This document shows positions 1 through 64,000 of a stretch of DNA of 64,000 nucleotides, in pieces. The stretch spans positions 1,426,001 through 1,490,000 of the forward strand of contig NC_014011.1 of NCBI RefSeq assembly GCF_000025885.1, read 5' to 3'. The translations under genes were made by a program, and so were the position numbers. The notes below the pieces were generated by a model that was not told where the DNA came from, ran no database searches, and saw only the letters and a list, made by a program, of their open reading frames with translations. How positions within the stretch are numbered: position 1 is the first letter of the stretch; every line of letters starts with the position of its first letter. The DNA comes from Aminobacterium colombiense DSM 12261 (lineage in GTDB: Bacteria; Synergistota; Synergistia; Synergistales; Aminobacteriaceae).

Positions 1-372
1 CGCTTCATCGGCTTCATCACGAATTTCCTGCTCAAATACATGGTAGACTGGGAGTCCCAACGGAACTCCTGCCAAGGGACCTGCAAATGTAGGATCGCCG
101 TTCGTTACGGTCTCTGCATAAATTTCTGCGCCTTCCGCATCGGAAGAACCAAGAATGACCACAACGTTTTCAGCGCCATACTTTTCAGCAGCATCTTTAA
201 CACGCTGCTGGTTCTGCAGATCCATGGCTCCTGCAGCCGTTCAGACGAAACACTCGGTTACTGAGAAGATAACCTCAGCGCCGCTGTTTTTGAAGCATGC
301 TTCCATGGCAGGTCCCGGCACGCCATCGCGCTCACCGAGAAAAAGCACTTTTTTTCCAGCCAATTTGCCCAT
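1..372 (-). CDS. grdA: Glycine/sarcosine/betaine reductase component A, selenoprotein (5' part)
   Basis: GrdA is the small selenoprotein A of glycine reductase. It accepts the carboxymethyl group from protein B as a selenoether and passes it on, with protein C finally giving acetyl phosphate; thioredoxin re-reduces it. The frame opens [20 protein letters not shown] and meets a TGA at codon 44 (bases 243-241), preceded by ECFV and followed by [11 protein letters not shown], the family's selenocysteine site; the frame then stays open to the window edge, so TGA is read as Sec. 124 codons are present of about 155-160 expected; the C-terminus lies outside. An AGGAGG ribosome site sits 8-9 bases before the ATG. 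It is the last visible gene of the riboswitch-grdX-trxA-grdE unit. An ordinary gene caller would split it at the TGA. Confidence 0.95.
214..243 (-). promoter_or_regulatory. Candidate bacterial SECIS element at the grdA UGA codon
   Basis: Directly after the UGA (243-241) the hexamer CTGCAG occurs at 236-231 and again at 219-214, separated by 11 bases. As CTGCAG is its own reverse complement, the two copies can form a 6 bp stem starting 4 bases after the UGA. A stem-loop close behind the UGA is what SelB needs in bacteria. The position is seen in the sequence; the function is inferred, and the true fold may use other bases. Confidence 0.5.
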
Positions 373-421
373 GCTTCACACCTCCTTCTTAATATTTGTT
401 TTAAATTTTTTAAATAGCTTA

Positions 422-1708
422 TTAGATTGTGTAGGCCCCAAGCTTTGTATAGCCAAGCTCGCTTGTTGCGCCAAGAATTGCCTGCAGCTCAACAGTGATC
501 GTGCCATCTTCAGCAAGAGAACCCTGCCAGCCGCCGGCAATGACATTTGCTTCTTCAGGGAAGCCAATGACTTTCTCCATGGGAGGAAGTACTATTACCT
601 CATTGGCGTTACCAGCAGTAACACAGGCATCCCCCTCTTTGCAGGAATCGGCAAGAGACTGGCTTGCTCCATCCTGTCCGGCATATTCGTCTGTAAGAAG
701 AGTGGTCTTGATGCCCGCCCGCTCAGCTTTCCAGCAGTTCATAACAAGGTCTGCATCCGGATTACCAAAACCTTCTTCGGAAATGAGAAGACCATCTACG
801 CCAAGGGTTCTGGCAAGCTTGACTGCGTAGGAAGAGCTTCTCTTTTTATCGCCAAGAGTAACGTTCTCGTTGGTAATGATACAGCCAATGAAATTGAAGT
901 CTTTTCCGTGCCGATCAAACATAGCCCTGATAATCGGATTGTTCATGTGAACATAGGAGTTGTTCTTATCACAGGCGGAAACGCAGTTTCCCGAAACGAT
1001 AGCTCCATCAAAGACCTCTGTAGGATTGATAAGTGTCGGGAGAATCTTTTTAGCGTCGACACCATAAACATAGGTGTCGTGAAGAAGTCCCTGGGACTGG
1101 AGCATGTAAAGGTAAGCCACTTTTGGAAGCTCCGGGTATGCATTCATAGCCTTATCTAAGGACGGAAGCTCAAAAGCCTCCACTTCATCAGCCTTAACCT
1201 CTGTACAACTCTGGGCGAGATAGACAGCTGCCTTAAGGCCGGCCATGCGGCATGCGGCTTCGTGATCATGCTTCTCAAGACCTTCTACAGGAGTAAGGAC
1301 AAGCACAACGTTGTTGGTCTTGGAATATGGCGTGTACTCTGCGCCAGGGCCCATCATATCAATGATGCCTTCCTGGAAACGGACGATCTGCCCGGTTGTC
1401 ACAACGGCAGCACCTTTCAGAACGAGGGTTTTGCCTTCGCCAACGGTGTCTACATCGCCGACAAATCCGGGGAAAACTTCATTGGAACCCTCAAGTTTGC
1501 ATCGGGGCTCGATAACATCCTTCACTGGAAGAATGCGGACGCTCTCGCCAGGCATGGCAAGATCGACATCCACCTTAACAAGGCGTTCGTCATCAGAAAG
1601 CTTGGCTAAAAGCTCTTCTTTATTGACATAAAGAACGCCGTCTTTAACAGTCGTCTTGTCACCCCACGCAAGTTTATTGACTTTTACGTTATGGAGTTCT
1701 AATTTCAA
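422..1708 (-). CDS. grdE: Glycine reductase component B, pro-protein of the alpha/beta subunits
   Basis: GrdE belongs to the substrate-specific protein B of glycine reductase, which activates glycine through a pyruvoyl carbonyl that forms a Schiff base. The 428-residue protein is full length. It carries the self-cleavage site: Asn241-Cys242 in the stretch IVSGNCVSACDKN. In the known family the chain is cut before this Cys, which becomes the N-terminal pyruvoyl group of the beta subunit, so one gene yields two peptides. The start is a TTG codon (1708-1706) with a GGGGGAG ribosome site just upstream, giving MKLELHNVKV. It lies 27 bases behind trxA and 49 bases ahead of grdA. The selenoprotein partner GrdB is not in the window and is probably further downstream. 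Confidence 0.96.
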   Translation of the reverse strand: MKLELHNVKVNKLAWGDKTTVKDGVLYVNKEELLAKLSDDERLVKVDVDLAMPGESVRILPVKDVIEPRCKLEGSNEVFPGFVGDVDTVGEGKTLVLKGAAVVTTGQIVRFQEGIIDMMGPGAEYTPYSKTNNVVLVLTPVEGLEKHDHEAACRMAGLKAAVYLAQSCTEVKADEVEAFELPSLDKAMNAYPELPKVAYLYMLQSQGLLHDTYVYGVDAKKILPTLINPTEVFDGAIVSGNCVSACDKNNSYVHMNNPIIRAMFDRHGKDFNFIGCIITNENVTLGDKKRSSSYAVKLARTLGVDGLLISEEGFGNPDADLVMNCWKAERAGIKTTLLTDEYAGQDGASQSLADSCKEGDACVTAGNANEVIVLPPMEKVIGFPEEANVIAGGWQGSLAEDGTITVELQAILGATSELGYTKLGAYTI

Positions 1709-1735
1709 ATAACTCCCCCCCTTTCGCGGATTTGC

Positions 1736-2059
1736 TTACAGCAGTTTCTCTACGTTTTCTTTGATTTTTTCAAGAGTAACCTCAGCACCACTGATACGTG
1801 CAACCTCCTCTCCATTTTTCCAGAAAAGGAATGTGGGCAACCCCATCACCCTGCAATTGATGGCTACACGGCGATTCTGAGAAACATCGACGGAACAGAA
1901 CTTAACTTTTCCTTCAAACTCTTCTGCCATCTTGTGGACATTGGGAAGAAGAGCCATACAGGGTCCGCATTTAGGGCCCCAGAAGTCAACCAGCACAGGA
2001 AGGCTGCTCCCCTTCACTTCTGCATCAAAGTTATCTTTCGTCAACTCTACCATTGCCAT
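1736..2059 (-). CDS. trxA: Thioredoxin of the glycine reductase operon
   Basis: A 107-residue thioredoxin that should deliver electrons to selenoprotein A during glycine reduction. The fold is full length. The redox motif is Cys31-Gly-Pro-Cys34, but the residue before it, nearly always Trp in thioredoxins, is Lys here (FWGPKCGPC). The cis-proline region VMGLPTFLFWKNGE is present. The start ATG follows an AGGAGGTGA ribosome site at good spacing. It lies between grdX and grdE, the usual place of a dedicated Trx in grd operons. No thioredoxin reductase gene is seen here, so electrons must come from a trxB elsewhere or outside the window. Confidence 0.93.
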   Translation of the reverse strand: MAMVELTKDNFDAEVKGSSLPVLVDFWGPKCGPCMALLPNVHKMAEEFEGKVKFCSVDVSQNRRVAINCRVMGLPTFLFWKNGEEVARISGAEVTLEKIKENVEKLL

Positions 2060-2132
2060 ACATTCTCACCTCCTTTCCGCTATTGTTAAAAATCTCACTA
2101 TTACGATAACACTAACCCCTATTTATCCCTGC

Positions 2133-2540
2133 CTATTCATGAGCAGAGAGAAACATTGAATATTTTTCCAGGCTTTCTTTTATGAGTTCCTTATCAAGAA
2201 ATGAATAATCATCTATCATTTCATCTGTGAGAGACGAAACTAGAAGTATCCTCTCTTTACAGGAATCATATATGGAAATGGCATTTTCAATAAGTTCAAG
2301 AGAATAAGTATCGACGTTTCTGGGCAATGCCCCAGACGGAACCTGTAATAGGATGGAGCGAAATGGATGCTGGTAGGGACGCAAATTCCCATAAAGAGGG
2401 TGTGTTAAAAGAGACCAACCCTTGTGGATGTAATTGCGGACACAAACAAGAACGTCGAAAGACGTTCCCTCTACTAATTCGACATTTTTTACTCTTTTGC
2501 AAAGAGTTCTATTATTTGTAACGAGGAGCATGCGACCCAT
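2133..2540 (-). CDS. grdX: GrdX family protein
   Basis: GrdX is the small protein typically encoded first in glycine and betaine reductase operons; its molecular role is not known. The 135-residue product starts MGRMLLVTNNRTLCKRV and holds the family-like stretch VLVCVRNYIHKGWSLLTHPLYGNL. The start at 2540 is chosen because an AGGAGG site lies 7 bases ahead; the frame runs open 22 codons further upstream into the leader, but that part is not conserved-looking. No membrane segment or signal peptide is visible. It is the first gene after the glycine riboswitch, and its ribosome site is partly covered by a short hairpin. Confidence 0.88.
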   Translation of the reverse strand: MGRMLLVTNNRTLCKRVKNVELVEGTSFDVLVCVRNYIHKGWSLLTHPLYGNLRPYQHPFRSILLQVPSGALPRNVDTYSLELIENAISIYDSCKERILLVSSLTDEMIDDYSFLDKELIKESLEKYSMFLSAHE

Positions 2541-2550
2541 CGTTCTGCCT

Positions 2551-2569
2551 CCTATATTACTACTATAGG
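2551..2569 (-). promoter_or_regulatory. Hairpin overlapping the grdX ribosome binding site
   Basis: On the minus strand CCTATA, seven loop bases and TATAGG form a 6 bp stem. The closing GG is the start of the AGGAGG ribosome site of grdX. Such a stem can hide the site from the ribosome, a plausible output structure for the riboswitch just upstream. The pairing is seen; its use as a switch is inferred. Confidence 0.5.
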
Positions 2570-2639
2570 TTAGACAATCTCTGTCGCATAGCCCCAAAGC
2601 GAACAACGTCTACAAGAAGGGCGGCTAACTATTCCAGAG

Positions 2640-2765
2640 ACCCGTCCAGCCACAATCCTTCTGCCTGAGAGTTTCCGTTTTCAGGCTCCCAAACCTGAAA
2701 ACATTGCCCCTTCGGCGCCCCTCTACTTAATGTAAAAAAGGACTCTCTTGCGGCCTTCCTCCGGT
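2640..2765 (-). ncRNA. Glycine riboswitch (gcvT-type aptamer)
   Basis: The leader of grdX holds the hallmark core of the glycine aptamer in the right order on the minus strand: GAGAGTCC (near 2748-2741), GCGCCGAAGGGGCAA (near 2718-2704), a strong P3b-like hairpin (GTTTTCAGG with CCTGAAAAC), then AACTCTCAGGCAGAAGGA (near 2675-2658). One aptamer is clear. Downstream bases to about 2575 are structured (TCTCTG can pair with CAGAGA near the gene) but lack a second recognisable core, so this looks like a singlet, perhaps with a degenerate helper helix. It should sense glycine and control the glycine reductase operon; turning expression on with glycine is the logical direction. Confidence 0.93.
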
Positions 2766-2776
2766 AATCCGTAATG

Positions 2777-2804
2777 ATTCTACACTATATGGCATGATAG
2801 TCAA
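2777..2804 (-). promoter_or_regulatory. Sigma-70-type promoter of the grd operon
   Basis: On the minus strand TTGACT (2804-2799), 16 bases, TAGAAT (2782-2777). Transcription would begin near 2770, immediately before the riboswitch aptamer. Confidence 0.7.
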
Positions 2805-2853
2805 TAGCTTGTGAAACACAAAACTTTCTTCCTATTTGTTATATTATGCAAAA

Positions 2854-2879
2854 TGCGGGGAGGGTTAACCCTCCCCGCA
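2854..2879 (-). terminator. Perfect hairpin behind the NSS symporter gene
   Basis: An 11 bp perfect inverted repeat (TGCGGGGAGGG with a TTAA loop) lies 41 bases behind the stop of the minus-strand symporter gene. The downstream T-run is short (ATTTTG), so termination may be partial. It separates the symporter from the grd promoter, which reads in the same direction. Confidence 0.75.
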
Positions 2880-2920
2880 ACAGGTTATCTTCACATCTTT
2901 TCTCTAAATATGAACGGTTT

Positions 2921-4267
2921 TTACCACTTCAAGCCCTTCCAGAAAATAACAGCAATGGCCAAAGGAGCAATTGTTCTGCAAACCCAAATCCATGCATCCA
3001 TCAGCCCGAACTCATATGTGCCGTCATTGGAAACCTCTTTTCGGGCTGATTCTGTCCACACCCAGCCTACAAAGAGAGCAATCAGCATACCCCCTAAAGG
3101 CAACAGAACGTTAGAAGCCAAGAAGTCCGCGGCGTCAAGAAAGTCTTTGCCTGCAATCTTCAAGTTGCCCGCAAGTGATATAGAGGAAGGGATGCCCAGT
3201 ATGAAAATTGCCAGTCCCATTAGCCATGCAGCTTTAGGACGCCCCCATCCCATTTCGTCAATAAAGTAGGCGGAAACAACTTCAAGCAGTGAAATGGCAG
3301 ATGTCAAGGCTGCAATGAACAGGAGTATAAAGAAAAGTGATGACCAGATCGGACCGCCAGGCATTTGCGAAAAGACAGACGGCAATGTAACAAACGTCAG
3401 GCCGGGACCCGCTCCCGCTTCCACGCCAAAGGCAAAAACAGCCGGAAATATAACGAGACCGGCGAGTAAGGCCACCATGGTGTCAAGGAAGCAAATCTGC
3501 CCCACTGCACTTGGGATCGTAGTATCTTTTGTCAGATAACTGCCGTAGGTGATCATACATCCCATTCCCAGGGATAGTGAGAAGAACGCCTGCCCCAAAG
3601 CTGCCAGGAACGTATCACCGGTAATTTTTGAAAAATCAGGTTTAAGATAGAATTCCAATCCCTTCCCGGCCCCTTCAAGAGTCACTGAGCGGACGATAAG
3701 AATCAAAAGAATGCCAAACAGGGCCGGCATTAAGATTTTGCAGTACTTTTCAATACCCTCACCAATGCCGCGATAAACAACCCATATGGTAGCCAGCATG
3801 AAAATGGCCTGGTATAGAATGACCTGGGGCGTATTCGTAACAAAACCACCAAATACATCTCCAGCCTTCCCTGCTGCGCCGGCCTCCATAAGCCCCGTCC
3901 ACGTGATAATAAAGTACTTAATGGTCCAGCCGCCGATGACAGCATAATAAGACAGAATTATAAACCCGGCTGCAACACCCATCCAACCCACGAGAGGCCA
4001 CGCGCCCCCCTTAAGTTTTTTAAAGGAGCCCACGGCATTGAGCTGGGCACGACGACCTATGGCTATTTCCGCAAGCATAACTGAGAAACCGATAACGAAA
4101 ACAAGTGCTACATAAAGAAAAACAAAGGCCGCACCACCATATTGACCGGTAATATAAGGAAACCTCCAAATGTTACCAAGTCCTACGGCTGAGCCGGCCG
4201 CTGCAAGAATAAATCCTATTCTACTTCCCCACTGTTCTCTTTCTCCATTATTGCTCATGTTCCGCAT
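2921..4267 (-). CDS. Sodium-dependent neurotransmitter-symporter family (NSS/SNF) amino-acid transporter
   Basis: A multi-pass inner-membrane sodium symporter for amino acids or related amines. The N-terminal signature WGSRIGFILAAAGSAVGLGN and the following WRFPY (TM1, sodium and substrate site) are unmistakable, and about 11-12 hydrophobic helices follow over 448 residues. The substrate cannot be read from sequence; glycine or another amino acid would suit the adjacent glycine reductase operon, but that is inference. Start is uncertain: the ATG at 4267 has a GGGGGG tract only 2 bases away, while the ATG at 4258 has it at 11 bases. The gene has its own hairpin terminator, so it is probably a separate unit from grd. 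Confidence 0.93.
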   Translation of the reverse strand: MRNMSNNGEREQWGSRIGFILAAAGSAVGLGNIWRFPYITGQYGGAAFVFLYVALVFVIGFSVMLAEIAIGRRAQLNAVGSFKKLKGGAWPLVGWMGVAAGFIILSYYAVIGGWTIKYFIITWTGLMEAGAAGKAGDVFGGFVTNTPQVILYQAIFMLATIWVVYRGIGEGIEKYCKILMPALFGILLILIVRSVTLEGAGKGLEFYLKPDFSKITGDTFLAALGQAFFSLSLGMGCMITYGSYLTKDTTIPSAVGQICFLDTMVALLAGLVIFPAVFAFGVEAGAGPGLTFVTLPSVFSQMPGGPIWSSLFFILLFIAALTSAISLLEVVSAYFIDEMGWGRPKAAWLMGLAIFILGIPSSISLAGNLKIAGKDFLDAADFLASNVLLPLGGMLIALFVGWVWTESARKEVSNDGTYEFGLMDAWIWVCRTIAPLAIAVIFWKGLKW

Positions 4268-4294
4268 AACCCCCCTTTTTCATTTGGTCCTCTT

Positions 4295-4314
4295 TCACCA
4301 GCTCGCGCCGGTGA
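4295..4314 (-). promoter_or_regulatory. GNRA-loop hairpin in the leader of the NSS symporter gene
   Basis: An 8 bp stem (TCACCGGC / GCTGGTGA, one G-U pair) closed by a GCGA tetraloop lies 28 bases before the start codon at 4267. Apart from this the 325-base gap between the symporter and hypC shows A+T-rich sequence, the hypC promoter and nothing else I recognise. Role unknown. Confidence 0.4.
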
Positions 4315-4536
4315 TCTCTCATAACCATCGACACTCGTCTATAAATAAATATGATATTTTTTGCTCCCTCACCTCCCGCATGAATTTTCAGAAACACTGC
4401 CAAGTATGCAAAATAGCAAAAATTGACATTATTCAAGAAATATAAAAGGTGTTTTAATTATACATCAAGAGGTTAAAAATTGTAGTCCTTCATTGAAAAA
4501 TATAGGATTGAAATATCCGATTGTTTTTTCTGTGCA

Positions 4537-4564
4537 TTGCGTTAGGGGCAATATGGAGTAGAAT
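4537..4564 (+). promoter_or_regulatory. Promoter of hypCDE
   Basis: TTGCGT (4537-4542), 16 bases, TAGAAT (4559-4564). It sits 28 bases ahead of the chosen hypC start and faces hypC. Confidence 0.5.
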
Positions 4565-4591
4565 TATACACTGAAAGGAGTGATTGGCAAG

Positions 4592-4834
4592 ATGTGTCTC
4601 GCAGTTCCCCACACTATTGAAAGAATTTTAGACCATAATACCGTTTTAGCTACTGCCGGTTCTGTACAGGTAGAAGTTCGCGTTGACTTGATAGACTCTG
4701 CTGATATTGGCGATACAGTGCTTGTTCATGCCGGATTTGCCATCGAAAAACTTGAAGAAAATGACTCTATAGAATTACAGGCCCTCTGGAATGAAATACA
4801 TCTCTACTCAGAAAAAAGCCATGTCACCCTTTGA
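4592..4834 (+). CDS. hypC: Hydrogenase maturation chaperone HypC
   Basis: HypC carries the Fe(CN)2CO unit between HypD and the large subunit of [NiFe] hydrogenase. The 80-residue product begins MCLAVP; removal of Met leaves the essential N-terminal Cys, which fixes the start at 4592 although the frame also opens with GTG at 4580. AAGGAG lies 11 bases upstream. The OB-fold-type beta sequence QVEVRVDLIDSADIGDTVLVHAGFAI matches the family. The 3' end overlaps hypD by 14 bases, so the two are translated together. Confidence 0.94.
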   Translation: MCLAVPHTIERILDHNTVLATAGSVQVEVRVDLIDSADIGDTVLVHAGFAIEKLEENDSIELQALWNEIHLYSEKSHVTL

Positions 4835-5969
4835 TAGGGAGCCCGGCCAGATCAAAGCTTCTTATACGGCGCACCATGTAATAGAAGCCATCGGCCAGCG
4901 TCTCACAAAACCACTGACTTTTATGGAGGTTTGCGGCACTCATACCGTTTCTATTTTTCGCTCTGGCATTCGCTCTGTTCTTCCTCCAGACCTTTCTCTG
5001 ATCTCTGGACCGGGATGCCCTGTTTGCGTAACAGATCAGGGGGAAATAGATTGTGCCATAAACCTTCTCGACATGCCTGATATTACTATGGCAACATATG
5101 GGGACATGCTTCGCGTACCGGGAACACGAGGCTCTCTTTCGGAACGGAAAAGCGAGGGAAAAGATGTCAGGCTTATAACAAGTGCTGCCCAGGCTTTATC
5201 AATTGCCGAGGACAATCCAGAGCGCGAGATCGTCTTTCTGGCCGTCGGTTTTGAAACGACAGCTCCTGCCACTGCCGCAACCATACTAGAAGCTGCAGAA
5301 AAGAATATCACAAACTTTTCAATCCTTGTCTATCATAAACAGACGCCGCCAGTACTTGAGCAACTGGTCAAAGACCCTGATCTAAAGATTAACGGTTTTA
5401 TACTGCCTGGCCATGTAAGTGTTATTTTAGGTCACAAAGCCTATCGCTTTCTAGCCGATCACTATGGCGTCCCCTGTGCCATTGCAGGTTTTGAACCAAT
5501 GGATATTCTTTTAGCCATAGCGGATCTGGTCTTTCAGCATTCAAATGGAGAGTCGGCCCTCCATTCTCTCTACCCCAGAGCAGTGAGACCAGAAGGAAAC
5601 CAGAAAGCCCTGGATTTAATTTCAAAAGTTTTCACTCCTTGTTCCGCTCGATGGCGGGGATTAGGGCTCATTCCATCTTCCGGATACGCCCTGAAAGAAG
5701 AGTTTGCAGCCTTTGATGCCCTTCTTCGCTTTGGAATAACCATTCCCACTCCTAAACCGCCTGCAGGCTGTTGTTGTGGGGATGTGTTGGCTGGACACAT
5801 AACCCCCTTGAAATGTCCTCTTTTTGCTGCTGCATGTACCCCCATGACACCTGTGGGCCCATGTATGGTTTCAAGTGAAGGATCATGTTCGGCCTATTAT
5901 AAATATAATAGAGGAGGTGCATCCCCCTGGAAAAGGTCACCCTCGGCCACGGAAGCGGCGGACGACTAA
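4821..5969 (+). CDS. hypD: Hydrogenase maturation protein HypD
   Basis: HypD is the iron-sulfur scaffold on which the Fe(CN)2CO centre of [NiFe] hydrogenases is assembled with HypC and HypE. The sequence shows the thiol motifs MEVCGTHT and GPGCPVCVT, YGDMLRVPG, GFETTAP, and the C-terminal cluster ligands (AGCCCGDVLAG, LKCPLF, VGPCMVSSEGSC). With the start at 4821 (MSPFD) it has 382 residues, slightly above the usual 360-375 because of a Ser/Ala-rich tail that overlaps the 5' end of hypE by 43 bases. An upstream ATG at 4791 would add ten residues with no family match. Confidence 0.95.
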   Translation: MSPFDREPGQIKASYTAHHVIEAIGQRLTKPLTFMEVCGTHTVSIFRSGIRSVLPPDLSLISGPGCPVCVTDQGEIDCAINLLDMPDITMATYGDMLRVPGTRGSLSERKSEGKDVRLITSAAQALSIAEDNPEREIVFLAVGFETTAPATAATILEAAEKNITNFSILVYHKQTPPVLEQLVKDPDLKINGFILPGHVSVILGHKAYRFLADHYGVPCAIAGFEPMDILLAIADLVFQHSNGESALHSLYPRAVRPEGNQKALDLISKVFTPCSARWRGLGLIPSSGYALKEEFAAFDALLRFGITIPTPKPPAGCCCGDVLAGHITPLKCPLFAAACTPMTPVGPCMVSSEGSCSAYYKYNRGGASPWKRSPSATEAADD

Positions 5970-6916
5970 CACAAAATCTAATACAGACCATTCTTTCAGT
6001 TTTCCCTGAGCAGAATCTTACATCAAACCTGGAGGATTGTGCTCTCATCTGGGGGAAAATTGGCGTCACAATTGACAGCTTTACAGTTTCTCCCAGGGAT
6101 TTCCCTGGCGGTGATATTGGGGAACTAGCGATTTGCGGAAGTGCCAATGATTTGGCGGTACGAGGGGTGCTTCCTCGTTTTATAGCCATGAGCGTAGTCG
6201 CAGAGGAAGGACTTCACATGGCTGAGCTCTCGCGGTATATGAAGAGCGCCGCTCGCATTTGCGAAGATCTTAACATTCAGCTGGTTGCCGGTGATACAAA
6301 AGTTGTTCCTAAAGGGCATGTGGAAGGTCTTTTCATTACCACCTGCGCTGTGGGGGAACAGATTACGGAAGAATCCTTGGGAATGGACCGCTTGCAGCCG
6401 GGAGATAAGATTATTGCAAGCACATCCATAGGACGACATGGAGCGGCCATAGGCGCCAGTCGGTTCAATCTCAATCCAGAAAACCTGAAAAGCGACTGCG
6501 CCCCTCTCTGGCCAGCTTTAAAGCCCTTATTAGCCCTGAAAGGGTTGCGGTGCATGCGGGATTGTACCCGAGGCGGATTAGGAACTGTTATGTGCGAGTG
6601 GGCAGAAGGGCGCAATATAGGAATCACCCTGGTGGAAAAACAGATTCCTATAAGGATAGCCGTACAATCAATTTGTGATATTCTAGGCTTCGACCCTCTC
6701 TACCTTGCCTGCGAAGGATGCGCTGCCATTGCGGTAGCTCCTGATGACGCTGACAGGGCCTTGGGGCTTTTGCGAGAAAGCTCTCTCTGCGAGGAAGCCG
6801 CTGTTATTGGAACTGTGACAGAAGATCACGCAGGGATGGTGGCCCTTCAAACGGAAATAGGCGGAATGAGGGTTGTGGATATGCCTGTTGGTGAAATGCT
6901 GCCGCGCATTTGCTAA
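5927..6916 (+). CDS. hypE: Hydrogenase maturation protein HypE, apparent CTG start
   Basis: HypE dehydrates the carbamoylated C-terminal cysteine to a thiocyanate, the cyanide donor for the [NiFe] iron centre. The C-terminal PRIC is present, as are the N-terminal HGSGG, the ATP-binding region GDTKVVPKG and the DCTRGGLGT stretch. The first in-frame ATG (6152) would lose 75 residues including HGSGG. Upstream, a stop (TAG ending at 5910) closes the frame and the only workable start is CTG at 5927, with AGGAGG 8 bases ahead, giving MEKVTLGHGSGG, just like HypE N-termini. No ATG, GTG or TTG lies before the conserved part. Length 329 residues is normal. It overlaps the hypD end by 43 bases. Confidence 0.9.
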   Translation: MEKVTLGHGSGGRLTQNLIQTILSVFPEQNLTSNLEDCALIWGKIGVTIDSFTVSPRDFPGGDIGELAICGSANDLAVRGVLPRFIAMSVVAEEGLHMAELSRYMKSAARICEDLNIQLVAGDTKVVPKGHVEGLFITTCAVGEQITEESLGMDRLQPGDKIIASTSIGRHGAAIGASRFNLNPENLKSDCAPLWPALKPLLALKGLRCMRDCTRGGLGTVMCEWAEGRNIGITLVEKQIPIRIAVQSICDILGFDPLYLACEGCAAIAVAPDDADRALGLLRESSLCEEAAVIGTVTEDHAGMVALQTEIGGMRVVDMPVGEMLPRIC

Positions 6917-6929
6917 AGAAAGCAACAAA

Positions 6930-6975
6930 TATAAAAAGGGGAACTCTCCTAGTCTGGAGAGTTCCCCTTTTTATA
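6930..6975. terminator. Bidirectional terminator between hypE and ymdB
   Basis: A 20 bp perfect inverted repeat around a six-base loop, with A-runs and T-runs on both flanks, lies between two convergent genes and can stop transcription from both sides. Confidence 0.93.
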
Positions 6976-6986
6976 TTTTACTTCCA

Positions 6987-7775
6987 TCAGGCCTCTGTTT
7001 CACAAAGGGACCTGGCTATTCGCTGTATTGACACAGCCTTTTTTGTTTCATTATCCACATCGACTATCACAGCATTGAGACGGAGGTCATCACTTGCCAC
7101 CTGAAAACGGGATGGAAGACTCGTAAGGAACCGGGGTAGAACACTTTCAAGTGTCATACCTATGGCGCTTTGAAAGGATCCCGTCATCCCCACGTCAGAA
7201 ATATAGGCCGTTCCCCCTGGAAGAATCTCTTCATCAGCTGTCTGAACATGGGTGTGAGTTCCCAGAAAAGCCGAAACTCTGCCGTCCAGATAAAATCCCA
7301 ACACTCGCTTTTCAGAAGTGGCCTCTGCATGAAAATCTACAAGCACCGGCACGTCTGCAAACGTTTCTAGAACTTCGTCAGCCTTGCGAAAGGGACAATC
7401 TATATCAGGCATAAAGACCCGTCCCTGCAAGTTTATGAGTCCTAACTTCATTCCATTCTTAGAAAGAACGGTCCATCCCAACCCCGGACATCCCGGAGGA
7501 TAGTTCGCCGGTCTTATTACTCTTGGCTCTCCATCAAGAACCGTAAAGAAATCGGACCGATCCCATATGTGGTTGCCAGAGGTAATGCCATCCACCCCGG
7601 CAGCAAATAGTTCATTCATGATCTTATCGGTCAGTCCTTTGCCAGCAGCTGCATTTTCTCCGTTTACGATCACGAAATCAATTTTGGAAAACTCTTTTCT
7701 TAGGAGAGGCAACAGGGCCGAAAAGATCTTTCGTCCCGGCCGCCCTACAATATCACCAACGAAAAGTATCCTCAT
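6987..7775 (-). CDS. ymdB: YmdB-family metallophosphoesterase
   Basis: A calcineurin-like phosphoesterase of the YmdB family (cyclic-nucleotide phosphodiesterase activity in Bacillus). Metal-ligand motifs are in order: GDIVGRPGR at the N-terminus, NGENAAAG, SGNHIWD, VDFHAEATSEK and GTHTHVQTADEEI. The 262 residues are the full family length; no signal peptide, so cytoplasmic. It follows rny by 12 bases, the same rny-ymdB order found in many Firmicutes, pointing to a shared link to RNA turnover or signalling. Confidence 0.93.
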   Translation of the reverse strand: MRILFVGDIVGRPGRKIFSALLPLLRKEFSKIDFVIVNGENAAAGKGLTDKIMNELFAAGVDGITSGNHIWDRSDFFTVLDGEPRVIRPANYPPGCPGLGWTVLSKNGMKLGLINLQGRVFMPDIDCPFRKADEVLETFADVPVLVDFHAEATSEKRVLGFYLDGRVSAFLGTHTHVQTADEEILPGGTAYISDVGMTGSFQSAIGMTLESVLPRFLTSLPSRFQVASDDLRLNAVIVDVDNETKKAVSIQRIARSLCETEA

Positions 7776-7787
7776 AGCATAAAGGGC

Positions 7788-9329
7788 CTATTTCGCGTAC
7801 TCTGTTGCCCGAACCTCCCTGGTCACTGTAACTTTAATCTGACCGGGATACTTCATTTCCTCTTCTATCTTTCGAGCAATGTCATAGGCCGTCTTGTAAA
7901 CCACCCCTTCATCCGTTACATTCGGTGAAACAATGACTCGCACCTCTCGTCCAGCCTGAATGGCAAAGGCCTTGCTTACCCCTTTAAATGACTTTGCCAC
8001 TTCCTCAAGTTTTTCAAGTCTGCGTATATACGCATCAAGACTCTCTCGTCTGGCCCCTGGGCGAGATGCGCTCACCGCATCAGCTGCAGCAACTATAACA
8101 TCATATACAGAAGTCTGCTCCACATCCTCGTGATGGGCAGCTATGGCATTGATGATTTCTGGTGTTTCTCCGTAGCGCTTTGCCAGATCAGATCCAATGA
8201 GAGCATGAGGGCCTTCAATCTGATGGTCCACAGCTTTTCCTATGTCATGGAGCAACCCGGCACGTCGGGCCATCTCTTCGTCCAGCCCCAGTTCTCCTGC
8301 TATAATTCCCGATAAGTGAGAAACCTCAAGGCTGTGCTGAAGGGCATTTTGCCCATAACTATAACGGAATCGAAGCTGGCCAATAAGACATACCAACTCA
8401 TCGTGCATGTTTTTAATGCCAGTTTCTAGAAGGGCCGTTTCTCCTGCTTCAAGAATCTGCTCTTCGACGTCGCTGGTCGCTTTTTCAACAAGTTCTTCTA
8501 TTCGGGCTGGATGAATGCGCCCATCAGCCACAAGCCTTTCAAGTGAAAGACGGGCTACTTCTCTTCGCACTGGATCGAAACTGCTTAACGTAACAGCTTC
8601 AGGCGTATCGTCCACTATGAGGTCCACTCCTGTCAGAGTTTCAAAAGAACGGATGTTTCGACCTTCCCGTCCGATAATACGACCCTTCATTTCATCTGAA
8701 GGCAAAGGAACTACGCTTACCGCTACTTCTGATGTCTGCTCAACCGCACACCTCTGTATTGCTGTTACGAGCACTTCTTTAGCTTTCTTATCCGCATCAC
8801 GCCGTGTCTTTTCTTCCAGATCTTTAATCAACATCCCCAAGTCATGCTGGACATTCTCTTCTGTCTCTTTTAATAGAACCTGACGAGCGTCTTCTCCGGA
8901 CATTTCAGCGATTTCTTCAAGGCGTTTGACTTGCTCAAGACGAATAAGCTCTATTTCTGCCGACTGCTTCTCCACTTCCTCCTTTTGGAGGCGAAGCTCT
9001 TCTTCCTTATGGCTCATACGGTCAATTTTCTTATCGAGGTTCTCTTCTTTTTGTTCGAGTCGCCGTTCTGCTCTCTGCAGCTCCGATCGGCGCTCTTTGT
9101 TCTCCCTTTCCAGTTCCTGGCGAAGTTTATAAGATTCTTCCCTGGCCTCTGTCAATTTCTCCCGTTTACGCTGTTCCCCTTCTTGAACCGCCTCTTTAAG
9201 AATTGTTTCTGCCCTTAGTTTGGCGTTTTCAAGATGTTTTGCTCCGATAGTTTTTGAAAGCATAAACCCTGCTGCAACTCCAGCAGCAAGGCCTGCAGCT
9301 ATTCCTATAATAGCAGTCATAATTTGCAT
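7788..9329 (-). CDS. rny: Ribonuclease Y
   Basis: RNase Y is a membrane-anchored endoribonuclease that starts mRNA decay. The layout is typical: one N-terminal membrane helix ([15 protein letters not shown] region), a long Lys/Glu-rich coiled coil to about residue 190, a KH domain with [13 protein letters not shown], and an HD domain ([20 protein letters not shown]). The start is placed at the ATG at 9329 (MQIM), with GGAG 13 bases upstream; an ATG seven codons earlier has no ribosome site, and a later ATG at 9320 is possible. About 513 residues, as usual. Confidence 0.93.
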
Positions 9330-9419
9330 AATTGGCCAATCACTCCTCATTTTATTATCAAGGTGCTGTCATATTTAATGGAGACTGCACACGTAGTGCT
9401 GAGGGTTCTATTTTACAGG

Positions 9420-9854
9420 TCAAAAGAAGGGCTCACAAGTCCTTTCTAAAGCAATTCTGCAAGAACTGGGAGAAAAACCCCGACGAACCAACCGCCCCCA
9501 TATTCTACGAGGGTCAATATCATGGTCTTTCCATTCTCCTGCTAAGATGCAGGCTCGCTGAACTTCGTCAGACTCTGCCTCCTCAAGCACTTTCTCAATC
9601 ACGCAGCGAGCCACCTTTCGCCTGCGCAACTCATCCCGCAACTTCCGGTCACCCCAGCCTCTATGGGATGCCACAAAAAGAATACTATAAGCTTCATCAT
9701 CAAGAAAGCCTAATTCTTTGTACTGCTCAACTAATTTATTCGCTTCTTCTTCAGCTGCACCCTTTTTTACGAGTTTATCGTGTATTTGCCAACATGTATA
9801 GGCTCCACGGGTTAACAATCGCTGAAGATAGTTTTCAAGATTCCGGTCACTCAT
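9420..9854 (-). CDS. recX: RecX-family regulatory protein
   Basis: A 144-residue all-helical protein of the RecX family, which binds and restrains RecA filaments. Seen: LENYLQRLLTRGAYTCWQIHDKL and KELGFLDDEAY, the typical RecX three-helix repeats, and the C-terminal LVRRGFSPSSC. The start overlaps the recG stop by 4 bases (ATGA), so translation is coupled. Pairing RecX with RecG puts two recombination functions in one message. RecX proteins vary much in sequence; family call is good, activity is not proven. Confidence 0.85.
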   Translation of the reverse strand: MSDRNLENYLQRLLTRGAYTCWQIHDKLVKKGAAEEEANKLVEQYKELGFLDDEAYSILFVASHRGWGDRKLRDELRRRKVARCVIEKVLEEAESDEVQRACILAGEWKDHDIDPRRIWGRLVRRGFSPSSCRIALERTCEPFF

Positions 9855-11938
9855 GCTATTCCCGCCAATTCAAGGTTTTTTCCCACCGTTCTCAAAACAT
9901 AATCTAGAAGTCCCTGTTCTTCAGAAAGGCGAGGGTCACATTCCACAAGACTGAAAGCATCTTTTCTAGCCATGTCGAGCAGAGAACGATCCTTTAAGAG
10001 ATCTGCCACTCTGAAATCTGTAATTCCATGCTGCCTGACGCCACACACCTCACCCGGTCCCCTAAGCCTCAAATCAGCTTCCGCTATTTTAAAACCGTCG
10101 GTGGTGGCACACATAACCTTGAGTCTTTCTACACCTTCCCTGGTGGTTGGATTGCTCAATAGAACGCAGTAGCTCTGGTTCCCGCCCCTTCCCACCCTCC
10201 CGCGAAGCTGATGAAGTTGGGAGAGACCAAAACGATCAGCATCTTCTATGACCATCACAGTGGCCTGGGGGACATCAACTCCTACTTCAATAACCGTGGT
10301 AGAAACGATTAAGTCAAGATGCCCCCTCGCAAAACTCCTCATTATGGTTTCTTTTTCACTCGATGGAAGCTGACCATGCAAAAGACCTACGTTCAGATCC
10401 GGGAAAAGTTTCTTGAGATATTCGTACCTCTCAGTTACCGAAGCCACTGAAAGGGTTTCACTTTCATCTATGAGAGGGCAAACCCAGTATATCCTTTCCC
10501 TGGCGGAGCACCTCTCCCGTATAAAGGCCCACAACCGTCCCTCTTCTTTTTTCTTAAGCCATCTCGTCTGTATGGGTGTTCTGCCTGGCGGCATTTCATC
10601 AATGACTGAAACAGAAAGATCCCCATAGACTGAAAGGGTGAGGGTCCGTGGAATAGGCGTAGCTGTCATGACCAATATATGAGGAGCTTGCCCCTCATTG
10701 GCCCCCTTGGCGCGAAGGGCGTTTTTTTGCAGCACGCCAAACCGATGCTGTTCATCTATGACGGCAAACCCTAGATTTGAAAAGGTGACGGGGTCAGAAA
10801 ACAGGGCGTGAGTTCCTACCACAACGTGGGCCTCACCTGTGCTGATCTTTTGCAATGTCAATTCCCTCGCCCTGTTTTTCAAAGAACCTATGAGCAGCAC
10901 CACCGAAACCCCCAAGGGCTCCAGAAAAGAATGCAACCTGTAGTAGTGTTGTTGAGCCAATATTTCTGTAGGAGCCATAAAAGCCCCCTGGTACCCTCCC
11001 TCCACAGCTTGAAGGAGGGCCAGAACAGCTACTGCTGTTTTGCCAGACCCCACATCCCCCTGAAGAAGGCGATGCATGGGGATATTAAGGGCCATATCCT
11101 GACTTATTTCTAGAGAAACTTTCTTCTGAGCTTCCGTGAGAGGGTAGGGAAAGATTTCTTTCAGGAAACGCTCTTTCAGTCTTCCGCTCTCTGGCAGTAT
11201 TGGAGCTTTTTCAGCCAGACGGGACCGCTCTCCTCGTCGGAGAGCCATACCTGTCTGAAGCACAAAGAGCTCCTGATAGGCCAGGCGATCTCTCGCCTTT
11301 TTCCAGCTTTCACGCCCCTGGGGGTAATGCATTTCTAGAATAGAGTCATAGAGGGGAGGGAAAGCATGTTTCAATCGTAAAAAATCAGGTAACGGATCAA
11401 AAATAAATGGGCTATTATCAAGACAAAAACGAATGAGCTTGCGAAACCACCGCTGATGCAATCCAGCAGTAAGTGGATAGATTGGCACCACTTGACCAAT
11501 AGATTCAGGGCTTTCCCCTTCTTCTATGATTTCAAATTCAGGATTTGTGATCTGAAGATGTCCGTATTTCCAATCTATTGGACCATACAAGGCAACCTCT
11601 TTGCCTGGCGTAAGCAAGCGTTCCAGTCCTTTTCTATTGAACCAGACTGCGCGAAGAAAATCCTGACCGTCTGTCATAAGTCCCTGAATAATGACAAATC
11701 CTTTCCTGGATGTTTGACGCTTTTCTACCGCTACGACGCGGACAAGAAGTGAAACTGTGGTTTCCGGCCTCAATTTGGCCAAAGAGGTTAAACCTCTTCT
11801 GTCTTCGTAACGGCGTGGGAAAAATAGAATCAAATCTTCAGCAGTCTGAATGCCAAGGCGGTTCAATTGCTTTTCTCTTACCGCCCCTACCCCTTTAATA
11901 TAGCGCACAGACTGCTGATGCAATTTTTTCTCCGTCAC
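9851..11938 (-). CDS. recG: ATP-dependent DNA helicase RecG
   Basis: RecG drives branch migration and fork reversal at stalled replication forks. The 695 residues contain an N-terminal wedge/OB part (RYIKGVGAVREKQLNRLGI, then ETTVSLLVRVV), Walker A LLQGDVGSGKTAVA, DEQH box VIDEQHRFGV, MTATPIPRTL, and the C-terminal helicase motifs STTVIEVGVDVPQA and QLRGRVGRG. All are intact. It lies 5 bases behind divIVA and overlaps recX, within the long minus-strand operon that starts at the queD-like gene. Confidence 0.97.
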   Translation of the reverse strand: MTEKKLHQQSVRYIKGVGAVREKQLNRLGIQTAEDLILFFPRRYEDRRGLTSLAKLRPETTVSLLVRVVAVEKRQTSRKGFVIIQGLMTDGQDFLRAVWFNRKGLERLLTPGKEVALYGPIDWKYGHLQITNPEFEIIEEGESPESIGQVVPIYPLTAGLHQRWFRKLIRFCLDNSPFIFDPLPDFLRLKHAFPPLYDSILEMHYPQGRESWKKARDRLAYQELFVLQTGMALRRGERSRLAEKAPILPESGRLKERFLKEIFPYPLTEAQKKVSLEISQDMALNIPMHRLLQGDVGSGKTAVAVLALLQAVEGGYQGAFMAPTEILAQQHYYRLHSFLEPLGVSVVLLIGSLKNRARELTLQKISTGEAHVVVGTHALFSDPVTFSNLGFAVIDEQHRFGVLQKNALRAKGANEGQAPHILVMTATPIPRTLTLSVYGDLSVSVIDEMPPGRTPIQTRWLKKKEEGRLWAFIRERCSARERIYWVCPLIDESETLSVASVTERYEYLKKLFPDLNVGLLHGQLPSSEKETIMRSFARGHLDLIVSTTVIEVGVDVPQATVMVIEDADRFGLSQLHQLRGRVGRGGNQSYCVLLSNPTTREGVERLKVMCATTDGFKIAEADLRLRGPGEVCGVRQHGITDFRVADLLKDRSLLDMARKDAFSLVECDPRLSEEQGLLDYVLRTVGKNLELAGIA

Positions 11939-11943
11939 TCCCT

Positions 11944-12411
11944 TTAACTCTCCTCCGGTTTGTCTTCAATGGAGTTAAGTATGGAAGAGAATTTCGATAA
12001 AAGAGCCACCATATCTCCTTTGAATACCCGCTTCAGGTCTGCAAAACTAGCAGCTTCCCGCCGATGAAGATCCCGCTCGTTCATAGCCTCGAACACTATG
12101 CGCTCACTTTTGGCCCGAGCTTCAGAAATAATCGCGTCGGCCTCCTGTTTCGCCGCTTCCGTTTTGGCTTCAGCACTTTTCTGAGCCATAAGAAGAGTTT
12201 CCTGCAATGTGTCTTTCAGATTGTTATACTCTTTTAATTGCCCTTCATAGAGCAAGGCTTCCCGCTCCAGGTCTGTTATCTGCTGAGCCATCAGACGAAG
12301 AGTTTCTGCTATTTGATCGAGAAATTCATCAACCTGATCGGGGTCATACCCGCGAATAGATCTTGAAAAAGTCTTACTTTCAATATCAAGGGCCGTTATA
12401 AGATCAGGCAC
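11944..12411 (-). CDS. divIVA: DivIVA-domain protein
   Basis: DivIVA-type proteins bind curved membrane at poles and septa and place division or wall factors. The N-terminus holds the lipid-binding motif region TFSRSIRGYDPDQVDEFLDQ, followed by coiled coil (residues about 35-120). 155 residues, no membrane segment. The start overlaps the sepF 3' end by 8 bases, the same sepF-divIVA neighbourhood as in Gram-positive division clusters. Its role here, in a likely double-membrane cell, is inferred. Confidence 0.92.
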   Translation of the reverse strand: MPDLITALDIESKTFSRSIRGYDPDQVDEFLDQIAETLRLMAQQITDLEREALLYEGQLKEYNNLKDTLQETLLMAQKSAEAKTEAAKQEADAIISEARAKSERIVFEAMNERDLHRREAASFADLKRVFKGDMVALLSKFSSILNSIEDKPEES

Positions 12412-12805
12412 GATGTTCCTCCTTCCATTCCTCTGTTATCCCCTTACGCGGAGAAGCTATAAAAACTCCAGGCGACACTCGCACCACATCTCCACGCATT
12501 GCAAATGCAACTCCACATAAAAAATCAAGTACGCTTTGCCCAACATCCCGTTCCATGTTTCGCAAATCCACAATGACCATAAGTCCTCTATGAAGAGCTT
12601 CTCCAAGTTCTTCCCTCCGGTCAAGGCAGAGTTCACCCCGGCAAATCACTATTTGTGCCTGGGTGGGAGGAGTTTTTAATACCCTTTTCTGCCGTTCCTC
12701 CAGATCTTCTTCGGTACGAACCGGTACTTCCAGAGCTGCCTCGTTCCCCACATCATCATAGTCGTATTCGGCAAGCCCCAGCATAGCCATCAGGCGCTCA
12801 AACAT
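12404..12805 (-). CDS. sepF: Cell division protein SepF
   Basis: SepF tethers FtsZ to the membrane. The product has an N-terminal amphipathic helix (MFERLMAMLGL), an acidic linker and the compact SepF domain with VIVDLRNMERDVGQSVLDFL and the terminal RVSPGVFIASP. Start at 12805 is set by an AGGAGGT site 7 bases ahead; an upstream start at 12835 would put non-family residues in front of the membrane helix. 133 residues. It stands between the PLP-homeostasis gene and divIVA, the classic ylmE-sepF-divIVA order. Confidence 0.93.
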   Translation of the reverse strand: MFERLMAMLGLAEYDYDDVGNEAALEVPVRTEEDLEERQKRVLKTPPTQAQIVICRGELCLDRREELGEALHRGLMVIVDLRNMERDVGQSVLDFLCGVAFAMRGDVVRVSPGVFIASPRKGITEEWKEEHRA

Positions 12806-12831
12806 TGAACCACCTCCTGTAATTAGAGCGG

Positions 12832-13536
12832 TCAATATGATCGGGGACCAAAAATAGCCGTCCCGATCCGAACCATGGTACTACCCTCCTCAATGGCCCA
12901 CTGAAAATCTCCACTCATACCCATGGAAAGCTCCGGCAAGGACACTCCCGTGGAAGAGCTCAGATCATCTCGCAGGTTCCTGAGCAGCGCAAAAGCCTCC
13001 CTTACTCTGTTTTCATCATCTGTAAGGGGGCCGACGGTCATAAAACCAGCTACATGTAGAGAGGGACACTTTTCTATTACAAAATCAAGAAGTGCTTGTA
13101 CATCCTTTGGCGCAACACCATGTTTAGATGTTTCTCCAGACGTATTTACCTCTAGCAGCACCTGGACGGTGCGGTTCATTTCTACACATATGCGTTCCAG
13201 TCTCTCTGCAAGGGATTCGGACTCCAATGACTGTATCGTATGAAATATTTCAAGGGCCTTCCGCGCCTTGTTCCGCTGAAGATGGCCCACAAGGTGCCAT
13301 TGAGCCTGAACCTCCTCAGGCCACGAACATATTTTTGTCTGGGCCTCCTGAACCCGGTTCTCTCCAATGTACATAATGCCAGCATCCCGAATGGCCGTTA
13401 CCATTTCTTCCACCGCGTGGTTTTTTGTTATGGCAATAAGTTTTATCTCATGAGCCTGGCGCCCACTTTTGGCAGCGCCTTCCTCGATACTGTTGCGAAT
13501 AAGTTCTACATTTTTACGTATGTCTATAGTTACCAT
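12832..13536 (-). CDS. Pyridoxal-phosphate homeostasis protein (YggS/YlmE/PLPBP family)
   Basis: A small single-domain TIM-barrel protein that binds PLP and keeps free PLP and amino-acid pools balanced. The PLP lysine lies in KLIAITKNHAVEEM; GENRVQEAQTK, WHLVGHLQRNKARKA, LLEVNTSGETSKHG, MSMGMSGD-like (LSMGMSGDFQWAI) and VRIGTAIFG are the family signatures. 234 residues is full length. Its start overlaps the HlyD-like gene end by 7 bases. The position before sepF is the conserved location. Confidence 0.94.
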   Translation of the reverse strand: MVTIDIRKNVELIRNSIEEGAAKSGRQAHEIKLIAITKNHAVEEMVTAIRDAGIMYIGENRVQEAQTKICSWPEEVQAQWHLVGHLQRNKARKALEIFHTIQSLESESLAERLERICVEMNRTVQVLLEVNTSGETSKHGVAPKDVQALLDFVIEKCPSLHVAGFMTVGPLTDDENRVREAFALLRNLRDDLSSSTGVSLPELSMGMSGDFQWAIEEGSTMVRIGTAIFGPRSY

Positions 13537-14459
13537 AGCTCTACTCTGCCCTCCCTGGCATGATCTGCTTTAAGAATAACGATATTCCCTGGCTGAAGTC
13601 CACTTGTAATGAAAAAAAGATGATCTGTCAGGGGAATGCCTTTGACCTCTTTAAATCTGGCGTAATTTCCCTCCACAATAAAGACGCCTAATTTGCCCTC
13701 TCGCGAAATGACAGCAGATTGGGGAATGGACACGCCAACATGCTCTTCTGTAGAAATAAGATACGATACAGAACGTTTTTTAACAATATTAACAGGAAAA
13801 AAGGGAAGGGAAAGATATAATTTCACCCTATGTCCCATTTTTCTCACAACCCGTACTTCCGCTTGGTACAGAGGGTCTTTAGGACCGCGACGTAAAGATA
13901 TCAATCCCCGCTTTAACTGTTTATCAAGGGCTGGAGTCAAATCCGCATACCCTACCGCTCTTAACTCCTGAGGCATGGGGATAAGCTTTCCAATAAAGCC
14001 ACCCCTCTCTGCTGTATGTCCCATTGAAAAGAGCGAAAGCTCTGGGGTTTGGGGAATCCTGTCTTCTCCCGCCCAAAGGGACTGATAACTTAATCTCCCC
14101 TCAAAGCCATCGAGACCGGGAACAAAGTAGCCTGTCAGGGGCGCGCGAAGCTGTTGACGTGATTCTTCACCCACAGTTGCTATGACATCTCCCTGACTCA
14201 CTCTCCCACCACTTTCAGGAACAGTATAGGCCACATTTCCCCCAACTGGGGTGGTTACAATGATTTCTTCCCATAAAAGCATTCCTGAAAAAGGCATTTC
14301 TTCCTCATAAGAATGAGGAACAGCCTGAGTGATACGAGGGTGGGTCACCTCATAATTACGCCACCAAAGCCCATAAACCCATATGGCTGCCGTTATAAAA
14401 CATAAAACCATAACTCCATAGGCAACGGCTTTTCTTTTTTCCCCAAAATTAAAATTCAT
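13530..14459 (-). CDS. HlyD-like membrane-anchored protein
   Basis: A 309-residue protein with one N-terminal membrane helix (AVAYGVMVLCFITAAIWVYGL) and a periplasmic or external part with biotinyl/lipoyl-type hairpin sequence (TTPVGGNVAYTVPESGGRVSQGDVIATV, then APLTGYFVPG), as in HlyD/membrane-fusion adaptors. The long coiled coil of true efflux adaptors is missing, and no efflux pump gene lies nearby, so a transport role is doubtful. Similar genes occur next to ylmE-sepF in other bacteria, suggesting a division or envelope role. Function unknown. Confidence 0.7.
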   Translation of the reverse strand: MNFNFGEKRKAVAYGVMVLCFITAAIWVYGLWWRNYEVTHPRITQAVPHSYEEEMPFSGMLLWEEIIVTTPVGGNVAYTVPESGGRVSQGDVIATVGEESRQQLRAPLTGYFVPGLDGFEGRLSYQSLWAGEDRIPQTPELSLFSMGHTAERGGFIGKLIPMPQELRAVGYADLTPALDKQLKRGLISLRRGPKDPLYQAEVRVVRKMGHRVKLYLSLPFFPVNIVKKRSVSYLISTEEHVGVSIPQSAVISREGKLGVFIVEGNYARFKEVKGIPLTDHLFFITSGLQPGNIVILKADHAREGRVELW

Positions 14460-14462
14460 CGA

Positions 14463-15437
14463 TTACAGCGTCTTCCTTCTGTTAATATCTTGGACATTGA
14501 GACAAGAACATGGTTCACGTCCATCTGACAGCCTTTTGATGTTTTCTACTATAAAGTCAACGGCACCCTGAAAGGAAGCATCTGTTACCCCGCCAACGTG
14601 AGGAGTAGTTGTTATGAGAGGATGGTGAAGGATGGGGTCGGCAATATCGGGCGGCTCGTTCCAAAATACATCAAGCCCCGCCCCGGCAATCCATTGATTT
14701 TGGATAGCCTTGTCAAAAGCTTCCCGTTCCACAATATCTCCACGAGCTACATTAATAAAAAAGGCATCTCTGTCCATAGCCTGAAAAAAAGACTCGCCAA
14801 TAGTATGCCTCGTTTCGGGCGTCAATGCCAGGGCAACAATGACAAACCGGCATCCAGTCACTGCCTTTTCTATTTCTGTCAAAAGGTGGAAGGTGTCTAC
14901 GCCCCATTGGAAGAACTCGTCCCTATAGGTGCGGTTGACTCCTGCCACAGTCATCCCAAGGCCCTTCAAACGCTCTACCAGACAGTGTCCCAGATTGCCA
15001 AGACCGATGACACAGGCTTTTTTGCCCCACAGAACTGTCCCTGGAGGTGTAAAGACCTTGCCCTCCAAGAGTTTTTCTCGGGATCGATGATATCGCCTTC
15101 CTAGAAGCATCATATGGAGAATGGCCATTTCTGCAACTCCTTCCCCATTACCAGTGCCCCTGGATGGTATGTTGCAGGCATATATGCCCAAATCCGTACA
15201 GTCCTGAATGTTAAGGCCTTCCACACCCGCACCCCACTGCTGAACCATTTTAAGGTTTGTTCCATGTTGGAGAAGACTTTTTGTAATATTCATAGGACGG
15301 ATGACAAGCACATCCGCCCATGGAAGTTTCTGCTCGAGTTCTCCGTCGCCTGCCACATCCAGAGAATGTTCCTTAAAAGCAGGAAAAAGACTATCCCTCA
15401 ATCGCAGAAAGGCCTTGTCCCCAAAGAGTATATTCAT
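14463..15437 (-). CDS. D-isomer-specific 2-hydroxyacid dehydrogenase family protein
   Basis: An NAD-dependent reductase/dehydrogenase of 2-hydroxy acids. The Rossmann motif VIGLGNLGHCLVERLKGLG and the catalytic set Arg (NVARGDIVER), Glu (DVFWNEPP) and His (TTPHVGGVT) are all present in 324 residues. The exact substrate cannot be told; candidates are D-lactate-like acids, glyoxylate/hydroxypyruvate or phosphoglycerate relatives. The start overlaps the folE2 stop by 4 bases. Why it is inside a folate/division operon is unclear. Confidence 0.88.
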   Translation of the reverse strand: MNILFGDKAFLRLRDSLFPAFKEHSLDVAGDGELEQKLPWADVLVIRPMNITKSLLQHGTNLKMVQQWGAGVEGLNIQDCTDLGIYACNIPSRGTGNGEGVAEMAILHMMLLGRRYHRSREKLLEGKVFTPPGTVLWGKKACVIGLGNLGHCLVERLKGLGMTVAGVNRTYRDEFFQWGVDTFHLLTEIEKAVTGCRFVIVALALTPETRHTIGESFFQAMDRDAFFINVARGDIVEREAFDKAIQNQWIAGAGLDVFWNEPPDIADPILHHPLITTTPHVGGVTDASFQGAVDFIVENIKRLSDGREPCSCLNVQDINRRKTL

Positions 15438-16219
15438 ATGGACCCCCCATGAGCCACATGTCTTTCAAGCTCTGCAAAAGCATCGTGATTATGAATGCTT
15501 TCAGAGCTGACCACTCTCACTTTGTACCAGGATATGCGGGGTTCAGCTTCAAGTGCCAAGGCCGTGTCACGGAGCACGTCTTCTACGAATTTAGCGTTGT
15601 TATAGGCCTCCTCTGTTACATATTTTTCATCTTCTCTTTTCAGCAAAGTGTGAAGAGGAGCAGAACCGCAGCGTTCTGCAATTTCAACAAGCTCTTCGAT
15701 CCAGACAAAATTTTTCATGCGGGCTGATATGTCTATTCTGCCCCGCTGATTATGGGCACCCGCCTCAGAGATTTCTTTTGAGCAGGGACACAGTGTCTGT
15801 ACAGGAACTGAAACTGTGGTCACAAGATCAAAGGTATCCGATTTCTGAGACCAGAATGTCACATCATAACGGGAATAACTTGGAAGATTGGTTACCGGGG
15901 CGTAACGGCGCATAAAATAGGGAAATTGAAAAGTGATCTCAGCCCGGTCTGCGTGAAGGACCTTCCGAAGATGCTCCGTAATATGCTCCATTTGTGAAAG
16001 TGTCACTTTCCCCTGGAATTCCTCAAGAACTTCAATAAAACGACTCATATGTGTGCCCCGATAGTGATGGGGCAAGGAAACAGCCATGGAGATCTCCGCC
16101 ACTGTTCGCTGCTCATTCTGCTGTCTATCGAGAACTATAATGGGGTAAGAGAGGTTTCTCACCCCCACAAGGTCAATGGGAATTTTTCTTGAGTCTCGCT
16201 CGTTCTGCACGTCACGCAT
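15434..16219 (-). CDS. folE2: GTP cyclohydrolase IB (FolE2)
   Basis: Opens GTP to 7,8-dihydroneopterin triphosphate, the first step for folate and queuosine. It belongs to the COG1469 type, unrelated in sequence to the zinc enzyme FolE. Seen: GVRNLSYPIIVLD at the N-terminus, SLPHHYRGTHMSRF, and TLCPCSKEISEAGAHNQRG with the metal-binding/catalytic Cys. 261 residues, full length. It overlaps the start of the next gene by 4 bases and the end of the queD-like gene by 8 bases, so the two pterin enzymes are made together. Confidence 0.95.
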   Translation of the reverse strand: MRDVQNERDSRKIPIDLVGVRNLSYPIIVLDRQQNEQRTVAEISMAVSLPHHYRGTHMSRFIEVLEEFQGKVTLSQMEHITEHLRKVLHADRAEITFQFPYFMRRYAPVTNLPSYSRYDVTFWSQKSDTFDLVTTVSVPVQTLCPCSKEISEAGAHNQRGRIDISARMKNFVWIEELVEIAERCGSAPLHTLLKREDEKYVTEEAYNNAKFVEDVLRDTALALEAEPRISWYKVRVVSSESIHNHDAFAELERHVAHGGSI

Positions 16220-16580
16220 TGATGTCTTCCTTTCTAACGACTACTCCACTGGTCGCTGTCTCCCAAATTTCTACTGCCTCCAAATGGCAGTTAGGTCGTC
16301 GCAGAAAACCCTCTATTTCTTTCCAGACCCATACCGCAATATTTTCCGCCGAAGGCTGGGGGATAATATCATTGATATACGCGTGGTCAAGACGTGAAAT
16401 GACCCGCTCTTTAACGAGGGAAGAAACTTCACAGAAATCAATGACCATGCCTTCATGGTCCGGTATGCCTTCAATGATCACTACCATGCGATAGGTATGG
16501 CCATGAAGTTTTTCGCACTTCCCCTTGTAATGGATTAGGTTATGGGCGGCATCGAATACAAATTCTTTTTTAAGAAGCAT
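16212..16580 (-). CDS. 6-pyruvoyl-tetrahydropterin synthase family protein (QueD-like, possible PTPS-III/FolB substitute)
   Basis: A 122-residue T-fold enzyme. Zinc ligands are His13, His26 and His28; the catalytic motif reads Cys22-Glu23-Lys-Leu-His-Gly-His, and the substrate-anchoring Glu is in EIWETATSGV. QueD (6-carboxytetrahydropterin synthase, queuosine path) has CxxxHGH; PTPS-III proteins, which replace dihydroneopterin aldolase FolB, carry Glu in place of or beside the Cys. Both conditions are met here. Neighbour folE2 makes its substrate; no queC or queE is nearby, while folP and folK lie 31 kb away without folB. A folate role, a queuosine role or both are possible. Confidence 0.85.
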   Translation of the reverse strand: MLLKKEFVFDAAHNLIHYKGKCEKLHGHTYRMVVIIEGIPDHEGMVIDFCEVSSLVKERVISRLDHAYINDIIPQPSAENIAVWVWKEIEGFLRRPNCHLEAVEIWETATSGVVVRKEDINA

Positions 16581-16652
16581 TGTGTCTAAGCTCCTTTCTT
16601 TCTAATATATTGTCTATTAGATTTTACACCAAAAAACCCCCTCTCCCTCGCT

Positions 16653-16743
16653 GAGAAAATATACCTTCATGGTTTTCAGGGCAAGCATGAAATCATAGGC
16701 TCTTCTTTAAGCATGAATTTTCTCAAATAACATGATTAATCAT
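16653..16743. repeat. Structured intergenic region between the queD-like gene and glnN
   Basis: The 322-base gap between divergent genes holds two copies of AAGCATGAA (16683-16691, 16709-16717), a long-range stem GAGAAAAT/ATTTTCTC (16653-16660 with 16717-16724) and a 12-base perfect palindrome ATGATTAATCAT (16732-16743). On the minus strand this would be in the leader of the queD-like gene; on the plus strand it is upstream of the glnN promoter. It matches no riboswitch I know; operator sites are an alternative. Confidence 0.4.
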
Positions 16744-16823
16744 AGCTCCTTATACTCCAAAAACCTCTTTATCCACCTTTTATACGCACCAATCTATTTT
16801 TTAAACATTAAATATGAAAACTA

Positions 16824-16852
16824 TTGACTCCGTTTATTTTTGGTGCTATAAA
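16824..16852 (+). promoter_or_regulatory. Sigma-70-type promoter of glnN
   Basis: TTGACT (16824-16829), 17 bases, TATAAA (16847-16852), about 50 bases before the glnN start. Consensus spacing and boxes are good. Confidence 0.75.
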
Positions 16853-16902
16853 TCAGCATCATTTTTTTGTAATATCCACTCTATAAGTGAGAAGGGATTA
16901 TG

Positions 16903-19014
16903 ATGCCATACGATAAGCCGCGGGATATTTTCGGGATGTATGTTTTTGACAGAAGAGCCATGAGAGAGCGCCTCCCAAGGGATATATACGATACTCTCAT
17001 CGCATCTATCGAGGTTGGGCAGAAACTAGATGCCAGTATTGCGGATATGGTGGCAGCTGCCATGAAAGAATGGGCGTTATCAAAAGGAGCCACTCACTAT
17101 ACCCACTGGTTCCACCCCCGCACAGATCTCACCGCTGAAAAACACATGGCTTTCCTTTCAGCAGATGAAAATGGGCTGCCCATGGAGTCTTTTAAGGGAA
17201 AGGAATTAGTACAAAGTGAACCGGATGCCTCGTCTTTCCCTTCCGGCGGCATTCGCTCCACCTTTGAAGCGCGAGGATACAGCGCCTGGGATCCCACAAG
17301 TCCAGCATTTGTTGTCACTAGCCGTAAAGGGGGAACACTGTGCATCCCCTCTGTCTTTATATCCTACGATGGCACCCCCCTTGACCTCAAGACTCCTCTG
17401 ATGAAATCTCTCGATGCGGTAGAAAGCAGGGCCCTTCGTCTTCTCAAGCTTTTTGGGAACCGCGGATTACGGTGGGCCAAGGTTACGGTAGGGGCTGAAC
17501 AGGAATACTTTCTTGTGGATGGTGAAAGAGCTCGCAAGCGCCCAGATCTTCAATTCTGCGGCCGCACGATCATTGGCTGCCAACCCCCTAAAGGGCAACA
17601 GATGGAAGATCACTATTTTGGAGCCATCCCCCCCAGGGTCCTCGCCTATATGGAAGATGTAGAGCGCGATCTCTATCGTCTTGGGGTCGTTATCACCACT
17701 CGCCATAACGAAGCGGCTCCCTGCCAATTCGAATTTGCCCCTCAATTCTCTGAAGCGAACCTCGCCTGCGATCAGAACCAACTTGTTATGGAAACCATGC
17801 GGAAGATGGCCCGCCGCCACGATCTTATGCTCCTGCTTCATGAAAAACCTTTCGCTGGTCTGAATGGGAGCGGAAAGCATATTAATTTCTCAATACAGGA
17901 CAGCGATGGGAAGAACGTTTTGAAACCGTCTACCAACCATCGGAAGAACATTCAGTTTTTGACCTTTCTTTCCGCTCTTCTTCTTGGGCTTTCCCGCTAC
18001 AGCCCTTTGCTTCGGGCATCCATAGCCTCGCCGGGAAACATGCACCGTCTTGGCGGACACGAGGCTCCGCCGCCTATTATGAGCGTATATCTTGGAAACA
18101 CCCTTGCCACGATTATGGAACGAATCGAACAGGGTCTTCCTGAGTCTTTTCCAGGGAAAAGCCTTATAGACCTGGGACTCAATCGTTTGCCAGAGATTCG
18201 GGCTGACAATACGGATAGGAACAGAACGGCGCCTATAGCCTTTACCGGCAACAAATTTGAGTTCAGGGCCCCTGGAGCATCGCAATCCATCGCCGGCCCT
18301 CTCACCATGATCTTAAGCATCTGGGCGTGGGGGCTTGACCAGATGTGCTCTAGGATCGAAGCGCGCCTTGGTGGGGGAGATGTGGTGGATGCGGCCCTTG
18401 AAGCCATTCGATATGCCGCTCAAGAAAGCAGGAACATCCGTTTTGAAGGAAATGCCTATAGCCAGGAGTGGCATGACGAAGCGCGAAGGAGAGGCCTTTC
18501 CATTGCCAACACTACGCCTGAGGCCCTGGCCCTCTATCTTGTGCCAGAACACCGTCAACTTTTATCTGATCTTCATGTTATGACAGACAGAGAAACGTCA
18601 GCCTATTATGAAATAAGACTTGAACAATATATAAAGACTGTGGAGATCGAGATGGGAATTTTGCACTCTATGGTATGGGAAGGAATTCTGCCAGCCCTTA
18701 CAAAACAGATAGTTTTAGAAGGCCAGTCCCTTTCTGCCATTGAGGGCAAGATCAATATTGATACTCAGCCCTGGATGGGGTTTACCGAACGTCTCTGCAC
18801 ATTGAAAAGCGGACTTCTCACCTCTATTGAACACCTTGACAACCTGCGCAAAACCATTCAGGACAAGCCCATAGAGAAGCAGGCCCAGGTACTCACCGAA
18901 GAGGGCCTGCCCCTGTACGAAGCCATCAGGGGCATGTGCGATGCTGCCGAGTCTATAACTGCAGCCAGTGTCTGGCCCTATCCTACCTATAGGGATCTGC
19001 TTTACATTTCATAA
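16903..19014 (+). CDS. glnN: Glutamine synthetase type III
   Basis: Makes glutamine from glutamate, ammonia and ATP. The length (703 residues) and sequence are those of the GSIII class, not the 450-residue GSI. Seen: the N-terminal THYTHWFHP, FPSGGIRSTFEARGYSAWD, TVGAEQEYFLVD (metal site), HHNEAAPCQFEFAP-like RHNEAAPCQFEFAPQF, GLNGSGKHINFS, and RNRTAPIAFTGNKFEFRAPG. The ATG at 16903 is preferred to the one at 16900 as the AAGGG site is 6 bases ahead. It is a single gene with its own promoter and terminator; a nitrogen-responsive control through the upstream palindrome is possible. Confidence 0.96.
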   Translation: MPYDKPRDIFGMYVFDRRAMRERLPRDIYDTLIASIEVGQKLDASIADMVAAAMKEWALSKGATHYTHWFHPRTDLTAEKHMAFLSADENGLPMESFKGKELVQSEPDASSFPSGGIRSTFEARGYSAWDPTSPAFVVTSRKGGTLCIPSVFISYDGTPLDLKTPLMKSLDAVESRALRLLKLFGNRGLRWAKVTVGAEQEYFLVDGERARKRPDLQFCGRTIIGCQPPKGQQMEDHYFGAIPPRVLAYMEDVERDLYRLGVVITTRHNEAAPCQFEFAPQFSEANLACDQNQLVMETMRKMARRHDLMLLLHEKPFAGLNGSGKHINFSIQDSDGKNVLKPSTNHRKNIQFLTFLSALLLGLSRYSPLLRASIASPGNMHRLGGHEAPPPIMSVYLGNTLATIMERIEQGLPESFPGKSLIDLGLNRLPEIRADNTDRNRTAPIAFTGNKFEFRAPGASQSIAGPLTMILSIWAWGLDQMCSRIEARLGGGDVVDAALEAIRYAAQESRNIRFEGNAYSQEWHDEARRRGLSIANTTPEALALYLVPEHRQLLSDLHVMTDRETSAYYEIRLEQYIKTVEIEMGILHSMVWEGILPALTKQIVLEGQSLSAIEGKINIDTQPWMGFTERLCTLKSGLLTSIEHLDNLRKTIQDKPIEKQAQVLTEEGLPLYEAIRGMCDAAESITAASVWPYPTYRDLLYIS

Positions 19015-19026
19015 ACCAGGCAACGT

Positions 19027-19068
19027 AATAAAGGGGACAGTGATGGATATATTTCTGTCCCCTTTATT
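19027..19068. terminator. Bidirectional terminator between glnN and the ligase-like gene
   Basis: A 14 bp perfect inverted repeat (AATAAAGGGGACAG ... CTGTCCCCTTTATT) with a 14-base loop lies between convergent genes; it overlaps the stop codon of the minus-strand gene. Confidence 0.8.
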
Positions 19069-20797
19069 GGGTATAAGGAGACAGTTCATTGAGAAGGGTT
19101 TCGTTATTCAACCTGTGCCCCCAGTTTAAAAGGATACCTAGATCCTTTCCATGAGGTTCGTGTTGAAAAACATCATAAAGACGGTTGAGCCCCGCGGAGA
19201 CCATTTGCGGATTCCGCAGACGCTCTCCCGTATTTAAGTAATGATAGGCCAATTGCTTTTGAGCAAGATCTTGCACCATAAAAGATTTGCCGGCCCTTTC
19301 TAGATAGTCTCTCTGCAAATCCACGTCCTTAACATTGAAGGAAGAGCTCAAAAGATAATCCCCGTACATACCTTGACCAAGGAATAGAAGCCCCAAAAGG
19401 ACACCCACGCCAAGCAGAGTAAAAAAAGCTTTCTTGCTTTTTCTAAAAAAAGAAAACAACGGCTGGGTGCCAAGAATCTCCTTATTGGCTATCGCAAAAG
19501 CCACAACCATCCATAGAACGTTTTCGATACGATGGAAAGGGCGGGTCCATAGACCTGTGCCTAAAATAAGAGCGATAAGAGATGTTCCCCACAAAATCTC
19601 ATGAGGGAGACGAATTTTTCTCCATATTATCCCCCCAAAACTCCAGAGCCACCAACCTGCAAGAAGCAAAAGCCACAATCCCCCCACAATCCCTGTTTCA
19701 CATAACCACTGAAGGTATTCATTATGGGCCCAGTAAGTGAATTGCCAGGCTTTTTCAGGGTGAAGAGCACGCATAGAGCGCTGAGCTTCTAGATAATGCC
19801 ATTTATACTGGCCTAGACCTACCCCCTGAAGGGGGTGGGATCGAAACATATACCAAGAAGTAAGCCAGATGCTGTCTCTTTTGCCAACGGAAGCCGGATT
19901 CTCAAGAACATCTGCAAATTTTTGCCTCAGGGTCCCTATTCTCCCCTTATTCATTTCAATGGTAACTCCCAGTATGACAAAAAAAATAAGAATCACTGCT
20001 AAAGATTTCTTCTGAATCTCCCTAGACTGGGTCCTCAATGACATTATCAGCATAAAGATGATGCCCGCCCCAATTCCAAAAATTGCGGAGCGGCTTGTGG
20101 TATTCCAAAGCCCCCACTCTATCACCGCCATAAAAATGATGATCGGGATACCTGAAACAATAGTTTTCTTTTTTATATAAAGATACATGGTGTTAAGTAC
20201 ACAAATAGCCAGCCACAGCCCTAACATGTTTTGTTGACCGGTATTAGCGATGTAATGTCCTGGTGTAGCTAGAATAAAAGGAAAGAAGCCATTCATTCCC
20301 CGAAGCTGCAATTCTGCGAAAAAAACGCTCAAAGTACCGCTAATGGCACTTCCCCACAACATAAAAGAGAGAAACTCCATAGAGAAAAAATTCGAAGCAA
20401 CAACATAAAGAACCCAAAGCCCGGCGAAGAAGAACCAGCTTCGCAAGAATGTTGGGGGGGAAGATATGGGAACCCAAAGAGGCTGCAATGTTATATAAAC
20501 CAAAAAGGCAAGCCATATAAGGGCGAAGAAGTCAACAGAAAAGAAAAAAACGACCCTTTTATTAAAAGAACTGGCCCAAAGAACCAATACTATCAGAGCA
20601 ATGGGAACAAAAGCCGTAACCCATTTTAGAAGATGTAAGCTCTGAAACCAGTGGTTGCCTGAGAAAACCATATTTGGGAAAATGAGCATGGCAAAAAAGC
20701 AGGAAAATAAAAAGCCCTCCATTAAAAATGAGGGGCTTTCATTAGAGAAAGACGGATCTTTCATTTTGTTTATTCTATCCATAGCCTGTCTTCGCAA
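19064..20797 (-). CDS. O-antigen ligase/polymerase-like (Wzy_C) membrane protein
   Basis: A 577-residue protein with about 10-12 membrane helices. A large loop with SHPLQGVGLGQYKWHYLEAQ and WAHNEYLQWLCETGIVGG matches the catalytic region shared by WaaL ligases, Wzy-like polymerases and PglL-type O-oligosaccharyltransferases. The hydrophilic C-terminal tail (about 110 residues, helical) is closer to PglL-like proteins. The likely job is moving a lipid-linked glycan to lipid A core or to a protein on the outer face of the inner membrane. Start uncertain: TTG at 20797 or ATG at 20782. It follows dnaB by 12 bases, an unusual partner, and no sugar genes are nearby. Confidence 0.8.
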   Translation of the reverse strand: MRRQAMDRINKMKDPSFSNESPSFLMEGFLFSCFFAMLIFPNMVFSGNHWFQSLHLLKWVTAFVPIALIVLVLWASSFNKRVVFFFSVDFFALIWLAFLVYITLQPLWVPISSPPTFLRSWFFFAGLWVLYVVASNFFSMEFLSFMLWGSAISGTLSVFFAELQLRGMNGFFPFILATPGHYIANTGQQNMLGLWLAICVLNTMYLYIKKKTIVSGIPIIIFMAVIEWGLWNTTSRSAIFGIGAGIIFMLIMSLRTQSREIQKKSLAVILIFFVILGVTIEMNKGRIGTLRQKFADVLENPASVGKRDSIWLTSWYMFRSHPLQGVGLGQYKWHYLEAQRSMRALHPEKAWQFTYWAHNEYLQWLCETGIVGGLWLLLLAGWWLWSFGGIIWRKIRLPHEILWGTSLIALILGTGLWTRPFHRIENVLWMVVAFAIANKEILGTQPLFSFFRKSKKAFFTLLGVGVLLGLLFLGQGMYGDYLLSSSFNVKDVDLQRDYLERAGKSFMVQDLAQKQLAYHYLNTGERLRNPQMVSAGLNRLYDVFQHEPHGKDLGILLNWGHRLNNETLLNELSPYTQ

Positions 20798-20809
20798 CTT
20801 ACTGACCTG

Positions 20810-22162
20810 CTACATGAAGGTTCTTTCAACATTTACAAATCTTGTATATTCTTTTAAGAACACAAGATTCACGTCGCCTGTAGGCCCATTACGATGTTTG
20901 GCTATCCGGATGGTTGCCCTGTTATCTTCTTCTTCTGGAGAGGCTGCCGTGTCATAATATCCAGGCCGGTATAAGAGCATGACCAAGTCGGCGTCCTGCT
21001 CTATAGCGCCACTATCGCGAAGGTCAGACAGCTGGGGCATTTTCTCGTTTCGCTGTTCCACTGCGCGGGAAAGCTGGGAAAGGGCTATAACTGGAACATC
21101 AAGCTCACGAGCCACTCCCTTTAAGGCCCTCGATATTTCCGCGACTTCCTGCTGTTTGCTATCGATGCGGCGAGCAAAACTCATGAGCTGAAGGTAGTCA
21201 ACCACTATGAGTCCCAGATTTTCAAAACGGGATTTGAACCGTCTGGCCCTGGCCCTAAATTCGAGAGTGGAAAGCATTGAACTATCGTCTATAAAAAGTG
21301 GGGCCTGAGAGAGACGGCCAGCGGCATCGGCAAGTTTTTCCCAGTCCTTTTCAGCAAAGGAACCATTTCTAATGTCATGAATATTCACCTTGGCTTCAGA
21401 TCCGAGCATCCTCTGGACAAGCTGCTCAGCGCTCATTTCAAGACTGAAAATGAGGATAGGCTCCTTTCGTTCAACTCCACCATATTGGGCGATATTCAAG
21501 GCCAATGCCGTTTTCCCCATAGAGGGACGGGCAGCTATGATATTAAGGCTGCCAGGCTGCAGGCCTCCTGTCATTCTGTCGAATTGATAAAAACCGGTAG
21601 AAAAACCGGTTACATCCTGATCGGATTTTCGATACTGGGTTTCTATGATCTGGAATGTTTTGCCTAACACATCAGAGATGGGTCTGAAATTCGTTCTGTT
21701 CCTCTTCTGAGCTATTTCGAAAACTGCTTTTTCCGCCTCTTCCAGAATCTCGTCCACTTCCCGCTCTTCAGAGTAGCCGAGATGAACAATGGTGTTTCCA
21801 GCAGAGATCAGACGGCGATGTATAGACTTATCTTTCACAATCAAGGCATAATACTCCGCATTTGCAGTGGTGGTCACACCGTTGACAAGTCCTGCTATAA
21901 AGGGCTGCCCTCCGATTTTTTCTACTAGTTCGCGCTTGGTTGACTCTTCCAGGAAGGTCAGGGCATCTACAGGTTTATCCCGCTGTGCCATATCACAAAT
22001 AATATCAAAGGCCAGGCGATGGTTTAAATCATAAAAATCATCAGGGACAAGCGTCTCCATCACCATGTTGAGGGCTTCCCTATCAACAAGGCAAGCCCCT
22101 AATACGGCGCGCTCTGCCTCAAGACTTGACGGAGGCACTCGATTATATATATTTTCACCCAC
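20810..22162 (-). CDS. dnaB: Replicative DNA helicase DnaB
   Basis: The hexameric helicase that opens the replication fork. 450 residues: N-terminal DnaB domain (VPPSSLEAERAVLGACLVD), then the RecA-like motor with Walker A ARPSMGKTALALN, Walker B LIVVDYLQLM and the DRDSGAIEQDADLV-type motif (LRDSGAIEQDADLVMLLYR). No intein is present. GTG start at 22162. It lies 2 bases behind rplI; rplI-dnaB is a widely conserved pair. Confidence 0.97.
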   Translation of the reverse strand: MGENIYNRVPPSSLEAERAVLGACLVDREALNMVMETLVPDDFYDLNHRLAFDIICDMAQRDKPVDALTFLEESTKRELVEKIGGQPFIAGLVNGVTTTANAEYYALIVKDKSIHRRLISAGNTIVHLGYSEEREVDEILEEAEKAVFEIAQKRNRTNFRPISDVLGKTFQIIETQYRKSDQDVTGFSTGFYQFDRMTGGLQPGSLNIIAARPSMGKTALALNIAQYGGVERKEPILIFSLEMSAEQLVQRMLGSEAKVNIHDIRNGSFAEKDWEKLADAAGRLSQAPLFIDDSSMLSTLEFRARARRFKSRFENLGLIVVDYLQLMSFARRIDSKQQEVAEISRALKGVARELDVPVIALSQLSRAVEQRNEKMPQLSDLRDSGAIEQDADLVMLLYRPGYYDTAASPEEEDNRATIRIAKHRNGPTGDVNLVFLKEYTRFVNVERTFM

Positions 22163-22164
22163 TA

Positions 22165-22611
22165 CTATTCAGCCTCAACTTTGACGGTCATACGAGCTTC
22201 TACCCCTTGATAGAGCTTGACCGTAAAGGAATAATTTCCCGTATTTCGAATATTTTCATCAAGCCTGATGTCTTTCTTATCAATTGATACATCCAGCTGA
22301 TTTTTCAGGGCTTCCTCTATATGACCATTTGTTACGCTTCCAAAAAGTTTCCCCGATTCTCCGGCGCTCGCTTTTACAATAACCCGCTTCCCTTGAAGCT
22401 TCCGGCTTTTTGCCTGAGCTTCGGCCAGCATTTTTTCTTCTTTTCTTTCTCGGGCTTCCTTCACTTTCTTCCACTCTTTCAGCTTGGCGGGTGTTGCCTC
22501 TTCCGCCAAACCTCTTGGAAAAAGGTAATTTCGAGCATATCCGTCGGATGTCTCGATAAGGTCGCCTTTACTGCCAAGTTTTGCAACATCTTCTTTCAAG
22601 ATCACCTTCAT
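22165..22611 (-). CDS. rplI: 50S ribosomal protein L9
   Basis: Large-subunit protein binding 23S rRNA near the L1 stalk. N-terminal domain [34 protein letters not shown] is canonical, followed by the long connecting helix ([19 protein letters not shown]) and the C-terminal domain; 148 residues as usual. It starts 2 bases after the YybS-like gene. Confidence 0.98.
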
Positions 22612-22613
22612 TG

Positions 22614-23567
22614 CTATTCCCTCCTGATTCGTGACCTGAAATCAAACCACATATCTGCCACTCCAAGGATCAGTGAAACATTCGAAAGGAATGGGATAAA
22701 AACTATAAGTAGTAGCGCAATCCATTTAACAACAGCCCCTATACCCTTCAATGAAAGATAATACCAGATGACCGACAACCCCTGAAGTAGAAAAATAATA
22801 TTGACAAGGAGTTTTAAGTTCATCCCCATACGGAATAGCAGGCTAGTCTGCCCTTGTTGCATTCCCACCATAGAAAAAACCATAGATACTAGCAGAGCCC
22901 AAAAAATACTTTTTGGGAACCGCCAGTTGGAGAAAGGCGGCAAAGGCGGAAGAACCCCGCTTCCAACCCTCCTTATCACCGCACTGCTAATGACGTAGCT
23001 AAGATAGCAATCAACAGAGGCGGCTAATGTAAGAAGTGCGGGAAAAACAAGGGGAATTATCTTCAGAGACATCATTACCTGCTGCTTCATAGATTCAATT
23101 GTCTCCGGGGAAAGCCCTTTTCCTGCGTAGAAGGCGAATATCTTATTGAACATGGTTTCCACCTCTACAGGATCTATGGAAAAAGGATTTACTCCCATTA
23201 CTTTGCTCGCGATAACCATGAGAAGCAACTTGCTTCCCAGAGAGAGAAGTATTCCATAAAGAATAATCTCAACTCCCCTGGTAAAACGTTTTGCAAGAAT
23301 GCCAAGCCCCACCCCTAATACACCAAAACCAAGAATAAAGAACAGCGCACCTATGGGCCCCATAAAGATCGTAATAAGACCTGTAGCTACAGCTACACCA
23401 AGAAGGGCCTTTTTTATGTCGTGTCTCAGGCCCATTACTACGAGAGGGGCCGGACAAAGAAAGGAAAAAACAATTCCGACGACAGGAAGAAATTGAGCCG
23501 CGAGAAAAAGTACGACTGCCAGCCCTACAAGAAGGGATGATTCCACAAGGCTTCTCGTTGGTGTCAC
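22614..23567 (-). CDS. YybS-like (DUF2232) membrane protein
   Basis: About 317 residues with 8 or so hydrophobic helices; [22 protein letters not shown] and [23 protein letters not shown] fit the DUF2232/YybS family, commonly found before rplI. It may relate to ECF-type membrane components, but no ligand or function is known. The start is taken as GTG at 23567 because AAGGA lies 9 bases upstream; a GTG six codons earlier (23585) lacks a ribosome site. The gene heads the yybS-rplI-dnaB-ligase unit just after the rpsR terminator. Confidence 0.8.
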
Positions 23568-23600
23568 GCAAAAACATCCTTTCACGCACTAGTTGTGCTT

Positions 23601-23634
23601 AAAAAAGAAGGGGAGAAGCCGCGGCCACCCCCCT
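23601..23634 (-). terminator. Terminator behind rpsR
   Basis: On the minus strand a G+C-rich stem (outer GGGG/CCCC, inner GCCGCGGC) is followed by CTTTCTTTTTT-like T-rich sequence, 24 bases after the rpsR stop. It separates the rpsF-ssb-rpsR unit from the yybS-like gene. Confidence 0.75.
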
Positions 23635-23657
23635 GAAAAATCTTATTATTCTGCCGT

Positions 23658-23921
23658 TTAATCTACAGAGTAGGGCAAAAGCGCCATAAAACGAGCTCTT
23701 TTAATTGCTGTTGTCAGCTGCCGCTGATGTTTGGCGCAATTTCCGGTAACTCGTCTCGGCATGATCTTGCCTCGTTCGCTAATGTACTTCCTCAGGCGTT
23801 CTACATCTTTATAGTCAACATAATCAATTTTGTCGACACAGTAAAAACAAACCTTTGGCCGTCTCTTGCCGCCTCTTCTCGGAGCTCTTGGCCCCTTTGA
23901 AGCGCCTCCACTTACAGCCAT
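23658..23921 (-). CDS. rpsR: 30S ribosomal protein S18
   Basis: Small-subunit protein that pairs with S6. The conserved core [34 protein letters not shown] and [26 protein letters not shown] is intact; the N-terminal extension is Gly/Arg-rich. Two Cys near the N-terminus (CFYC) suggest the zinc-binding form. 87 residues, ATG start with GGAGGA ahead. Third gene of rpsF-ssb-rpsR. Confidence 0.98.
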
Positions 23922-23936
23922 AGTTGTTCCTCCTCT

Positions 23937-24428
23937 CTAAAAGGGAATATCTGCTTCATCATCCCCGGAATCAGGTTCTCCCATTTCGGAGATGTCAAGA
24001 GGGAACTCTTCTCCACCGAAACCTTTATCGCGGATACTTCCAAAATTATCGTTTCCTCCACCATAAGGGCTTCCTTTATTCTCATCATCTCTGGGAGCAC
24101 TGCCTAAAAAGATTACTGAAGCAGCGATTACCTCGGTCATCCAGCGGCGTTCACCTGATTTGTCATCGTAACTCCTCACCTGGAGACGTCCCTCTATCAA
24201 AACCGGACGTCCCTTGCGGAGGTACCGTTCGCAGTTCTCAGCTTGAGCCCCCCAGACAACAACTGGGATAAAATCGACCTGGTTCTGCACTTCTCCGCTT
24301 CGGCCTTTCCATTGACGGTCAACAGCTACGTTCAACCTTGCTACTGCCTGTTTGGACGTAGTGTAACGAATTTCAGGATCACGAGACAGATTTCCCATAA
24401 GTATGACTTTGTTGAATCCCCTGGCCAA
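23937..24428 (-). CDS. ssb: Single-stranded DNA-binding protein
   Basis: Coats single-stranded DNA in replication and repair. OB fold with KVILMGNLSRDPEIRYT and the RKGRPVLIEGRLQVRSYDD stretch, then a Gly/Asp-rich flexible tail ending in DDEADIPF, the acidic tip that recruits partners. 163 residues, TTG start with GGAGGAG ahead. It lies 15 bases before rpsR and 12 bases behind rpsF, the conserved order. Confidence 0.97.
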   Translation of the reverse strand: MARGFNKVILMGNLSRDPEIRYTTSKQAVARLNVAVDRQWKGRSGEVQNQVDFIPVVVWGAQAENCERYLRKGRPVLIEGRLQVRSYDDKSGERRWMTEVIAASVIFLGSAPRDDENKGSPYGGGNDNFGSIRDKGFGGEEFPLDISEMGEPDSGDDEADIPF

Positions 24429-24440
24429 AAGATCTCCTCC

Positions 24441-24725
24441 TTATTCTTCGTCAAGACGGACGATCATCTGCCGGTGCACATTCTGCCGCAAGCTCAGCAA
24501 TCGTTCAAGCTCTGTTATTTCGTCAGGGTTGAGCTTAAAGGTCATGACAGCATAGAAACCATCGGTGTGCTCATTTACTGGATAAGCCAGCTTTCTTTTT
24601 CCCCATATATCGGTTTTTGAAAGCTCTCCACCGAGGCTTCGTACGACCTCTTCCACTTTAGAAACCTCTTCTTTAGGTTCTTCGAGATCTGCATTGACAA
24701 GAATCATCATTTCGTATGGCCGCAC
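24441..24725 (-). CDS. rpsF: 30S ribosomal protein S6
   Basis: Partner of S18 in the 30S platform. The GTG at 24725 gives VRPYEMMILVNADLEEPKEEV, matching S6 N-termini, and has GGAGGAGG 8 bases ahead; an ATG twenty codons upstream is not supported. Core GGELSKTDIWGKRKLAYPVNEHTDGFYAVMTF is canonical. 94 residues. Confidence 0.97.
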   Translation of the reverse strand: MRPYEMMILVNADLEEPKEEVSKVEEVVRSLGGELSKTDIWGKRKLAYPVNEHTDGFYAVMTFKLNPDEITELERLLSLRQNVHRQMIVRLDEE

Positions 24726-24755
24726 GTAACTCACCTCCTCCCTTTGGTCTAAGTG

Positions 24756-24776
24756 GTCTCTTTTCTTAAAAAGAGA
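24756..24776 (-). promoter_or_regulatory. Hairpin in the rpsF leader
   Basis: A 9 bp perfect stem (GTCTCTTTT / AAAAGAGAC, 3-base loop) lies between the rpsF promoter and its ribosome site. The leader of rpsF is known in many bacteria to bind the S6:S18 pair; whether this stem is part of such a motif cannot be decided by eye. Confidence 0.4.
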
Positions 24777-24795
24777 CAGGGACACATGCCCGTGT

Positions 24796-24824
24796 ATTAT
24801 ACGCTACTGTTTATTCTCGGGCAA
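24796..24824 (-). promoter_or_regulatory. Promoter of rpsF-ssb-rpsR
   Basis: Minus strand TTGCCC (24824-24819), 17 bases, TATAAT (24801-24796). It overlaps the 3' end of divIC, giving the ribosomal operon its own start. Confidence 0.65.
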
Positions 24825-25109
24825 GGTATCATCTGACGTTACAACAATTCTATAGATCCGCTCACCTGGAAAAACCAGGTTATACTGGTCTCTCGCCAGA
24901 TGGGCCATCCCTTCCTGAGTTTTATAAAATTCGATCTTTTCACGGCATTCCTGGATCGTCCGGCTTTTTTCCATTAAATAGTTCATTCGGGTATCCACTA
25001 AAACTGAAAGGCGGCGTATGTCGCGAAGTTCCACGATATAGGCTGTTCCCATAATGGCTGTTATAAGAAACAGGACAACCGTTAAAAGAACCCACCGTAA
25101 CCGCGGCAT
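24804..25109 (-). CDS. Septum formation initiator (DivIC/FtsB-like) protein
   Basis: A small bitopic division protein: one membrane helix (WVLLTVVLFLITAIMGTAYIV), then an external coiled coil (RRLSVLVDTRMNYLMEKSRTIQECREKIEFYK) and the short motif QEGMAHLARDQYNLVFPGERIYRI typical of DivIC/FtsB. Such proteins join FtsL and DivIB/FtsQ at the septum. Start at 25109 (MPRLRW); an upstream ATG at 25133 adds eight residues. It overlaps the argS 3' end by 10 codon-shifted bases or fewer. Confidence 0.85.
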   Translation of the reverse strand: MPRLRWVLLTVVLFLITAIMGTAYIVELRDIRRLSVLVDTRMNYLMEKSRTIQECREKIEFYKTQEGMAHLARDQYNLVFPGERIYRIVVTSDDTLPENKQ

Positions 25110-25113
25110 GCCT

Positions 25114-26790
25114 TTACATCCTTTCCGGAGCACTCACTCCAAGAAGTTTTAAAGAGCGGGAAAGCACAGACTTCGATGCTTGCACAAGCAAAAGCCGCAT
25201 ATCCATAATATCCTGACGTTCCCCAAGTATGCGATTGGCATTATAAAAAGAATGAAAGTCCGCTGCCAGATCATAGGCAAAACTTACAATCACATGGGGA
25301 GCGCGGTCCAAAGCAGCCCGTTTCACTTCCTGGGGGAAGAGGGAAAGACGATTGACTAGTTTTTTCTCTTCGTCAGAAACAAGAAGCTCTGGGTTAAACC
25401 CAGCAAGACCGGGCATTGGGATATGCCTGTTTTCTGCCTCTTTGAGAACGCTGCAAATGCGCGCATGGGCGTACTGAACATAGTACACTGGATTTTCATT
25501 AGAGGATTGCTTGGCCAGCTCCAGATCAAAATCAAGATGGCTGTCGCTCCGCCTCATAACAAAGAAATATCTCGTTGCATCTACACCGACTTCATCCATA
25601 ACGTCCCTTAATGTTACAAATTGTCCTGAACGGGTAGACATAGCAACTTGTTCGCCGCCTCGCAAAAGATTTACGAACTGGATCAGTACGACTTCAAGAC
25701 TTCCTCTTTCCTTGCCCAGAGCCTCCACTCCCGCTTTCATTCGGGGGACATATCCATGATGGTCAGCTCCCCAAACGTCAATCACCCTTTGAAAGCCCCG
25801 ACTAAATTTTTCCATATGATAGGTAATATCTGAGGCGAAATAGGTTGGCACACCGTTATTCCGAATGAGAACGCGATCCTTTTCATCTCCGAAGGCTGTG
25901 GCCCTAAACCAGAGCGCCCCTTCTTCCTCATAGGCGTACCCATGTTTATTGAGCATCTCCATAGCCTGGGGAACTAAATTCCTGTCGTAGAGACTCTTCT
26001 CTGAAAACCAGACATCATATGCAACGCCAAAATCTGCAAGGTCTTTTTTAATGCCTTCCAGGATGCGGCCTGCTGCGTAGGTCTGAAAGAAACCGAGGCT
26101 CTCTTCAAGGGGCAAAGAAAGGAAACGGTCCCCCTCCTGGTCGATGATCTCCCTCGCTAGGTCGTATATATACTCGCCTTTATAGGCATCTTCCGGAAAT
26201 GGAGCACGTTCCGGGCAGTTTAGAAGCTTGAAGTATCTGGACTGTGTTGAACGCCCCAGAATCTCCATCTGCAATCCGGCATCATTAATATAATATTCTT
26301 TCTCCACCTGCCACCCGGTAAAGTCAAGGATCCTTGCAATAATGTCACCAACAGCGGCACCCCGACCATGACCCACATGAAGGGGGCCGGTAGGATTGGC
26401 GCTTACAAATTCCACCTGAACCTTTTCTCCTCCGCCTATATTCTGGCGACCGTAATCATCGTCAAGGGTAATAATATCTTTTACAACTTCCCCCATCCAC
26501 TTTTTAGAGAGGCGAAAATTGATAAAACCTGGACCGGCAATTTCTACCGCCGTAAAATAATCACAATCAGCCAACCGGCTCACAATTTGCTCGGCCAGTT
26601 TTCTCGGATTGTCATGGAATATTCTCGCCAGCTGCATGGCCGCGTTTGTTGCCCAATCTCCGTGCCCCTCGTTTTTCGGTTTTTCAATAGCAAACTCAGG
26701 AATATCATCAATTGCAACATTTTTTTCTTCTGCCATGGATAGGACCGCTTCATCCAGAAGCTGGCGAAGGGTCCGCAATACATCTGCCAT
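25114..26790 (-). CDS. argS: Arginyl-tRNA synthetase
   Basis: Class I synthetase charging tRNA-Arg. N-terminal Add1-type domain (about residues 1-90), HIGH-like motif NPTGPLHVGHGRGAAVGD, the MSTRSG sequence that replaces KMSKS in this enzyme, and the C-terminal anticodon-binding helices ending LKLLGVSAPERM. 558 residues, complete. The ATG follows GGAGGTG. It is 21 bases behind the exported DUF3857-like gene. Confidence 0.97.
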   Translation of the reverse strand: MADVLRTLRQLLDEAVLSMAEEKNVAIDDIPEFAIEKPKNEGHGDWATNAAMQLARIFHDNPRKLAEQIVSRLADCDYFTAVEIAGPGFINFRLSKKWMGEVVKDIITLDDDYGRQNIGGGEKVQVEFVSANPTGPLHVGHGRGAAVGDIIARILDFTGWQVEKEYYINDAGLQMEILGRSTQSRYFKLLNCPERAPFPEDAYKGEYIYDLAREIIDQEGDRFLSLPLEESLGFFQTYAAGRILEGIKKDLADFGVAYDVWFSEKSLYDRNLVPQAMEMLNKHGYAYEEEGALWFRATAFGDEKDRVLIRNNGVPTYFASDITYHMEKFSRGFQRVIDVWGADHHGYVPRMKAGVEALGKERGSLEVVLIQFVNLLRGGEQVAMSTRSGQFVTLRDVMDEVGVDATRYFFVMRRSDSHLDFDLELAKQSSNENPVYYVQYAHARICSVLKEAENRHIPMPGLAGFNPELLVSDEEKKLVNRLSLFPQEVKRAALDRAPHVIVSFAYDLAADFHSFYNANRILGERQDIMDMRLLLVQASKSVLSRSLKLLGVSAPERM

Positions 26791-26811
26791 TCTTACACCT
26801 CCGATAAAGAC

Positions 26812-28635
26812 TTACTTTGCACGCAGGGGCAGTGTCTTCGTATTAAAATCGGCAAAACGCCGCAGGGATTCGCTAAGGGCAGAGGCCAAGGAACCATCAA
26901 AACGATCCACAGACACAACTACTCTGGCGCTACCATTCACTGTATGTTTTTTCTTTTTATAGGTCAGATTTTCATAATACTTTACTTTTCCCATATCTTT
27001 ACCTGACGTACCTGGAAGGGCAAGAACGCTCATGGAATCAGGAATGCGAAGGTCATATTCCATCTCTACAGCAAATGGAAACTGCACGGAAAAAGGAGAG
27101 CGGACAGTCACTAGTTCCTTCAGGCATCGCGGAGTAAAAGTTGGAAGCTTTACCAGCATCTGCTTACCTGAAGCTCCAGTAATCGCTCCAAACACCTTTA
27201 CGGGGAAGATTATTTCATAGCCATATTTCAGCTTCTTTATTTCCCCTTGTCCGCTATCGAACTGGAGCCCCGTGCTGTTTGAAAGAATAGAGGCAGCCGT
27301 TGAAATATCAGGTGTCTTCCCTCCAAAGAAAAGTCCCGCCCATCCGTTTCGCAACAAGAAAGAGGCATGCCCGGAAAGATAACCGCTCTCGTCAAGGTTC
27401 AGATTCCAGCGAAGGGAAAGTCGATGATCCGCTGCGCCGCCTCCCTGAATAACATCGGATGTAAGTTTTCTGTCAACAATGCCGCATATCCTGCTGCCCC
27501 ATAGAGAGGGAGGGGTGTTGCCCAAAGAAAGCCCCTGCCGAATGTCGAAATAGAAAGTGCCGCTGCCAGGGATAGAAGCTTCAAGGATCGGCTTTAGAAG
27601 AAAACCCCTGGTTACAGGCGTATCCTTTGCAATGTCTGCCGCTGTAACCCATTTCAGATTCACCTGCCACCCCGCGAGGGGCAGCCATCGGGCGAGAATG
27701 ATTGTCTTTTCCCAATCCGACCAGGCACCTTTCTCAGGGATCACTGTCCTCAAAAGATTATCCGCCACGAAATCCGGAAAGGACGGCTGATTCTTTACAT
27801 ACTGAATAATTTCATTACCGGCTTTCATATGGTTTGCATTTTTTGCTATGGAAACCACCGATGCAGGGGCATCGGGTACAGTAACACCTTCCATTGACTG
27901 AAAAAGGCGATAATAAGCATCTTCCCCCTGCTGCATGCTAAAGGCTATAAAAGGTTCGAAAGAGCTTAGAAGAGATGTCCCTCGCCATATGGGGCGATTG
28001 ACTATATGCCATAGATATCGATCTCGCCCGGCCTGTTTCTGGAGTACTGGTTCGTCGTTCTCACTGGCAAGCCAGGAGAATGATGAACCAGCGGGCACAT
28101 CCACTGTAATGAACTGCTCCCATAGGGGGAGGGTCAGGCCTGTTCTCACATAGCCATCCACCCCTAGTTTTCGAGGAGATCGGACCCTATAGGAAAGAAC
28201 CCAGATAACTTCATCTCTTGCAGGGAAATGCACATGATAAAGGGAACGGCCTTCCACTTCCTGAGAAGAAACCTCTGCCGTTTTTATCAACAGAGCGGAA
28301 GCAGGATCATACACTTCCGCCTTCATAATTTCGACAGAACCTCCTTCGGGAGCTGGCAAAGACCAATCCTGCCAGGAAGGGTCAATAGTATCCCGCACAA
28401 GCACTACCCAGCAGATATCAGTTTCCATACTGCCATCGGCAAGCAATGTGTAGTGGTGGTCCTTCAACCAGACGATACCTTGCGCCTTTTCATAAAGGGA
28501 AAAATCCGGGGCTTCCTGAACAAGTCGCTGTATGTCAATATCCGAAGCCGCCATAGCTGGTGAAAGCAACACTGTCCCCGCTAAAATCGCCAGAATGGCC
28601 ACATTCAAAGCTATTTTTAAAATGTTCCGGCCCAT
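26812..28635 (-). CDS. Exported DUF3857-like protein of unknown function
   Basis: 607 residues starting with a clear signal peptide (ILKIALNVAILAILAGTVLLS, cut near AMAASD). The N-terminal half (HHYTLLADGSMETDICWVVLVRD, SVEIMKAEVYDPASALLI, DEVIWVLSYRVRS) looks like the DUF3857 beta-domain often placed before transglutaminase-like domains; I do not see a convincing Cys-His-Asp triad in the rest, so catalysis is doubtful. No C-terminal anchor. Start 28635 is set by GAGGAGGG 8 bases upstream; the frame stays open 80 codons further into secA. Lies between secA and argS. Function unknown; a periplasmic role is inferred. Confidence 0.75.
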   Translation of the reverse strand: MGRNILKIALNVAILAILAGTVLLSPAMAASDIDIQRLVQEAPDFSLYEKAQGIVWLKDHHYTLLADGSMETDICWVVLVRDTIDPSWQDWSLPAPEGGSVEIMKAEVYDPASALLIKTAEVSSQEVEGRSLYHVHFPARDEVIWVLSYRVRSPRKLGVDGYVRTGLTLPLWEQFITVDVPAGSSFSWLASENDEPVLQKQAGRDRYLWHIVNRPIWRGTSLLSSFEPFIAFSMQQGEDAYYRLFQSMEGVTVPDAPASVVSIAKNANHMKAGNEIIQYVKNQPSFPDFVADNLLRTVIPEKGAWSDWEKTIILARWLPLAGWQVNLKWVTAADIAKDTPVTRGFLLKPILEASIPGSGTFYFDIRQGLSLGNTPPSLWGSRICGIVDRKLTSDVIQGGGAADHRLSLRWNLNLDESGYLSGHASFLLRNGWAGLFFGGKTPDISTAASILSNSTGLQFDSGQGEIKKLKYGYEIIFPVKVFGAITGASGKQMLVKLPTFTPRCLKELVTVRSPFSVQFPFAVEMEYDLRIPDSMSVLALPGTSGKDMGKVKYYENLTYKKKKHTVNGSARVVVSVDRFDGSLASALSESLRRFADFNTKTLPLRAK

Positions 28636-28660
28636 ACCCGTTACCCTCCTCTTGTTATCA

Positions 28661-31336
28661 TTAGGCATTTTTGCCGCAGCAATACTTATACTTTTTGCCG
28701 CTGCCGCACGGACAAGGATCATTGCGCCCAACTTTGGGCCCCTTCCGTATGGGTTGATGTTTTTCTGTACCCACTCCGGCTCCGGGAACCTCCCTCGAAA
28801 GGATTGGCATAGCAAAGTCTCTGCTCTCTCTAAGGCTTTGCCGATCAGGACTTCTGCGAGTTTCCTCAGAAACAACCGTAACCCTGAAAGCCAGCTCGGA
28901 AATAGACTCTCGCACCCGTCCCATCATAGATTGGAAAAGGTTATATGATTCAAACTGGTATTCAAGAAGAGGATCTTTTTGACCTATGGCTCGCAGTCCG
29001 ATACCCCTTCTCAGCTCGTCCATTGCAAGGAGATGATCTTTCCAGCTCGTATCAAGGGTATGGAGGACGATGAATCTCATCAGCTCATCCGCCACTAAAG
29101 GGCCAAGATTCTCTATCTTCCGAATGAAACGGGACTCCACTTCCTGCTTTATCTGTTCAGACACTTCCGGTAAGAGGCGGCTGCTGTCAACACTTTTTAA
29201 ATAGGGTTCGAAACCCGGGCCGAAAAGTCCCCTTAGCCTCGCTTCCGCCCGCTCTGGTTCAGGTTCCCCTTCTTCGGGGAAATAATGATTCAGCACATCA
29301 TCTACAACACCAGTTGCCACATCCCGTGTGTGGTCAATAATGTTTTTGTCTTCGAGAATTCTATGACGCTCACCATACACGGCTTCCCGCTGCTGGTTCA
29401 TGACATTGTCGTAGGACAAAAGCTGACGGCGTATATCAAAATGCATTTGCTCCACTTTCTTCTGGGCCGATTCGATAGCTTTCGTAAGAAGGTTGTGTTC
29501 TATAGCTTCCCCTTCTTCCATACCTAATTTTTCCATTATGCCCTGAATACGCTCGGAACCAAAGAGTCTTAAAAGATCATCTTCAAGGGAGAGATAAAAA
29601 CGGCTTGATCCCGGATCTCCCTGTCGGCCGGACCGGCCCCTCAGCTGGTTATCAATCCTTCTCGATTCGTGACGCTCCGTACCTATGATCTTGAGACCGC
29701 CTTTATCAAGAACCTCATCCCGTTCTTTAGCGCATATCTGCCGATACTCTTCAAGAAGCTGCTGATATTTTGAAGGATCCAGATCTTCAACATTGCCTTC
29801 TTTTCGAAGAGTTTCTTTTGCCAGGAAATCTGGGTTCCCGCCCAATACAATATCAGTACCTCGGCCAGCCATGTTCGTCGCCACGGTAACCGCTCCAAAC
29901 CGCCCCGCCTGCGCAACGATCTGAGCTTCTTTTTCGTGATATTTGGCATTCAGGACCTGGTGAGGAATTTTACGGGCTTTCAGCAACTTGCTAATGCGTT
30001 CTGAGTTCTCAATGGATGTTGTTCCCACAAGTACCGGCTGACCATTACTATAGGTCTCTTCCACTTCCTCTGCCACGGCGTGGAATTTTTCAAGGGATGT
30101 GCGGTAGATTACATCAGGGAAATCGCTTCGCACCATAGGCTTATTGGTAGGTACCACAATGACATCCAGACCATAGATCTCTTTAAACTCCTCTGATTCA
30201 GTAACAGCAGTACCGGTCATTCCCGCCAGTTTCCTGTACATCCGGAAATAATTCTGCAAAGTTATGGTGGCAAGAGTCTGGCTTTCTCTGCCAACTCTGA
30301 CTTTTTCCTTCGCCTCGATGGCCTGATGCAACCCATCAGAATAGCGCCGGCCAAACATTAGCCGGCCGGTAAATTCATCTACGATTATAATTTCCCCATC
30401 TTTTACAACGTAATGAACGTCTTTTTGAAAAAGCACGTGGGCTTTAACGGCCTGCACTATTCGGTGGGCAAGATCTGAATTGGCAGCATCAGAAAAAAGC
30501 CCGGGCATTTTAAGCAAGTTCTCACAGCGAGCTATTCCATCTTCTGTAAAGGCTACGTTCCGCTCTTTCTCGTCTTTTTCGAAATCCCGACCCTCTTTGA
30601 GTTGCCTTGCGATCTGATCCGCAGTAGTGTACATCTCTACGTTGTCTTCTGATGGGCCGGAAATGATAAGAGGGGTTCGAGCTTCGTCAATCAAAATAGA
30701 GTCAACTTCGTCAACAATGCAAAAATGATGCCCCCGCTGGACAAGCTGATCTTTAGCCACAGCCATGTTATCTCGAAGATAGTCGAAGCCAAACTCACTG
30801 TTCGTTCCGTAAGTTACGTCAGAAAGATACGCTTCTTTTCTTTCTTTCTGATCCATATAAGCATAAATACACTTTACTGAGAGACCGAGAAAACGATAGA
30901 TAGGTCCCATCCATTCTGCGTCACGCTTCGCAAGGTAGTCATTCACTGTAACCACATGTACTCCATTGCCGGAAAGGGCATTAAGCACTACCGCAAGGGT
31001 GGCCACAAGTGTCTTCCCTTCGCCAGTCTTCATTTCTGTTATCTTGCCTTCGTGAAGAGCCATGCCTCCCATTAGCTGTACGTCGAAATGGCGGAGGCCA
31101 AGAGTTCTCCTTGAAACTTCCCTTACAAGGGCAAAAACCTCTACAAGAAGATTGTCAAGGCTTTCTCCTTCGTTAGCTCGTCTTTTGAAGTCTGCAACCA
31201 AAGAGCGAAGGTCTTCATCACTTTTCGCACTATACTCTGGCTCCAGCCCGTTGATATCATCAGCTATCTGACGATATCTTTTCAGCGCCCGTTCATTGGG
31301 GTCTAAACCAAGAACGCGCTTTAGGCCTTTCAACAT
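28661..31336 (-). CDS. secA: Preprotein translocase ATPase SecA
   Basis: The motor that pushes unfolded proteins through SecYEG. 891 residues: Walker A EMKTGEGKTLVATLA, DEAD-like FCIVDEVDSILIDEARTPLIISG, TNMAGRGTDIVLGG, QLRGRSGRQGDPGSS, helical scaffold and wing domains, and a C-terminal zinc tail VGRNDPCPCGSGKKYKYCCG that contacts SecB or ribosomes. Complete, ATG start. The following exported gene starts 25 bases behind its stop. Confidence 0.98.
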   Translation of the reverse strand: MLKGLKRVLGLDPNERALKRYRQIADDINGLEPEYSAKSDEDLRSLVADFKRRANEGESLDNLLVEVFALVREVSRRTLGLRHFDVQLMGGMALHEGKITEMKTGEGKTLVATLAVVLNALSGNGVHVVTVNDYLAKRDAEWMGPIYRFLGLSVKCIYAYMDQKERKEAYLSDVTYGTNSEFGFDYLRDNMAVAKDQLVQRGHHFCIVDEVDSILIDEARTPLIISGPSEDNVEMYTTADQIARQLKEGRDFEKDEKERNVAFTEDGIARCENLLKMPGLFSDAANSDLAHRIVQAVKAHVLFQKDVHYVVKDGEIIIVDEFTGRLMFGRRYSDGLHQAIEAKEKVRVGRESQTLATITLQNYFRMYRKLAGMTGTAVTESEEFKEIYGLDVIVVPTNKPMVRSDFPDVIYRTSLEKFHAVAEEVEETYSNGQPVLVGTTSIENSERISKLLKARKIPHQVLNAKYHEKEAQIVAQAGRFGAVTVATNMAGRGTDIVLGGNPDFLAKETLRKEGNVEDLDPSKYQQLLEEYRQICAKERDEVLDKGGLKIIGTERHESRRIDNQLRGRSGRQGDPGSSRFYLSLEDDLLRLFGSERIQGIMEKLGMEEGEAIEHNLLTKAIESAQKKVEQMHFDIRRQLLSYDNVMNQQREAVYGERHRILEDKNIIDHTRDVATGVVDDVLNHYFPEEGEPEPERAEARLRGLFGPGFEPYLKSVDSSRLLPEVSEQIKQEVESRFIRKIENLGPLVADELMRFIVLHTLDTSWKDHLLAMDELRRGIGLRAIGQKDPLLEYQFESYNLFQSMMGRVRESISELAFRVTVVSEETRRSPDRQSLRESRDFAMPILSREVPGAGVGTEKHQPIRKGPKVGRNDPCPCGSGKKYKYCCGKNA

Positions 31337-31385
31337 TTACTTCACCTCAATAAATAATATACGATGATCGTTCCACAAGAGTTTA

Positions 31386-32642
31386 TTATATGCCGTCCGG
31401 GAGTAACGGGTCAAAAGTATTTTTACTGCCTGCCATCATAAGGGCAAAAACTTTTGTCTCATTCACGAGATGGGTAATTTCACAATATTCATTTGGCATA
31501 TGGGCCACATCAGCTTCTTGCCCCCAGACAACTGCCGGAATGCCATTTTTTCTAAAATAGGCAGCACAGGTCCCGCCCCCTACTCCGCCTATCACCGGCG
31601 CAAAAGAATAAACTTCCTTAACTGCTTCTGAAAGAAGCTTAACCACAAGCGCATCAGATGGGGTGGGGCTTGTGGAATCGGTTCGCTGGAGTACGGTTAT
31701 GTCGATTTCGGCGCCACTTTTCTGCTCCTCCGAATGGGCAATATGCTCCATAACCTTCAACACTCCATCTACATTGATCGAAGGCAGTATACGACAATCA
31801 AGACAGAAGACCTCTTTGCCGGGAATAGTGTTTACGTTGCTCACGTTAGCTAATCGCCGAGTAGGCTCAAAAGTGGAAAGGGGGGGAGAAAAAAGCTCAT
31901 TCTTTTCTGGGAAGGCTTCGTGGAGGGCCCCATCGAGTTTCATGGCAAATTCGTTGGTAATTCGGCAAGCGTTAAGGCCAAGGTCAGGCCTACTTCCATG
32001 AACCTGCTTCCCTGTCACTGTCCATTGGACCCACAGGATGCTTTTTTCAGCAACTTCAATAAAATCTCCCTGTTCATTTCCACCATCTGGAACAACCACA
32101 AGGTCATCTGAACTGAAAAGCCCTTCTTTGATAAGATACTGTATGCCGTATAGACTGCCCAGCTCTTCATCCGCTACAAAGCAGAGGCATACCTCGTATT
32201 CCGGCACAATATTCTGCTCTTTCAATGCCGCAGCGGCAAAAATACTGGCTATGAGCTCTTGTCCATTGTCACTGCTGCCCCGCCCAAATATACGGCCATC
32301 TTTTATAGAAGCCTTGAAGGGGCTAGTGTTCCAAAGGGTGGAATCTCCCTCTGGAACCACATCCATGTGTGTGATGATCCAAAGGCGTTTTTTTGTTCTG
32401 CCTGGAATACGCACTATAAGATTAGGGCGATACTTTTCTGGCGCCTTCTCATCAGGGGCATTATGCCATTCTGCTTCCGGAAGGCCTTTTTCTAGTAGAA
32501 GCTTCGCAATAAAGCGCGCTTTTTCCACCTCTCCTATCCCTCCGTCATGAGGAGAGATAGCGGGGAAGCCAATAAGCTGAGCCAGACTTTCAACCATTTG
32601 ATTTTTCATTCTGTCTATATAGGCAACTATATTTTCTCCCAT
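31386..32642 (-). CDS. M20-family metallopeptidase
   Basis: A two-zinc exopeptidase or deacylase of the M20 family (ArgE/DapE/CPG2-like). Seen: metal ligands in WIITHMDVVPEG and GRGSSDNGQ, the catalytic EE in FVADEELGSLYG, the lid-domain His in GKQVHGSRPDLGLNA, and VAHMPNEYCEI for the last zinc ligand. 418 residues. Start 32642 (MGENIV) has AAGGTGG 8 bases ahead and overlaps the pgsA 3' end by no bases beyond the ribosome site. The substrate is unknown; dipeptide or N-acyl amino acid use would suit an amino-acid fermenter. Confidence 0.88.
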   Translation of the reverse strand: MGENIVAYIDRMKNQMVESLAQLIGFPAISPHDGGIGEVEKARFIAKLLLEKGLPEAEWHNAPDEKAPEKYRPNLIVRIPGRTKKRLWIITHMDVVPEGDSTLWNTSPFKASIKDGRIFGRGSSDNGQELIASIFAAAALKEQNIVPEYEVCLCFVADEELGSLYGIQYLIKEGLFSSDDLVVVPDGGNEQGDFIEVAEKSILWVQWTVTGKQVHGSRPDLGLNACRITNEFAMKLDGALHEAFPEKNELFSPPLSTFEPTRRLANVSNVNTIPGKEVFCLDCRILPSINVDGVLKVMEHIAHSEEQKSGAEIDITVLQRTDSTSPTPSDALVVKLLSEAVKEVYSFAPVIGGVGGGTCAAYFRKNGIPAVVWGQEADVAHMPNEYCEITHLVNETKVFALMMAGSKNTFDPLLPDGI

Positions 32643-32658
32643 ATGGAAATCCACCTTC

Positions 32659-33228
32659 TTACGAAGCGTCAAAAATGATGTTTCGCCCTTTTATGAGATA
32701 TTCCATGCCAGACCACACTGTGAGAATCATGGCCACCCACATAGCGAGGAGCCCCCCTGGAAAATTGAATATTAACAGCGATATGGCAATGATCTGACTT
32801 ACCGTTTTGAGTTTACCCATAGGTGAGGCGGCGATAACTATCCCTTCTGCCGCAGCTACAAGACGGATGCCCGTAACAACAAAATCCCGGGAGATAATGA
32901 CCACCACTATCCATGCAGGTAAACGTTGTAATTCTACGAGGGAGATTAAAGCCGCAACCACAAGAATCTTATCCGCCAGAGGGTCTATAAATTTGCCAAG
33001 ATTGGTAACGATGCCTTTCTTACGGGCAATGTAGCCATCGGCAGTATCGGTGAGAGCCGCAAGAATAAAGACAAATCCAGCAATAAGGTCTCCATAGCTT
33101 ACCTCGACCCCCAGTTTTTCAAGGATAAGAACTGGAGTGCTTATTTTTAGGGTCAAAAAGATGACCACTAAGGGAGTCAAAAAAACTCGTAACAGACTTA
33201 ACATGTTCGGAACATTCAGGGCAGACAT
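32659..33228 (-). CDS. pgsA: CDP-diacylglycerol-glycerol-3-phosphate 3-phosphatidyltransferase
   Basis: Makes phosphatidylglycerol phosphate at the inner membrane. The CDP-alcohol phosphotransferase motif is complete: DGYIARKKGIVTNLGKFIDP and the following LADK. N-terminus NVPNMLSLLRVFLTP is typical; about five to six membrane helices in 189 residues. GGAGG stands 14 bases before the ATG. It is followed closely by the M20 peptidase gene. Confidence 0.95.
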   Translation of the reverse strand: MSALNVPNMLSLLRVFLTPLVVIFLTLKISTPVLILEKLGVEVSYGDLIAGFVFILAALTDTADGYIARKKGIVTNLGKFIDPLADKILVVAALISLVELQRLPAWIVVVIISRDFVVTGIRLVAAAEGIVIAASPMGKLKTVSQIIAISLLIFNFPGGLLAMWVAMILTVWSGMEYLIKGRNIIFDAS

Positions 33229-33290
33229 TTAGTCTTGTCGCCTCCTCAACCAAATTATCGGCGCCATACCGCGCTTCTCCATATTATGAC

Positions 33291-33328
33291 ACAAAGCAGG
33301 GGCCGGCAAGACTCGGCCCCTGCTTTGT
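33291..33328 (-). terminator. Terminator behind livF
   Basis: A perfect 15 bp inverted repeat (ACAAAGCAGGGGCCG with an 8-base loop) lies 27 bases after the livF stop. The stem ends in TTTGT, a short T-run. Confidence 0.85.
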
Positions 33329-33354
33329 AGCTGTAAATATTATATTACCTATTC

Positions 33355-34074
33355 TTAGCCGCCTAGATATGCCTCTTTAACTCTTGGGTTTTTCAGCAAA
33401 TCCTCGCCCGGGCCAGAGAGAACAATGCTTCCTACCTCAAGAATATAAGCATGATGGGCAACTTTCAACGCGGCAAAAGCATTTTGCTCAACAAGAAGAA
33501 CTGTTTTCCCCTGAGCGTTTATTTCCCGAATTATATCAAAAACTTCCTTAACAAGCATGGGGGCAAGGCCAAGGGAGGGCTCGTCCATCATCACAAGGTC
33601 TGGGCGGCTCATAAGAGCTCTGCCCACGGCAAGCATTTGCTGTTCCCCTCCCGATAGGGTTCCCCCCTTCTGCCATGCCCTCTCTCTAAGGCGGGGGAAA
33701 AGAGAATACACGTGGTCCATATCCTTTTCAATTCCCTCCTTATCATCTCTGATGTAAGCACCTAAAAGAAGGTTTTCCTCCACTGTGAGATGGGGAAGGA
33801 TACGCCGCCCCTCAGGACTCATGGCAATGCCTTTTTTTACTATGAATTCAGGAGTCTTCCCTAATATATTCTCCTCAACCCCTTCATTACTGGTGTAGAG
33901 AATCTTTCCCTTCGCAGACCGGACAAGGCCGGCTATGCTCCGAATAGTACTGCTCTTACCGGCTCCATTTGCGCCAATCAACGTAACTATCTTCCCCTTG
34001 GGAATATGAAGACTTATGCCTTTTACGGCATGAATTCCTCCATAGTAAACGTGAAGTTCCTCTATTTTAAGCAT
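33355..34074 (-). CDS. livF: Branched-chain amino acid ABC transporter ATP-binding protein LivF
   Basis: One of two ATPases of the high-affinity leucine/isoleucine/valine importer. Walker A LIGANGAGKSSTIRS, signature TLSGGEQQMLAVGRAL, Walker B LVMMDEPSLGLAP and the LivF-type end VKEAYLGG. 239 residues. The start overlaps the livG 3' end by 8 bases. Last gene of livKHMGF, followed by a terminator. Confidence 0.96.
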   Translation of the reverse strand: MLKIEELHVYYGGIHAVKGISLHIPKGKIVTLIGANGAGKSSTIRSIAGLVRSAKGKILYTSNEGVEENILGKTPEFIVKKGIAMSPEGRRILPHLTVEENLLLGAYIRDDKEGIEKDMDHVYSLFPRLRERAWQKGGTLSGGEQQMLAVGRALMSRPDLVMMDEPSLGLAPMLVKEVFDIIREINAQGKTVLLVEQNAFAALKVAHHAYILEVGSIVLSGPGEDLLKNPRVKEAYLGG

Positions 34075-34855
34075 TTTTCACGTACTCCTCTCCAAGGTAG
34101 GCTTCTATAACCCTAGGGTTAGACTGTATCTCGTCTGGATTTCCTTCCGCTATGAGTTTGCCGTAATCAAGAACCCAGATATATTCACAAATTCCCATAA
34201 CAACCTTCATATCATGTTCGATAAGAAGGATAGTTAAATTAAACTCGTCGCGAATTCTGCGTATAAAGGACATGAGGTCAACAGTTTCCAGTGGGTTCAT
34301 GCCGGCTGCGGGTTCATCTAGAAGCAAGAAGCTCGGATCTGTGGCGAGAGCCCTGGCTATTTCAAGACGACGTTGCGCTCCATAAGGCAGAGAGCTCGAA
34401 AGTACGTTGGCATCTTGAGCCAAAGACACAGATTGCAGCAACTTCATAGACTTTTCACGAATTTCCTTCTCTTCCTGAATCATGGATGGCACTGGGAAAG
34501 GAGCCATCCACCACTTGCTTTTCTGCCGTACATGGCAGCCTATCATAACATTCTGCAAAACCGTCTCATTGGAAAAAAGACGTATATTCTGAAATGTTCG
34601 GGCAATGCCCGACTCACATACCTTGTTCGGAGGAAAACCTGTAATATTATCTTCATTGAAGAAGATATTGCCCTCTGTGGGCTTATAAAAACCTGTAATC
34701 ATATTAAAAACAGTAGTCTTCCCTGCGCCATTAGGACCTATCAGCCCAACAATGCTTCCCTTCGGAACTGCCATATTAAAAGAGTTTACTGCCGTTAACC
34801 CGCCGAAACACATGGTGAGCCCCTTTGTTTCAAGCACAGCTTTAGGCTGGTTCAT
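34067..34855 (-). CDS. livG: Branched-chain amino acid ABC transporter ATP-binding protein LivG
   Basis: Second ATPase of the Liv importer. Walker A LIGPNGAGKTTVFNMITG, Walker B FLLLDEPAAGMNP, HDMKVVM switch His, and the LivG-specific insert between them. The start at 34855 (MNQPKAV) has a GGGGGGAAG site ahead and overlaps the livM stop by 4 bases; a more upstream ATG at 34900 lies inside livM. 262 residues. The family's C-terminal NPRVIEAYLGE is present. Confidence 0.96.
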   Translation of the reverse strand: MNQPKAVLETKGLTMCFGGLTAVNSFNMAVPKGSIVGLIGPNGAGKTTVFNMITGFYKPTEGNIFFNEDNITGFPPNKVCESGIARTFQNIRLFSNETVLQNVMIGCHVRQKSKWWMAPFPVPSMIQEEKEIREKSMKLLQSVSLAQDANVLSSSLPYGAQRRLEIARALATDPSFLLLDEPAAGMNPLETVDLMSFIRRIRDEFNLTILLIEHDMKVVMGICEYIWVLDYGKLIAEGNPDEIQSNPRVIEAYLGEEYVKNA

Positions 34856-35898
34856 TCCGTCTTCCCCCCTTTGTTGAAGCGGGCAAAGATGCCATCCCAT
34901 GTAATCTCTCTCATCCCCATTATGCCTTCCCGCCTGAAGAGGATTATGAAGATCAGAGCGAGGGAGAAAATAACCATACGCATCCCCGGAATGCCAGGAA
35001 TTTCAAAGGATCCTATGGTGAGGGGATTTTCGACAAAACGGAGCCATTCAAGCAAGATAGTAATGATAAAACTGCCCAGAATACTCCCGGAAAGAGACCC
35101 CAACCCCCCAGCGACAGTAATCATGAGCACGTTGAAAGTCAGCAAGAAAATAAACATTTTGGGATCAATGGTGGTGATGAGGCTTCCCATAAGAGCGCCT
35201 CCAATGCCAGCAAAAAAGGCCCCGATGGTAAAGGAGATGACTCTATACCTAAAAGTATCTATACCCATGTTCTTTGCGGCAATCTCATCGTCACGAATGG
35301 CCTTCAAAACATTACCGAAATTGCTGTTGAGAAACTTAACCATGAAATAGAGGGTAAAGAGCAACCATCCGTAGTTCCACCAAATGTTCGCGTAGGACGG
35401 AATGCCTTTAATTCCAAGAGCCCCGTTTGTAATAGGGGTCAGGTTCGTCAAGACAACACGGATAATTTCTGCAAAGCCGAGGGTTGCAATACCAAGATAG
35501 TCGCCACCAAGACGCAAAACCGGAATAGCGATAAGGAGACCGAAGAAACTGGCAATAAGCCCCCCAATAAAGACTGCAACAACAAAAGGCGCGCCTATGA
35601 CTGAAAATGGCCATATGATCGGTTCCAGAATCCACAAGGCCTGTTTCTGAGCCGGGCTTAAGATCAATATGGCGCACACATAGGCGCCAATAGCCATAAA
35701 ACCAGCATGGCCAAGGGAAAACATCCCCGTAAACCCATAAATCAAATTAAGACTGAGAGCCAGAATAGCATTGACAGCAACTAGATTAAGAACCTGTATC
35801 TTGTAGCCATCCAGATTTCCCTGTGCCCAGTAAAGGAAAAGACCCAGCACACCAATGCCGCATAAATTCAATATGAAGTTTCTCGTCTTTTTATCCAT
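34852..35898 (-). CDS. livM: Branched-chain amino acid ABC transporter permease LivM
   Basis: Membrane half of the Liv importer, with about nine to ten helices over 348 residues. LSLNLIYGFTGMFSLGHAGFMAIGAY and the EAA-like ATPase contact KAIRDDEIAAKNMGI are typical. It forms the channel with LivH. The start touches the livH stop. Confidence 0.95.
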   Translation of the reverse strand: MDKKTRNFILNLCGIGVLGLFLYWAQGNLDGYKIQVLNLVAVNAILALSLNLIYGFTGMFSLGHAGFMAIGAYVCAILILSPAQKQALWILEPIIWPFSVIGAPFVVAVFIGGLIASFFGLLIAIPVLRLGGDYLGIATLGFAEIIRVVLTNLTPITNGALGIKGIPSYANIWWNYGWLLFTLYFMVKFLNSNFGNVLKAIRDDEIAAKNMGIDTFRYRVISFTIGAFFAGIGGALMGSLITTIDPKMFIFLLTFNVLMITVAGGLGSLSGSILGSFIITILLEWLRFVENPLTIGSFEIPGIPGMRMVIFSLALIFIILFRREGIMGMREITWDGIFARFNKGGKTE

Positions 35899-36791
35899 CA
35901 GATCTTGTCCTCCAACTTCTCCCCCATAAGACCAGTCGGCCTTATGAGGAGGATAACGATCAGAAGAATAAAGGCAAAAGCATCCCGATATCCAGAAAGA
36001 GCGGGGAAGAATGCGACCACCATAATCTCAATGATGCCGAGGATCATACCCCCAAGGACTGCTCCCTGAATGGAACCTATGCCACCAAAAACAGCAGCTA
36101 TAAATGCCTTAAATCCTGGAATTACTCCCATAAATGGGTGGATTTGGGGATATCTCAAGGCCCACATAATCCCTGAAGCCGCTGCCAAAGCTGAACCTAG
36201 GGCAAAGGTAAGAGCTATGACTTTATCCACCGAAACCCCCATGAGCCGCGTTGTTTCAATATCTTTAGAGATGGCCCGCATAGCCAGTCCTGGCTTGGTT
36301 TTATAGACAATCCAGAGCAACCCCAAAACAAGCGAGAAGGTAACGACCGGAACAACTATAGCCAAAGGCAGTATACGAACTCCACTCACCTTAATGATCT
36401 TCACCAGCCAAGCAGGCTGCACAACAGGTCGCGGCAGACCTGTGAAGACCACAAGGCCCAAATTCTCTATAAAGAAGGAAACGCCAATCGCGCTGATAAG
36501 GGCGGATATTCGGGGCGCGTTTCGAAGAGGGCGATAGGCAATTCTATCTACCAGAATCCCGCAGAACGTAGAAAGGATAACTGCGAGAGCAACCGCAATA
36601 CCCCATGGCAACTTGGCTAGGGAGACAGAGAAAAACACAAAATAGGCACCAAGCATAAAAATATCACCATGGGCGAAGTTAATAAGTCGCAAGATGCCAT
36701 AAACCATGGTGTAACCTATTGCTATAAGGCCATAAAGAGAGCCGAGGGTAATGGCATTAAATAGATGCTGAATAAACATATTCAGGCTCAC
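35898..36791 (-). CDS. livH: Branched-chain amino acid ABC transporter permease LivH
   Basis: Partner permease of LivM. 297 residues, about eight helices; LINFAHGDIFMLGAYFVFF and the ATPase-contact loop MRAISKDIETTRLMGVSVDKVI are the usual LivH landmarks. Preceded by an intercistronic hairpin after livK. Confidence 0.95.
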   Translation of the reverse strand: MSLNMFIQHLFNAITLGSLYGLIAIGYTMVYGILRLINFAHGDIFMLGAYFVFFSVSLAKLPWGIAVALAVILSTFCGILVDRIAYRPLRNAPRISALISAIGVSFFIENLGLVVFTGLPRPVVQPAWLVKIIKVSGVRILPLAIVVPVVTFSLVLGLLWIVYKTKPGLAMRAISKDIETTRLMGVSVDKVIALTFALGSALAAASGIMWALRYPQIHPFMGVIPGFKAFIAAVFGGIGSIQGAVLGGMILGIIEIMVVAFFPALSGYRDAFAFILLIVILLIRPTGLMGEKLEDKI

Positions 36792-36811
36792 AGCAACATC
36801 CCCCTTGAGAA

Positions 36812-36843
36812 AAGGCAGGAAGGAAAGGTTTCCTTCCTGCCTT
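36812..36843 (-). repeat. Intercistronic stem-loop between livK and livH
   Basis: A perfect 15 bp inverted repeat with a two-base centre (AAGGCAGGAAGGAAA and its complement) lies 43 bases behind the livK stop, with no T-run. Such stems protect the upstream binding-protein message and reduce read-through to the permease genes, giving more LivK than LivHMGF. That function is inferred. Confidence 0.75.
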
Positions 36844-36886
36844 CATAGAAATTAAAATAATCTGAAAAGCAACACGAAAGGAACTA

Positions 36887-38020
36887 TTACATTTCAGGTT
36901 TTACTGTTCCGATAAAGGTCTTTTTACCATCCTTGATCATAACGATACCCACTTCTTTTTCAGCATCATGAGTTTCGTTGATGGTAGTGTTTCCAGTTAC
37001 ACCCGGGAAATCCTTGGTTTCAGCCATAGCCTTGGTGATGGCTTCGGGCTCCGCAGCGCCGGCTCGCTTGATAGCGTCGATAACCAAAAGGTAGGAATCG
37101 TATCCAAGAGCGGCATTGACGTTGGGATCTTTGTCTGGGTGACCTTTCTTCCAGTTTTCGGTAAATTGTTTCGCGAGGGGGTTCATGTCAGTCATTGAAG
37201 GGTCATAGGGGAAAGTGGTGTGCATGAAACCTTCAACGGCCTCTCCACCAATAGCGACTATTTCGGGGTTATCCATGGCATCGCCGCCCATGATCTTGAA
37301 TTCTGCACCAAGTTCGGCAGCCTGTTTCATAATGATAGCGCCTTCGGCGAAGTAAGAAGGAATAAACATAATGTCAGGTTTTTTGCTGATTATTTCTGTA
37401 AGCTGCGCCGTGAAATCCTGGTCGCCTGTGTTGTACTTAAGCTCTGCAACAATCTCTGCCCCCAATTTCAAAAAGGACTGTTTAAAAAATCCAGCCAAAC
37501 CTACACTATAGTCATTAGAAACATCAACGAGAGTTGCGGCTTTTTTCGCCCCGAGTTCCCTGATAGCATAAGTTGCGGCGGCGGCGCCCTGGTAGGGATC
37601 TATAAAGCATGCGCGGAAATAATATTTTTTACCCTGGGTTACGAGCGGGTTTGTACAAGATGTCCCCATAACGGGGATCCCTGCTTTTTCTGCCACTTCT
37701 CCGCCAGCCATAGCAAGAGAGGATCCATAGGTTCCGATAATGGCAACAACTTTTTCTTTCTCGATCAGTCTTTTTACCGCATTTGCGGACTCGACTTTGT
37801 CTGACTTGTTATCCACTACTATGAGTTCTACTTTCTTGCCTAACACTTCCGCGACTTCTTCGTGAGCCATTCTCACGCCATCCAGCTCAAGCTGGCCGCC
37901 AAAAGCATTTTGCCCTGTCAGAGGAAGAAAAACTCCTATGCGAATCGTGTCTTGAGCAAAGGCCATTCCTCCCAACAGCAGAACCATTGCTAACGCTAAC
38001 CCAATCCTTCGCAGCTTCAT
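36887..38020 (-). CDS. livK: Branched-chain amino acid ABC transporter substrate-binding protein
   Basis: Periplasmic type I binding protein that delivers leucine-type amino acids to LivHM. 377 residues; N-terminal signal peptide (IGLALAMVLLLGGMAFA, cut before QDTIRIG) without a lipobox Cys, so it should be free in the periplasm, as in diderm bacteria. Binding-fold stretches VGVFLPLTG-like (IGVFLPLTGQNAFGGQ), IGTYGSSLAMAG and VSNDYSVGLAG match the family. First gene of the liv unit. A weak promoter (TTGCCA, 15 bases, TATAAT on the minus strand near 38112-38086) precedes it. Confidence 0.94.
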   Translation of the reverse strand: MKLRRIGLALAMVLLLGGMAFAQDTIRIGVFLPLTGQNAFGGQLELDGVRMAHEEVAEVLGKKVELIVVDNKSDKVESANAVKRLIEKEKVVAIIGTYGSSLAMAGGEVAEKAGIPVMGTSCTNPLVTQGKKYYFRACFIDPYQGAAAATYAIRELGAKKAATLVDVSNDYSVGLAGFFKQSFLKLGAEIVAELKYNTGDQDFTAQLTEIISKKPDIMFIPSYFAEGAIIMKQAAELGAEFKIMGGDAMDNPEIVAIGGEAVEGFMHTTFPYDPSMTDMNPLAKQFTENWKKGHPDKDPNVNAALGYDSYLLVIDAIKRAGAAEPEAITKAMAETKDFPGVTGNTTINETHDAEKEVGIVMIKDGKKTFIGTVKPEM

Positions 38021-38121
38021 AAATCAAACCCCTCCTTTTAATATTATTAAAAGAGAAAGAATCTATGACACATAAAGCCTATATAATTATACACGAATAT
38101 TGAGTCTGGCAATGGATTAAA

Positions 38122-38134
38122 TTCCCACTGGGAA
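38122..38134. promoter_or_regulatory. Small dyad upstream of livK
   Basis: TTCCCA-C-TGGGAA, a 6-base perfect dyad, lies just upstream of the weak livK promoter in the 133-base gap after nrdR. It may be an operator; no known site matches. Confidence 0.3.
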
Positions 38135-38153
38135 GTAACTTATGATAAAGCAG

Positions 38154-38615
38154 CTAATCTTTTTCCCCGGAAAGCCGGGATATCTCTCGCTGAAAGCTTG
38201 ACAGATCTGTAAACTCACGGTAAACAGAAGCAAAACGAACGTAGGCAACCTTATTTAACTGCTTCAGTTCCTCCATTACTCGCTCCCCTATGAGAGAAAC
38301 CGGAATTTCACCATATCCGCCAGACCGAAAACTTTCTTCTATTCTGGAAGCTACTTCTTCAATCTGTTCTAAAGATACGGGAAGCTTCTCACAGGCCTTG
38401 CTGATTCCTCTAGTGATTTTTTCACGGTCGAAAATTTCCCTGCTGCCATTTTTTTTAATGACCCGCAACGTTCTCTTTTCCTCTACCTTTTCATAGGTTG
38501 TAAATCGGGCCAGGCATTCAGGGCATTCTCGCCTACGGCGCACCACCCGTCCCTCGTCCGCGGTACGAGTCTCAATTACCCGAGTTTCCATAGCTCCACA
38601 CTTGGGACATCTCAT
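38154..38615 (-). CDS. nrdR: Transcriptional repressor NrdR
   Basis: ATP/dATP-sensing repressor of ribonucleotide reductase genes. N-terminal zinc ribbon MRCPKCG ... RRRECPECLARFTTYE (four Cys) and the ATP-cone domain (VIKKNGSREIFDREKITRGI). Start at 38615 by GGAGGAG upstream; an ATG fifteen codons earlier is not family-like. 153 residues. It follows the yqeY terminator, so it probably has its own promoter. Confidence 0.95.
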   Translation of the reverse strand: MRCPKCGAMETRVIETRTADEGRVVRRRRECPECLARFTTYEKVEEKRTLRVIKKNGSREIFDREKITRGISKACEKLPVSLEQIEEVASRIEESFRSGGYGEIPVSLIGERVMEELKQLNKVAYVRFASVYREFTDLSSFQREISRLSGEKD

Positions 38616-38640
38616 AGATAACTCTCCTCCAATATCTGTA

Positions 38641-38676
38641 AAAATAAAAGCCGGGCACAAACCCGGCTTTTATTTT
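38641..38676. terminator. Terminator behind the YqeY gene
   Basis: A perfect 15 bp inverted repeat (AAAATAAAAGCCGGG with a CACAAA loop) ending in CTTTTATTTT on either strand, 10 bases after the yqeY-like stop and before nrdR. Confidence 0.9.
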
Positions 38677-38686
38677 ACATGAAGAA

Positions 38687-39151
38687 CTAATCTACAAGAG
38701 ACTGCAGATAGGATTGGACCCTGGATTTGACCCTTTTCCCCTCTGCCCTACCACGGATTTCCCCCATTAAACGGCCCATTACACGGCCCATATCCTTGGG
38801 ACCCGTAGCTTTGACAGCAGCTGCAGCCCTTTCAATCATTTCATCAAGCTCTTTGTCAGAAAGCTGCTCTGGAAGATATGTTTCAAGAAACACAGCTTCA
38901 CGCAACTCTTCTGCGGCTCGCTCGGCAGCTCCCCCTGCGGTATATTGCTCCGCGGCTTCTTGTCTCTGTTTAATGAGACGCTGGATAAGGGCAACAATAT
39001 CATCGTCAGCAAGTTCCGTCGTACGGCCCTTTTCCGTCTGAGCCTTTTGTATTTCTGATTTCAACATTCGTAACACAGAAAGCTCAAGCTCATGTCTTGT
39101 TTTCATAGCTGCAACGAGATCTTTCTGAATACGTTCCGACAGATTGCTCAC
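38687..39151 (-). CDS. yqeY: GatB/YqeY-domain protein
   Basis: A 154-residue helical protein of the YqeY family, related to the tail domain of the GatB amidotransferase and thought to bind tRNA or act in translation. Seen: KDLVAAMKTRHELELSVLRMLKSEI, ADDDIVALIQRLIKQRQEA, YLPEQLSDKELDEMI and the end GRVMGRLMGEIRGRAEG. Six bases behind rpsU, a widespread rpsU-yqeY pairing. Confidence 0.92.
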   Translation of the reverse strand: MSNLSERIQKDLVAAMKTRHELELSVLRMLKSEIQKAQTEKGRTTELADDDIVALIQRLIKQRQEAAEQYTAGGAAERAAEELREAVFLETYLPEQLSDKELDEMIERAAAAVKATGPKDMGRVMGRLMGEIRGRAEGKRVKSRVQSYLQSLVD

Positions 39152-39157
39152 CTTAAC

Positions 39158-39346
39158 TTACCCCCTGGATCTGCTCCGTCGTTTTCTGGCCGCTTCGGCC
39201 CTCTTTGCTTTTTTCACTTCGCTCGGTTTCTCATAATGCTCACGTTTCCGTGCCTCTCGAAGGGTTCCAACTTTCGAAACCTCACGCTTGAAGCGCCTGA
39301 GCGCATCTTCAAGGGACTCGTTATCTTTCCGAATGATCGTTGTCAT
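39158..39346 (-). CDS. rpsU: 30S ribosomal protein S21
   Basis: Small basic 30S protein (62 residues) starting [21 protein letters not shown], with the Lys/Arg-rich tail [12 protein letters not shown]. The start at 39346 has GGGGGGA ahead; the frame runs open far upstream into the HIT gene but without family match. Second gene of HIT-rpsU-yqeY. Confidence 0.96.
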
Positions 39347-39380
39347 ACAGGATCCCCCCTTTCTATGCCACCCACATTGA

Positions 39381-39722
39381 CTAACCTGGTGGCCAGCGGA
39401 ACGATCGTCCCGCCAACAGGTGAACATGAAGGTGGGGGATTGTTTGTCCGGCTTGTGCACCACAGTTAATAACCAGCCTATAACCGCCATCACCCAGATC
39501 AAGTTCCCGGGCAACTTCTGTTGCTGCTCCCATAAGATCTGCCCAAACCTCACCTTCGAGAACTTCGGCAGCAGACCCTACGTGCTTTTTGGGAATAACA
39601 AGCACGTGAACAGGAGCCTGAGGATTAACATCTTCAAAAGCTATAACCTTAGAATTTTCATAAACTATTCGGGCGTCCAAAGCTTTTTCGGCTATTTTAC
39701 AGAAGAGACAATTCCTGCTCAC
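39381..39722 (-). CDS. HIT-family (histidine triad) nucleotide hydrolase
   Basis: A small HINT-type purine nucleoside phosphoramidase. The triad reads [10 protein letters not shown] near the C-terminus, with two N-terminal Cys (NCLFCKI) that with upstream His residues form the HINT zinc site. 113 residues, GTG start. It is the first gene after a good promoter and is co-transcribed with rpsU and yqeY. Confidence 0.94.
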
Positions 39723-39748
39723 TAAAACCCACCTCTCAACTTCAGGTT

Positions 39749-39777
39749 ATTCTATACTAGATTTTTCTTCTGGACAA
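39749..39777 (-). promoter_or_regulatory. Promoter of the HIT-rpsU-yqeY unit
   Basis: Minus strand TTGTCC (39777-39772), 17 bases, TAGAAT (39754-39749), 27 bases before the GTG start of the HIT gene. The rest of the 184-base gap to mtaB is A+T-rich with no hairpin seen. Confidence 0.55.
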
Positions 39778-39906
39778 TAGACTTAACCCAAACTGTTCCC
39801 TTTAAAACAGGCAAACTAAGAAATAATTTTCAAGACTTCAACAAATCAGTTCGTTTACACTCTTTATTATACCAGTCAAAAATTAATCATAAACTATAAA
39901 TAAGTA

Positions 39907-41211
39907 CTATCCATAAAGTTGTTCTGAATCATATGACCTGGTCAAAGTTTTTATAATGCGCCCCGGCGAGACCATTTGGGGAACAACCGCTTTCACAAAA
40001 AAGGGGGTCAGGCCTGTGGATCCAGTTTCCGCAGCATCTTCTATGAACACAGAAATTTCTTCTCCAACCCACTGAGAACAATATTCTCTAAAAAGCTGTT
40101 CTCCCATTTCCATGACCTTATGGACCCGTTCCTGCACAACATGTCTGGGAAGGTGATCATCAAAAGATGCCGCCCTGGTCCCCTCTCTAGAGGAGTAAGG
40201 GAAAACATGAACCTTTCCAAAAGCGACTTCTTTCATAAAAGACAGGGTGTTAGCGAAGGCCCTTTCATCCTCTCCTGGAAAACCCACAAGAACATCTGTA
40301 CTGATATGTATTCGAGAGCCGAGATAATGCCGCGCCCTCTCCACAGAAGCCATATATTCCAATGGAGAGTATCCCCGTCTCATTCTCTGCAATACAGTGT
40401 CATCGCCACTTTGGAGGGGGAGATGGAGATGGGGGCAAAACTGAGGCGTCTCAGCCAGCGCTGAAAGCAATTCGTCATTTATCCCAAAGGGTTCCAGGGA
40501 TCCGAAACGAATACGTTCGACCCCCGGAATTGCTCCTGCCTGTCGTACCAATTCCCCTAGGGAAACTTCCCCGAACTGGCCGTAGAGACCGAGATGGACG
40601 CCTGTAAGTACAACTTCAGTGCATCCTGAATCCGCTATGGAGCGAACCTCTTCAAGCACGCTGTTCAATGGCCTGCTTACAGGTTCCCCCCTAACAAAGG
40701 GAATGACACAATAGGAACAAAAATGATTACATCCGTCCTGAATCTTGACAAAGGCCCTGCTGTGAAGAAGGGGCTGGAATTGGAAAAGATGATCCCATTC
40801 TTCGCTATGAAGAATATCATTTCTCACAATAGTTAAGGGTAATGGTCTTTTTTCCCCGAGAGCGTGGTTCAACAGTGAGGGAATCTGCCATTTCTGCCTG
40901 TTGCCCACAAGAAGGTCAACCCCAAGGCGCTGGGCAAGATTAGGGTCTGCCTTTTGAGCCCAGCAGCCCGTAGCCACAAGAAGAGCTTCAGGAGATTGCC
41001 TTCGCAGCCGCCTGAGAAGCTGGCGACTTTTTTTATCCGCAATTGCCGTCACAGTACATGTGATCAGGACTGCGGCATCATAGGGCGGCGCCTTCACTAT
41101 TTCGGCACCTGTCCTCTTTAACATGGAGGCCAGGGAATCCGCTTCAGACTGATTGGAGCGGCACCCCATGGCCATAATATTGATCTTTTTTCCTTGCAAG
41201 GCGCCCTTCAT
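39907..41211 (-). CDS. mtaB: tRNA threonylcarbamoyladenosine (t6A37) methylthiotransferase MtaB
   Basis: Radical SAM enzyme that adds the methylthio group to t6A37, making ms2t6A in ANN-decoding tRNAs. The N-terminal UPF0004 cluster Cys are in AMGCRSNQSEAD, ITCTVTAIADKKSRQ and ATGCWAQ; the radical SAM triad is CNHFCSYCVIPFVRG; a TRAM domain closes the C-terminus. The start at 41211 overlaps the prmA stop (ATGA), so the upstream ATG at 41238 is rejected. 434 residues. TCTVT plus IPFVRG favours MtaB over MiaB or RimO. Confidence 0.93.
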   Translation of the reverse strand: MKGALQGKKINIMAMGCRSNQSEADSLASMLKRTGAEIVKAPPYDAAVLITCTVTAIADKKSRQLLRRLRRQSPEALLVATGCWAQKADPNLAQRLGVDLLVGNRQKWQIPSLLNHALGEKRPLPLTIVRNDILHSEEWDHLFQFQPLLHSRAFVKIQDGCNHFCSYCVIPFVRGEPVSRPLNSVLEEVRSIADSGCTEVVLTGVHLGLYGQFGEVSLGELVRQAGAIPGVERIRFGSLEPFGINDELLSALAETPQFCPHLHLPLQSGDDTVLQRMRRGYSPLEYMASVERARHYLGSRIHISTDVLVGFPGEDERAFANTLSFMKEVAFGKVHVFPYSSREGTRAASFDDHLPRHVVQERVHKVMEMGEQLFREYCSQWVGEEISVFIEDAAETGSTGLTPFFVKAVVPQMVSPGRIIKTLTRSYDSEQLYG

Positions 41212-42074
41212 TTTCTGGTTACTGCCACTCCCCACCACTCATTTTGTTCAAGTTCATCTATGATCTTCAAACCCGCTTTGCCAATGGCCTCCGTAAACAT
41301 TATCTTTTCTTTAACTAGAAGTCCTGAAAAAATAGCAATCCCGTCATCTTTTAACACTGCGGGGACATGAGGCACCATCGAAATAAGGGGCTCAATGATA
41401 ATGTTCGCCATTAACAGGTTGACCTGGTGGTTAAAATCTTTAAGCAAGTCTCCTTCTTTCAAATCTACTTCTTCTCTGAATATGCCGTTCAGCTCCATAT
41501 TATTCAGCACTTCGTCCAAAACAGCGGGATCCAGGTCCCTCGCATAGACCTTGCCGGCACCAAGGCGGATCGCCCCAATAAAGAGAATGCCTGACCCTGT
41601 TCCGATATCAGCCACATCCCAGTGTGGTTTCATATGGCGTTCCAAAAGGGTCAAAGCTATTTGAGTACTCTCATGATACCCTGTGCCAAATGCGGAGCCA
41701 GGATAGATGTAAAGCGGTATGCGGTCCCTGGGTTCCGAACCCCGATGCCAGGGTGCGAGGACAACAAACTCCTCCCCTACCGGCAAAGGAGGAAAAGCCT
41801 CTTTCCATTCAGTATGCCATTGCCGATTTTCTATTTTCCCCATATCGACGGCAGTTATGCCTGATAGAGGCTCAATAATACGATTGAGCTCATCAAGCCA
41901 GTAGCCTAGGTCATGGGAGGTTCGATAATAGATGCGGAGAAGAATCTTTTCGGGGCTTTCATGCTCTTCAGAGCCTATTCCGCCAGAAAGATCGGCGAGA
42001 GAAACCATTTCCTCTTCAAGTCCTGTTTCTCCTTCCAGGGTTATATACCACCAGAAACTTTCTGCTCCGGCCAT
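41208..42074 (-). CDS. prmA: Ribosomal protein L11 methyltransferase
   Basis: SAM-dependent enzyme trimethylating L11. The SAM motif VADIGTGSGILFIGAIRLGA and the catalytic-site stretch LLMANIIIEPLISMVPHV (NxxxxPL-like) are seen, with the N-terminal substrate-recognition domain. 288 residues. ATG with AGGAGGA ahead. The gene follows the dnaJ terminator; dnaJ-prmA-mtaB order is common in Gram-positive relatives. Confidence 0.93.
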   Translation of the reverse strand: MAGAESFWWYITLEGETGLEEEMVSLADLSGGIGSEEHESPEKILLRIYYRTSHDLGYWLDELNRIIEPLSGITAVDMGKIENRQWHTEWKEAFPPLPVGEEFVVLAPWHRGSEPRDRIPLYIYPGSAFGTGYHESTQIALTLLERHMKPHWDVADIGTGSGILFIGAIRLGAGKVYARDLDPAVLDEVLNNMELNGIFREEVDLKEGDLLKDFNHQVNLLMANIIIEPLISMVPHVPAVLKDDGIAIFSGLLVKEKIMFTEAIGKAGLKIIDELEQNEWWGVAVTRK

Positions 42075-42103
42075 AATTCGTCCTCCTCTATAAAAACTTT
42101 GGT

Positions 42104-42131
42104 AAAAAACGGGGAGGCGTAGGCCCCCCCG
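42104..42131 (-). terminator. Terminator behind dnaJ
   Basis: On the minus strand a 9 bp stem (CGGGGGGGC with GCCTCCCCG, one G-U pair, CTAC loop) is followed directly by TTTTTT. A textbook intrinsic terminator closing hrcA-grpE-dnaK-dnaJ. Confidence 0.92.
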
Positions 42132-42177
42132 GCAAGTTTTGAGTCTACCACGAAGAATTCAAAAATGCAGCCCTTTC

Positions 42178-43320
42178 TCAAGAACCGAAAAGGTTTCTAA
42201 ACTTAGAAAACAGACCTTCGTCCTTTACTTCAAGCTCCATCTCCTTGGCCAAACCTTCAATCAACGCTTTTTGTTTTTCTGTAAGACGGGTGGGAACTTC
42301 TACCGTTACATGGATGAACAGGTCTCCCCGGCCTCGGCCTCCTCTAAGTCTGGGCATTCCTTTGCCGCGAATACGGAAGACTTTTCCTGGCTGGGTTCCC
42401 GAAGGAACCTCCAATTCCTCTACCCCATCTATCAACGTTTCCAGGCGAATCATCCCTCCCAGGGCTGCCGTTGGAAAAGCAATGGCCTCTTTCTTATGAA
42501 GATCTGACCCGTCTCTCTTAAAGACGGGATGGTCTTCTATGTTAACGACAAGATAAAGATCCCCTGGCGGACCGCCGTTAATGCCAGCCTCGCCTTCACC
42601 ATGGATGCGCAACCTTGTGCCAACGTCCACACCGGCTGGAATTTTCACTTTAACACGATGGAGGTTCCGCGTCCGTCCCTGGCCGTTACAAGAAGAACAC
42701 TTATTCCTGATAAATTGGCCAGACCCGCCACATTCAGGACAGGGAGAAACAGAAACGAACTGCCCAAAAGGAGTTTGCTGGCGAATTTCCACCTGGCCCG
42801 TACCTCCACAGCGTGAACATCTCTCTGGCGACGTCCCTGGTTCTGCGCCGCTTCCGTTACACCGAGCGCAATTATCCCATCGGGGGATCTCCACTTCATG
42901 ATCTAGCCCAAGAGCAGCGTCTTTGAGGCTGATTGTAACTCTCATTTCAAGATCCGCGCCTTGGCGGGGTGCTCGGGGGTCGGCTCGGCGCCGCCCCATT
43001 CCCCCACCGAATATATTTTCAAAGAGATCTCCGAAAACATCCCCCATACCGCCAAAACCATCGAAGGGACTGCCGCCTGGAGGCATATCGCCCACAGTAC
43101 CAAACTGATCGTACTGGGCACGCTTCTGAGAGTCGCTTAAGACCTCATAGGCCATATTGATCTTCTTGAATTTCTCCTCAGCATCGGCATTACCTGGATT
43201 TGCATCAGGGTGATATTTCCGAACAAGCTGACGATAGGCCTTTTTAATATCAGCTGACGAGGCATCCCGGGGAACGCCAAGTATTTCGTATAGATCTTCC
43301 TGCGTACCGGGAGATGGCAC
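42178..43320 (-). CDS. dnaJ: Chaperone protein DnaJ
   Basis: Type I J-protein that feeds clients to DnaK. J domain with YHPDANPGN (HPD), Gly/Phe region, four CxxCxGxG-type zinc motifs ([42 protein letters not shown]), and the C-terminal client domains. 380 residues, complete. 13 bases behind dnaK. Confidence 0.97.
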
Positions 43321-43333
43321 TTCAAATCACCCC

Positions 43334-45157
43334 TTACGCCTGACCCTGATCGCTGAACTCTGCGTCTACGGTCTCTCCGGCGCCTGAAGCTTCCTGAGTT
43401 CCTTCTCCTTCGGCACTGGAGGAGGCATTTGCCTGGCTATACAACCGCTCAGAAAACTCCTGAATTTCTTTTATCAAGGTTTCCTTGGCAGCTTTCATCT
43501 TCTCCAGATCGCCGCTTTCAAGAGCTTTCTTTATCTCTTCAACAGCGGTATTGATCTTGCCCTTCTCTTCAGCTGAGATTTTGTCGCCATGATCCCGGAT
43601 AAGTTTTTCTGCCTGATATATTATGCCGTCTGCCTCATTTTTGAGTTCAGCTGCTTCTATTCTCTCCCTATCTTCACTTTCGTGCTCTGCTGCCTGGCTT
43701 TTCATCTTCTCTATTTCTTCATCAGAAAGCCGTGAGGACTGAATGGTGATCCGCTGCTCCTTGCCCGTGCCTTTATCTTTTGCTGAAACGTTAAGGATTC
43801 CGTTTGTGTCGATATTGAAAGTCACTTCTATCTGGGGAACGCCGCGAGGGGCTGCCGGAATCCCGTCGAGCACAAAGCTTCCAAGTTTTACATTATCTGC
43901 CGCCATAGGGCGCTCTCCCTGCAATACCAAGATCTCTACCTGGTTCTGATTATCAGCCGCAGTGGTAAAGACCTGGCTCCGTGATGTAGGGATGGCTGTA
44001 TTTCGTTCGATGATCTTGGTAAATACACCGCCAAGGGTCTCGAGACCTAAAGAGAGAGGGGTTACGTCCACGAGAACTATATCATGATGGTCTCCCGTCA
44101 TAATAGCACCCTGAAGAGCGGCGCCAGCCGCAACACATTCGTCTGGATTGATGCCTTTCGTGGGTTCTTTGCCAAGAAGATCCTTAATTTTCTTCTGCAC
44201 CATGGGCATTCGGGTGGAACCGCCAACGAGCAATATTTTATCCAAATCCTTTGCGGAAAGGCCAGAATCGCTCAATACCCGATTTACAGGGCCTTCCACC
44301 CTGGCCATAAGGTCTTGGGTCAGCTCTTCGAACTTGGCCCGGGAAAGGGACATTTCGAGATGTTTAGGCCCAGTTTCATTTGCCGTAATAAAGGGCAGGG
44401 ATATGGTAGTTTCCGGCATGGAGGAAAGTTCCACCTTGGCCTTCTCCGCCGCTTCTCGCAAGCGCTGCAGCGCCATGCGGTCATTCTTCAGGTCGATGCC
44501 TTCCAGCTTCTTGAATTCAGCGACCATCCACCCTACGATACGACTATCCCAATCGTCGCCGCCCAACATATTGTCGCCGGAGGTGGCAAGCACTTCGCAC
44601 ACGCCCTCACCTACGTCAAGAATGGATACATCAAAGGTTCCGCCGCCCAGGTCAAAAACAAGCAGCTTGCTTTCTCCCTGCTTTGAATCTCCATAGGCAA
44701 GGCTTGCCGCGGTGGGTTCATTGATAATCCGAAGCACTTCAAGTCCGGCAATGGTACCGGCATCCTTCGTCGCCTGGCGCTGAGCATCGGTAAAATAAGC
44801 CGGAACCGTTATAACTGCCTTTGTCACAGGTTCGCCAATATAATCCTCAGCATCCCGTTTCAATTTCTGCAGTATCATGGCAGAAATCTCCTGTGGAGTG
44901 TAGGCTTTGCCGTCAATCTGAACTGTTTTTTCACTTCCCATGTCCCTTTTAATAGAAAGGATGGTGCGATCCGCATTAACGATGGTCTGCCGTTTGGCCA
45001 GCTGACCAACGAGCCGTTCCCCATCCTTAGTGAAAGCTACCACTGAGGGCGTTGTTCGCGCCCCCTCCGCATTCGATATAATAGTTATGTTATCTCCTTC
45101 TTTAACAGCTATACAGCTGTTGGTCGTTCCTAGGTCTATTCCCACTACCTTTGACAT
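43334..45157 (-). CDS. dnaK: Chaperone protein DnaK (Hsp70)
   Basis: ATP-driven folding chaperone. Nucleotide domain [43 protein letters not shown]; linker and substrate domain [17 protein letters not shown]; a tail rich in Glu/Ala. 607 residues. The start at 45157 has AGAGGTGAT ahead; an in-frame ATG three codons earlier is less well placed. Part of the CIRCE-controlled hrcA operon. Confidence 0.98.
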
Positions 45158-45215
45158 ACATATCACCTCTAGAAAAGAGTATAATTTTCTGCGAAATTCT
45201 TAATTGAGCTCTATA

Positions 45216-45827
45216 CTAAGCATCTTGATTCGCTTCTTTGTTTCCTCTATATTTGCCAACCTTAACTCTGGAGGCTCGAATCACCTTGTCGGCCATTCTG
45301 TAGCCTTTCTGAAGTTCCAATATAACAATCCCATCTTTTTCAGGATCTTCCACATCCTCTATTCCTACGGCCTCGTGGCAAGCCGGAGAAAAAACTTCTC
45401 CCTCTGTAGGGATCTCAGAAACCCCAACACTCTCAAGCACCGATAGGAATTGGCGGCGAACCATAGCAACTCCCGTTCGAATATCCTGTTCCTCAGTTTT
45501 CTCTGACTGGCTCAAAGCCCTGTCGAGGTTATCGAGAACTGGCAAAAGCAGCAAAACAATCCGCTCTCCAGCCAAACGAATGTACCGTTCCTTTTCTCTA
45601 TCCACTCTATTTTTGAAGTTATGGAAATCGGCTCTGGCTGAGGCGGCAGCAGTTCTCAATGCTTCATTCTCACTTTTAAGCTCTTCTATAACTTTTTCCA
45701 TTTCTTCTTTTTCCCTTGTTACAATTTCAAGGATCTTTTCTTGAGGAAGCTCTGCAGTCTCTACCTTTTCTACTGCCTCTTCCATAGGAGAATCCTGAGC
45801 CTGAAAATCCTTATCTCCAGGGGTCAT
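45216..45827 (-). CDS. grpE: Nucleotide exchange factor GrpE
   Basis: Releases ADP from DnaK. A long N-terminal coiled coil (KILEIVTREKEEMEKVIEELKSENEALR), FHNFKNRVDREKER, LLPVLDNLDRAL and the C-terminal beta domain with GIEDVEDPEKDGIVILELQKGYRMADKVIRASRV. Start at 45827 by AAGGAGG ten bases upstream. 203 residues. Confidence 0.96.
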   Translation of the reverse strand: MTPGDKDFQAQDSPMEEAVEKVETAELPQEKILEIVTREKEEMEKVIEELKSENEALRTAAASARADFHNFKNRVDREKERYIRLAGERIVLLLLPVLDNLDRALSQSEKTEEQDIRTGVAMVRRQFLSVLESVGVSEIPTEGEVFSPACHEAVGIEDVEDPEKDGIVILELQKGYRMADKVIRASRVKVGKYRGNKEANQDA

Positions 45828-45847
45828 AGAACACAAACCTCCTTATT

Positions 45848-46867
45848 TTATGAATTCGTATCGTCTTCTTCAATATCTGCCATCATCGCTTCAAGAACAG
45901 CAATGGTTTTTTCATAATCCATTCTCATGGGGCCAATAATGCCCAAAACAGTTTTGCGCCCTCTCTTGCGGGACGGAACCATAAGAACAGAACAATTTTG
46001 CATGCCGACTTCCGGGTTTTCGTCCCCGATAGTCACGCAGACTTCTCCGCCAACTGAGCATCGCCCCACCATTTCAACGAGGGACGACTCTTCCTCGAGA
46101 AGGGATATCACGGCCTGAAGTTTGCTGACATCCTGAAAATCCGGCAAGCTTAAAATATGCTGAGCGCCGCCAGTAAAGAGCTTGTAATTATATTTTTGTA
46201 ATAAGGCGTCCATCTGAAGGATTGCGGCACGGCATGCACTGGAAAGCTTTTCAAGCCCCTCGAGTACGTAAGAGTACAACACTTCGCGGACTTCTGACCA
46301 CGGATGCCCCACAGCTACCATGTTAATCCGCCTAGCCAGCTCATCCAGAGAATCCTGTGAGAGTTCGCAAGGTAACGTTACCATATTATGGTGGACAAGC
46401 CCGCCTTCGAGAATAAGTATGACCAAAACGGCATTGCCACCAAGACACAAAAAATCAACCCTCTGTATCTCCACTTCGTGAAGGGAAGAAATAGCAGCCA
46501 CTCCCACATAATTTGTAACACGACCGAGAAGTTGAGAGGCATATGAAAGAAGGGATTCTATCCCCTGCTTCTGATCGCTTATGCCATTCCGCCAGTGTTC
46601 AAATCCTATTGGGGGAACCCTTCTTCTATGTAATATGGAATCAACGTAAAGGCGATAGGCCCTGGATGTAGGAAGACGCCCTGCAGAAGTATGAGGCTGA
46701 TAGAAGTACCCCATCTGCTCAAGATCGTACATTTCATTACGAACAGTAGCGGCACTGCACCCTCTCAGATATTTACGGGCAATAGTTCTGGAACCAGCAG
46801 GCTCTCCAGTCTGGATATACTCATATACAACGGCTAGAACAATCTCGAGTTGCCGCTCGGTAAGCAT
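45848..46867 (-). CDS. hrcA: Heat-inducible transcription repressor HrcA
   Basis: Binds CIRCE and represses this operon until unfolded protein titrates GroE. N-terminal winged helix MLTERQLEIVLAVVYEYIQTGEPAGSRTIAR and CSAATVRNEMYDLEQMGYFYQPHTSAGRLPT are canonical. 339 residues. Start at 46867 has GGAGGGG ahead. A CIRCE element lies 27 bases upstream, so the gene is autoregulated. Confidence 0.97.
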   Translation of the reverse strand: MLTERQLEIVLAVVYEYIQTGEPAGSRTIARKYLRGCSAATVRNEMYDLEQMGYFYQPHTSAGRLPTSRAYRLYVDSILHRRRVPPIGFEHWRNGISDQKQGIESLLSYASQLLGRVTNYVGVAAISSLHEVEIQRVDFLCLGGNAVLVILILEGGLVHHNMVTLPCELSQDSLDELARRINMVAVGHPWSEVREVLYSYVLEGLEKLSSACRAAILQMDALLQKYNYKLFTGGAQHILSLPDFQDVSKLQAVISLLEEESSLVEMVGRCSVGGEVCVTIGDENPEVGMQNCSVLMVPSRKRGRKTVLGIIGPMRMDYEKTIAVLEAMMADIEEDDTNS

Positions 46868-46893
46868 GAATCTCCCCTCCTTTTGAGGGTGTA

Positions 46894-46920
46894 TTAGCAC
46901 TCTGTGTCAATGAGTGCTAG
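46894..46920. promoter_or_regulatory. CIRCE operator of the hrcA-grpE-dnaK-dnaJ operon
   Basis: TTAGCACTC, nine bases, GAGTGCTAG: the 9-9-9 CIRCE dyad with one end mismatch. It lies between the minus-strand promoter and hrcA, in the message leader. Confidence 0.97.
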
Positions 46921-46940
46921 CCTCACTATTTACAAAAGGT

Positions 46941-46969
46941 AGATTATCAACCCTTAGAAGTATTGTCAA
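46941..46969 (-). promoter_or_regulatory. Promoter of the hrcA operon
   Basis: Minus strand TTGACA (46969-46964), 17 bases, TAATCT (46946-46941). CIRCE begins 20 bases downstream, as expected for HrcA repression. Confidence 0.8.
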
Positions 46970-46984
46970 GACTGGTCAACCTTT

Positions 46985-47013
46985 TTGTTCTTCCTTCAAT
47001 TTTCTGTTATAAA
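46985..47013 (+). promoter_or_regulatory. Promoter of the histidine phosphatase-folP-folK unit
   Basis: TTGTTC (46985-46990), 17 bases, TATAAA (47008-47013), 30 bases before the first ATG. Divergent from the hrcA promoter. Confidence 0.55.
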
Positions 47014-47043
47014 GGTTGACATAGATAACAATAAGGAGGCTTT

Positions 47044-47697
47044 ATGATGGCTACCCAATATAAACATACGACAATTCTTTTAGCCCGGCACGGAGAATGC
47101 CAAGGGAACAGAGAGGAACGATTCAGGGGTCGGATCGACTACCCACTGAATGAACGGGGGCTGGAACAGGCAAGAGATCTTGGGAAAGCCATCATCCCCT
47201 TCTCCCCTTCGGCTATATATTCGAGTCCGCTATTGAGGGCACGGCAGACAGCCTCTGAAATAGCTGACGCCTGCAGCAAGAATGAAGTTATGATTCATGA
47301 AGGGCTCAACAATATATATTTTAGCAGCTGGGAAGGACGTCTCAAATCAGAGATTGCTTTTGAATACTCCCATGAATGGAATATATGGTTGACCAGCCCT
47401 GAAAGGCTTGCCCTGCCTGGGGCCGAAACACTCATTGAGATACAGCAGCGATCTTTTGCTGCTCTAAAGGAACTTGTGGTAAAACATGAAGGAACAACCT
47501 TTGTCCTCGTTTCCCACCGCACTGTTCTTAAACCCCTTATCGCCGCTTGTCTGGGAATACCTGTACCCTATTTCTGGAAAATACATATGGACACCGCTTC
47601 ATACAGCGTCCTTATCTATGACCCTAAACGAGGATACGGCCTTTTCTGTTTAAATCAGACATCCCATTTAAAGAAGGTTGTCACCGAGTGGATTTAA
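47044..47697 (+). CDS. Histidine phosphatase family protein
   Basis: A phosphoglycerate-mutase-like phosphatase: catalytic motif LLARHGECQGN, second site RARQTASEI with Arg, and LVSHRTVLKPL with the general His. 217 residues, no signal peptide. Start at ATG 47044 or 47047 with AAGGAGG ahead. Substrates of this family range from sugar phosphates to alpha-ribazole phosphate. It stands 86 bases before folP with no terminator between, so removal of phosphate from a pterin intermediate is a possible but unproven role. Confidence 0.88.
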   Translation: MMATQYKHTTILLARHGECQGNREERFRGRIDYPLNERGLEQARDLGKAIIPFSPSAIYSSPLLRARQTASEIADACSKNEVMIHEGLNNIYFSSWEGRLKSEIAFEYSHEWNIWLTSPERLALPGAETLIEIQQRSFAALKELVVKHEGTTFVLVSHRTVLKPLIAACLGIPVPYFWKIHMDTASYSVLIYDPKRGYGLFCLNQTSHLKKVVTEWI

Positions 47698-47783
47698 CCT
47701 TTTTCTTGACCTCCTCATCAAGAGGACTTATTATCTTTGTGCTTCACCTTCTTTAAAAATATTCTGAGAAAGGGATCTGTGCA

Positions 47784-49007
47784 TTGGCTACATACGAATT
47801 AAAGATACTTAATAGCGACGATCTTTTATCATTAATAGCAAAGATCGGGGCTGACCCCCGATCCGCGGCGTACTTTTTGCCCAAAAGGGAAGTTCTTTCC
47901 TTTTGGATCCCCCAGGTCGATTTTCGCGCAGCCGCCTATTTAAAGCAGGAAATGCTCGCCCGAGGGGGCGATGCTATAGTGCACCGCAACGTTATTGATG
48001 GAAGAACGAAGAGAAGCGACGTTCTGTTAATTGGAACAGAAGGCCAGTACAAGGCTATCTTCCCCAAGCTGGAAGCCATGTCATGCTGGGGACTCGATAC
48101 ACTGCGCAAAGCCCTTTATGCCGCCTTTCGGAAAAGCCATATTGCCGCGTGGGACATTACCCTGCCAGGCGGCCGCACCCTTGGTCTCGGCAAAGGGAAA
48201 ACGAAGATCATGGGCATCCTTAACATAACTCCGGATTCCTTTTACTCAGACAGCCGGCTTTTCACTGCCGACATAGAAGAGATTCTTATAAGGGCTCAAA
48301 AAATGATCGACGCGGGCGCCCATATCCTCGACATAGGGGCAGAGTCTACCCGACCCGGATCCGAACCAATTTCAGAAACAGAAGAAAAAGGCCGTCTGCT
48401 CCCAGTACTTCGAGCTCTTAGAAAAAAATTTCCTGAACAGGTTATCTCTGTAGACACGTATAAAGGGAATATCGCAAGGGTCGCAGCAGAGAATGGAGCA
48501 GATATCATTAATGATATATCAGGGTTTACCCTCGACAGCGACATGCTTCAGGCAGTTGCCGAAACAGGGCTTCCCTATGTGTTGTCCCATATCCAAGGCA
48601 CACCCCAAACCATGCAGTCAAATCCTTTTTACAACAATGTCGTTGAAGAATCCATTGATTATTTTGAAAAGAAACTCCAAGAACTGGAAAATGTGGGGGT
48701 TTCGGCAGATCGCGTTATAATTGACCCTGGGATCGGATTTGGGAAACGTTTACAGGACAATCTCCGTATCCTTAAGTCTATCCAATCCTTTCGAAGTCTT
48801 GGGCGCCCACTTCTTATAGGTCATTCAAGGAAAGGATTTATCAAGAACATCCTTAATAAAGAAAACCCTGAGTCACGCCTTTATGGGACCATGGCCGTTT
48901 CTGCCTATTGTGCTGGAGAAAAGGTTGAACTTGTGCGGGTTCATGACGTAGAGGCAAGCCATGACGTTTTAGAAGTGATCGATGCCATAAGGGAGGCAGA
49001 ATTGTGA
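47784..49007 (+). CDS. folP: Dihydropteroate synthase with N-terminal extension
   Basis: Joins 6-hydroxymethyl-dihydropterin pyrophosphate with p-aminobenzoate. The catalytic domain begins near residue 141 (KIMGILNITPDSF), with DIGAESTRPGS, VISVDTYKG, INDISGF, SHIQGTPQTMQ, IDPGIGFGK and GHSRKGFI all intact. The first 140 residues are an extra domain seen in some anaerobes' long DHPS proteins; I recognise no known motif there. TTG start with AAAGGG about 9 bases ahead. It overlaps folK by 4 bases. Confidence 0.94.
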   Translation: MATYELKILNSDDLLSLIAKIGADPRSAAYFLPKREVLSFWIPQVDFRAAAYLKQEMLARGGDAIVHRNVIDGRTKRSDVLLIGTEGQYKAIFPKLEAMSCWGLDTLRKALYAAFRKSHIAAWDITLPGGRTLGLGKGKTKIMGILNITPDSFYSDSRLFTADIEEILIRAQKMIDAGAHILDIGAESTRPGSEPISETEEKGRLLPVLRALRKKFPEQVISVDTYKGNIARVAAENGADIINDISGFTLDSDMLQAVAETGLPYVLSHIQGTPQTMQSNPFYNNVVEESIDYFEKKLQELENVGVSADRVIIDPGIGFGKRLQDNLRILKSIQSFRSLGRPLLIGHSRKGFIKNILNKENPESRLYGTMAVSAYCAGEKVELVRVHDVEASHDVLEVIDAIREAEL

Positions 49008-49498
49008 TGCGCCTAGCGCTAGGTATTGGAAGCAACGTCGGCGACCGAATGAATAACTTGAGGAAAGCAGTACAGCTTCTCAAGGAAAAGGGCGTTGTCA
49101 TCATTGCTAAAAGTGACATTTTTGAAACGGCGCCTATGGGAGTGACAGATCAACCCCGTTTTTTAAACGCCTGTATCGTTGTTGATACAAAATTTGATCT
49201 TGAAGAGTTACTCTCCGTTGTAAAGTCTATAGAACAGGAAATGGGACGTGTCCACAGATTGCGATGGGGACCCCGGGAAATAGATATCGATCTTTTACTT
49301 CTGGAAAACGGTGAAGTGCTGGATAGCTCAACGCTCAAGGTTCCCCACCCGGAAATGCATAAAAGAGCTTTTGTTCTTATGCCCCTTGCGCAAATAGCTC
49401 CGGATTGGATACATCCCCTGTTGAAGGTTTCTGTAAAAAAACTGGCAGAAGATATTCACTCGCAAGATGAAACATTGCTAAAAATATCCAGTCTGTAG
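49004..49498 (+). CDS. folK: 2-amino-4-hydroxy-6-hydroxymethyldihydropteridine pyrophosphokinase
   Basis: HPPK activates hydroxymethyldihydropterin for FolP. Seen: LGIGSNVGDRMNNL at the N-terminus, FLNACIVVDT, and the signature RWGPREIDIDLLLL followed by VPHPEMHKRAFVLMPL. 164 residues. GTG at 49004 with GGAGG 7 bases ahead (an ATG follows at 49007). It directly follows folP; folB, often fused to or beside folK, is missing. Confidence 0.96.
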   Translation: MMRLALGIGSNVGDRMNNLRKAVQLLKEKGVVIIAKSDIFETAPMGVTDQPRFLNACIVVDTKFDLEELLSVVKSIEQEMGRVHRLRWGPREIDIDLLLLENGEVLDSSTLKVPHPEMHKRAFVLMPLAQIAPDWIHPLLKVSVKKLAEDIHSQDETLLKISSL

Positions 49499-49517
49499 CA
49501 GGAGGTGTTTGGCGTTT

Positions 49518-50273
49518 ATGCAATGTAAGAAGATTTGTAGAATTGCCATCATAGTAGCGGCAGCTAGCCTTCTTCTTTCTCTCTCTGCCCTGGCAGCGGC
49601 AAATCCGCTCCAGGTATACTCAGTGCCAGGACATCCCCTTGCGCTGACAGTTCAGAATAGAAAAGGGATCATAGAAGAGGCCTGGCTTAGATCTCCTGCG
49701 GGCCTCCATCCCCTCAAGATCCTTCAGGGCAAGCGAATCACAGACAGCACCTGGTGTTTACCTATAGCGGACAATGACTTATGCGCAGATCTCATCTGGA
49801 AACTTTCTTTTACAGATCCTGATACGACAAAAAGTTATTTCCTCTGGATCACTGCCCTTACGGAAACTCCAAGGGCATGGCTTGCCGTCACGCCGGCAGG
49901 ACGGTCTCGCTGGGACTCATTGCCTCTTCATTTAACCATACCAGACGATGTCTTTCTTTACATGTCTCCTACTCTTCCTGCCTATGCTGAACTGGGAGAC
50001 CTGGAACAAAACAAATTACCCCTTCTGACTTTTGTATACACTGTTGGACTCACACTAGACGGGCCTAATTTTGTCCTCGTCCCAGAAGTTTATCGCCAGC
50101 TTCTGCCCATTGCTGATCTCGTTCGCAAAGCTGAAATAAACAGCACCATACGATCGTGCTATGGCAGGCTTTATGATGATTTTGAGAAAATGGGGAAGGG
50201 GCAATCACCTTCAAGAGAAGCGATCATTAATTTTAATTGGAAAAAGATTCTCAGCATAAACTGGCAAAACTAA
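49518..50273 (+). CDS. Exported protein of unknown function
   Basis: About 251 residues with a clean signal peptide (ICRIAIIVAAASLLLSLSALAA, cut near AAANPLQ). The mature part is rich in beta-type sequence (LTVQNRKGIIEEAWLRSPAGLHPLKILQG, SYFLWITALTETPRAWLAVTPAG) with no motif I know and only two or three Cys. It follows folK by a few bases plus a ribosome site, so is probably transcribed with it. Start ATG 49518; a TTG at 49509 is too close to GGAGG. Confidence 0.7.
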   Translation: MQCKKICRIAIIVAAASLLLSLSALAAANPLQVYSVPGHPLALTVQNRKGIIEEAWLRSPAGLHPLKILQGKRITDSTWCLPIADNDLCADLIWKLSFTDPDTTKSYFLWITALTETPRAWLAVTPAGRSRWDSLPLHLTIPDDVFLYMSPTLPAYAELGDLEQNKLPLLTFVYTVGLTLDGPNFVLVPEVYRQLLPIADLVRKAEINSTIRSCYGRLYDDFEKMGKGQSPSREAIINFNWKKILSINWQN

Positions 50274-50292
50274 CCCCCGGCTGCGCCGGGGG
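50274..50292. terminator. G+C-rich hairpin between convergent genes
   Basis: An 8 bp perfect stem (CCCCCGGC, TGC loop) just behind the exported-protein stop. T-richness follows only on the minus strand (TTAGTTTTG), so it suits the peroxiredoxin side better. Confidence 0.7.
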
Positions 50293-50323
50293 ATTCACTG
50301 TGCTTATACGTATTTAAGTAACG

Positions 50324-50902
50324 CTAATTTGTGGCGTCAATTCCCTTTGACCGGCTGTCCTTCATACAGACTGTTCTCCCCACAGCGTCTTTCAGACATC
50401 TCTGTATCTCCATATCAAGGTTAGGGATCTCAGTCTGGGTGTAGTCTTTAAGCAGAAAAATTATTTCCCGGAGATTAGGAACTTCCCCTAATTCGTAGCC
50501 CTTGGCAAAGATCACTTCGTGCTTCTCATTAAGAATGATATTTACCCTCGCTGAAAACCCCTCTTTCTCTACAAACACCCCATATTGCCTGGCAACATCT
50601 CCATGGGGCCAGAAATCAGAAAGAAATTGAAGTTTTTTTATGCCAAGGGCATCACTCCAGGCTTTTTTCGCCGCAAAGGAATCTACACTCAGGGCAAAGG
50701 GCAGGGTGTTAAGCCTTTCAAAGAGCTTTATATGAGCATCTATAGAGTTAACCTGGGCTTGACAGACCTCTGTCCAGGCTAAAGGATGAAATGAAAGCAG
50801 TATATTTCTTCCTTTTAGCGAAGAAAGGGTTACATATGTTCCAAATTGATCTTTCAGACAAAAATCGGGACCTTCATACCCCATCTGGATCAGATCTAGC
50901 AT
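50324..50902 (-). CDS. Peroxiredoxin (AhpC/TSA family)
   Basis: A thiol peroxidase: the peroxidatic Cys47 sits in SFHPLAWTEVC, the TxxC motif, following the typical KDQFGTYVTLSSLKGRNILL. About 192 residues; the C-terminal tail (residues 150 on) has two more Cys (EIQRCLKDAVGRTVCMKD), candidates for a resolving Cys. Start at 50902 (MLDLIQ) with GGGGGGAAG ahead. It follows the oxidoreductase beta gene by 32 bases; guarding an oxygen-sensitive iron-sulfur enzyme is a sensible role. Confidence 0.85.
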   Translation of the reverse strand: MLDLIQMGYEGPDFCLKDQFGTYVTLSSLKGRNILLSFHPLAWTEVCQAQVNSIDAHIKLFERLNTLPFALSVDSFAAKKAWSDALGIKKLQFLSDFWPHGDVARQYGVFVEKEGFSARVNIILNEKHEVIFAKGYELGEVPNLREIIFLLKDYTQTEIPNLDMEIQRCLKDAVGRTVCMKDSRSKGIDATN

Positions 50903-50934
50903 ATGGACTTCCCCCCCTTTAAAAAGTACACCTA

Positions 50935-51795
50935 TTATGCCATAGATGTAATACAACCTTCAATAGTCTTAATTTTTGCCATTCTCTTAAACAAAGGAGC
51001 TTTATCCCCTTTATAAGCGTCCATATTCTCTTCAAAGGCAGCTCTGCCTTCCTGGCGATATAGAACCCCAAGGGGAAAGCTATCACTTTTAAGGGCCAGA
51101 GCCAGGGCTGCTTTCTGATCGGCAGAATTATGGCTGTCGCCAATATAATAGGTATTCTCTTTAAACCACTTATACGTATTCACCTTGTTAAAGGATACGC
51201 ATGGTTGAAAAATATCAAGCAAAGCATATCCTTTATGTTGAACAGCCTGCTCTATAAGAAACGCCGTTTCTTCTACATCACCGGCAAAAGCCCGGGCCAC
51301 AAAGGTGGCACCAAGAACAATGGCCACAGCTAAGGGATTAAAGGGCACAGACATTACACCATGTACCTGAACAGGCGTTTTAAAACCGAGAAAACTTGTT
51401 GGGGACGCCTGACCTTTTGTCAAGCCATAAACCATGTTGTCATAAACAATGTTTGTAATGTCAGGGTTTCTTCGAATAGTATGGATAAAGTGATTTCCTC
51501 CTTCTCCATACATATCGCCATCACCGCCAATAGCGACAACATTCAATAAAGGGTTTGCCGCTTTAATTCCTGTAGCGTTTGAGAGTGCCCTGCCGTGAAG
51601 TCCATTGAAAAAATGACATTTCATAAAATGAGGAGTCTTTGCCGCTTGTCCAATTCCAGTAACGATAACCACATCCGCAGGTTTCCATCCCAACCTTGTA
51701 AAAGCTATCTTTAAGGCATCAAGTATGAGGAAATCTCCACATCCGGGACACCATGACATATCAGCAGACGGAAGATCAAAGATTGTCGAGTTCAC
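50935..51795 (-). CDS. 2-oxoacid:ferredoxin oxidoreductase beta subunit
   Basis: The thiamine-diphosphate subunit of a KorB/IorB-like oxidoreductase that oxidises 2-oxoacids with CoA and ferredoxin. CPGCGD (Cys16, Cys19) near the N-terminus, TGIGQAAKTPHFM, and the ThDP/Mg motif AIGGDGDMYGEGGNH with NIVYDN. 286 residues. The GTG at 51795 overlaps the alpha stop (GTGA) and has GGGGAGG ahead. Substrate (2-oxoglutarate or branched-chain 2-oxoacids) cannot be fixed from sequence. Confidence 0.92.
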   Translation of the reverse strand: MNSTIFDLPSADMSWCPGCGDFLILDALKIAFTRLGWKPADVVIVTGIGQAAKTPHFMKCHFFNGLHGRALSNATGIKAANPLLNVVAIGGDGDMYGEGGNHFIHTIRRNPDITNIVYDNMVYGLTKGQASPTSFLGFKTPVQVHGVMSVPFNPLAVAIVLGATFVARAFAGDVEETAFLIEQAVQHKGYALLDIFQPCVSFNKVNTYKWFKENTYYIGDSHNSADQKAALALALKSDSFPLGVLYRQEGRAAFEENMDAYKGDKAPLFKRMAKIKTIEGCITSMA

Positions 51796-53537
51796 GACAA
51801 CACCTCCCCTATAAAACATGAGTCCAGATCTCTCGCTATCTGTTCTACTGAAAATTGCAAACCAGAGTAATATCCAAGCACATAGTCTGGCTCCCTGCCA
51901 ATTTCACTCTTTAAAAGGCGGGCAAATTGCCCTCTATTATTTCCCTCTACAACAACGATCCTTTGAGCTTGTTCAAGTCTCTCTCCTAGATTTTCCGGAA
52001 GGGGGTAAAGTTGCTGAAAATGCATGAGAGCCACATCCGAACGCCCAATATAATCAAGAGCCTCTTCAAGAATATGAAAAGTTGAACCCCACCCTATAAT
52101 AAGAGTTCTATAGTCCGATGGGCCCACAAATAATGGCTCTTCCGCTTCAACCTTCATCTTTTCCAGTTTTCTGAAACGCTTTCGCACCATACGTTCACGA
52201 AGATCAAAGTCTTCATACACATGTCCGACCTCATCATGTTCGTGACTATCTGCACCTACAATGCCTTTGCCATAGCCAGGAATGCCTCTTGGAGAAATGC
52301 CGTTACTTGTAATTTCATAACGCCGATAATCTTCTTCCGTTTCAATAATCGCAGAGGGGATTACGGCAGCTTTCACATCAGGAATGGGGATATCGTAATA
52401 AGAATTGAGAAAATATTGATCTGTCATAAGTATCACAGGAATTTGATATGTTTCAGCCAGATAAAAAGCTTTTGCTCCCAACCTGAAAGCTTCTTCCAGA
52501 GTGGCTGGTGCCAGTACAGCCCTTGGAAACTCTCCATGGCCCCCGCATAATGCCACATCCAGATCTCCCTGTTCCGTTCGAGTAGCCATCCCAGTAGCCG
52601 GGCCAGGACGTTGCGCAAGATGTATAACCACAGGTGACTCCATCACTCCCGCCAGGCTAATTCCTTCACACATGAGGTCAAAACCGCCTCCTGAAGTGGA
52701 AACCATTGCCCTCGCTCCTGCATAGGAAGCCCCTAAAGCCATGTTGATCGCTGCTAATTCGTCCTCAGCCTGTTCTACAACAATCCCCATTTCCTCTGCC
52801 TTTTGTGCCATGTAGGTTAAAACTCCCGTGGCTGGGGACATGGGATAGGCTGTTATAAAAGAACATCCTCCGGCAAGAGCCCCCAGAGAAATGGCATCGG
52901 TGCCATTCATCACCACTCTATGAGCTGAACGCATAACTGCTTCTGGTGGAAGGAGTATGGAATCTCCTTTTACAAGGGCACGCCCCACTTCATATCCTCT
53001 CTCTAGAGCAATTTTGTTCTTTTCCGCGATATCTTCTTTTTTTCCGGCAAATCTCTCGTCGCAAAAACCTTTTGCCCATTCCAGGCCTCCCTCTATAAGG
53101 CCTATAATCACCCCGGCAGCAACAAAGTTTGCAAAAATCCTACCTCCAATGTCCTTGGCAATCTGGACAATGTCTACATCGACCAAAGAACCTCCCAGGC
53201 TCTCTCCTTCCCCGCCCATTTCTTTACTGTCGCATATAATCACCGTCTCTTCTGAGATGCGTCGCAGAATGTTATCGCGAATACCAGGGCTTAAGGGCAT
53301 TAGAATGTCGATACGGTCAACAAAGGCCCGTATTGGCCACGAAGATATTCTGATTTCTGTAGAATTGTTTCCCCCCCTGACTCGAGACATATATTCCCTG
53401 CTGGCAAAGACACTATACCCCGCTTGCCGAAAAGCTCCTATCAACAACTCCTCCACTGTCTGAACACCTTGTCCAGCAGCTCCGCACAGTACGATGGAAA
53501 TATCTTTTGCAGCTTTGCGCAAAGGGATTCTGCTCAT
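51792..53537 (-). CDS. 2-oxoacid:ferredoxin oxidoreductase, fused gamma-alpha subunit
   Basis: 581 residues in which a gamma domain (residues 1-190: IVLCGAAGQGVQTVEELL, SREYMSRVRGGNNSTEIRIS) is fused in front of the alpha pyrimidine-binding domain (GTDAISLGALAGGCSFITAYPMSPATGVLTYMA, VEQAEDELAAINMALGASYAGARAMVSTSGGGFDLM). This KorA-type fusion is common. It forms the enzyme with the next gene. In an amino-acid fermenter it would take 2-oxoacids from deamination to acyl-CoA and reduced ferredoxin. Confidence 0.93.
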   Translation of the reverse strand: MSRIPLRKAAKDISIVLCGAAGQGVQTVEELLIGAFRQAGYSVFASREYMSRVRGGNNSTEIRISSWPIRAFVDRIDILMPLSPGIRDNILRRISEETVIICDSKEMGGEGESLGGSLVDVDIVQIAKDIGGRIFANFVAAGVIIGLIEGGLEWAKGFCDERFAGKKEDIAEKNKIALERGYEVGRALVKGDSILLPPEAVMRSAHRVVMNGTDAISLGALAGGCSFITAYPMSPATGVLTYMAQKAEEMGIVVEQAEDELAAINMALGASYAGARAMVSTSGGGFDLMCEGISLAGVMESPVVIHLAQRPGPATGMATRTEQGDLDVALCGGHGEFPRAVLAPATLEEAFRLGAKAFYLAETYQIPVILMTDQYFLNSYYDIPIPDVKAAVIPSAIIETEEDYRRYEITSNGISPRGIPGYGKGIVGADSHEHDEVGHVYEDFDLRERMVRKRFRKLEKMKVEAEEPLFVGPSDYRTLIIGWGSTFHILEEALDYIGRSDVALMHFQQLYPLPENLGERLEQAQRIVVVEGNNRGQFARLLKSEIGREPDYVLGYYSGLQFSVEQIARDLDSCFIGEVLS

Positions 53538-53674
53538 GTGACGCCTCCTCTCTCTTTTGTGGCATATTGTTATAGTACAAGTTTACACTATTCAGGCTAA
53601 AGCACTTTATGAAAAAAGAAAATCTACTATAATAGAGAAGCCATCATAGAATATCTAAACGGAGGTGTTTGTGT

Positions 53675-53851
53675 GTGGCCAAGTTTAAGTGCCTTGAATG
53701 CAAAAAAGAATTCGAATTGGAAACGACAGAAGTCGTTATGAAATGTGTCTATTGCGGAAGTCGTTATCTTTCGAAACTAGAAGGAGAGCCTTTAAAACGA
53801 GGCAAATCCTGGAACAGTAAATCATTCAGCGTTGGCGGCCCTAACAATTGA
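53675..53851 (+). CDS. Small zinc-ribbon protein
   Basis: A 58-residue protein with two CxxC pairs, KCLECKKEF and KCVYCGSRY, i.e. a rubredoxin-knuckle zinc ribbon like archaeal RNA polymerase subunit P or short regulatory ribbons; the tail is basic and Ser/Gly-rich. GTG at 53675 with GGAGG nine bases ahead; a TTG at 53669 is too close. A -10 box TATAAT lies at 53628-53633 with a weak -35. It is divergent from the 2-oxoacid oxidoreductase. Function unknown. Confidence 0.8.
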   Translation: MAKFKCLECKKEFELETTEVVMKCVYCGSRYLSKLEGEPLKRGKSWNSKSFSVGGPNN

Positions 53852-53859
53852 CATATGAG

Positions 53860-53893
53860 AGGGGTCGGAACTTTAGAGAAAGTTCCGACCCCT
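53860..53893. terminator. Bidirectional terminator between the zinc ribbon and cstA
   Basis: A perfect 15 bp inverted repeat (AGGGGTCGGAACTTT, AGAG loop) with TTTCTATTT behind it on the plus strand, between convergent genes. Confidence 0.88.
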
Positions 53894-53899
53894 TTCTAT

Positions 53900-55522
53900 T
53901 TACGCTTTTGATTCATCTTTTACTTTTAAAGCGCGGAAGGATTCTCGAACCATAAGGATAGCCAAGACTAGAAGGATAATAGAAATGGATACCAGTAGAT
54001 AGTTCGGAACTCCAGTCAGTTTTTCTTTGATCATGAAGAGCAAGGCGGCAACTGTAGTCGCCAACATAAACCACATGGGAATCATAAGGAAAGAGTTATC
54101 CTTCTTCAATCCCTTAACCACCCAGACCCCCACTGCCAAAAGAGCCAGGGCAGCAACTAGCTGGTTCGCCGCTCCAAACATAGGCCAAATAGCAGCCCAG
54201 GCCGGAATTGCTTTTCCATCCGGACCAACGGTTTTCACCAGCAGCAAAGCCATGGCGGCAGCTATGGCTACAATGGTTGACGTATATTTATCGACTTTCA
54301 TATTCGTAAGCTCTTGTATCTGATACCGAGTCAGACGGGTTGCCGTGTCAAGAGATGTCAGCAAGAAAGAGTTAATGGCCAATCCTCCAAGAGATGCTCC
54401 TATTTTTGGATCAATGCCAAGAAGCCCCGCAAATTGGCCAAAGCCGTTAGCGTAGGTAACAACGGGTCCTCCTTCTAATATTTTCCCGCTAATCATAATT
54501 GTCCCGATAGCGATGACAGCCACAACCCCCTCAAGAAGCATCGATCCGAACCCGACCAGGGTGCTGTCTGTTTCACGCCGAAGCTGTTTTGAAGTCGTAC
54601 CGCTTCCTACAAGAGAGTGAAATCCGGAAATGGCACCACAGGCCACTATGACAAAAAGCATGGGCCACATATATTGATCGCCCGCGACAAATCCTTTGAA
54701 AGCGGGGAGCTGAACTTCGAATTTTCCGCCGAAAACCATTCCGATAGCCCCAACAATAACTGCGAAATAAAGGAAGAATGATGCAAGATAGTCCCGTGGC
54801 TGCAACAGAAGCCATACAGGCAATACAGATGCGAGAAGAATATAAACAGCCAATATCCATCGCCATGTGGGCATAGAGTATGTGAAAACCCCCGCAACCC
54901 AGGTGGCATAGTTTCCGTACCAGCAGGCTCCAATGACAACAGGTACCATGACCAGCGTCATAAGCCAGAGGGGAGTGTTGTATTTATAGACAAGAACACC
55001 AAAGATAACAGCCATAAAGATGTAAAGAACACTCGAAAAGGCAACAGCAGTGTCAGCGGCAAAGGTATTGGCAGAGAGCTGCAAAAAGACCGCGACAACG
55101 AGAATAAGAGTTAAAATAGTAAAAACAAGGAAGAAGAACTTTCCGCGCTTGCCCACCCAATGGTCAACAACCTCACCTACTGACTTGCCGTTATGGCGCA
55201 TAGAAGAAACAAGAGCCCCCATGTCATGTGGACCACCGAGAAAAGCAGAGCCAAGAAGGCACCACAAATACGCCGGGAGCCACCCAAACATACTGGCTGC
55301 AGTTATGGGGCCAACAATCGGTCCCGCCCCCGCTATGGATGCAAAGTGGTGTCCCAGCAATACTGCCGGATGGGCAGGACAGTAGTCGATGCCATCATAC
55401 ATAGTTTCAGCTGGGGTAGGATTATCGTCATTAAGGTCATAAATTCGAGCCATATACCGTCCATGAATACGATATACGACTGCAAAAAACACTAATGAAA
55501 AAATAAATAGCATCGCTAACAT
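53900..55522 (-). CDS. cstA: CstA-family carbon starvation transporter
   Basis: A large inner-membrane transporter (540 residues, about 15 helices) of the CstA family, members of which import peptides or pyruvate. Hallmarks: YDGIDYCPAHPAVLLGHHFASIAGAGPIVGP, GGPHDMGALVSSMRHNGKSVGEV, HSLVGSGTTSKQLRRETD and LLTSLDTATRLTRYQIQEL. It is preceded by an orphan 141-residue gene in the same direction. Confidence 0.94.
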   Translation of the reverse strand: MLAMLFIFSLVFFAVVYRIHGRYMARIYDLNDDNPTPAETMYDGIDYCPAHPAVLLGHHFASIAGAGPIVGPITAASMFGWLPAYLWCLLGSAFLGGPHDMGALVSSMRHNGKSVGEVVDHWVGKRGKFFFLVFTILTLILVVAVFLQLSANTFAADTAVAFSSVLYIFMAVIFGVLVYKYNTPLWLMTLVMVPVVIGACWYGNYATWVAGVFTYSMPTWRWILAVYILLASVLPVWLLLQPRDYLASFFLYFAVIVGAIGMVFGGKFEVQLPAFKGFVAGDQYMWPMLFVIVACGAISGFHSLVGSGTTSKQLRRETDSTLVGFGSMLLEGVVAVIAIGTIMISGKILEGGPVVTYANGFGQFAGLLGIDPKIGASLGGLAINSFLLTSLDTATRLTRYQIQELTNMKVDKYTSTIVAIAAAMALLLVKTVGPDGKAIPAWAAIWPMFGAANQLVAALALLAVGVWVVKGLKKDNSFLMIPMWFMLATTVAALLFMIKEKLTGVPNYLLVSISIILLVLAILMVRESFRALKVKDESKA

Positions 55523-55592
55523 TTTTCTTCACCTCCCAAAAGATTTGGAAATAAAAAACTATCCGCACAAATCCCTGATTCTGTGGGCGCCA

Positions 55593-56018
55593 TCACCCCC
55601 AAGTTTGAGAATTAACCATGTCCTTCGCCTTATTGACTAAAGGAGCAAGGTCTTTAATTTTGGGATCCCAGACTGCACCGGGCACATAAGAATACACTTC
55701 AAGAAAACCTCTGAAACCCCAAAAAAATGTTTTGACTTTCTTTTTAAAGGTCGGGATCTGTTCGATGAAAAGAAATCTTTGGGTCATTACATCAGGCAAG
55801 GGCTTCCACGTAGAAAAGATATCTGCTGCATCACGTACTCCCTGATGGGCCCAGACTACATAGTCGTATGCGTAGTATCGGCCGACTTCTCCTAAAAAGG
55901 AATCTTTTACGAAGGTTATCTTTCGAGATACACCCTTCATCTGCTTATAAGACCAGGGTTCGAATCCCCAATAGGTCCATAAATCCATGCTTTTATCTAA
56001 AAAAGACATGTCAACCAT
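55593..56018 (-). CDS. Hypothetical protein upstream of cstA
   Basis: I do not recognise this 141-residue protein. It has no signal peptide or membrane helix, is rich in Trp, Tyr, Phe and Lys (WTYWGFEPWSYKQMKG, FFWGFRGFLEVYSYVPG) and looks like a compact soluble domain. ATG at 56018 with AGGGGTG 7-8 bases ahead. A TATAAT box (56046-56041, minus strand) stands just upstream, with a poor -35. It lies 70 bases before cstA and is probably co-transcribed. Confidence 0.7.
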   Translation of the reverse strand: MVDMSFLDKSMDLWTYWGFEPWSYKQMKGVSRKITFVKDSFLGEVGRYYAYDYVVWAHQGVRDAADIFSTWKPLPDVMTQRFLFIEQIPTFKKKVKTFFWGFRGFLEVYSYVPGAVWDPKIKDLAPLVNKAKDMVNSQTWG

Positions 56019-56076
56019 CTACGATCACCCCTGTGCGAATATTATACAACATACAAATAATTTTTTTCGCTGTGGG

Positions 56077-56105
56077 TTGAAATAATGAAGCAAGACAGCT
56101 ATAAT
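56077..56105 (+). promoter_or_regulatory. Promoter of tRNA-Val
   Basis: TTGAAA (56077-56082), 17 bases, TATAAT (56100-56105), a strong match, with the tRNA starting 12 bases behind the -10 box. Confidence 0.85.
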
Positions 56106-56117
56106 ACGCTCTGTCGT

Positions 56118-56192
56118 GGGTGACTAGCTCAGTGGAAGAGCGCTTCCTTCACACGGAAGAGGTCACAGGTTCGAACCCTGTGTCGCCCACCA
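56118..56192 (+). tRNA. tRNA-Val (anticodon CAC)
   Basis: All arms fold: acceptor GGGTGAC with GTCGCCC (one T-G pair), D loop with AGCTCAGTGGAAGAGC, anticodon stem CTTCC/GGAAG with loop TTCACAC (anticodon CAC), T stem ACAGG/CCTGT with loop TTCGAAC, discriminator A. CCA is encoded. A T-rich stretch (TTTCTTTTTT) follows. Confidence 0.97.
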
Positions 56193-56280
56193 TTTCTTTT
56201 TTAAATGTACTAATTTATTATAACTCCATTTCGATAGAAATATTTATCTTTTTTAGTTTTTTATAAAAATAGCGCACATA

Positions 56281-56321
56281 TAAAATGCGGACACCCATAT
56301 GATATGGGAGTCCGCATTTTA
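56281..56321. terminator. Terminator behind purA
   Basis: A 12 bp stem (TAAAATGCGGAC/GTCCGCATTTTA) continuing into CCCAT/ATGGG after a one-base mismatch, between purA (minus) and the tRNA (plus). A/T runs at both sides allow use in both directions. Confidence 0.88.
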
Positions 56322-56334
56322 TCCAGCCTTTTTA

Positions 56335-57627
56335 TTAAAGACCTCTGAGTATAGTTTGGCTTCGCCCTGGCCCAACGCCTATGAGCTGTACCGGAACCCC
56401 TGTTTCTTTTTCTATATACTCTACATATCGTCGAGCCGCTTCGGGCAGCTTTTCGAAGTCTCTGCATCCAGAGATATCCTCTTTCCAGCCGTCCAAAGTG
56501 GTGTAAACTGGCGAAGCTTTTGCTAGCAGGGAAGTATTCGTCAGATAGTTTTCATGCTTCTCCCCATTCACCTCATAATGAGTACATATCTTGATTTTTT
56601 CAAAACCTGTCAAAACATCAAGTTTCGTGAGAGCTATGGAACTCATGCCATTTACACGCACTGCGTATTTAAGAGCTACCATATCAAGCCATCCGCAACG
56701 GCGTGGTCGACCTGTGGTCGCACCATATTCTCCGCCCCTATCCCGTAAAGTCTGGCCATGGTCCCCAAGGTCCTCTGTAGGGAAGGGGCCTTCCCCCACC
56801 CTTGTACAATAGGCCTTAACGACACCGATAACCCTGTCAACATCTGACGGACCTACTCCTAATCCTACACAGCCTCCAGCAGCAATGGGGGAAGAACTTG
56901 TTACGAAGGGATATGTTCCGTGATCAACGTCAAGGAGGGTTCCCTGGGCTCCTTCGAATAAAATCCCTTTACCTTCAAGCATCGCTTCCCTCAATGCCAA
57001 GGATACATCGGCAACATAGGGTTCCAGGGCTTTGCCCCAGGCTCGGGCCTGGGCATATATGTCATCAAAGGCTACTGGCTCCGCATTATAGACTTTCGTC
57101 AGCAAAAGATTTTTCAGCTCAAGGTTAAAGGAAAGTTTTTCCCGCAATATATCGGGATCAAAAAGATCTTCAATGCGAATTCCGCAACGATTGAATTTAT
57201 CAACATAACAGGGTCCAATGCCCCGTCCCGTTGTCCCTATCTTTTTATCCTTGCTCCTGAACTGCTCGTCAGCTTTATCAAGTATTTTGTGGTAAGGCAT
57301 TACTACATGAGCCGACCCGCTTATCATCAGACGAGCCCTATCTTTTCCCTGTTCCTGAAGGGTGTGGAGCTCCTTAAGGAGCTGTTCCGGATCCACCACG
57401 ACTCCATTTCCCACTACACATAATTTACAAGGATAAAGCATCCCTGACGGCAAAAGGTGGAATACGTATTTTTCATCTTCGACAATCACCGTGTGCCCGG
57501 CGTTGGCCCCTCCCTGGTAACGGGCGAAAACCTCCACCCGATTCCCCAGAGCGTCAACTACACGCCCTTTACCCTCATCACCCCACTGGGCTCCTATAAT
57601 AATCTCTACTCGTCCTTTCACTTTCAA
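56335..57627 (-). CDS. purA: Adenylosuccinate synthetase
   Basis: First committed step to AMP from IMP. IIIGAQWGDEGKGRVVDALG (P-loop-like), YQGGANAGHTV, GTTGRGIGPCYVDK, FEGAQGTLLDVDHGTYPFVTSS and TTGRPRRCGWLD are all present. 430 residues, complete. It overlaps the YibQ-like gene stop by 4 bases. Confidence 0.97.
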   Translation of the reverse strand: MKVKGRVEIIIGAQWGDEGKGRVVDALGNRVEVFARYQGGANAGHTVIVEDEKYVFHLLPSGMLYPCKLCVVGNGVVVDPEQLLKELHTLQEQGKDRARLMISGSAHVVMPYHKILDKADEQFRSKDKKIGTTGRGIGPCYVDKFNRCGIRIEDLFDPDILREKLSFNLELKNLLLTKVYNAEPVAFDDIYAQARAWGKALEPYVADVSLALREAMLEGKGILFEGAQGTLLDVDHGTYPFVTSSSPIAAGGCVGLGVGPSDVDRVIGVVKAYCTRVGEGPFPTEDLGDHGQTLRDRGGEYGATTGRPRRCGWLDMVALKYAVRVNGMSSIALTKLDVLTGFEKIKICTHYEVNGEKHENYLTNTSLLAKASPVYTTLDGWKEDISGCRDFEKLPEAARRYVEYIEKETGVPVQLIGVGPGRSQTILRGL

Positions 57628-58655
57628 GGCCTCCTCATCGTGCCCTTTTCTTCTTCGAGAAGTTCAGGCACCGTTACAAATTTTACGACGTTTATATTAG
57701 AATCGCAAAGTTCCTGTAAAAAAGGGATTGTATCAGGTCTGTTATGGCATATTGCCAAAACCCATCCTCTTCTCTTCGCGATAGTAATCGCCCTCTGAAA
57801 TTGTTTTCTCATAAATTCAATATCTTTTTCATGGTCAAGAAACACTGAATTATACACTGCTGGAATCCCATAACAAAGGGCCATATCATAGGCAACAGAA
57901 CACGAAGAGGTGCGACTGTCAACAAAAACCTTTTCTAATGGCCTAAGGGTTTCCATCAAGGCTTCCATTGTTTTCTTATCACTTGTGGCTTTCGAGCCTC
58001 TGTGATTGTTCATCCCCACTGCACCTGGCAAAAGGGCAAAAACGTCCCGCACCACTTTAGAGAGCGCCGGAGCCGACATACCAACTCCTATAAGTGAGGC
58101 TCCCTGGGACTTGTCTGCCAATGCTTCCATAGGCATGTGCACTAAATAAGGAATATTTTTTGACGCGGCAAGCCGGGCTGTTTCATGAGTGAATCGTTGA
58201 TAGGGAATAATGGCCCACGTAACAGGGAGATCTATAGCCGCAATTTTTTCTGCCAGCGAATAGGAAAAACCAAAGTCATCAATTACGATAGCAATTACAG
58301 GAAGCGGCTCCCCCTCATCTCTATTCTCACCTTCTGCCTCTGCCTTGATTTCTGTATTAATCTCTTTTTCGCGGTCAAAGTTAGAGTGTGTAACAATATC
58401 ACCACTAGAGGCAGAACCAAATGCAGGCTCAGATTGTGATTCCATCACGCTCTTCTTGTCTTTCCATAGATCAGCAGACAGAGGCTCAGTCTTCTTTTCT
58501 GATGATATAGGGATCGGCACTTGCCGCACATCATGCTTTTTCTCTTGTTTAGTCGATGTTAAAAGAAAAAGAGCTAAAAATAAAACAAAAACGCTAGACA
58601 GGATAAAGAGGAGGTCAATGGACCTCCCCCTTTTTTTCCATCTTTTTTTCACCAT
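57624..58655 (-). CDS. Divergent polysaccharide deacetylase (YibQ/DUF610 family)
   Basis: A 343-residue protein with one N-terminal membrane helix (DLLFILSSVFVLFLALFLLTS), a variable linker (to about 115) and a NodB-like barrel: VIAIVIDDFGFS (catalytic Asp pair), VTWAIIPY, HMPMEA, NNHRGSKAT and FVDSRTS. The family lies beside envC and ctpA genes in many diderms and probably works on envelope glycans; the activity is not proven. It lies 15 bases behind the S41 protease gene. Confidence 0.88.
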   Translation of the reverse strand: MVKKRWKKRGRSIDLLFILSSVFVLFLALFLLTSTKQEKKHDVRQVPIPISSEKKTEPLSADLWKDKKSVMESQSEPAFGSASSGDIVTHSNFDREKEINTEIKAEAEGENRDEGEPLPVIAIVIDDFGFSYSLAEKIAAIDLPVTWAIIPYQRFTHETARLAASKNIPYLVHMPMEALADKSQGASLIGVGMSAPALSKVVRDVFALLPGAVGMNNHRGSKATSDKKTMEALMETLRPLEKVFVDSRTSSCSVAYDMALCYGIPAVYNSVFLDHEKDIEFMRKQFQRAITIAKRRGWVLAICHNRPDTIPFLQELCDSNINVVKFVTVPELLEEEKGTMRRP

Positions 58656-58670
58656 AAATTTTTCCTCTGA

Positions 58671-59879
58671 TTACTTCTTCAAAAAAGGAGACGTTCCTTT
58701 TTCAAGCTTCACGAGCTCTTCTATAGCACGTTTCAACTGCACGTCCTTTTTGCGATCCGGATTGTATTCCCCCTCCACAGCAATCTGAGGGGTCAAGCCG
58801 ATGTTGTCTATCACCTTATTTGAAGGAGTGTGATATCGAGCTATGGTAACATAAAGCCCCGAACCGTCTGACAGGTTGAAGAGGGTTTGTACAGACCCTT
58901 TCCCAAAGCTCTTCTTTCCAACGACCACTGCTCTCTCATGGTCCATAAGGGCTCCTGCCACTATTTCGGATGCGCTCGCACTGCCTTCGTTGATCAACAC
59001 AACCAGAGGGAGCTCTGTCAATACCCCCGGCCGGGCATACAGCTTATCGTTCGCCCGTTCTACACGGCCTTCCATTCCCACCACCAGGCTCCCATCGAGG
59101 AAAAGATCGCTTACATCCACTGCAGCGCTTAGAAGGCCGCCACCATTGTTGCGAAGGTCAAGGATCAGCCCCTTAGCGCCCTTTCCCTCAAGCTCAACAA
59201 TGGCGGATCGCACTTCATCCCCTGTTTTCTGCTTAAACTGTGAAAGTCTTATATATCCTGTGTCTTTTTCAAACATTTCCGAACGGACGGAAACAAGCTT
59301 AATGTTTTCTCTCATCAAATCAAAACGAAGCAATTTTTCTTCGCCCTCGCGGCGCACCCAGATAATCACAGAGGTACCTGCCGCGCCACGAAGACGTTTT
59401 ACCACTTGCTGGGATTCCCAGCCAATAATAACATCTTCGCCTATCTTGACTATTTCGTCTCCCGGCTTCAATCCGGCCCTGTCAGCAGGCGTATCTTCTA
59501 TGGGGCTAATGACCAAGGTCTTTCCATCCCTATGACCAAGATAAATGCCGAGTCCCCCGTATTCACCCTCCATTTCAATCTCTTCTTCCTTCAGTTCTTC
59601 GGGGCTTACGAATCGGGTATAAGGGTCGCCGTAGGCCTGAACAAGGCCTTTCATTGCACCGTAGACAAGGTCCCTTTCTTCTTTTTTCTTTTCTTCGCTA
59701 TCTATCTGGTAAGTTTCTATAATAGCCCGGGCCTGCTTTATAAGCCAGAGGTTTTCAAGTTTGAAAGGCACGAAACGGGCCAGATCCTCCAAGTCTGAAG
59801 CATGGGCTCCCAAAAGAACTCCTGTAAGAACTACCCCTAAAATCAGTCCGAAGGCAACGCCTCTTAATCGTTTGAACAT
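58671..59879 (-). CDS. S41-family carboxyl-terminal processing peptidase
   Basis: A CtpA-like serine/lysine protease anchored or exported by its N-terminal hydrophobic segment (VAFGLILGVVLTGVLLGAHA). PDZ domain (GLGIYLGHRDGKTLVISPIEDTPADRAGLKPGDEIVKI) then the S41 core with LILDLRNNGGG, the nucleophile region INEGSASASEIVAGAL and the base Lys in VGKKSFGKGSVQTL. 402 residues. Often encoded with EnvC-type proteins; here it is 36 bases behind it. Confidence 0.94.
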   Translation of the reverse strand: MFKRLRGVAFGLILGVVLTGVLLGAHASDLEDLARFVPFKLENLWLIKQARAIIETYQIDSEEKKKEERDLVYGAMKGLVQAYGDPYTRFVSPEELKEEEIEMEGEYGGLGIYLGHRDGKTLVISPIEDTPADRAGLKPGDEIVKIGEDVIIGWESQQVVKRLRGAAGTSVIIWVRREGEEKLLRFDLMRENIKLVSVRSEMFEKDTGYIRLSQFKQKTGDEVRSAIVELEGKGAKGLILDLRNNGGGLLSAAVDVSDLFLDGSLVVGMEGRVERANDKLYARPGVLTELPLVVLINEGSASASEIVAGALMDHERAVVVGKKSFGKGSVQTLFNLSDGSGLYVTIARYHTPSNKVIDNIGLTPQIAVEGEYNPDRKKDVQLKRAIEELVKLEKGTSPFLKK

Positions 59880-59915
59880 GCTATGTCTTTGCTCCTTTTC
59901 TCGTTACTGAGATGG

Positions 59916-61130
59916 TTATTGCAAATATTTCATCGGATCCCGCGCGTCGCCATTAACACGCACTTCGAAATGGAGGTGGGGCCCCGTACTCACCCCGGTA
60001 CTTCCAACATGGCCGATCACTTGCCCCTTTGACACTCCCTGTCCTTCATCTACACCTGTGCTGGATAGGTGGGCATATACAGTGCTCAAATCCCTGCCAT
60101 GATCTATAATAATGATCTGTCCGTAGCCTCGAAGCCACCCAACATAGAGAACTTCTCCGGGACCTGCTGCTCTTACCGCTGTTCCTCTTGGTGCCCTGAT
60201 ATCGATCCCCGTATGCATAGTCGTTGTTTTAAAAACAGGATGAACCCTCTTGCCAAAGGTTTCTGAGACTTCTCCTCGAAGAGGCCAATCCAGCCGTCCC
60301 CCGACAGGGACATAGGCAATAACTCTTGTAGGCTTCTCATTACGTTCGCGTTCTTTGGCAATAAGCTCCTGTTTCTGACGCATAAGACGGCGAATCGTAT
60401 TTCCTACTTCCTGCTGGGCCTGCTGAAGTTCCCGGGCCGCCTGCTCATGAAGAGCTTTTTCCTTCCTTAACTTTCCCAAAAGGGCATTTCTTTTCTCTAT
60501 CTCTGCCTTATAACGCTTCCGTTCGCCCTGCAGTTTTTTCTCCTGAGACTCAAAAAGGGCCTTCTGTTCCTCAAGTTCCTTTTTAGATGCCTCTATTTTC
60601 TCCCGGCTAAGGGCCAGGTCATCGATCATATTTTCATCTTCTCTGGCTATTTTACCAAGAAGTATAGAAGTAGACATAGCTTCATGAGCCGTTGATGCTG
60701 TTAAAAGAAGATCTATTTCTGCCATTCCTCCGTATTTGTAGATGGCAACAAAACGCTCTCTCAAATATCCTTTTATTTCCTCTATTCGAGCATCTGTTTT
60801 TTTTATGTCTTCGTTCAGTTCCTTTATTCTTCGCTGTGCCTTGGCCTGCTTTAATTCCAAAACCTTGATCTGCTGTTCTGTCTTTTGCTTTTTCTGATCG
60901 TATTGGGTAATCTGGCCGAGGATGCCCCTCTCCTTTTCTCCTGCTTTTTTAATGAGGTCTTCGTAATAAGCAGCTCTCCGTTCAATAATCGTCATACGCC
61001 GCTCTTCTTCTGCTATCTGCTGTTCAAGCTCCTGAGTGGTAAGAGCGAAAATAGGTGGTGTTAAACAACAAAAAATATAAAAAGCCGCTAGAAGGATACC
61101 GAATAAAAGTTTTTTTGTGAAGCACTTCAA
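59916..61130 (-). CDS. EnvC-like murein hydrolase activator (M23 domain)
   Basis: Signal peptide (LFGILLAAFYIFCCLTPPIFA), then about 230 residues of coiled coil (ELEQQIAEEERRMTIIERRAAYYEDL onward) and a C-terminal LytM/M23 domain: HTGIDIRAPRGTAV, GQIIIIDHGRDLSTVYAHL, GPHLHFEVRVNG. Zinc ligands look intact, so unlike E. coli EnvC it may be an active endopeptidase; this is inference. It is placed behind ftsEX, the pair that controls EnvC-type proteins at the septum. TTG start at 61130 with GGAG ahead. 404 residues. Confidence 0.92.
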   Translation of the reverse strand: MKCFTKKLLFGILLAAFYIFCCLTPPIFALTTQELEQQIAEEERRMTIIERRAAYYEDLIKKAGEKERGILGQITQYDQKKQKTEQQIKVLELKQAKAQRRIKELNEDIKKTDARIEEIKGYLRERFVAIYKYGGMAEIDLLLTASTAHEAMSTSILLGKIAREDENMIDDLALSREKIEASKKELEEQKALFESQEKKLQGERKRYKAEIEKRNALLGKLRKEKALHEQAARELQQAQQEVGNTIRRLMRQKQELIAKERERNEKPTRVIAYVPVGGRLDWPLRGEVSETFGKRVHPVFKTTTMHTGIDIRAPRGTAVRAAGPGEVLYVGWLRGYGQIIIIDHGRDLSTVYAHLSSTGVDEGQGVSKGQVIGHVGSTGVSTGPHLHFEVRVNGDARDPMKYLQ

Positions 61131-61157
61131 GGGATCACTCCCCCTTTCTCCTTCACA

Positions 61158-62042
61158 TTAAAGAGGTTTTTCTGCCACACGCACAAAACGACTCACTGCA
61201 AACCAGCTGCAAACCCAGCCTAGGGTTGTTCCTATTCCCAAAAGGAGCAGGTAGAATTTTAAAAGAAATTCCGGCTGGGCAATTAGCTGGACAAAGGGAA
61301 GAGTCGTCCATATGGCTTCTCTCGCAGTCGAATAGGATCCAGCAACAGCGAGAGCTGCCAGTAACGCTCCCAAAGATCCCAGGATCATGCCCTGCAAGAC
61401 AAAGGGGAGAGAAATATATGTCTTAGTCGCTCCCACCAATACCATTACCTGTATCTCTTCTTTACGGGAATATAAAGAGATCCTGATGGTGTTATAAACC
61501 ACAAGAGCGCTGATGATCAGTGCAAGGCTCAAGACAACGACGGATATTTTAGATACCATGAGGGAAATGCGAGATAGCTTTTCTGCTAATTTTCCCGCAT
61601 ATACAAGTTCATCAACTTCAGGCATAGCTGTCAGTTTTCGAACAAGAGGAGCCACATCCCCAGCCCGTTTCACTTTAACTTCTACGCTCCATGGCAATGG
61701 ATTTTCTCCTAAAAGGGTTACTGCCCTGGCCTTGGTGCCTAATTTGGCCCGTAAACGCTCAAGGGCTTCCTCGGGAGATACGGCCTTGGCGTAGGTTACA
61801 TAGGGAATTGTTTTAATTTGTTCTGCCGTTTTCTGAATCTGACCGCCCTCTTTAAAATAGACCTGAACCACCAGCTCACTTTCAACTTTGGATACCATAG
61901 ATCGGACGTTCAAAGAAAAAAGAGCGGACATCCCTAGCAAATAAATCACTGCCCCTGCGGTAATGAGCGTAAGAATGCTAAGTCCCCAGTGTCGAAAAAC
62001 CAACCTGAATGTATCACGAAGGGCGTATCTAAAGCTCGCCAT
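61158..62042 (-). CDS. ftsX: Cell division ABC transporter permease FtsX
   Basis: Four-helix membrane protein that passes FtsE ATP hydrolysis to a septal hydrolase. N-terminal helix ILTLITAGAVIYLLGMSALF, a periplasmic loop with VVQVYFKEGGQIQKTAEQIKTIPYV, and three C-terminal helices (VVLSLALIISALVVYNTIRISLYSRKEEIQVMVLVGAT). 294 residues. It overlaps ftsE by 14 bases. Confidence 0.95.
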   Translation of the reverse strand: MASFRYALRDTFRLVFRHWGLSILTLITAGAVIYLLGMSALFSLNVRSMVSKVESELVVQVYFKEGGQIQKTAEQIKTIPYVTYAKAVSPEEALERLRAKLGTKARAVTLLGENPLPWSVEVKVKRAGDVAPLVRKLTAMPEVDELVYAGKLAEKLSRISLMVSKISVVVLSLALIISALVVYNTIRISLYSRKEEIQVMVLVGATKTYISLPFVLQGMILGSLGALLAALAVAGSYSTAREAIWTTLPFVQLIAQPEFLLKFYLLLLGIGTTLGWVCSWFAVSRFVRVAEKPL

Positions 62043-62724
62043 CTATAAGATACCTCCCTTTCTCTTCATCTCGGACAATGCGGCCTTCCTGAAGTTCAAC
62101 AACTCTCTGACGGTAGGCATCCACAAGATATTGATCATGGGTGGCCATTATGACAGTGGCTCCGGCGGCATTCAACGCCACAAGCAGCCTCATAACATCC
62201 TCTGCCGTATGGATGTCGAGGTTTCCTGTAGGCTCGTCCGCTATAAAAATAGCGGGAGAGTTAGCCATTGCCCTGGCAATCGCCACCCGCTGCTGTTCTC
62301 CTCCCGAAAGCTGGGGGGGGTACAAAAAACGGCGTCGCCACAATCCAACCTGGTCGACTACCTCGTTGGTGCGTTTTTGTACCATTCTTCGAGGCATTCC
62401 CATGGATTCCAGAACAAAAGCTACATTCTCCCAGGCTGTCAAATGGGGAAGAAGTTTAAAATCCTGAAAGACAACGCCAAGATACCGGCGATAGTAGGGC
62501 AACTGTGAAGCCCTGAGCTTTCTCAAGTTCTGGTCACCAACGGTCACCTGACCACGAGTTTGAATGAGTTCTCTGGTTATAAGCCTCATAAGAGTCGTTT
62601 TTCCAGATCCCGTGGTTCCCACAAGGTATACAAATTCTCCCTGCATTATGGAAAGATAGACATCTTCGAGAGCTACAATGTCCGGTTGGAATATTTTAGT
62701 GACCCCTGCGAGACGTATATCCAT
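62029..62724 (-). CDS. ftsE: Cell division ATP-binding protein FtsE
   Basis: ATPase partner of FtsX. Walker [18 protein letters not shown]-loop [20 protein letters not shown], signature [15 protein letters not shown], Walker [13 protein letters not shown], switch MATHD. Start at 62724 (MDIRLAG) follows AGGAGGT; the earlier ATG at 62748 lies inside the transketolase gene. 231 residues. Confidence 0.96.
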
Positions 62725-62726
62725 TC

Positions 62727-63680
62727 TTACCTCCTGCGCATCGTCCATACCTGTACAGCCGCACTAACTATCTGGCTGGAAGTGAGGCCATAATACTCCT
62801 GCAATTCTTCGGCTCTTCCGCTTTGCCCAAACTTGTTATCAACTGCCACAAATTTAACCGGAGCAGGGTAACTTCGACAGACAAGACTGGCAATGGCATC
62901 GCCCAATCCGCCATGAAGCAAATGCTCTTCCGCTACTACACAGCATCCTGTTCGATGGATAGATTCCAATATCTGCTGGGCTGGAAGAGGGTTGACACTA
63001 TAACAGTCTATCACTTCCGCACACAGATCCTGCTGTGCCAATATTTTTGCTGCCTTCAATGCCTCGTGAACCATAATACCACACGCACAAATGGTCACTT
63101 CTGTCCCCTCTTTTAAGACTCGGCCGCCTCCCAAAGAAAAATTAGCGTCGTCATTATCGTATAAAAGGGGCAATTCGGGACGCCCAAGACGTATGTAAAC
63201 CGGTCTATTAAGTTCTGCCGCCCCTTTAATAAGAGCAAAAGCCGAGTTGTAATCTGATGGAACCAAAACACCCATACCAGGCAAAACTCGCATTAAAGCT
63301 ATGTCTTCAAGCATCTGGTGGGTAGCGCCGTCCTCCCCCACAGTGACTCCTCCATAAGAAGCTATGAGCTTCACTGGAAGACCGGGAATGGCAATAGTCT
63401 CTCTAATTTCATCATAGGCCCTTCCAACAAGAAATGACGCTAATGATGAAACAAATACCCGAAAATTAGCGAGGCTCAGACCTGCGGAAGTAAGTATCAT
63501 ATTCTGCTCGGCAATACCCATATTGAAATAACGGTTGGAGCGAAGATTGCGAGCTGCGTCTTTGAATGCCGGCGCACCAACATCTCCATCTATAACAACG
63601 AGATCATCATATAGAGCGGCAAGTTCCACAAGCGCTGGCCCATAGGCATCCCGCGTGCTCTTGTTCAATGTTTCCGTCAT
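62727..63680 (-). CDS. Transketolase, C-terminal subunit
   Basis: The pyrimidine-binding plus C-terminal half of a split transketolase (317 residues): VVIDGDVGAPAFKDAARN, RYFNMGIAEQNMILTSAGLSL (catalytic Glu), YGGVTVGEDGATHQMLEDIALMR, PSDYNSAFALI and YIRLGRPELP. Used in the non-oxidative pentose-phosphate route, the two chains acting together. It overlaps the N-terminal subunit gene by 4 bases, and ftsE follows two bases later, so the sugar and division genes may share a message. Confidence 0.93.
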   Translation of the reverse strand: MTETLNKSTRDAYGPALVELAALYDDLVVIDGDVGAPAFKDAARNLRSNRYFNMGIAEQNMILTSAGLSLANFRVFVSSLASFLVGRAYDEIRETIAIPGLPVKLIASYGGVTVGEDGATHQMLEDIALMRVLPGMGVLVPSDYNSAFALIKGAAELNRPVYIRLGRPELPLLYDNDDANFSLGGGRVLKEGTEVTICACGIMVHEALKAAKILAQQDLCAEVIDCYSVNPLPAQQILESIHRTGCCVVAEEHLLHGGLGDAIASLVCRSYPAPVKFVAVDNKFGQSGRAEELQEYYGLTSSQIVSAAVQVWTMRRR

Positions 63681-64000
63681 AGCTTCATCCCCCCTGAATC
63701 CAGCTCACCAAGAGCCTTGTCTACAAGATCCCGGGTTATAACAACCGACCGGTCAAGAAGCTGTCCCTCCAGAAAGGAGACCCCTTTTCCTATTACCGTT
63801 TTTGCAATAATGACCAGAGGCTTGCCTGGTACGCCACAGGAGAGGGCATAATCCAAACTTGAAAAATCATGACCGTCGGCACAAACAACATGCCAGCCAA
63901 AAGCCTGAAATTTAGCATTAAGAGGCTCGATAGACAAAATTTTTTCCACTATGCCTTCCATTTGAACTTCATTGCGATCTATGATCATAATAAGATTATC
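63677..64000 (-). CDS. Transketolase, N-terminal subunit (3' part)
   Basis: The last 107 residues of the ThDP-binding half of the split transketolase; the rest lies beyond the window edge. The visible part begins DNLIMIIDRNEVQMEG, the family's region behind the ThDP fold, and goes on with KFQAFGWHVVCADGHD, KPLVIIAKTVIGKGVSFLEG, all typical. Confidence 0.92.
   Translation of the reverse strand, partial: DNLIMIIDRNEVQMEGIVEKILSIEPLNAKFQAFGWHVVCADGHDFSSLDYALSCGVPGKPLVIIAKTVIGKGVSFLEGQLLDRSVVITRDLVDKALGELDSGGMKL

Follow-up and report, generated by a model that had tools for sequence, protein, structure and literature searches.

The window analysed here is a 64,000-nucleotide stretch of the Aminobacterium colombiense DSM 12261 genome (contig NC_014011.1, positions 1,426,001 to 1,490,000); strain ALA-1T of this species ferments serine, glycine and threonine (PMC3035294). 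At one edge of the window we found a glycine-reductase operon preceded by a long leader, and the features of both are collected in Table 1. GrdX, thioredoxin, a GrdE/GrdG-family protein and a selenocysteine-containing GrdA were identified, the last with an in-frame UGA (Sec) at about 243-241 in the peptide CFVUTA. Beyond the window, grdA is followed by grdB, grdC and grdD, named by eye from their open frames, and then by an AGCS amino-acid carrier gene (L062:2120-3622; TIGR00835, 453.6 bits). Because the carrier gene trails the grd genes on the same strand, glycine ON control might also reach a glycine/alanine importer. On the other side, a hairpin ends the upstream transporter gene and so sets it apart from the grdX leader. 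The leader opens with a promoter-like site, whose -10-like hexamer is also found in relatives. Elsewhere in the window, at 4580-6916 on the plus strand, open frames resemble by eye the hydrogenase maturation genes hypC, hypD and hypE.

Table 1. Features of the grdX leader and the glycine-reductase operon, in window coordinates
Feature	Coordinates	Strand	Details
Terminator-like hairpin of upstream sodium-dependent transporter gene	2854..2879	-	
Promoter-like site	2804..2777	-	TTGACT-16-TAGAAT; 10/12 consensus matches
5' side of leader-linker P0 stem/kink-turn	2760..2764	-	CCG pairs with CGG 2644-2642; GA/GA next to P1
Glycine aptamer RF00504	2760..2643	-	full length (model 1-94); 62.4 bits, E=1.5e-10
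Aptamer P1	2755-2748 / 2655-2648	-	GGCCGCAA / UUGUGGCU
3' ghost aptamer	2576..2642	-	stem GGUCUCUG (2642-2635) / CAGAGAUU (2583-2576), plus inner stem
Proposed switching strand	2583..2595	-	GGGGCUAUGCGAC; ghost inner-stem arm, junction and first base of ghost P1 3' strand
SD-sequestering hairpin	2545..2577	-	UUGUCU-aa-CCUAUA / UAUAGG-AGGCAG; includes SD AGGAGG; nested inside start helix
Start-region partner	2525..2536	-	GUCGCAUGCUCC; from grdX codon 2; proposed OFF-state pairing with 2595-2583
grdX, operon gene 1	2133..2540	-	ATG at 2540; NF038093, 124 bits
trxA (thioredoxin)	1736..2059	-	
grdE, glycine reductase component B alpha	422..1708	-	TTG start; GrdE/GrdG family
grdA, selenoprotein A, 5' part	1..372	-	runs off window edge

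The RF00504 covariance match in the leader, for which the gathering score is 32 bits, lies between the promoter-like site and the four operon genes and is the sole one in the 1,980,592-bp genome. The same scan found no second glycine aptamer in the leader, which is therefore not a tandem. The initial annotation had read the region as a glycine riboswitch with a single-core aptamer, standing in the order promoter, aptamer and hairpin before grdX-trxA-grdE-grdA and controlling glycine reductase. The covariance score, the single match in leader and genome, the order of the elements on the minus strand and the identity of the downstream genes bore out each of these points. Judged by covariance, the leader carries a glycine riboswitch aptamer, and glycine binding is predicted.

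Downstream of the aptamer lies a second structured part. The two-part model RF03166 (glycine-GGAnGA), which has the same architecture (P0, aptamer 1 and a ghost-like second P1), aligned to 2764..2577, including the leader-linker P0 and a CUCUG/CAGAG ghost stem, with 79 bits (E=6e-17); as the curated cut-off is 110 bits, the A. colombiense leader is not counted as a member. P0 reads CCG-GAG-GA / GA-CGG in this alignment, and CCGGAUGA..GGACGG is conserved in relatives, covariation not being counted. The pattern CUCUG(G)A ... GACAGAG recurs 3' of the aptamer in nearly all Synergistota grdX leaders. The second half, which had been called structured but degenerate, is thus indeed structured, but the CUCUG/CAGAG stem and the RF03166 alignment identify it as a ghost aptamer rather than as a degenerate region.

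Type-1 singlet glycine riboswitches with a 3' ghost aptamer were reportedly described by Ruff et al. in 2016. The A. colombiense leader has one aptamer that is binding-competent by sequence, a 3' ghost stem and a P0 kink-turn, and because a single aptamer with a 3' ghost is the published form of a type-1 singlet (Crum et al. 2019, PMC6944388), we class it as one. It resembles the published examples in its single aptamer, in the ghost P1 stem 3' of it and in its ON-type (catabolic) context; 93% of those examples precede gcv genes, and grd is unmentioned in the main text of that study (PMC6944388). Among grdX leaders, weak second RF00504 matches (36.8-39.9 bits) occurred only in three genomes (G012, G015 and G016), and recognisable pieces of a second aptamer are kept, by eye, in G009-G014, G019-G022, G113 and G153-G155. 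Weak or partial second aptamers of this sort are what tandem decay would look like.

Comparison of leaders across the phylum showed that this genomic context is shared. A glycine riboswitch was found in 114 of 167 Synergistota genomes, and in at least 99 of these 114 it lies directly before grdX. At 97 of the 121 riboswitch loci read, grdX was the first gene, and two more (G099, G101) were added from coordinates. The other loci lie mostly before gcvT-like genes, with a lipoate-protein ligase gene at three and AGCS transporters at two (families tested for representatives). The three ligase loci (L019, with TIGR00545, L072 and L109) have a less usual target, and there the ligase gene may head a gcv operon. 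Genomes with two or three grdX genes (G028, G029 and G106-G108) have one riboswitch each; the paralogous copies examined lie beside sarcosine-reductase-like subunit genes and have no riboswitch. RF00504 was absent from the grdX leaders of G126, G063, G075 and G104 even on permissive rescan, and the leader of G081, at a contig end, gave only a cut-off RF03166 match and no RF00504. Outside Synergistota, where grd loci were located by a GrdE alignment scan of genome contigs, RF00504 was found upstream in 31 of the 34 loci tested, and the riboswitch-bearing loci belong to Desulfovibrionaceae and other deltaproteobacteria, Bacillota and Cloacimonadota.

A glycine riboswitch has been described at the grd operon of C. 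difficile (PMC11477304, PMC10880999), which is reported to be glycine-induced (PMC11477304), and there too the aptamer stands directly before grdX and the glycine-reductase operon (PMC11477304, PMC10880999). The initial annotation had considered control of Stickland-type glycine use through grdX to be less often described. This view has to be corrected, as the C. difficile case is published and, far from being rare, the grd context is the usual one in Synergistota. For its dominance in this phylum we found no published description in the literature searched.

The strand at the 3' side of the ghost aptamer (…GCUAUGCGACAGAGA…) shows complementarity to the beginning of grdX: the A. colombiense segment AUGCGAC (2589-2583) can pair with GUCGCAU (2536-2530, codons 2-4), extended by GGGGC/GCUCC. 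The MFE structure of 2597-2510 is this start helix around the SD hairpin UUGUCUaaCCUAUA/UAUAGGAGGCAG (-28.7 kcal/mol, z=-3.3), and in the ligand-free state this helix comes out about 3 kcal/mol more stable than the ghost stem, in energies that disregard tertiary contacts and co-transcriptional folding. The start helix shares one base with ghost P1 in A. colombiense; the conflict is mostly with the ghost inner stem. Since plain whole-leader MFE folding was unreliable across families, comparative tests were used.

In a duplex-energy scan, a 13-nt window was moved along whole leaders and paired with the leader's own start region or with the start regions of other groups. Across 22 groups, from which the Fretibacterium-like genera were left out, a single sharp peak appeared where the ghost 3' strand was paired with the start region (matched -13.2 versus mismatched -9.3 kcal/mol, t=-7.0). 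Neither the rest of the leader nor two control targets inside grdX gave a similar signal. When partners were permuted between families, 0 of 300 permutations were as good, with or without the Fretibacterium-like genera. Near relatives carry compensatory changes from G-C to A-U and U-A at one pair of the start helix. In distant families the sequence and the register around the start codon vary together with the pairing retained, and groups with differing N-termini and differing ghost sequences still match; the helix of the G115 family, for example, is AACGAGGACGAA / UUUGUCCUCGUU. Furthermore, synonymous recoding weakened the pairing in 14 of 14 genomes (three Aminobacterium and eleven from g2-g8) as well as in the two f7 genomes (p 0.003-0.048). 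Results for f6 and some of f8, where the wrong ACAG motif had been taken in several leaders, are not part of this count.

These controls bear on the idea that coding constraint, namely a conserved Arg near the GrdX N-terminus, together with G+C content, gave rise to the complementarity as a by-product, the leader working otherwise or being constitutively structured. GrdX N-termini do partly share (S/M)-C-R, and A. colombiense alone reaches only p=0.043 in the synonymous test. Opposed to this are the synonymous-codon and partner-permutation controls, the limitation of the signal to one strand and one target, and the matches in groups with different N-termini and ghost sequences, and we regard such a by-product as very improbable.

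The start pairing extends beyond Synergistota, as the Desulfovibrio leaders L173 and L174 have it in the form GCGCGAC / GUCGCGC (by eye). Within the same family as Aminobacterium, the ghost-strand/start complementarity is absent from the Fretibacterium-like genera, which, from their leader sequences, must use some other mechanism. Their leaders (G040-G092; for example L084, L088, L123) carry GGAC 5' of the ghost stem and GUCC/GUUC immediately upstream of the SD, which could form an alternative closure of a longer ghost stem.

The initial annotation had placed the output of the switch in an SD-blocking hairpin (CCTATA/TATAGG). This hairpin exists: its arms CCUAUA (2569-2564) and UAUAGG (2556-2551) overlap the AGGAGG SD (2553-2548), which sits 7 nt upstream of the grdX ATG, and they bury it in the MFE structure. 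An analogous CCUAUUC/GAAUAGG hairpin is found in family f10. That the hairpin alone is the output, opened on formation of the ghost stem while the start helix is incidental, is nevertheless unlikely. The CCUAUA/UAUAGG form is confined to genera around Aminobacterium and shows no covariation in the one alignment tested (A3), whereas the start helix is conserved and covaries; in addition, the hairpin overlaps the ghost stem by just two bases, so that coupling it to the ligand would be hard. A switch made of this hairpin only was demoted for want of covariation. The claimed hairpin thus holds as a structure but not as a conserved switching element, and that role would fall to the covarying pairing between the ghost stem's 3' strand and the grdX start, part of which lies outside the stretch that the initial annotation covered. 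A translational output for the singlet switch, as suggested there, is likely on the strength of this pairing, but probably not through the local SD hairpin by itself.

We also examined how the ghost stem affects access to the ribosome site. In 87 leaders, the predicted cost of opening this site fell by a mean of 4.9 kcal/mol once the ghost stem was enforced, and the accessibility gain relative to shuffled downstream sequence had a mean z of 2.65 (31 leaders). In A. colombiense the SD hairpin still mostly forms under this constraint (SD unpaired 0.28 versus 0.16), and the gain of only 2.3 kcal/mol is not above shuffles (z=0.2), so that support for the model in the window comes mainly from relatives (G028 and G029, z 2.2-2.4). 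It is homology, more than the energetics of A. colombiense alone, that makes the start helix a probable lock on the start.

Bacillota grd leaders offer a different output for the same part of the RNA. At 15 Bacillota grd loci, the counterpart of the CAGAG strand serves as the 5' arm of an intrinsic terminator (for example ACAGAGUAGAAGG...CCUUCUAUUCUGUUUUUU), and these account for 15 of the 31 non-Synergistota grd leaders. Such leaders, related to that of C. difficile, which is itself not among them, have an intrinsic terminator and often a second aptamer, whereas A. colombiense has a ghost in place of aptamer 2 and no terminator. Release of the strand would there mean OFF and its capture ON. 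Together with the glycine-induced grd operon of C. difficile (PMC11477304), the terminator on the homologous strand suggests that the ON polarity is a shared logic.

A transcriptional switch of this kind in A. colombiense, with termination of the intrinsic or Rho-dependent type within the leader or early grdX as in Bacillota grd/gcvT leaders, appears improbable to us. By the intrinsic-terminator criterion there is no terminator-like site from the promoter to the ATG, and the sole candidate, which lies within grdX at 2469-2448, does not rise above chance (2 found versus 0.7 expected in that region). The strand that builds the terminator in Bacillota is here directed at the surroundings of the start codon, in a leader with no terminator, which argues for the translational reading. 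Family f3, whose first codons carry a U-run downstream of the start helix, leaves some room for termination, and the terminator heuristic flags 10 of 96 Synergistota leaders, most of which appear to be a start helix plus U-rich codons. The f3 loci L082, L090 and L093 have this U-run in grdX codons 3-4 (AUGUCCUUUUUUUAU); there, the helix and U-run could double as terminator and start lock.

Together, these comparisons make it probable that the leader is a type-1 singlet riboswitch that responds to abundant glycine by turning ON grdX translation, and hence the glycine-reductase operon, through an exchange of the ghost strand with the start region. Without glycine, the ghost strand GGGGCUAUGCGAC would pair with the grdX start GUCGCAUGCUCC, and the start helix would enclose the SD hairpin so that ribosomes could not load. 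With glycine bound, the aptamer would dock on and stabilise the ghost aptamer, and the CUCUG/CAGAG stem would claim the strand and free the start region. We infer the binding of glycine, the ON polarity and the translational output from sequence comparison. The switch class and the control of grd were already known; the probable novelty is an output through the ghost strand and the coding-region start.

There is precedent for this kind of mechanism. The tandem riboswitch of N. gonorrhoeae gcvT is a translational ON switch, as supported by mutants in 2026, and in its OFF state nucleotides of aptamer 2 pair with the translation initiation region (PMC13104608). That system has a glycine-binding aptamer 2, a gcvT target and a partner just upstream of the start codon (PMC13104608), whereas A. 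colombiense has a ghost aptamer and a proposed partner inside the first grdX codons. In the light of the N. gonorrhoeae mutants, the version with a ghost and a coding-region partner would be a variant. It differs from the published type-1 singlets (PMC6944388) in that the ghost 3' strand itself is predicted to be the switching strand. On balance, we lean towards a view in which the ghost aptamer is more than a scaffold and the 3' strand of its P1 is the moving part, held in the OFF state by the opening codons of the regulated gene. In this view, evolution in a single operon setting led from the Bacillota arrangement of tandem aptamer and terminator, by way of the degenerate second aptamers of Synergistota families f3-f5, to a ghost with a start lock (Aminobacterium and relatives, some Desulfovibrio).

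The first gene of the operon deserves a separate remark. In several genera an in-frame UGA occurs early in the grdX reading frame, at one of two alternative positions, as NNxxLU at codon 15 or as xLU at codons 20-22. It was seen in the Synergistota loci L003, L004, L007, L008, L023, L024, L026, L063, L098, L116, L118 and L127 and in the Desulfobacterota loci L180, L184 and L186; twelve other grdX genes, that of A. colombiense among them, have Cys at the first position. A short-looped stem-loop lies 3' of the UGA. This pattern points to GrdX as a selenoprotein, so far undescribed, in the UGA-bearing lineages, where Sec in GrdX possibly gives the operon a selenium check. In the literature searched, no paper was found that names GrdX as a selenoprotein.

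The proposed exchange would give a concrete answer to the question of how a ghost-bearing singlet controls translation, with one strand swapped between the ghost stem and the coding start. The grd leaders also provide a natural series, of tandem, degenerate tandem and ghost and of terminator versus start lock, for the question of why tandems decay to singlets. Across this phylum of amino-acid fermenters, glycine reductase, and not glycine cleavage, is the main target of the glycine riboswitch.
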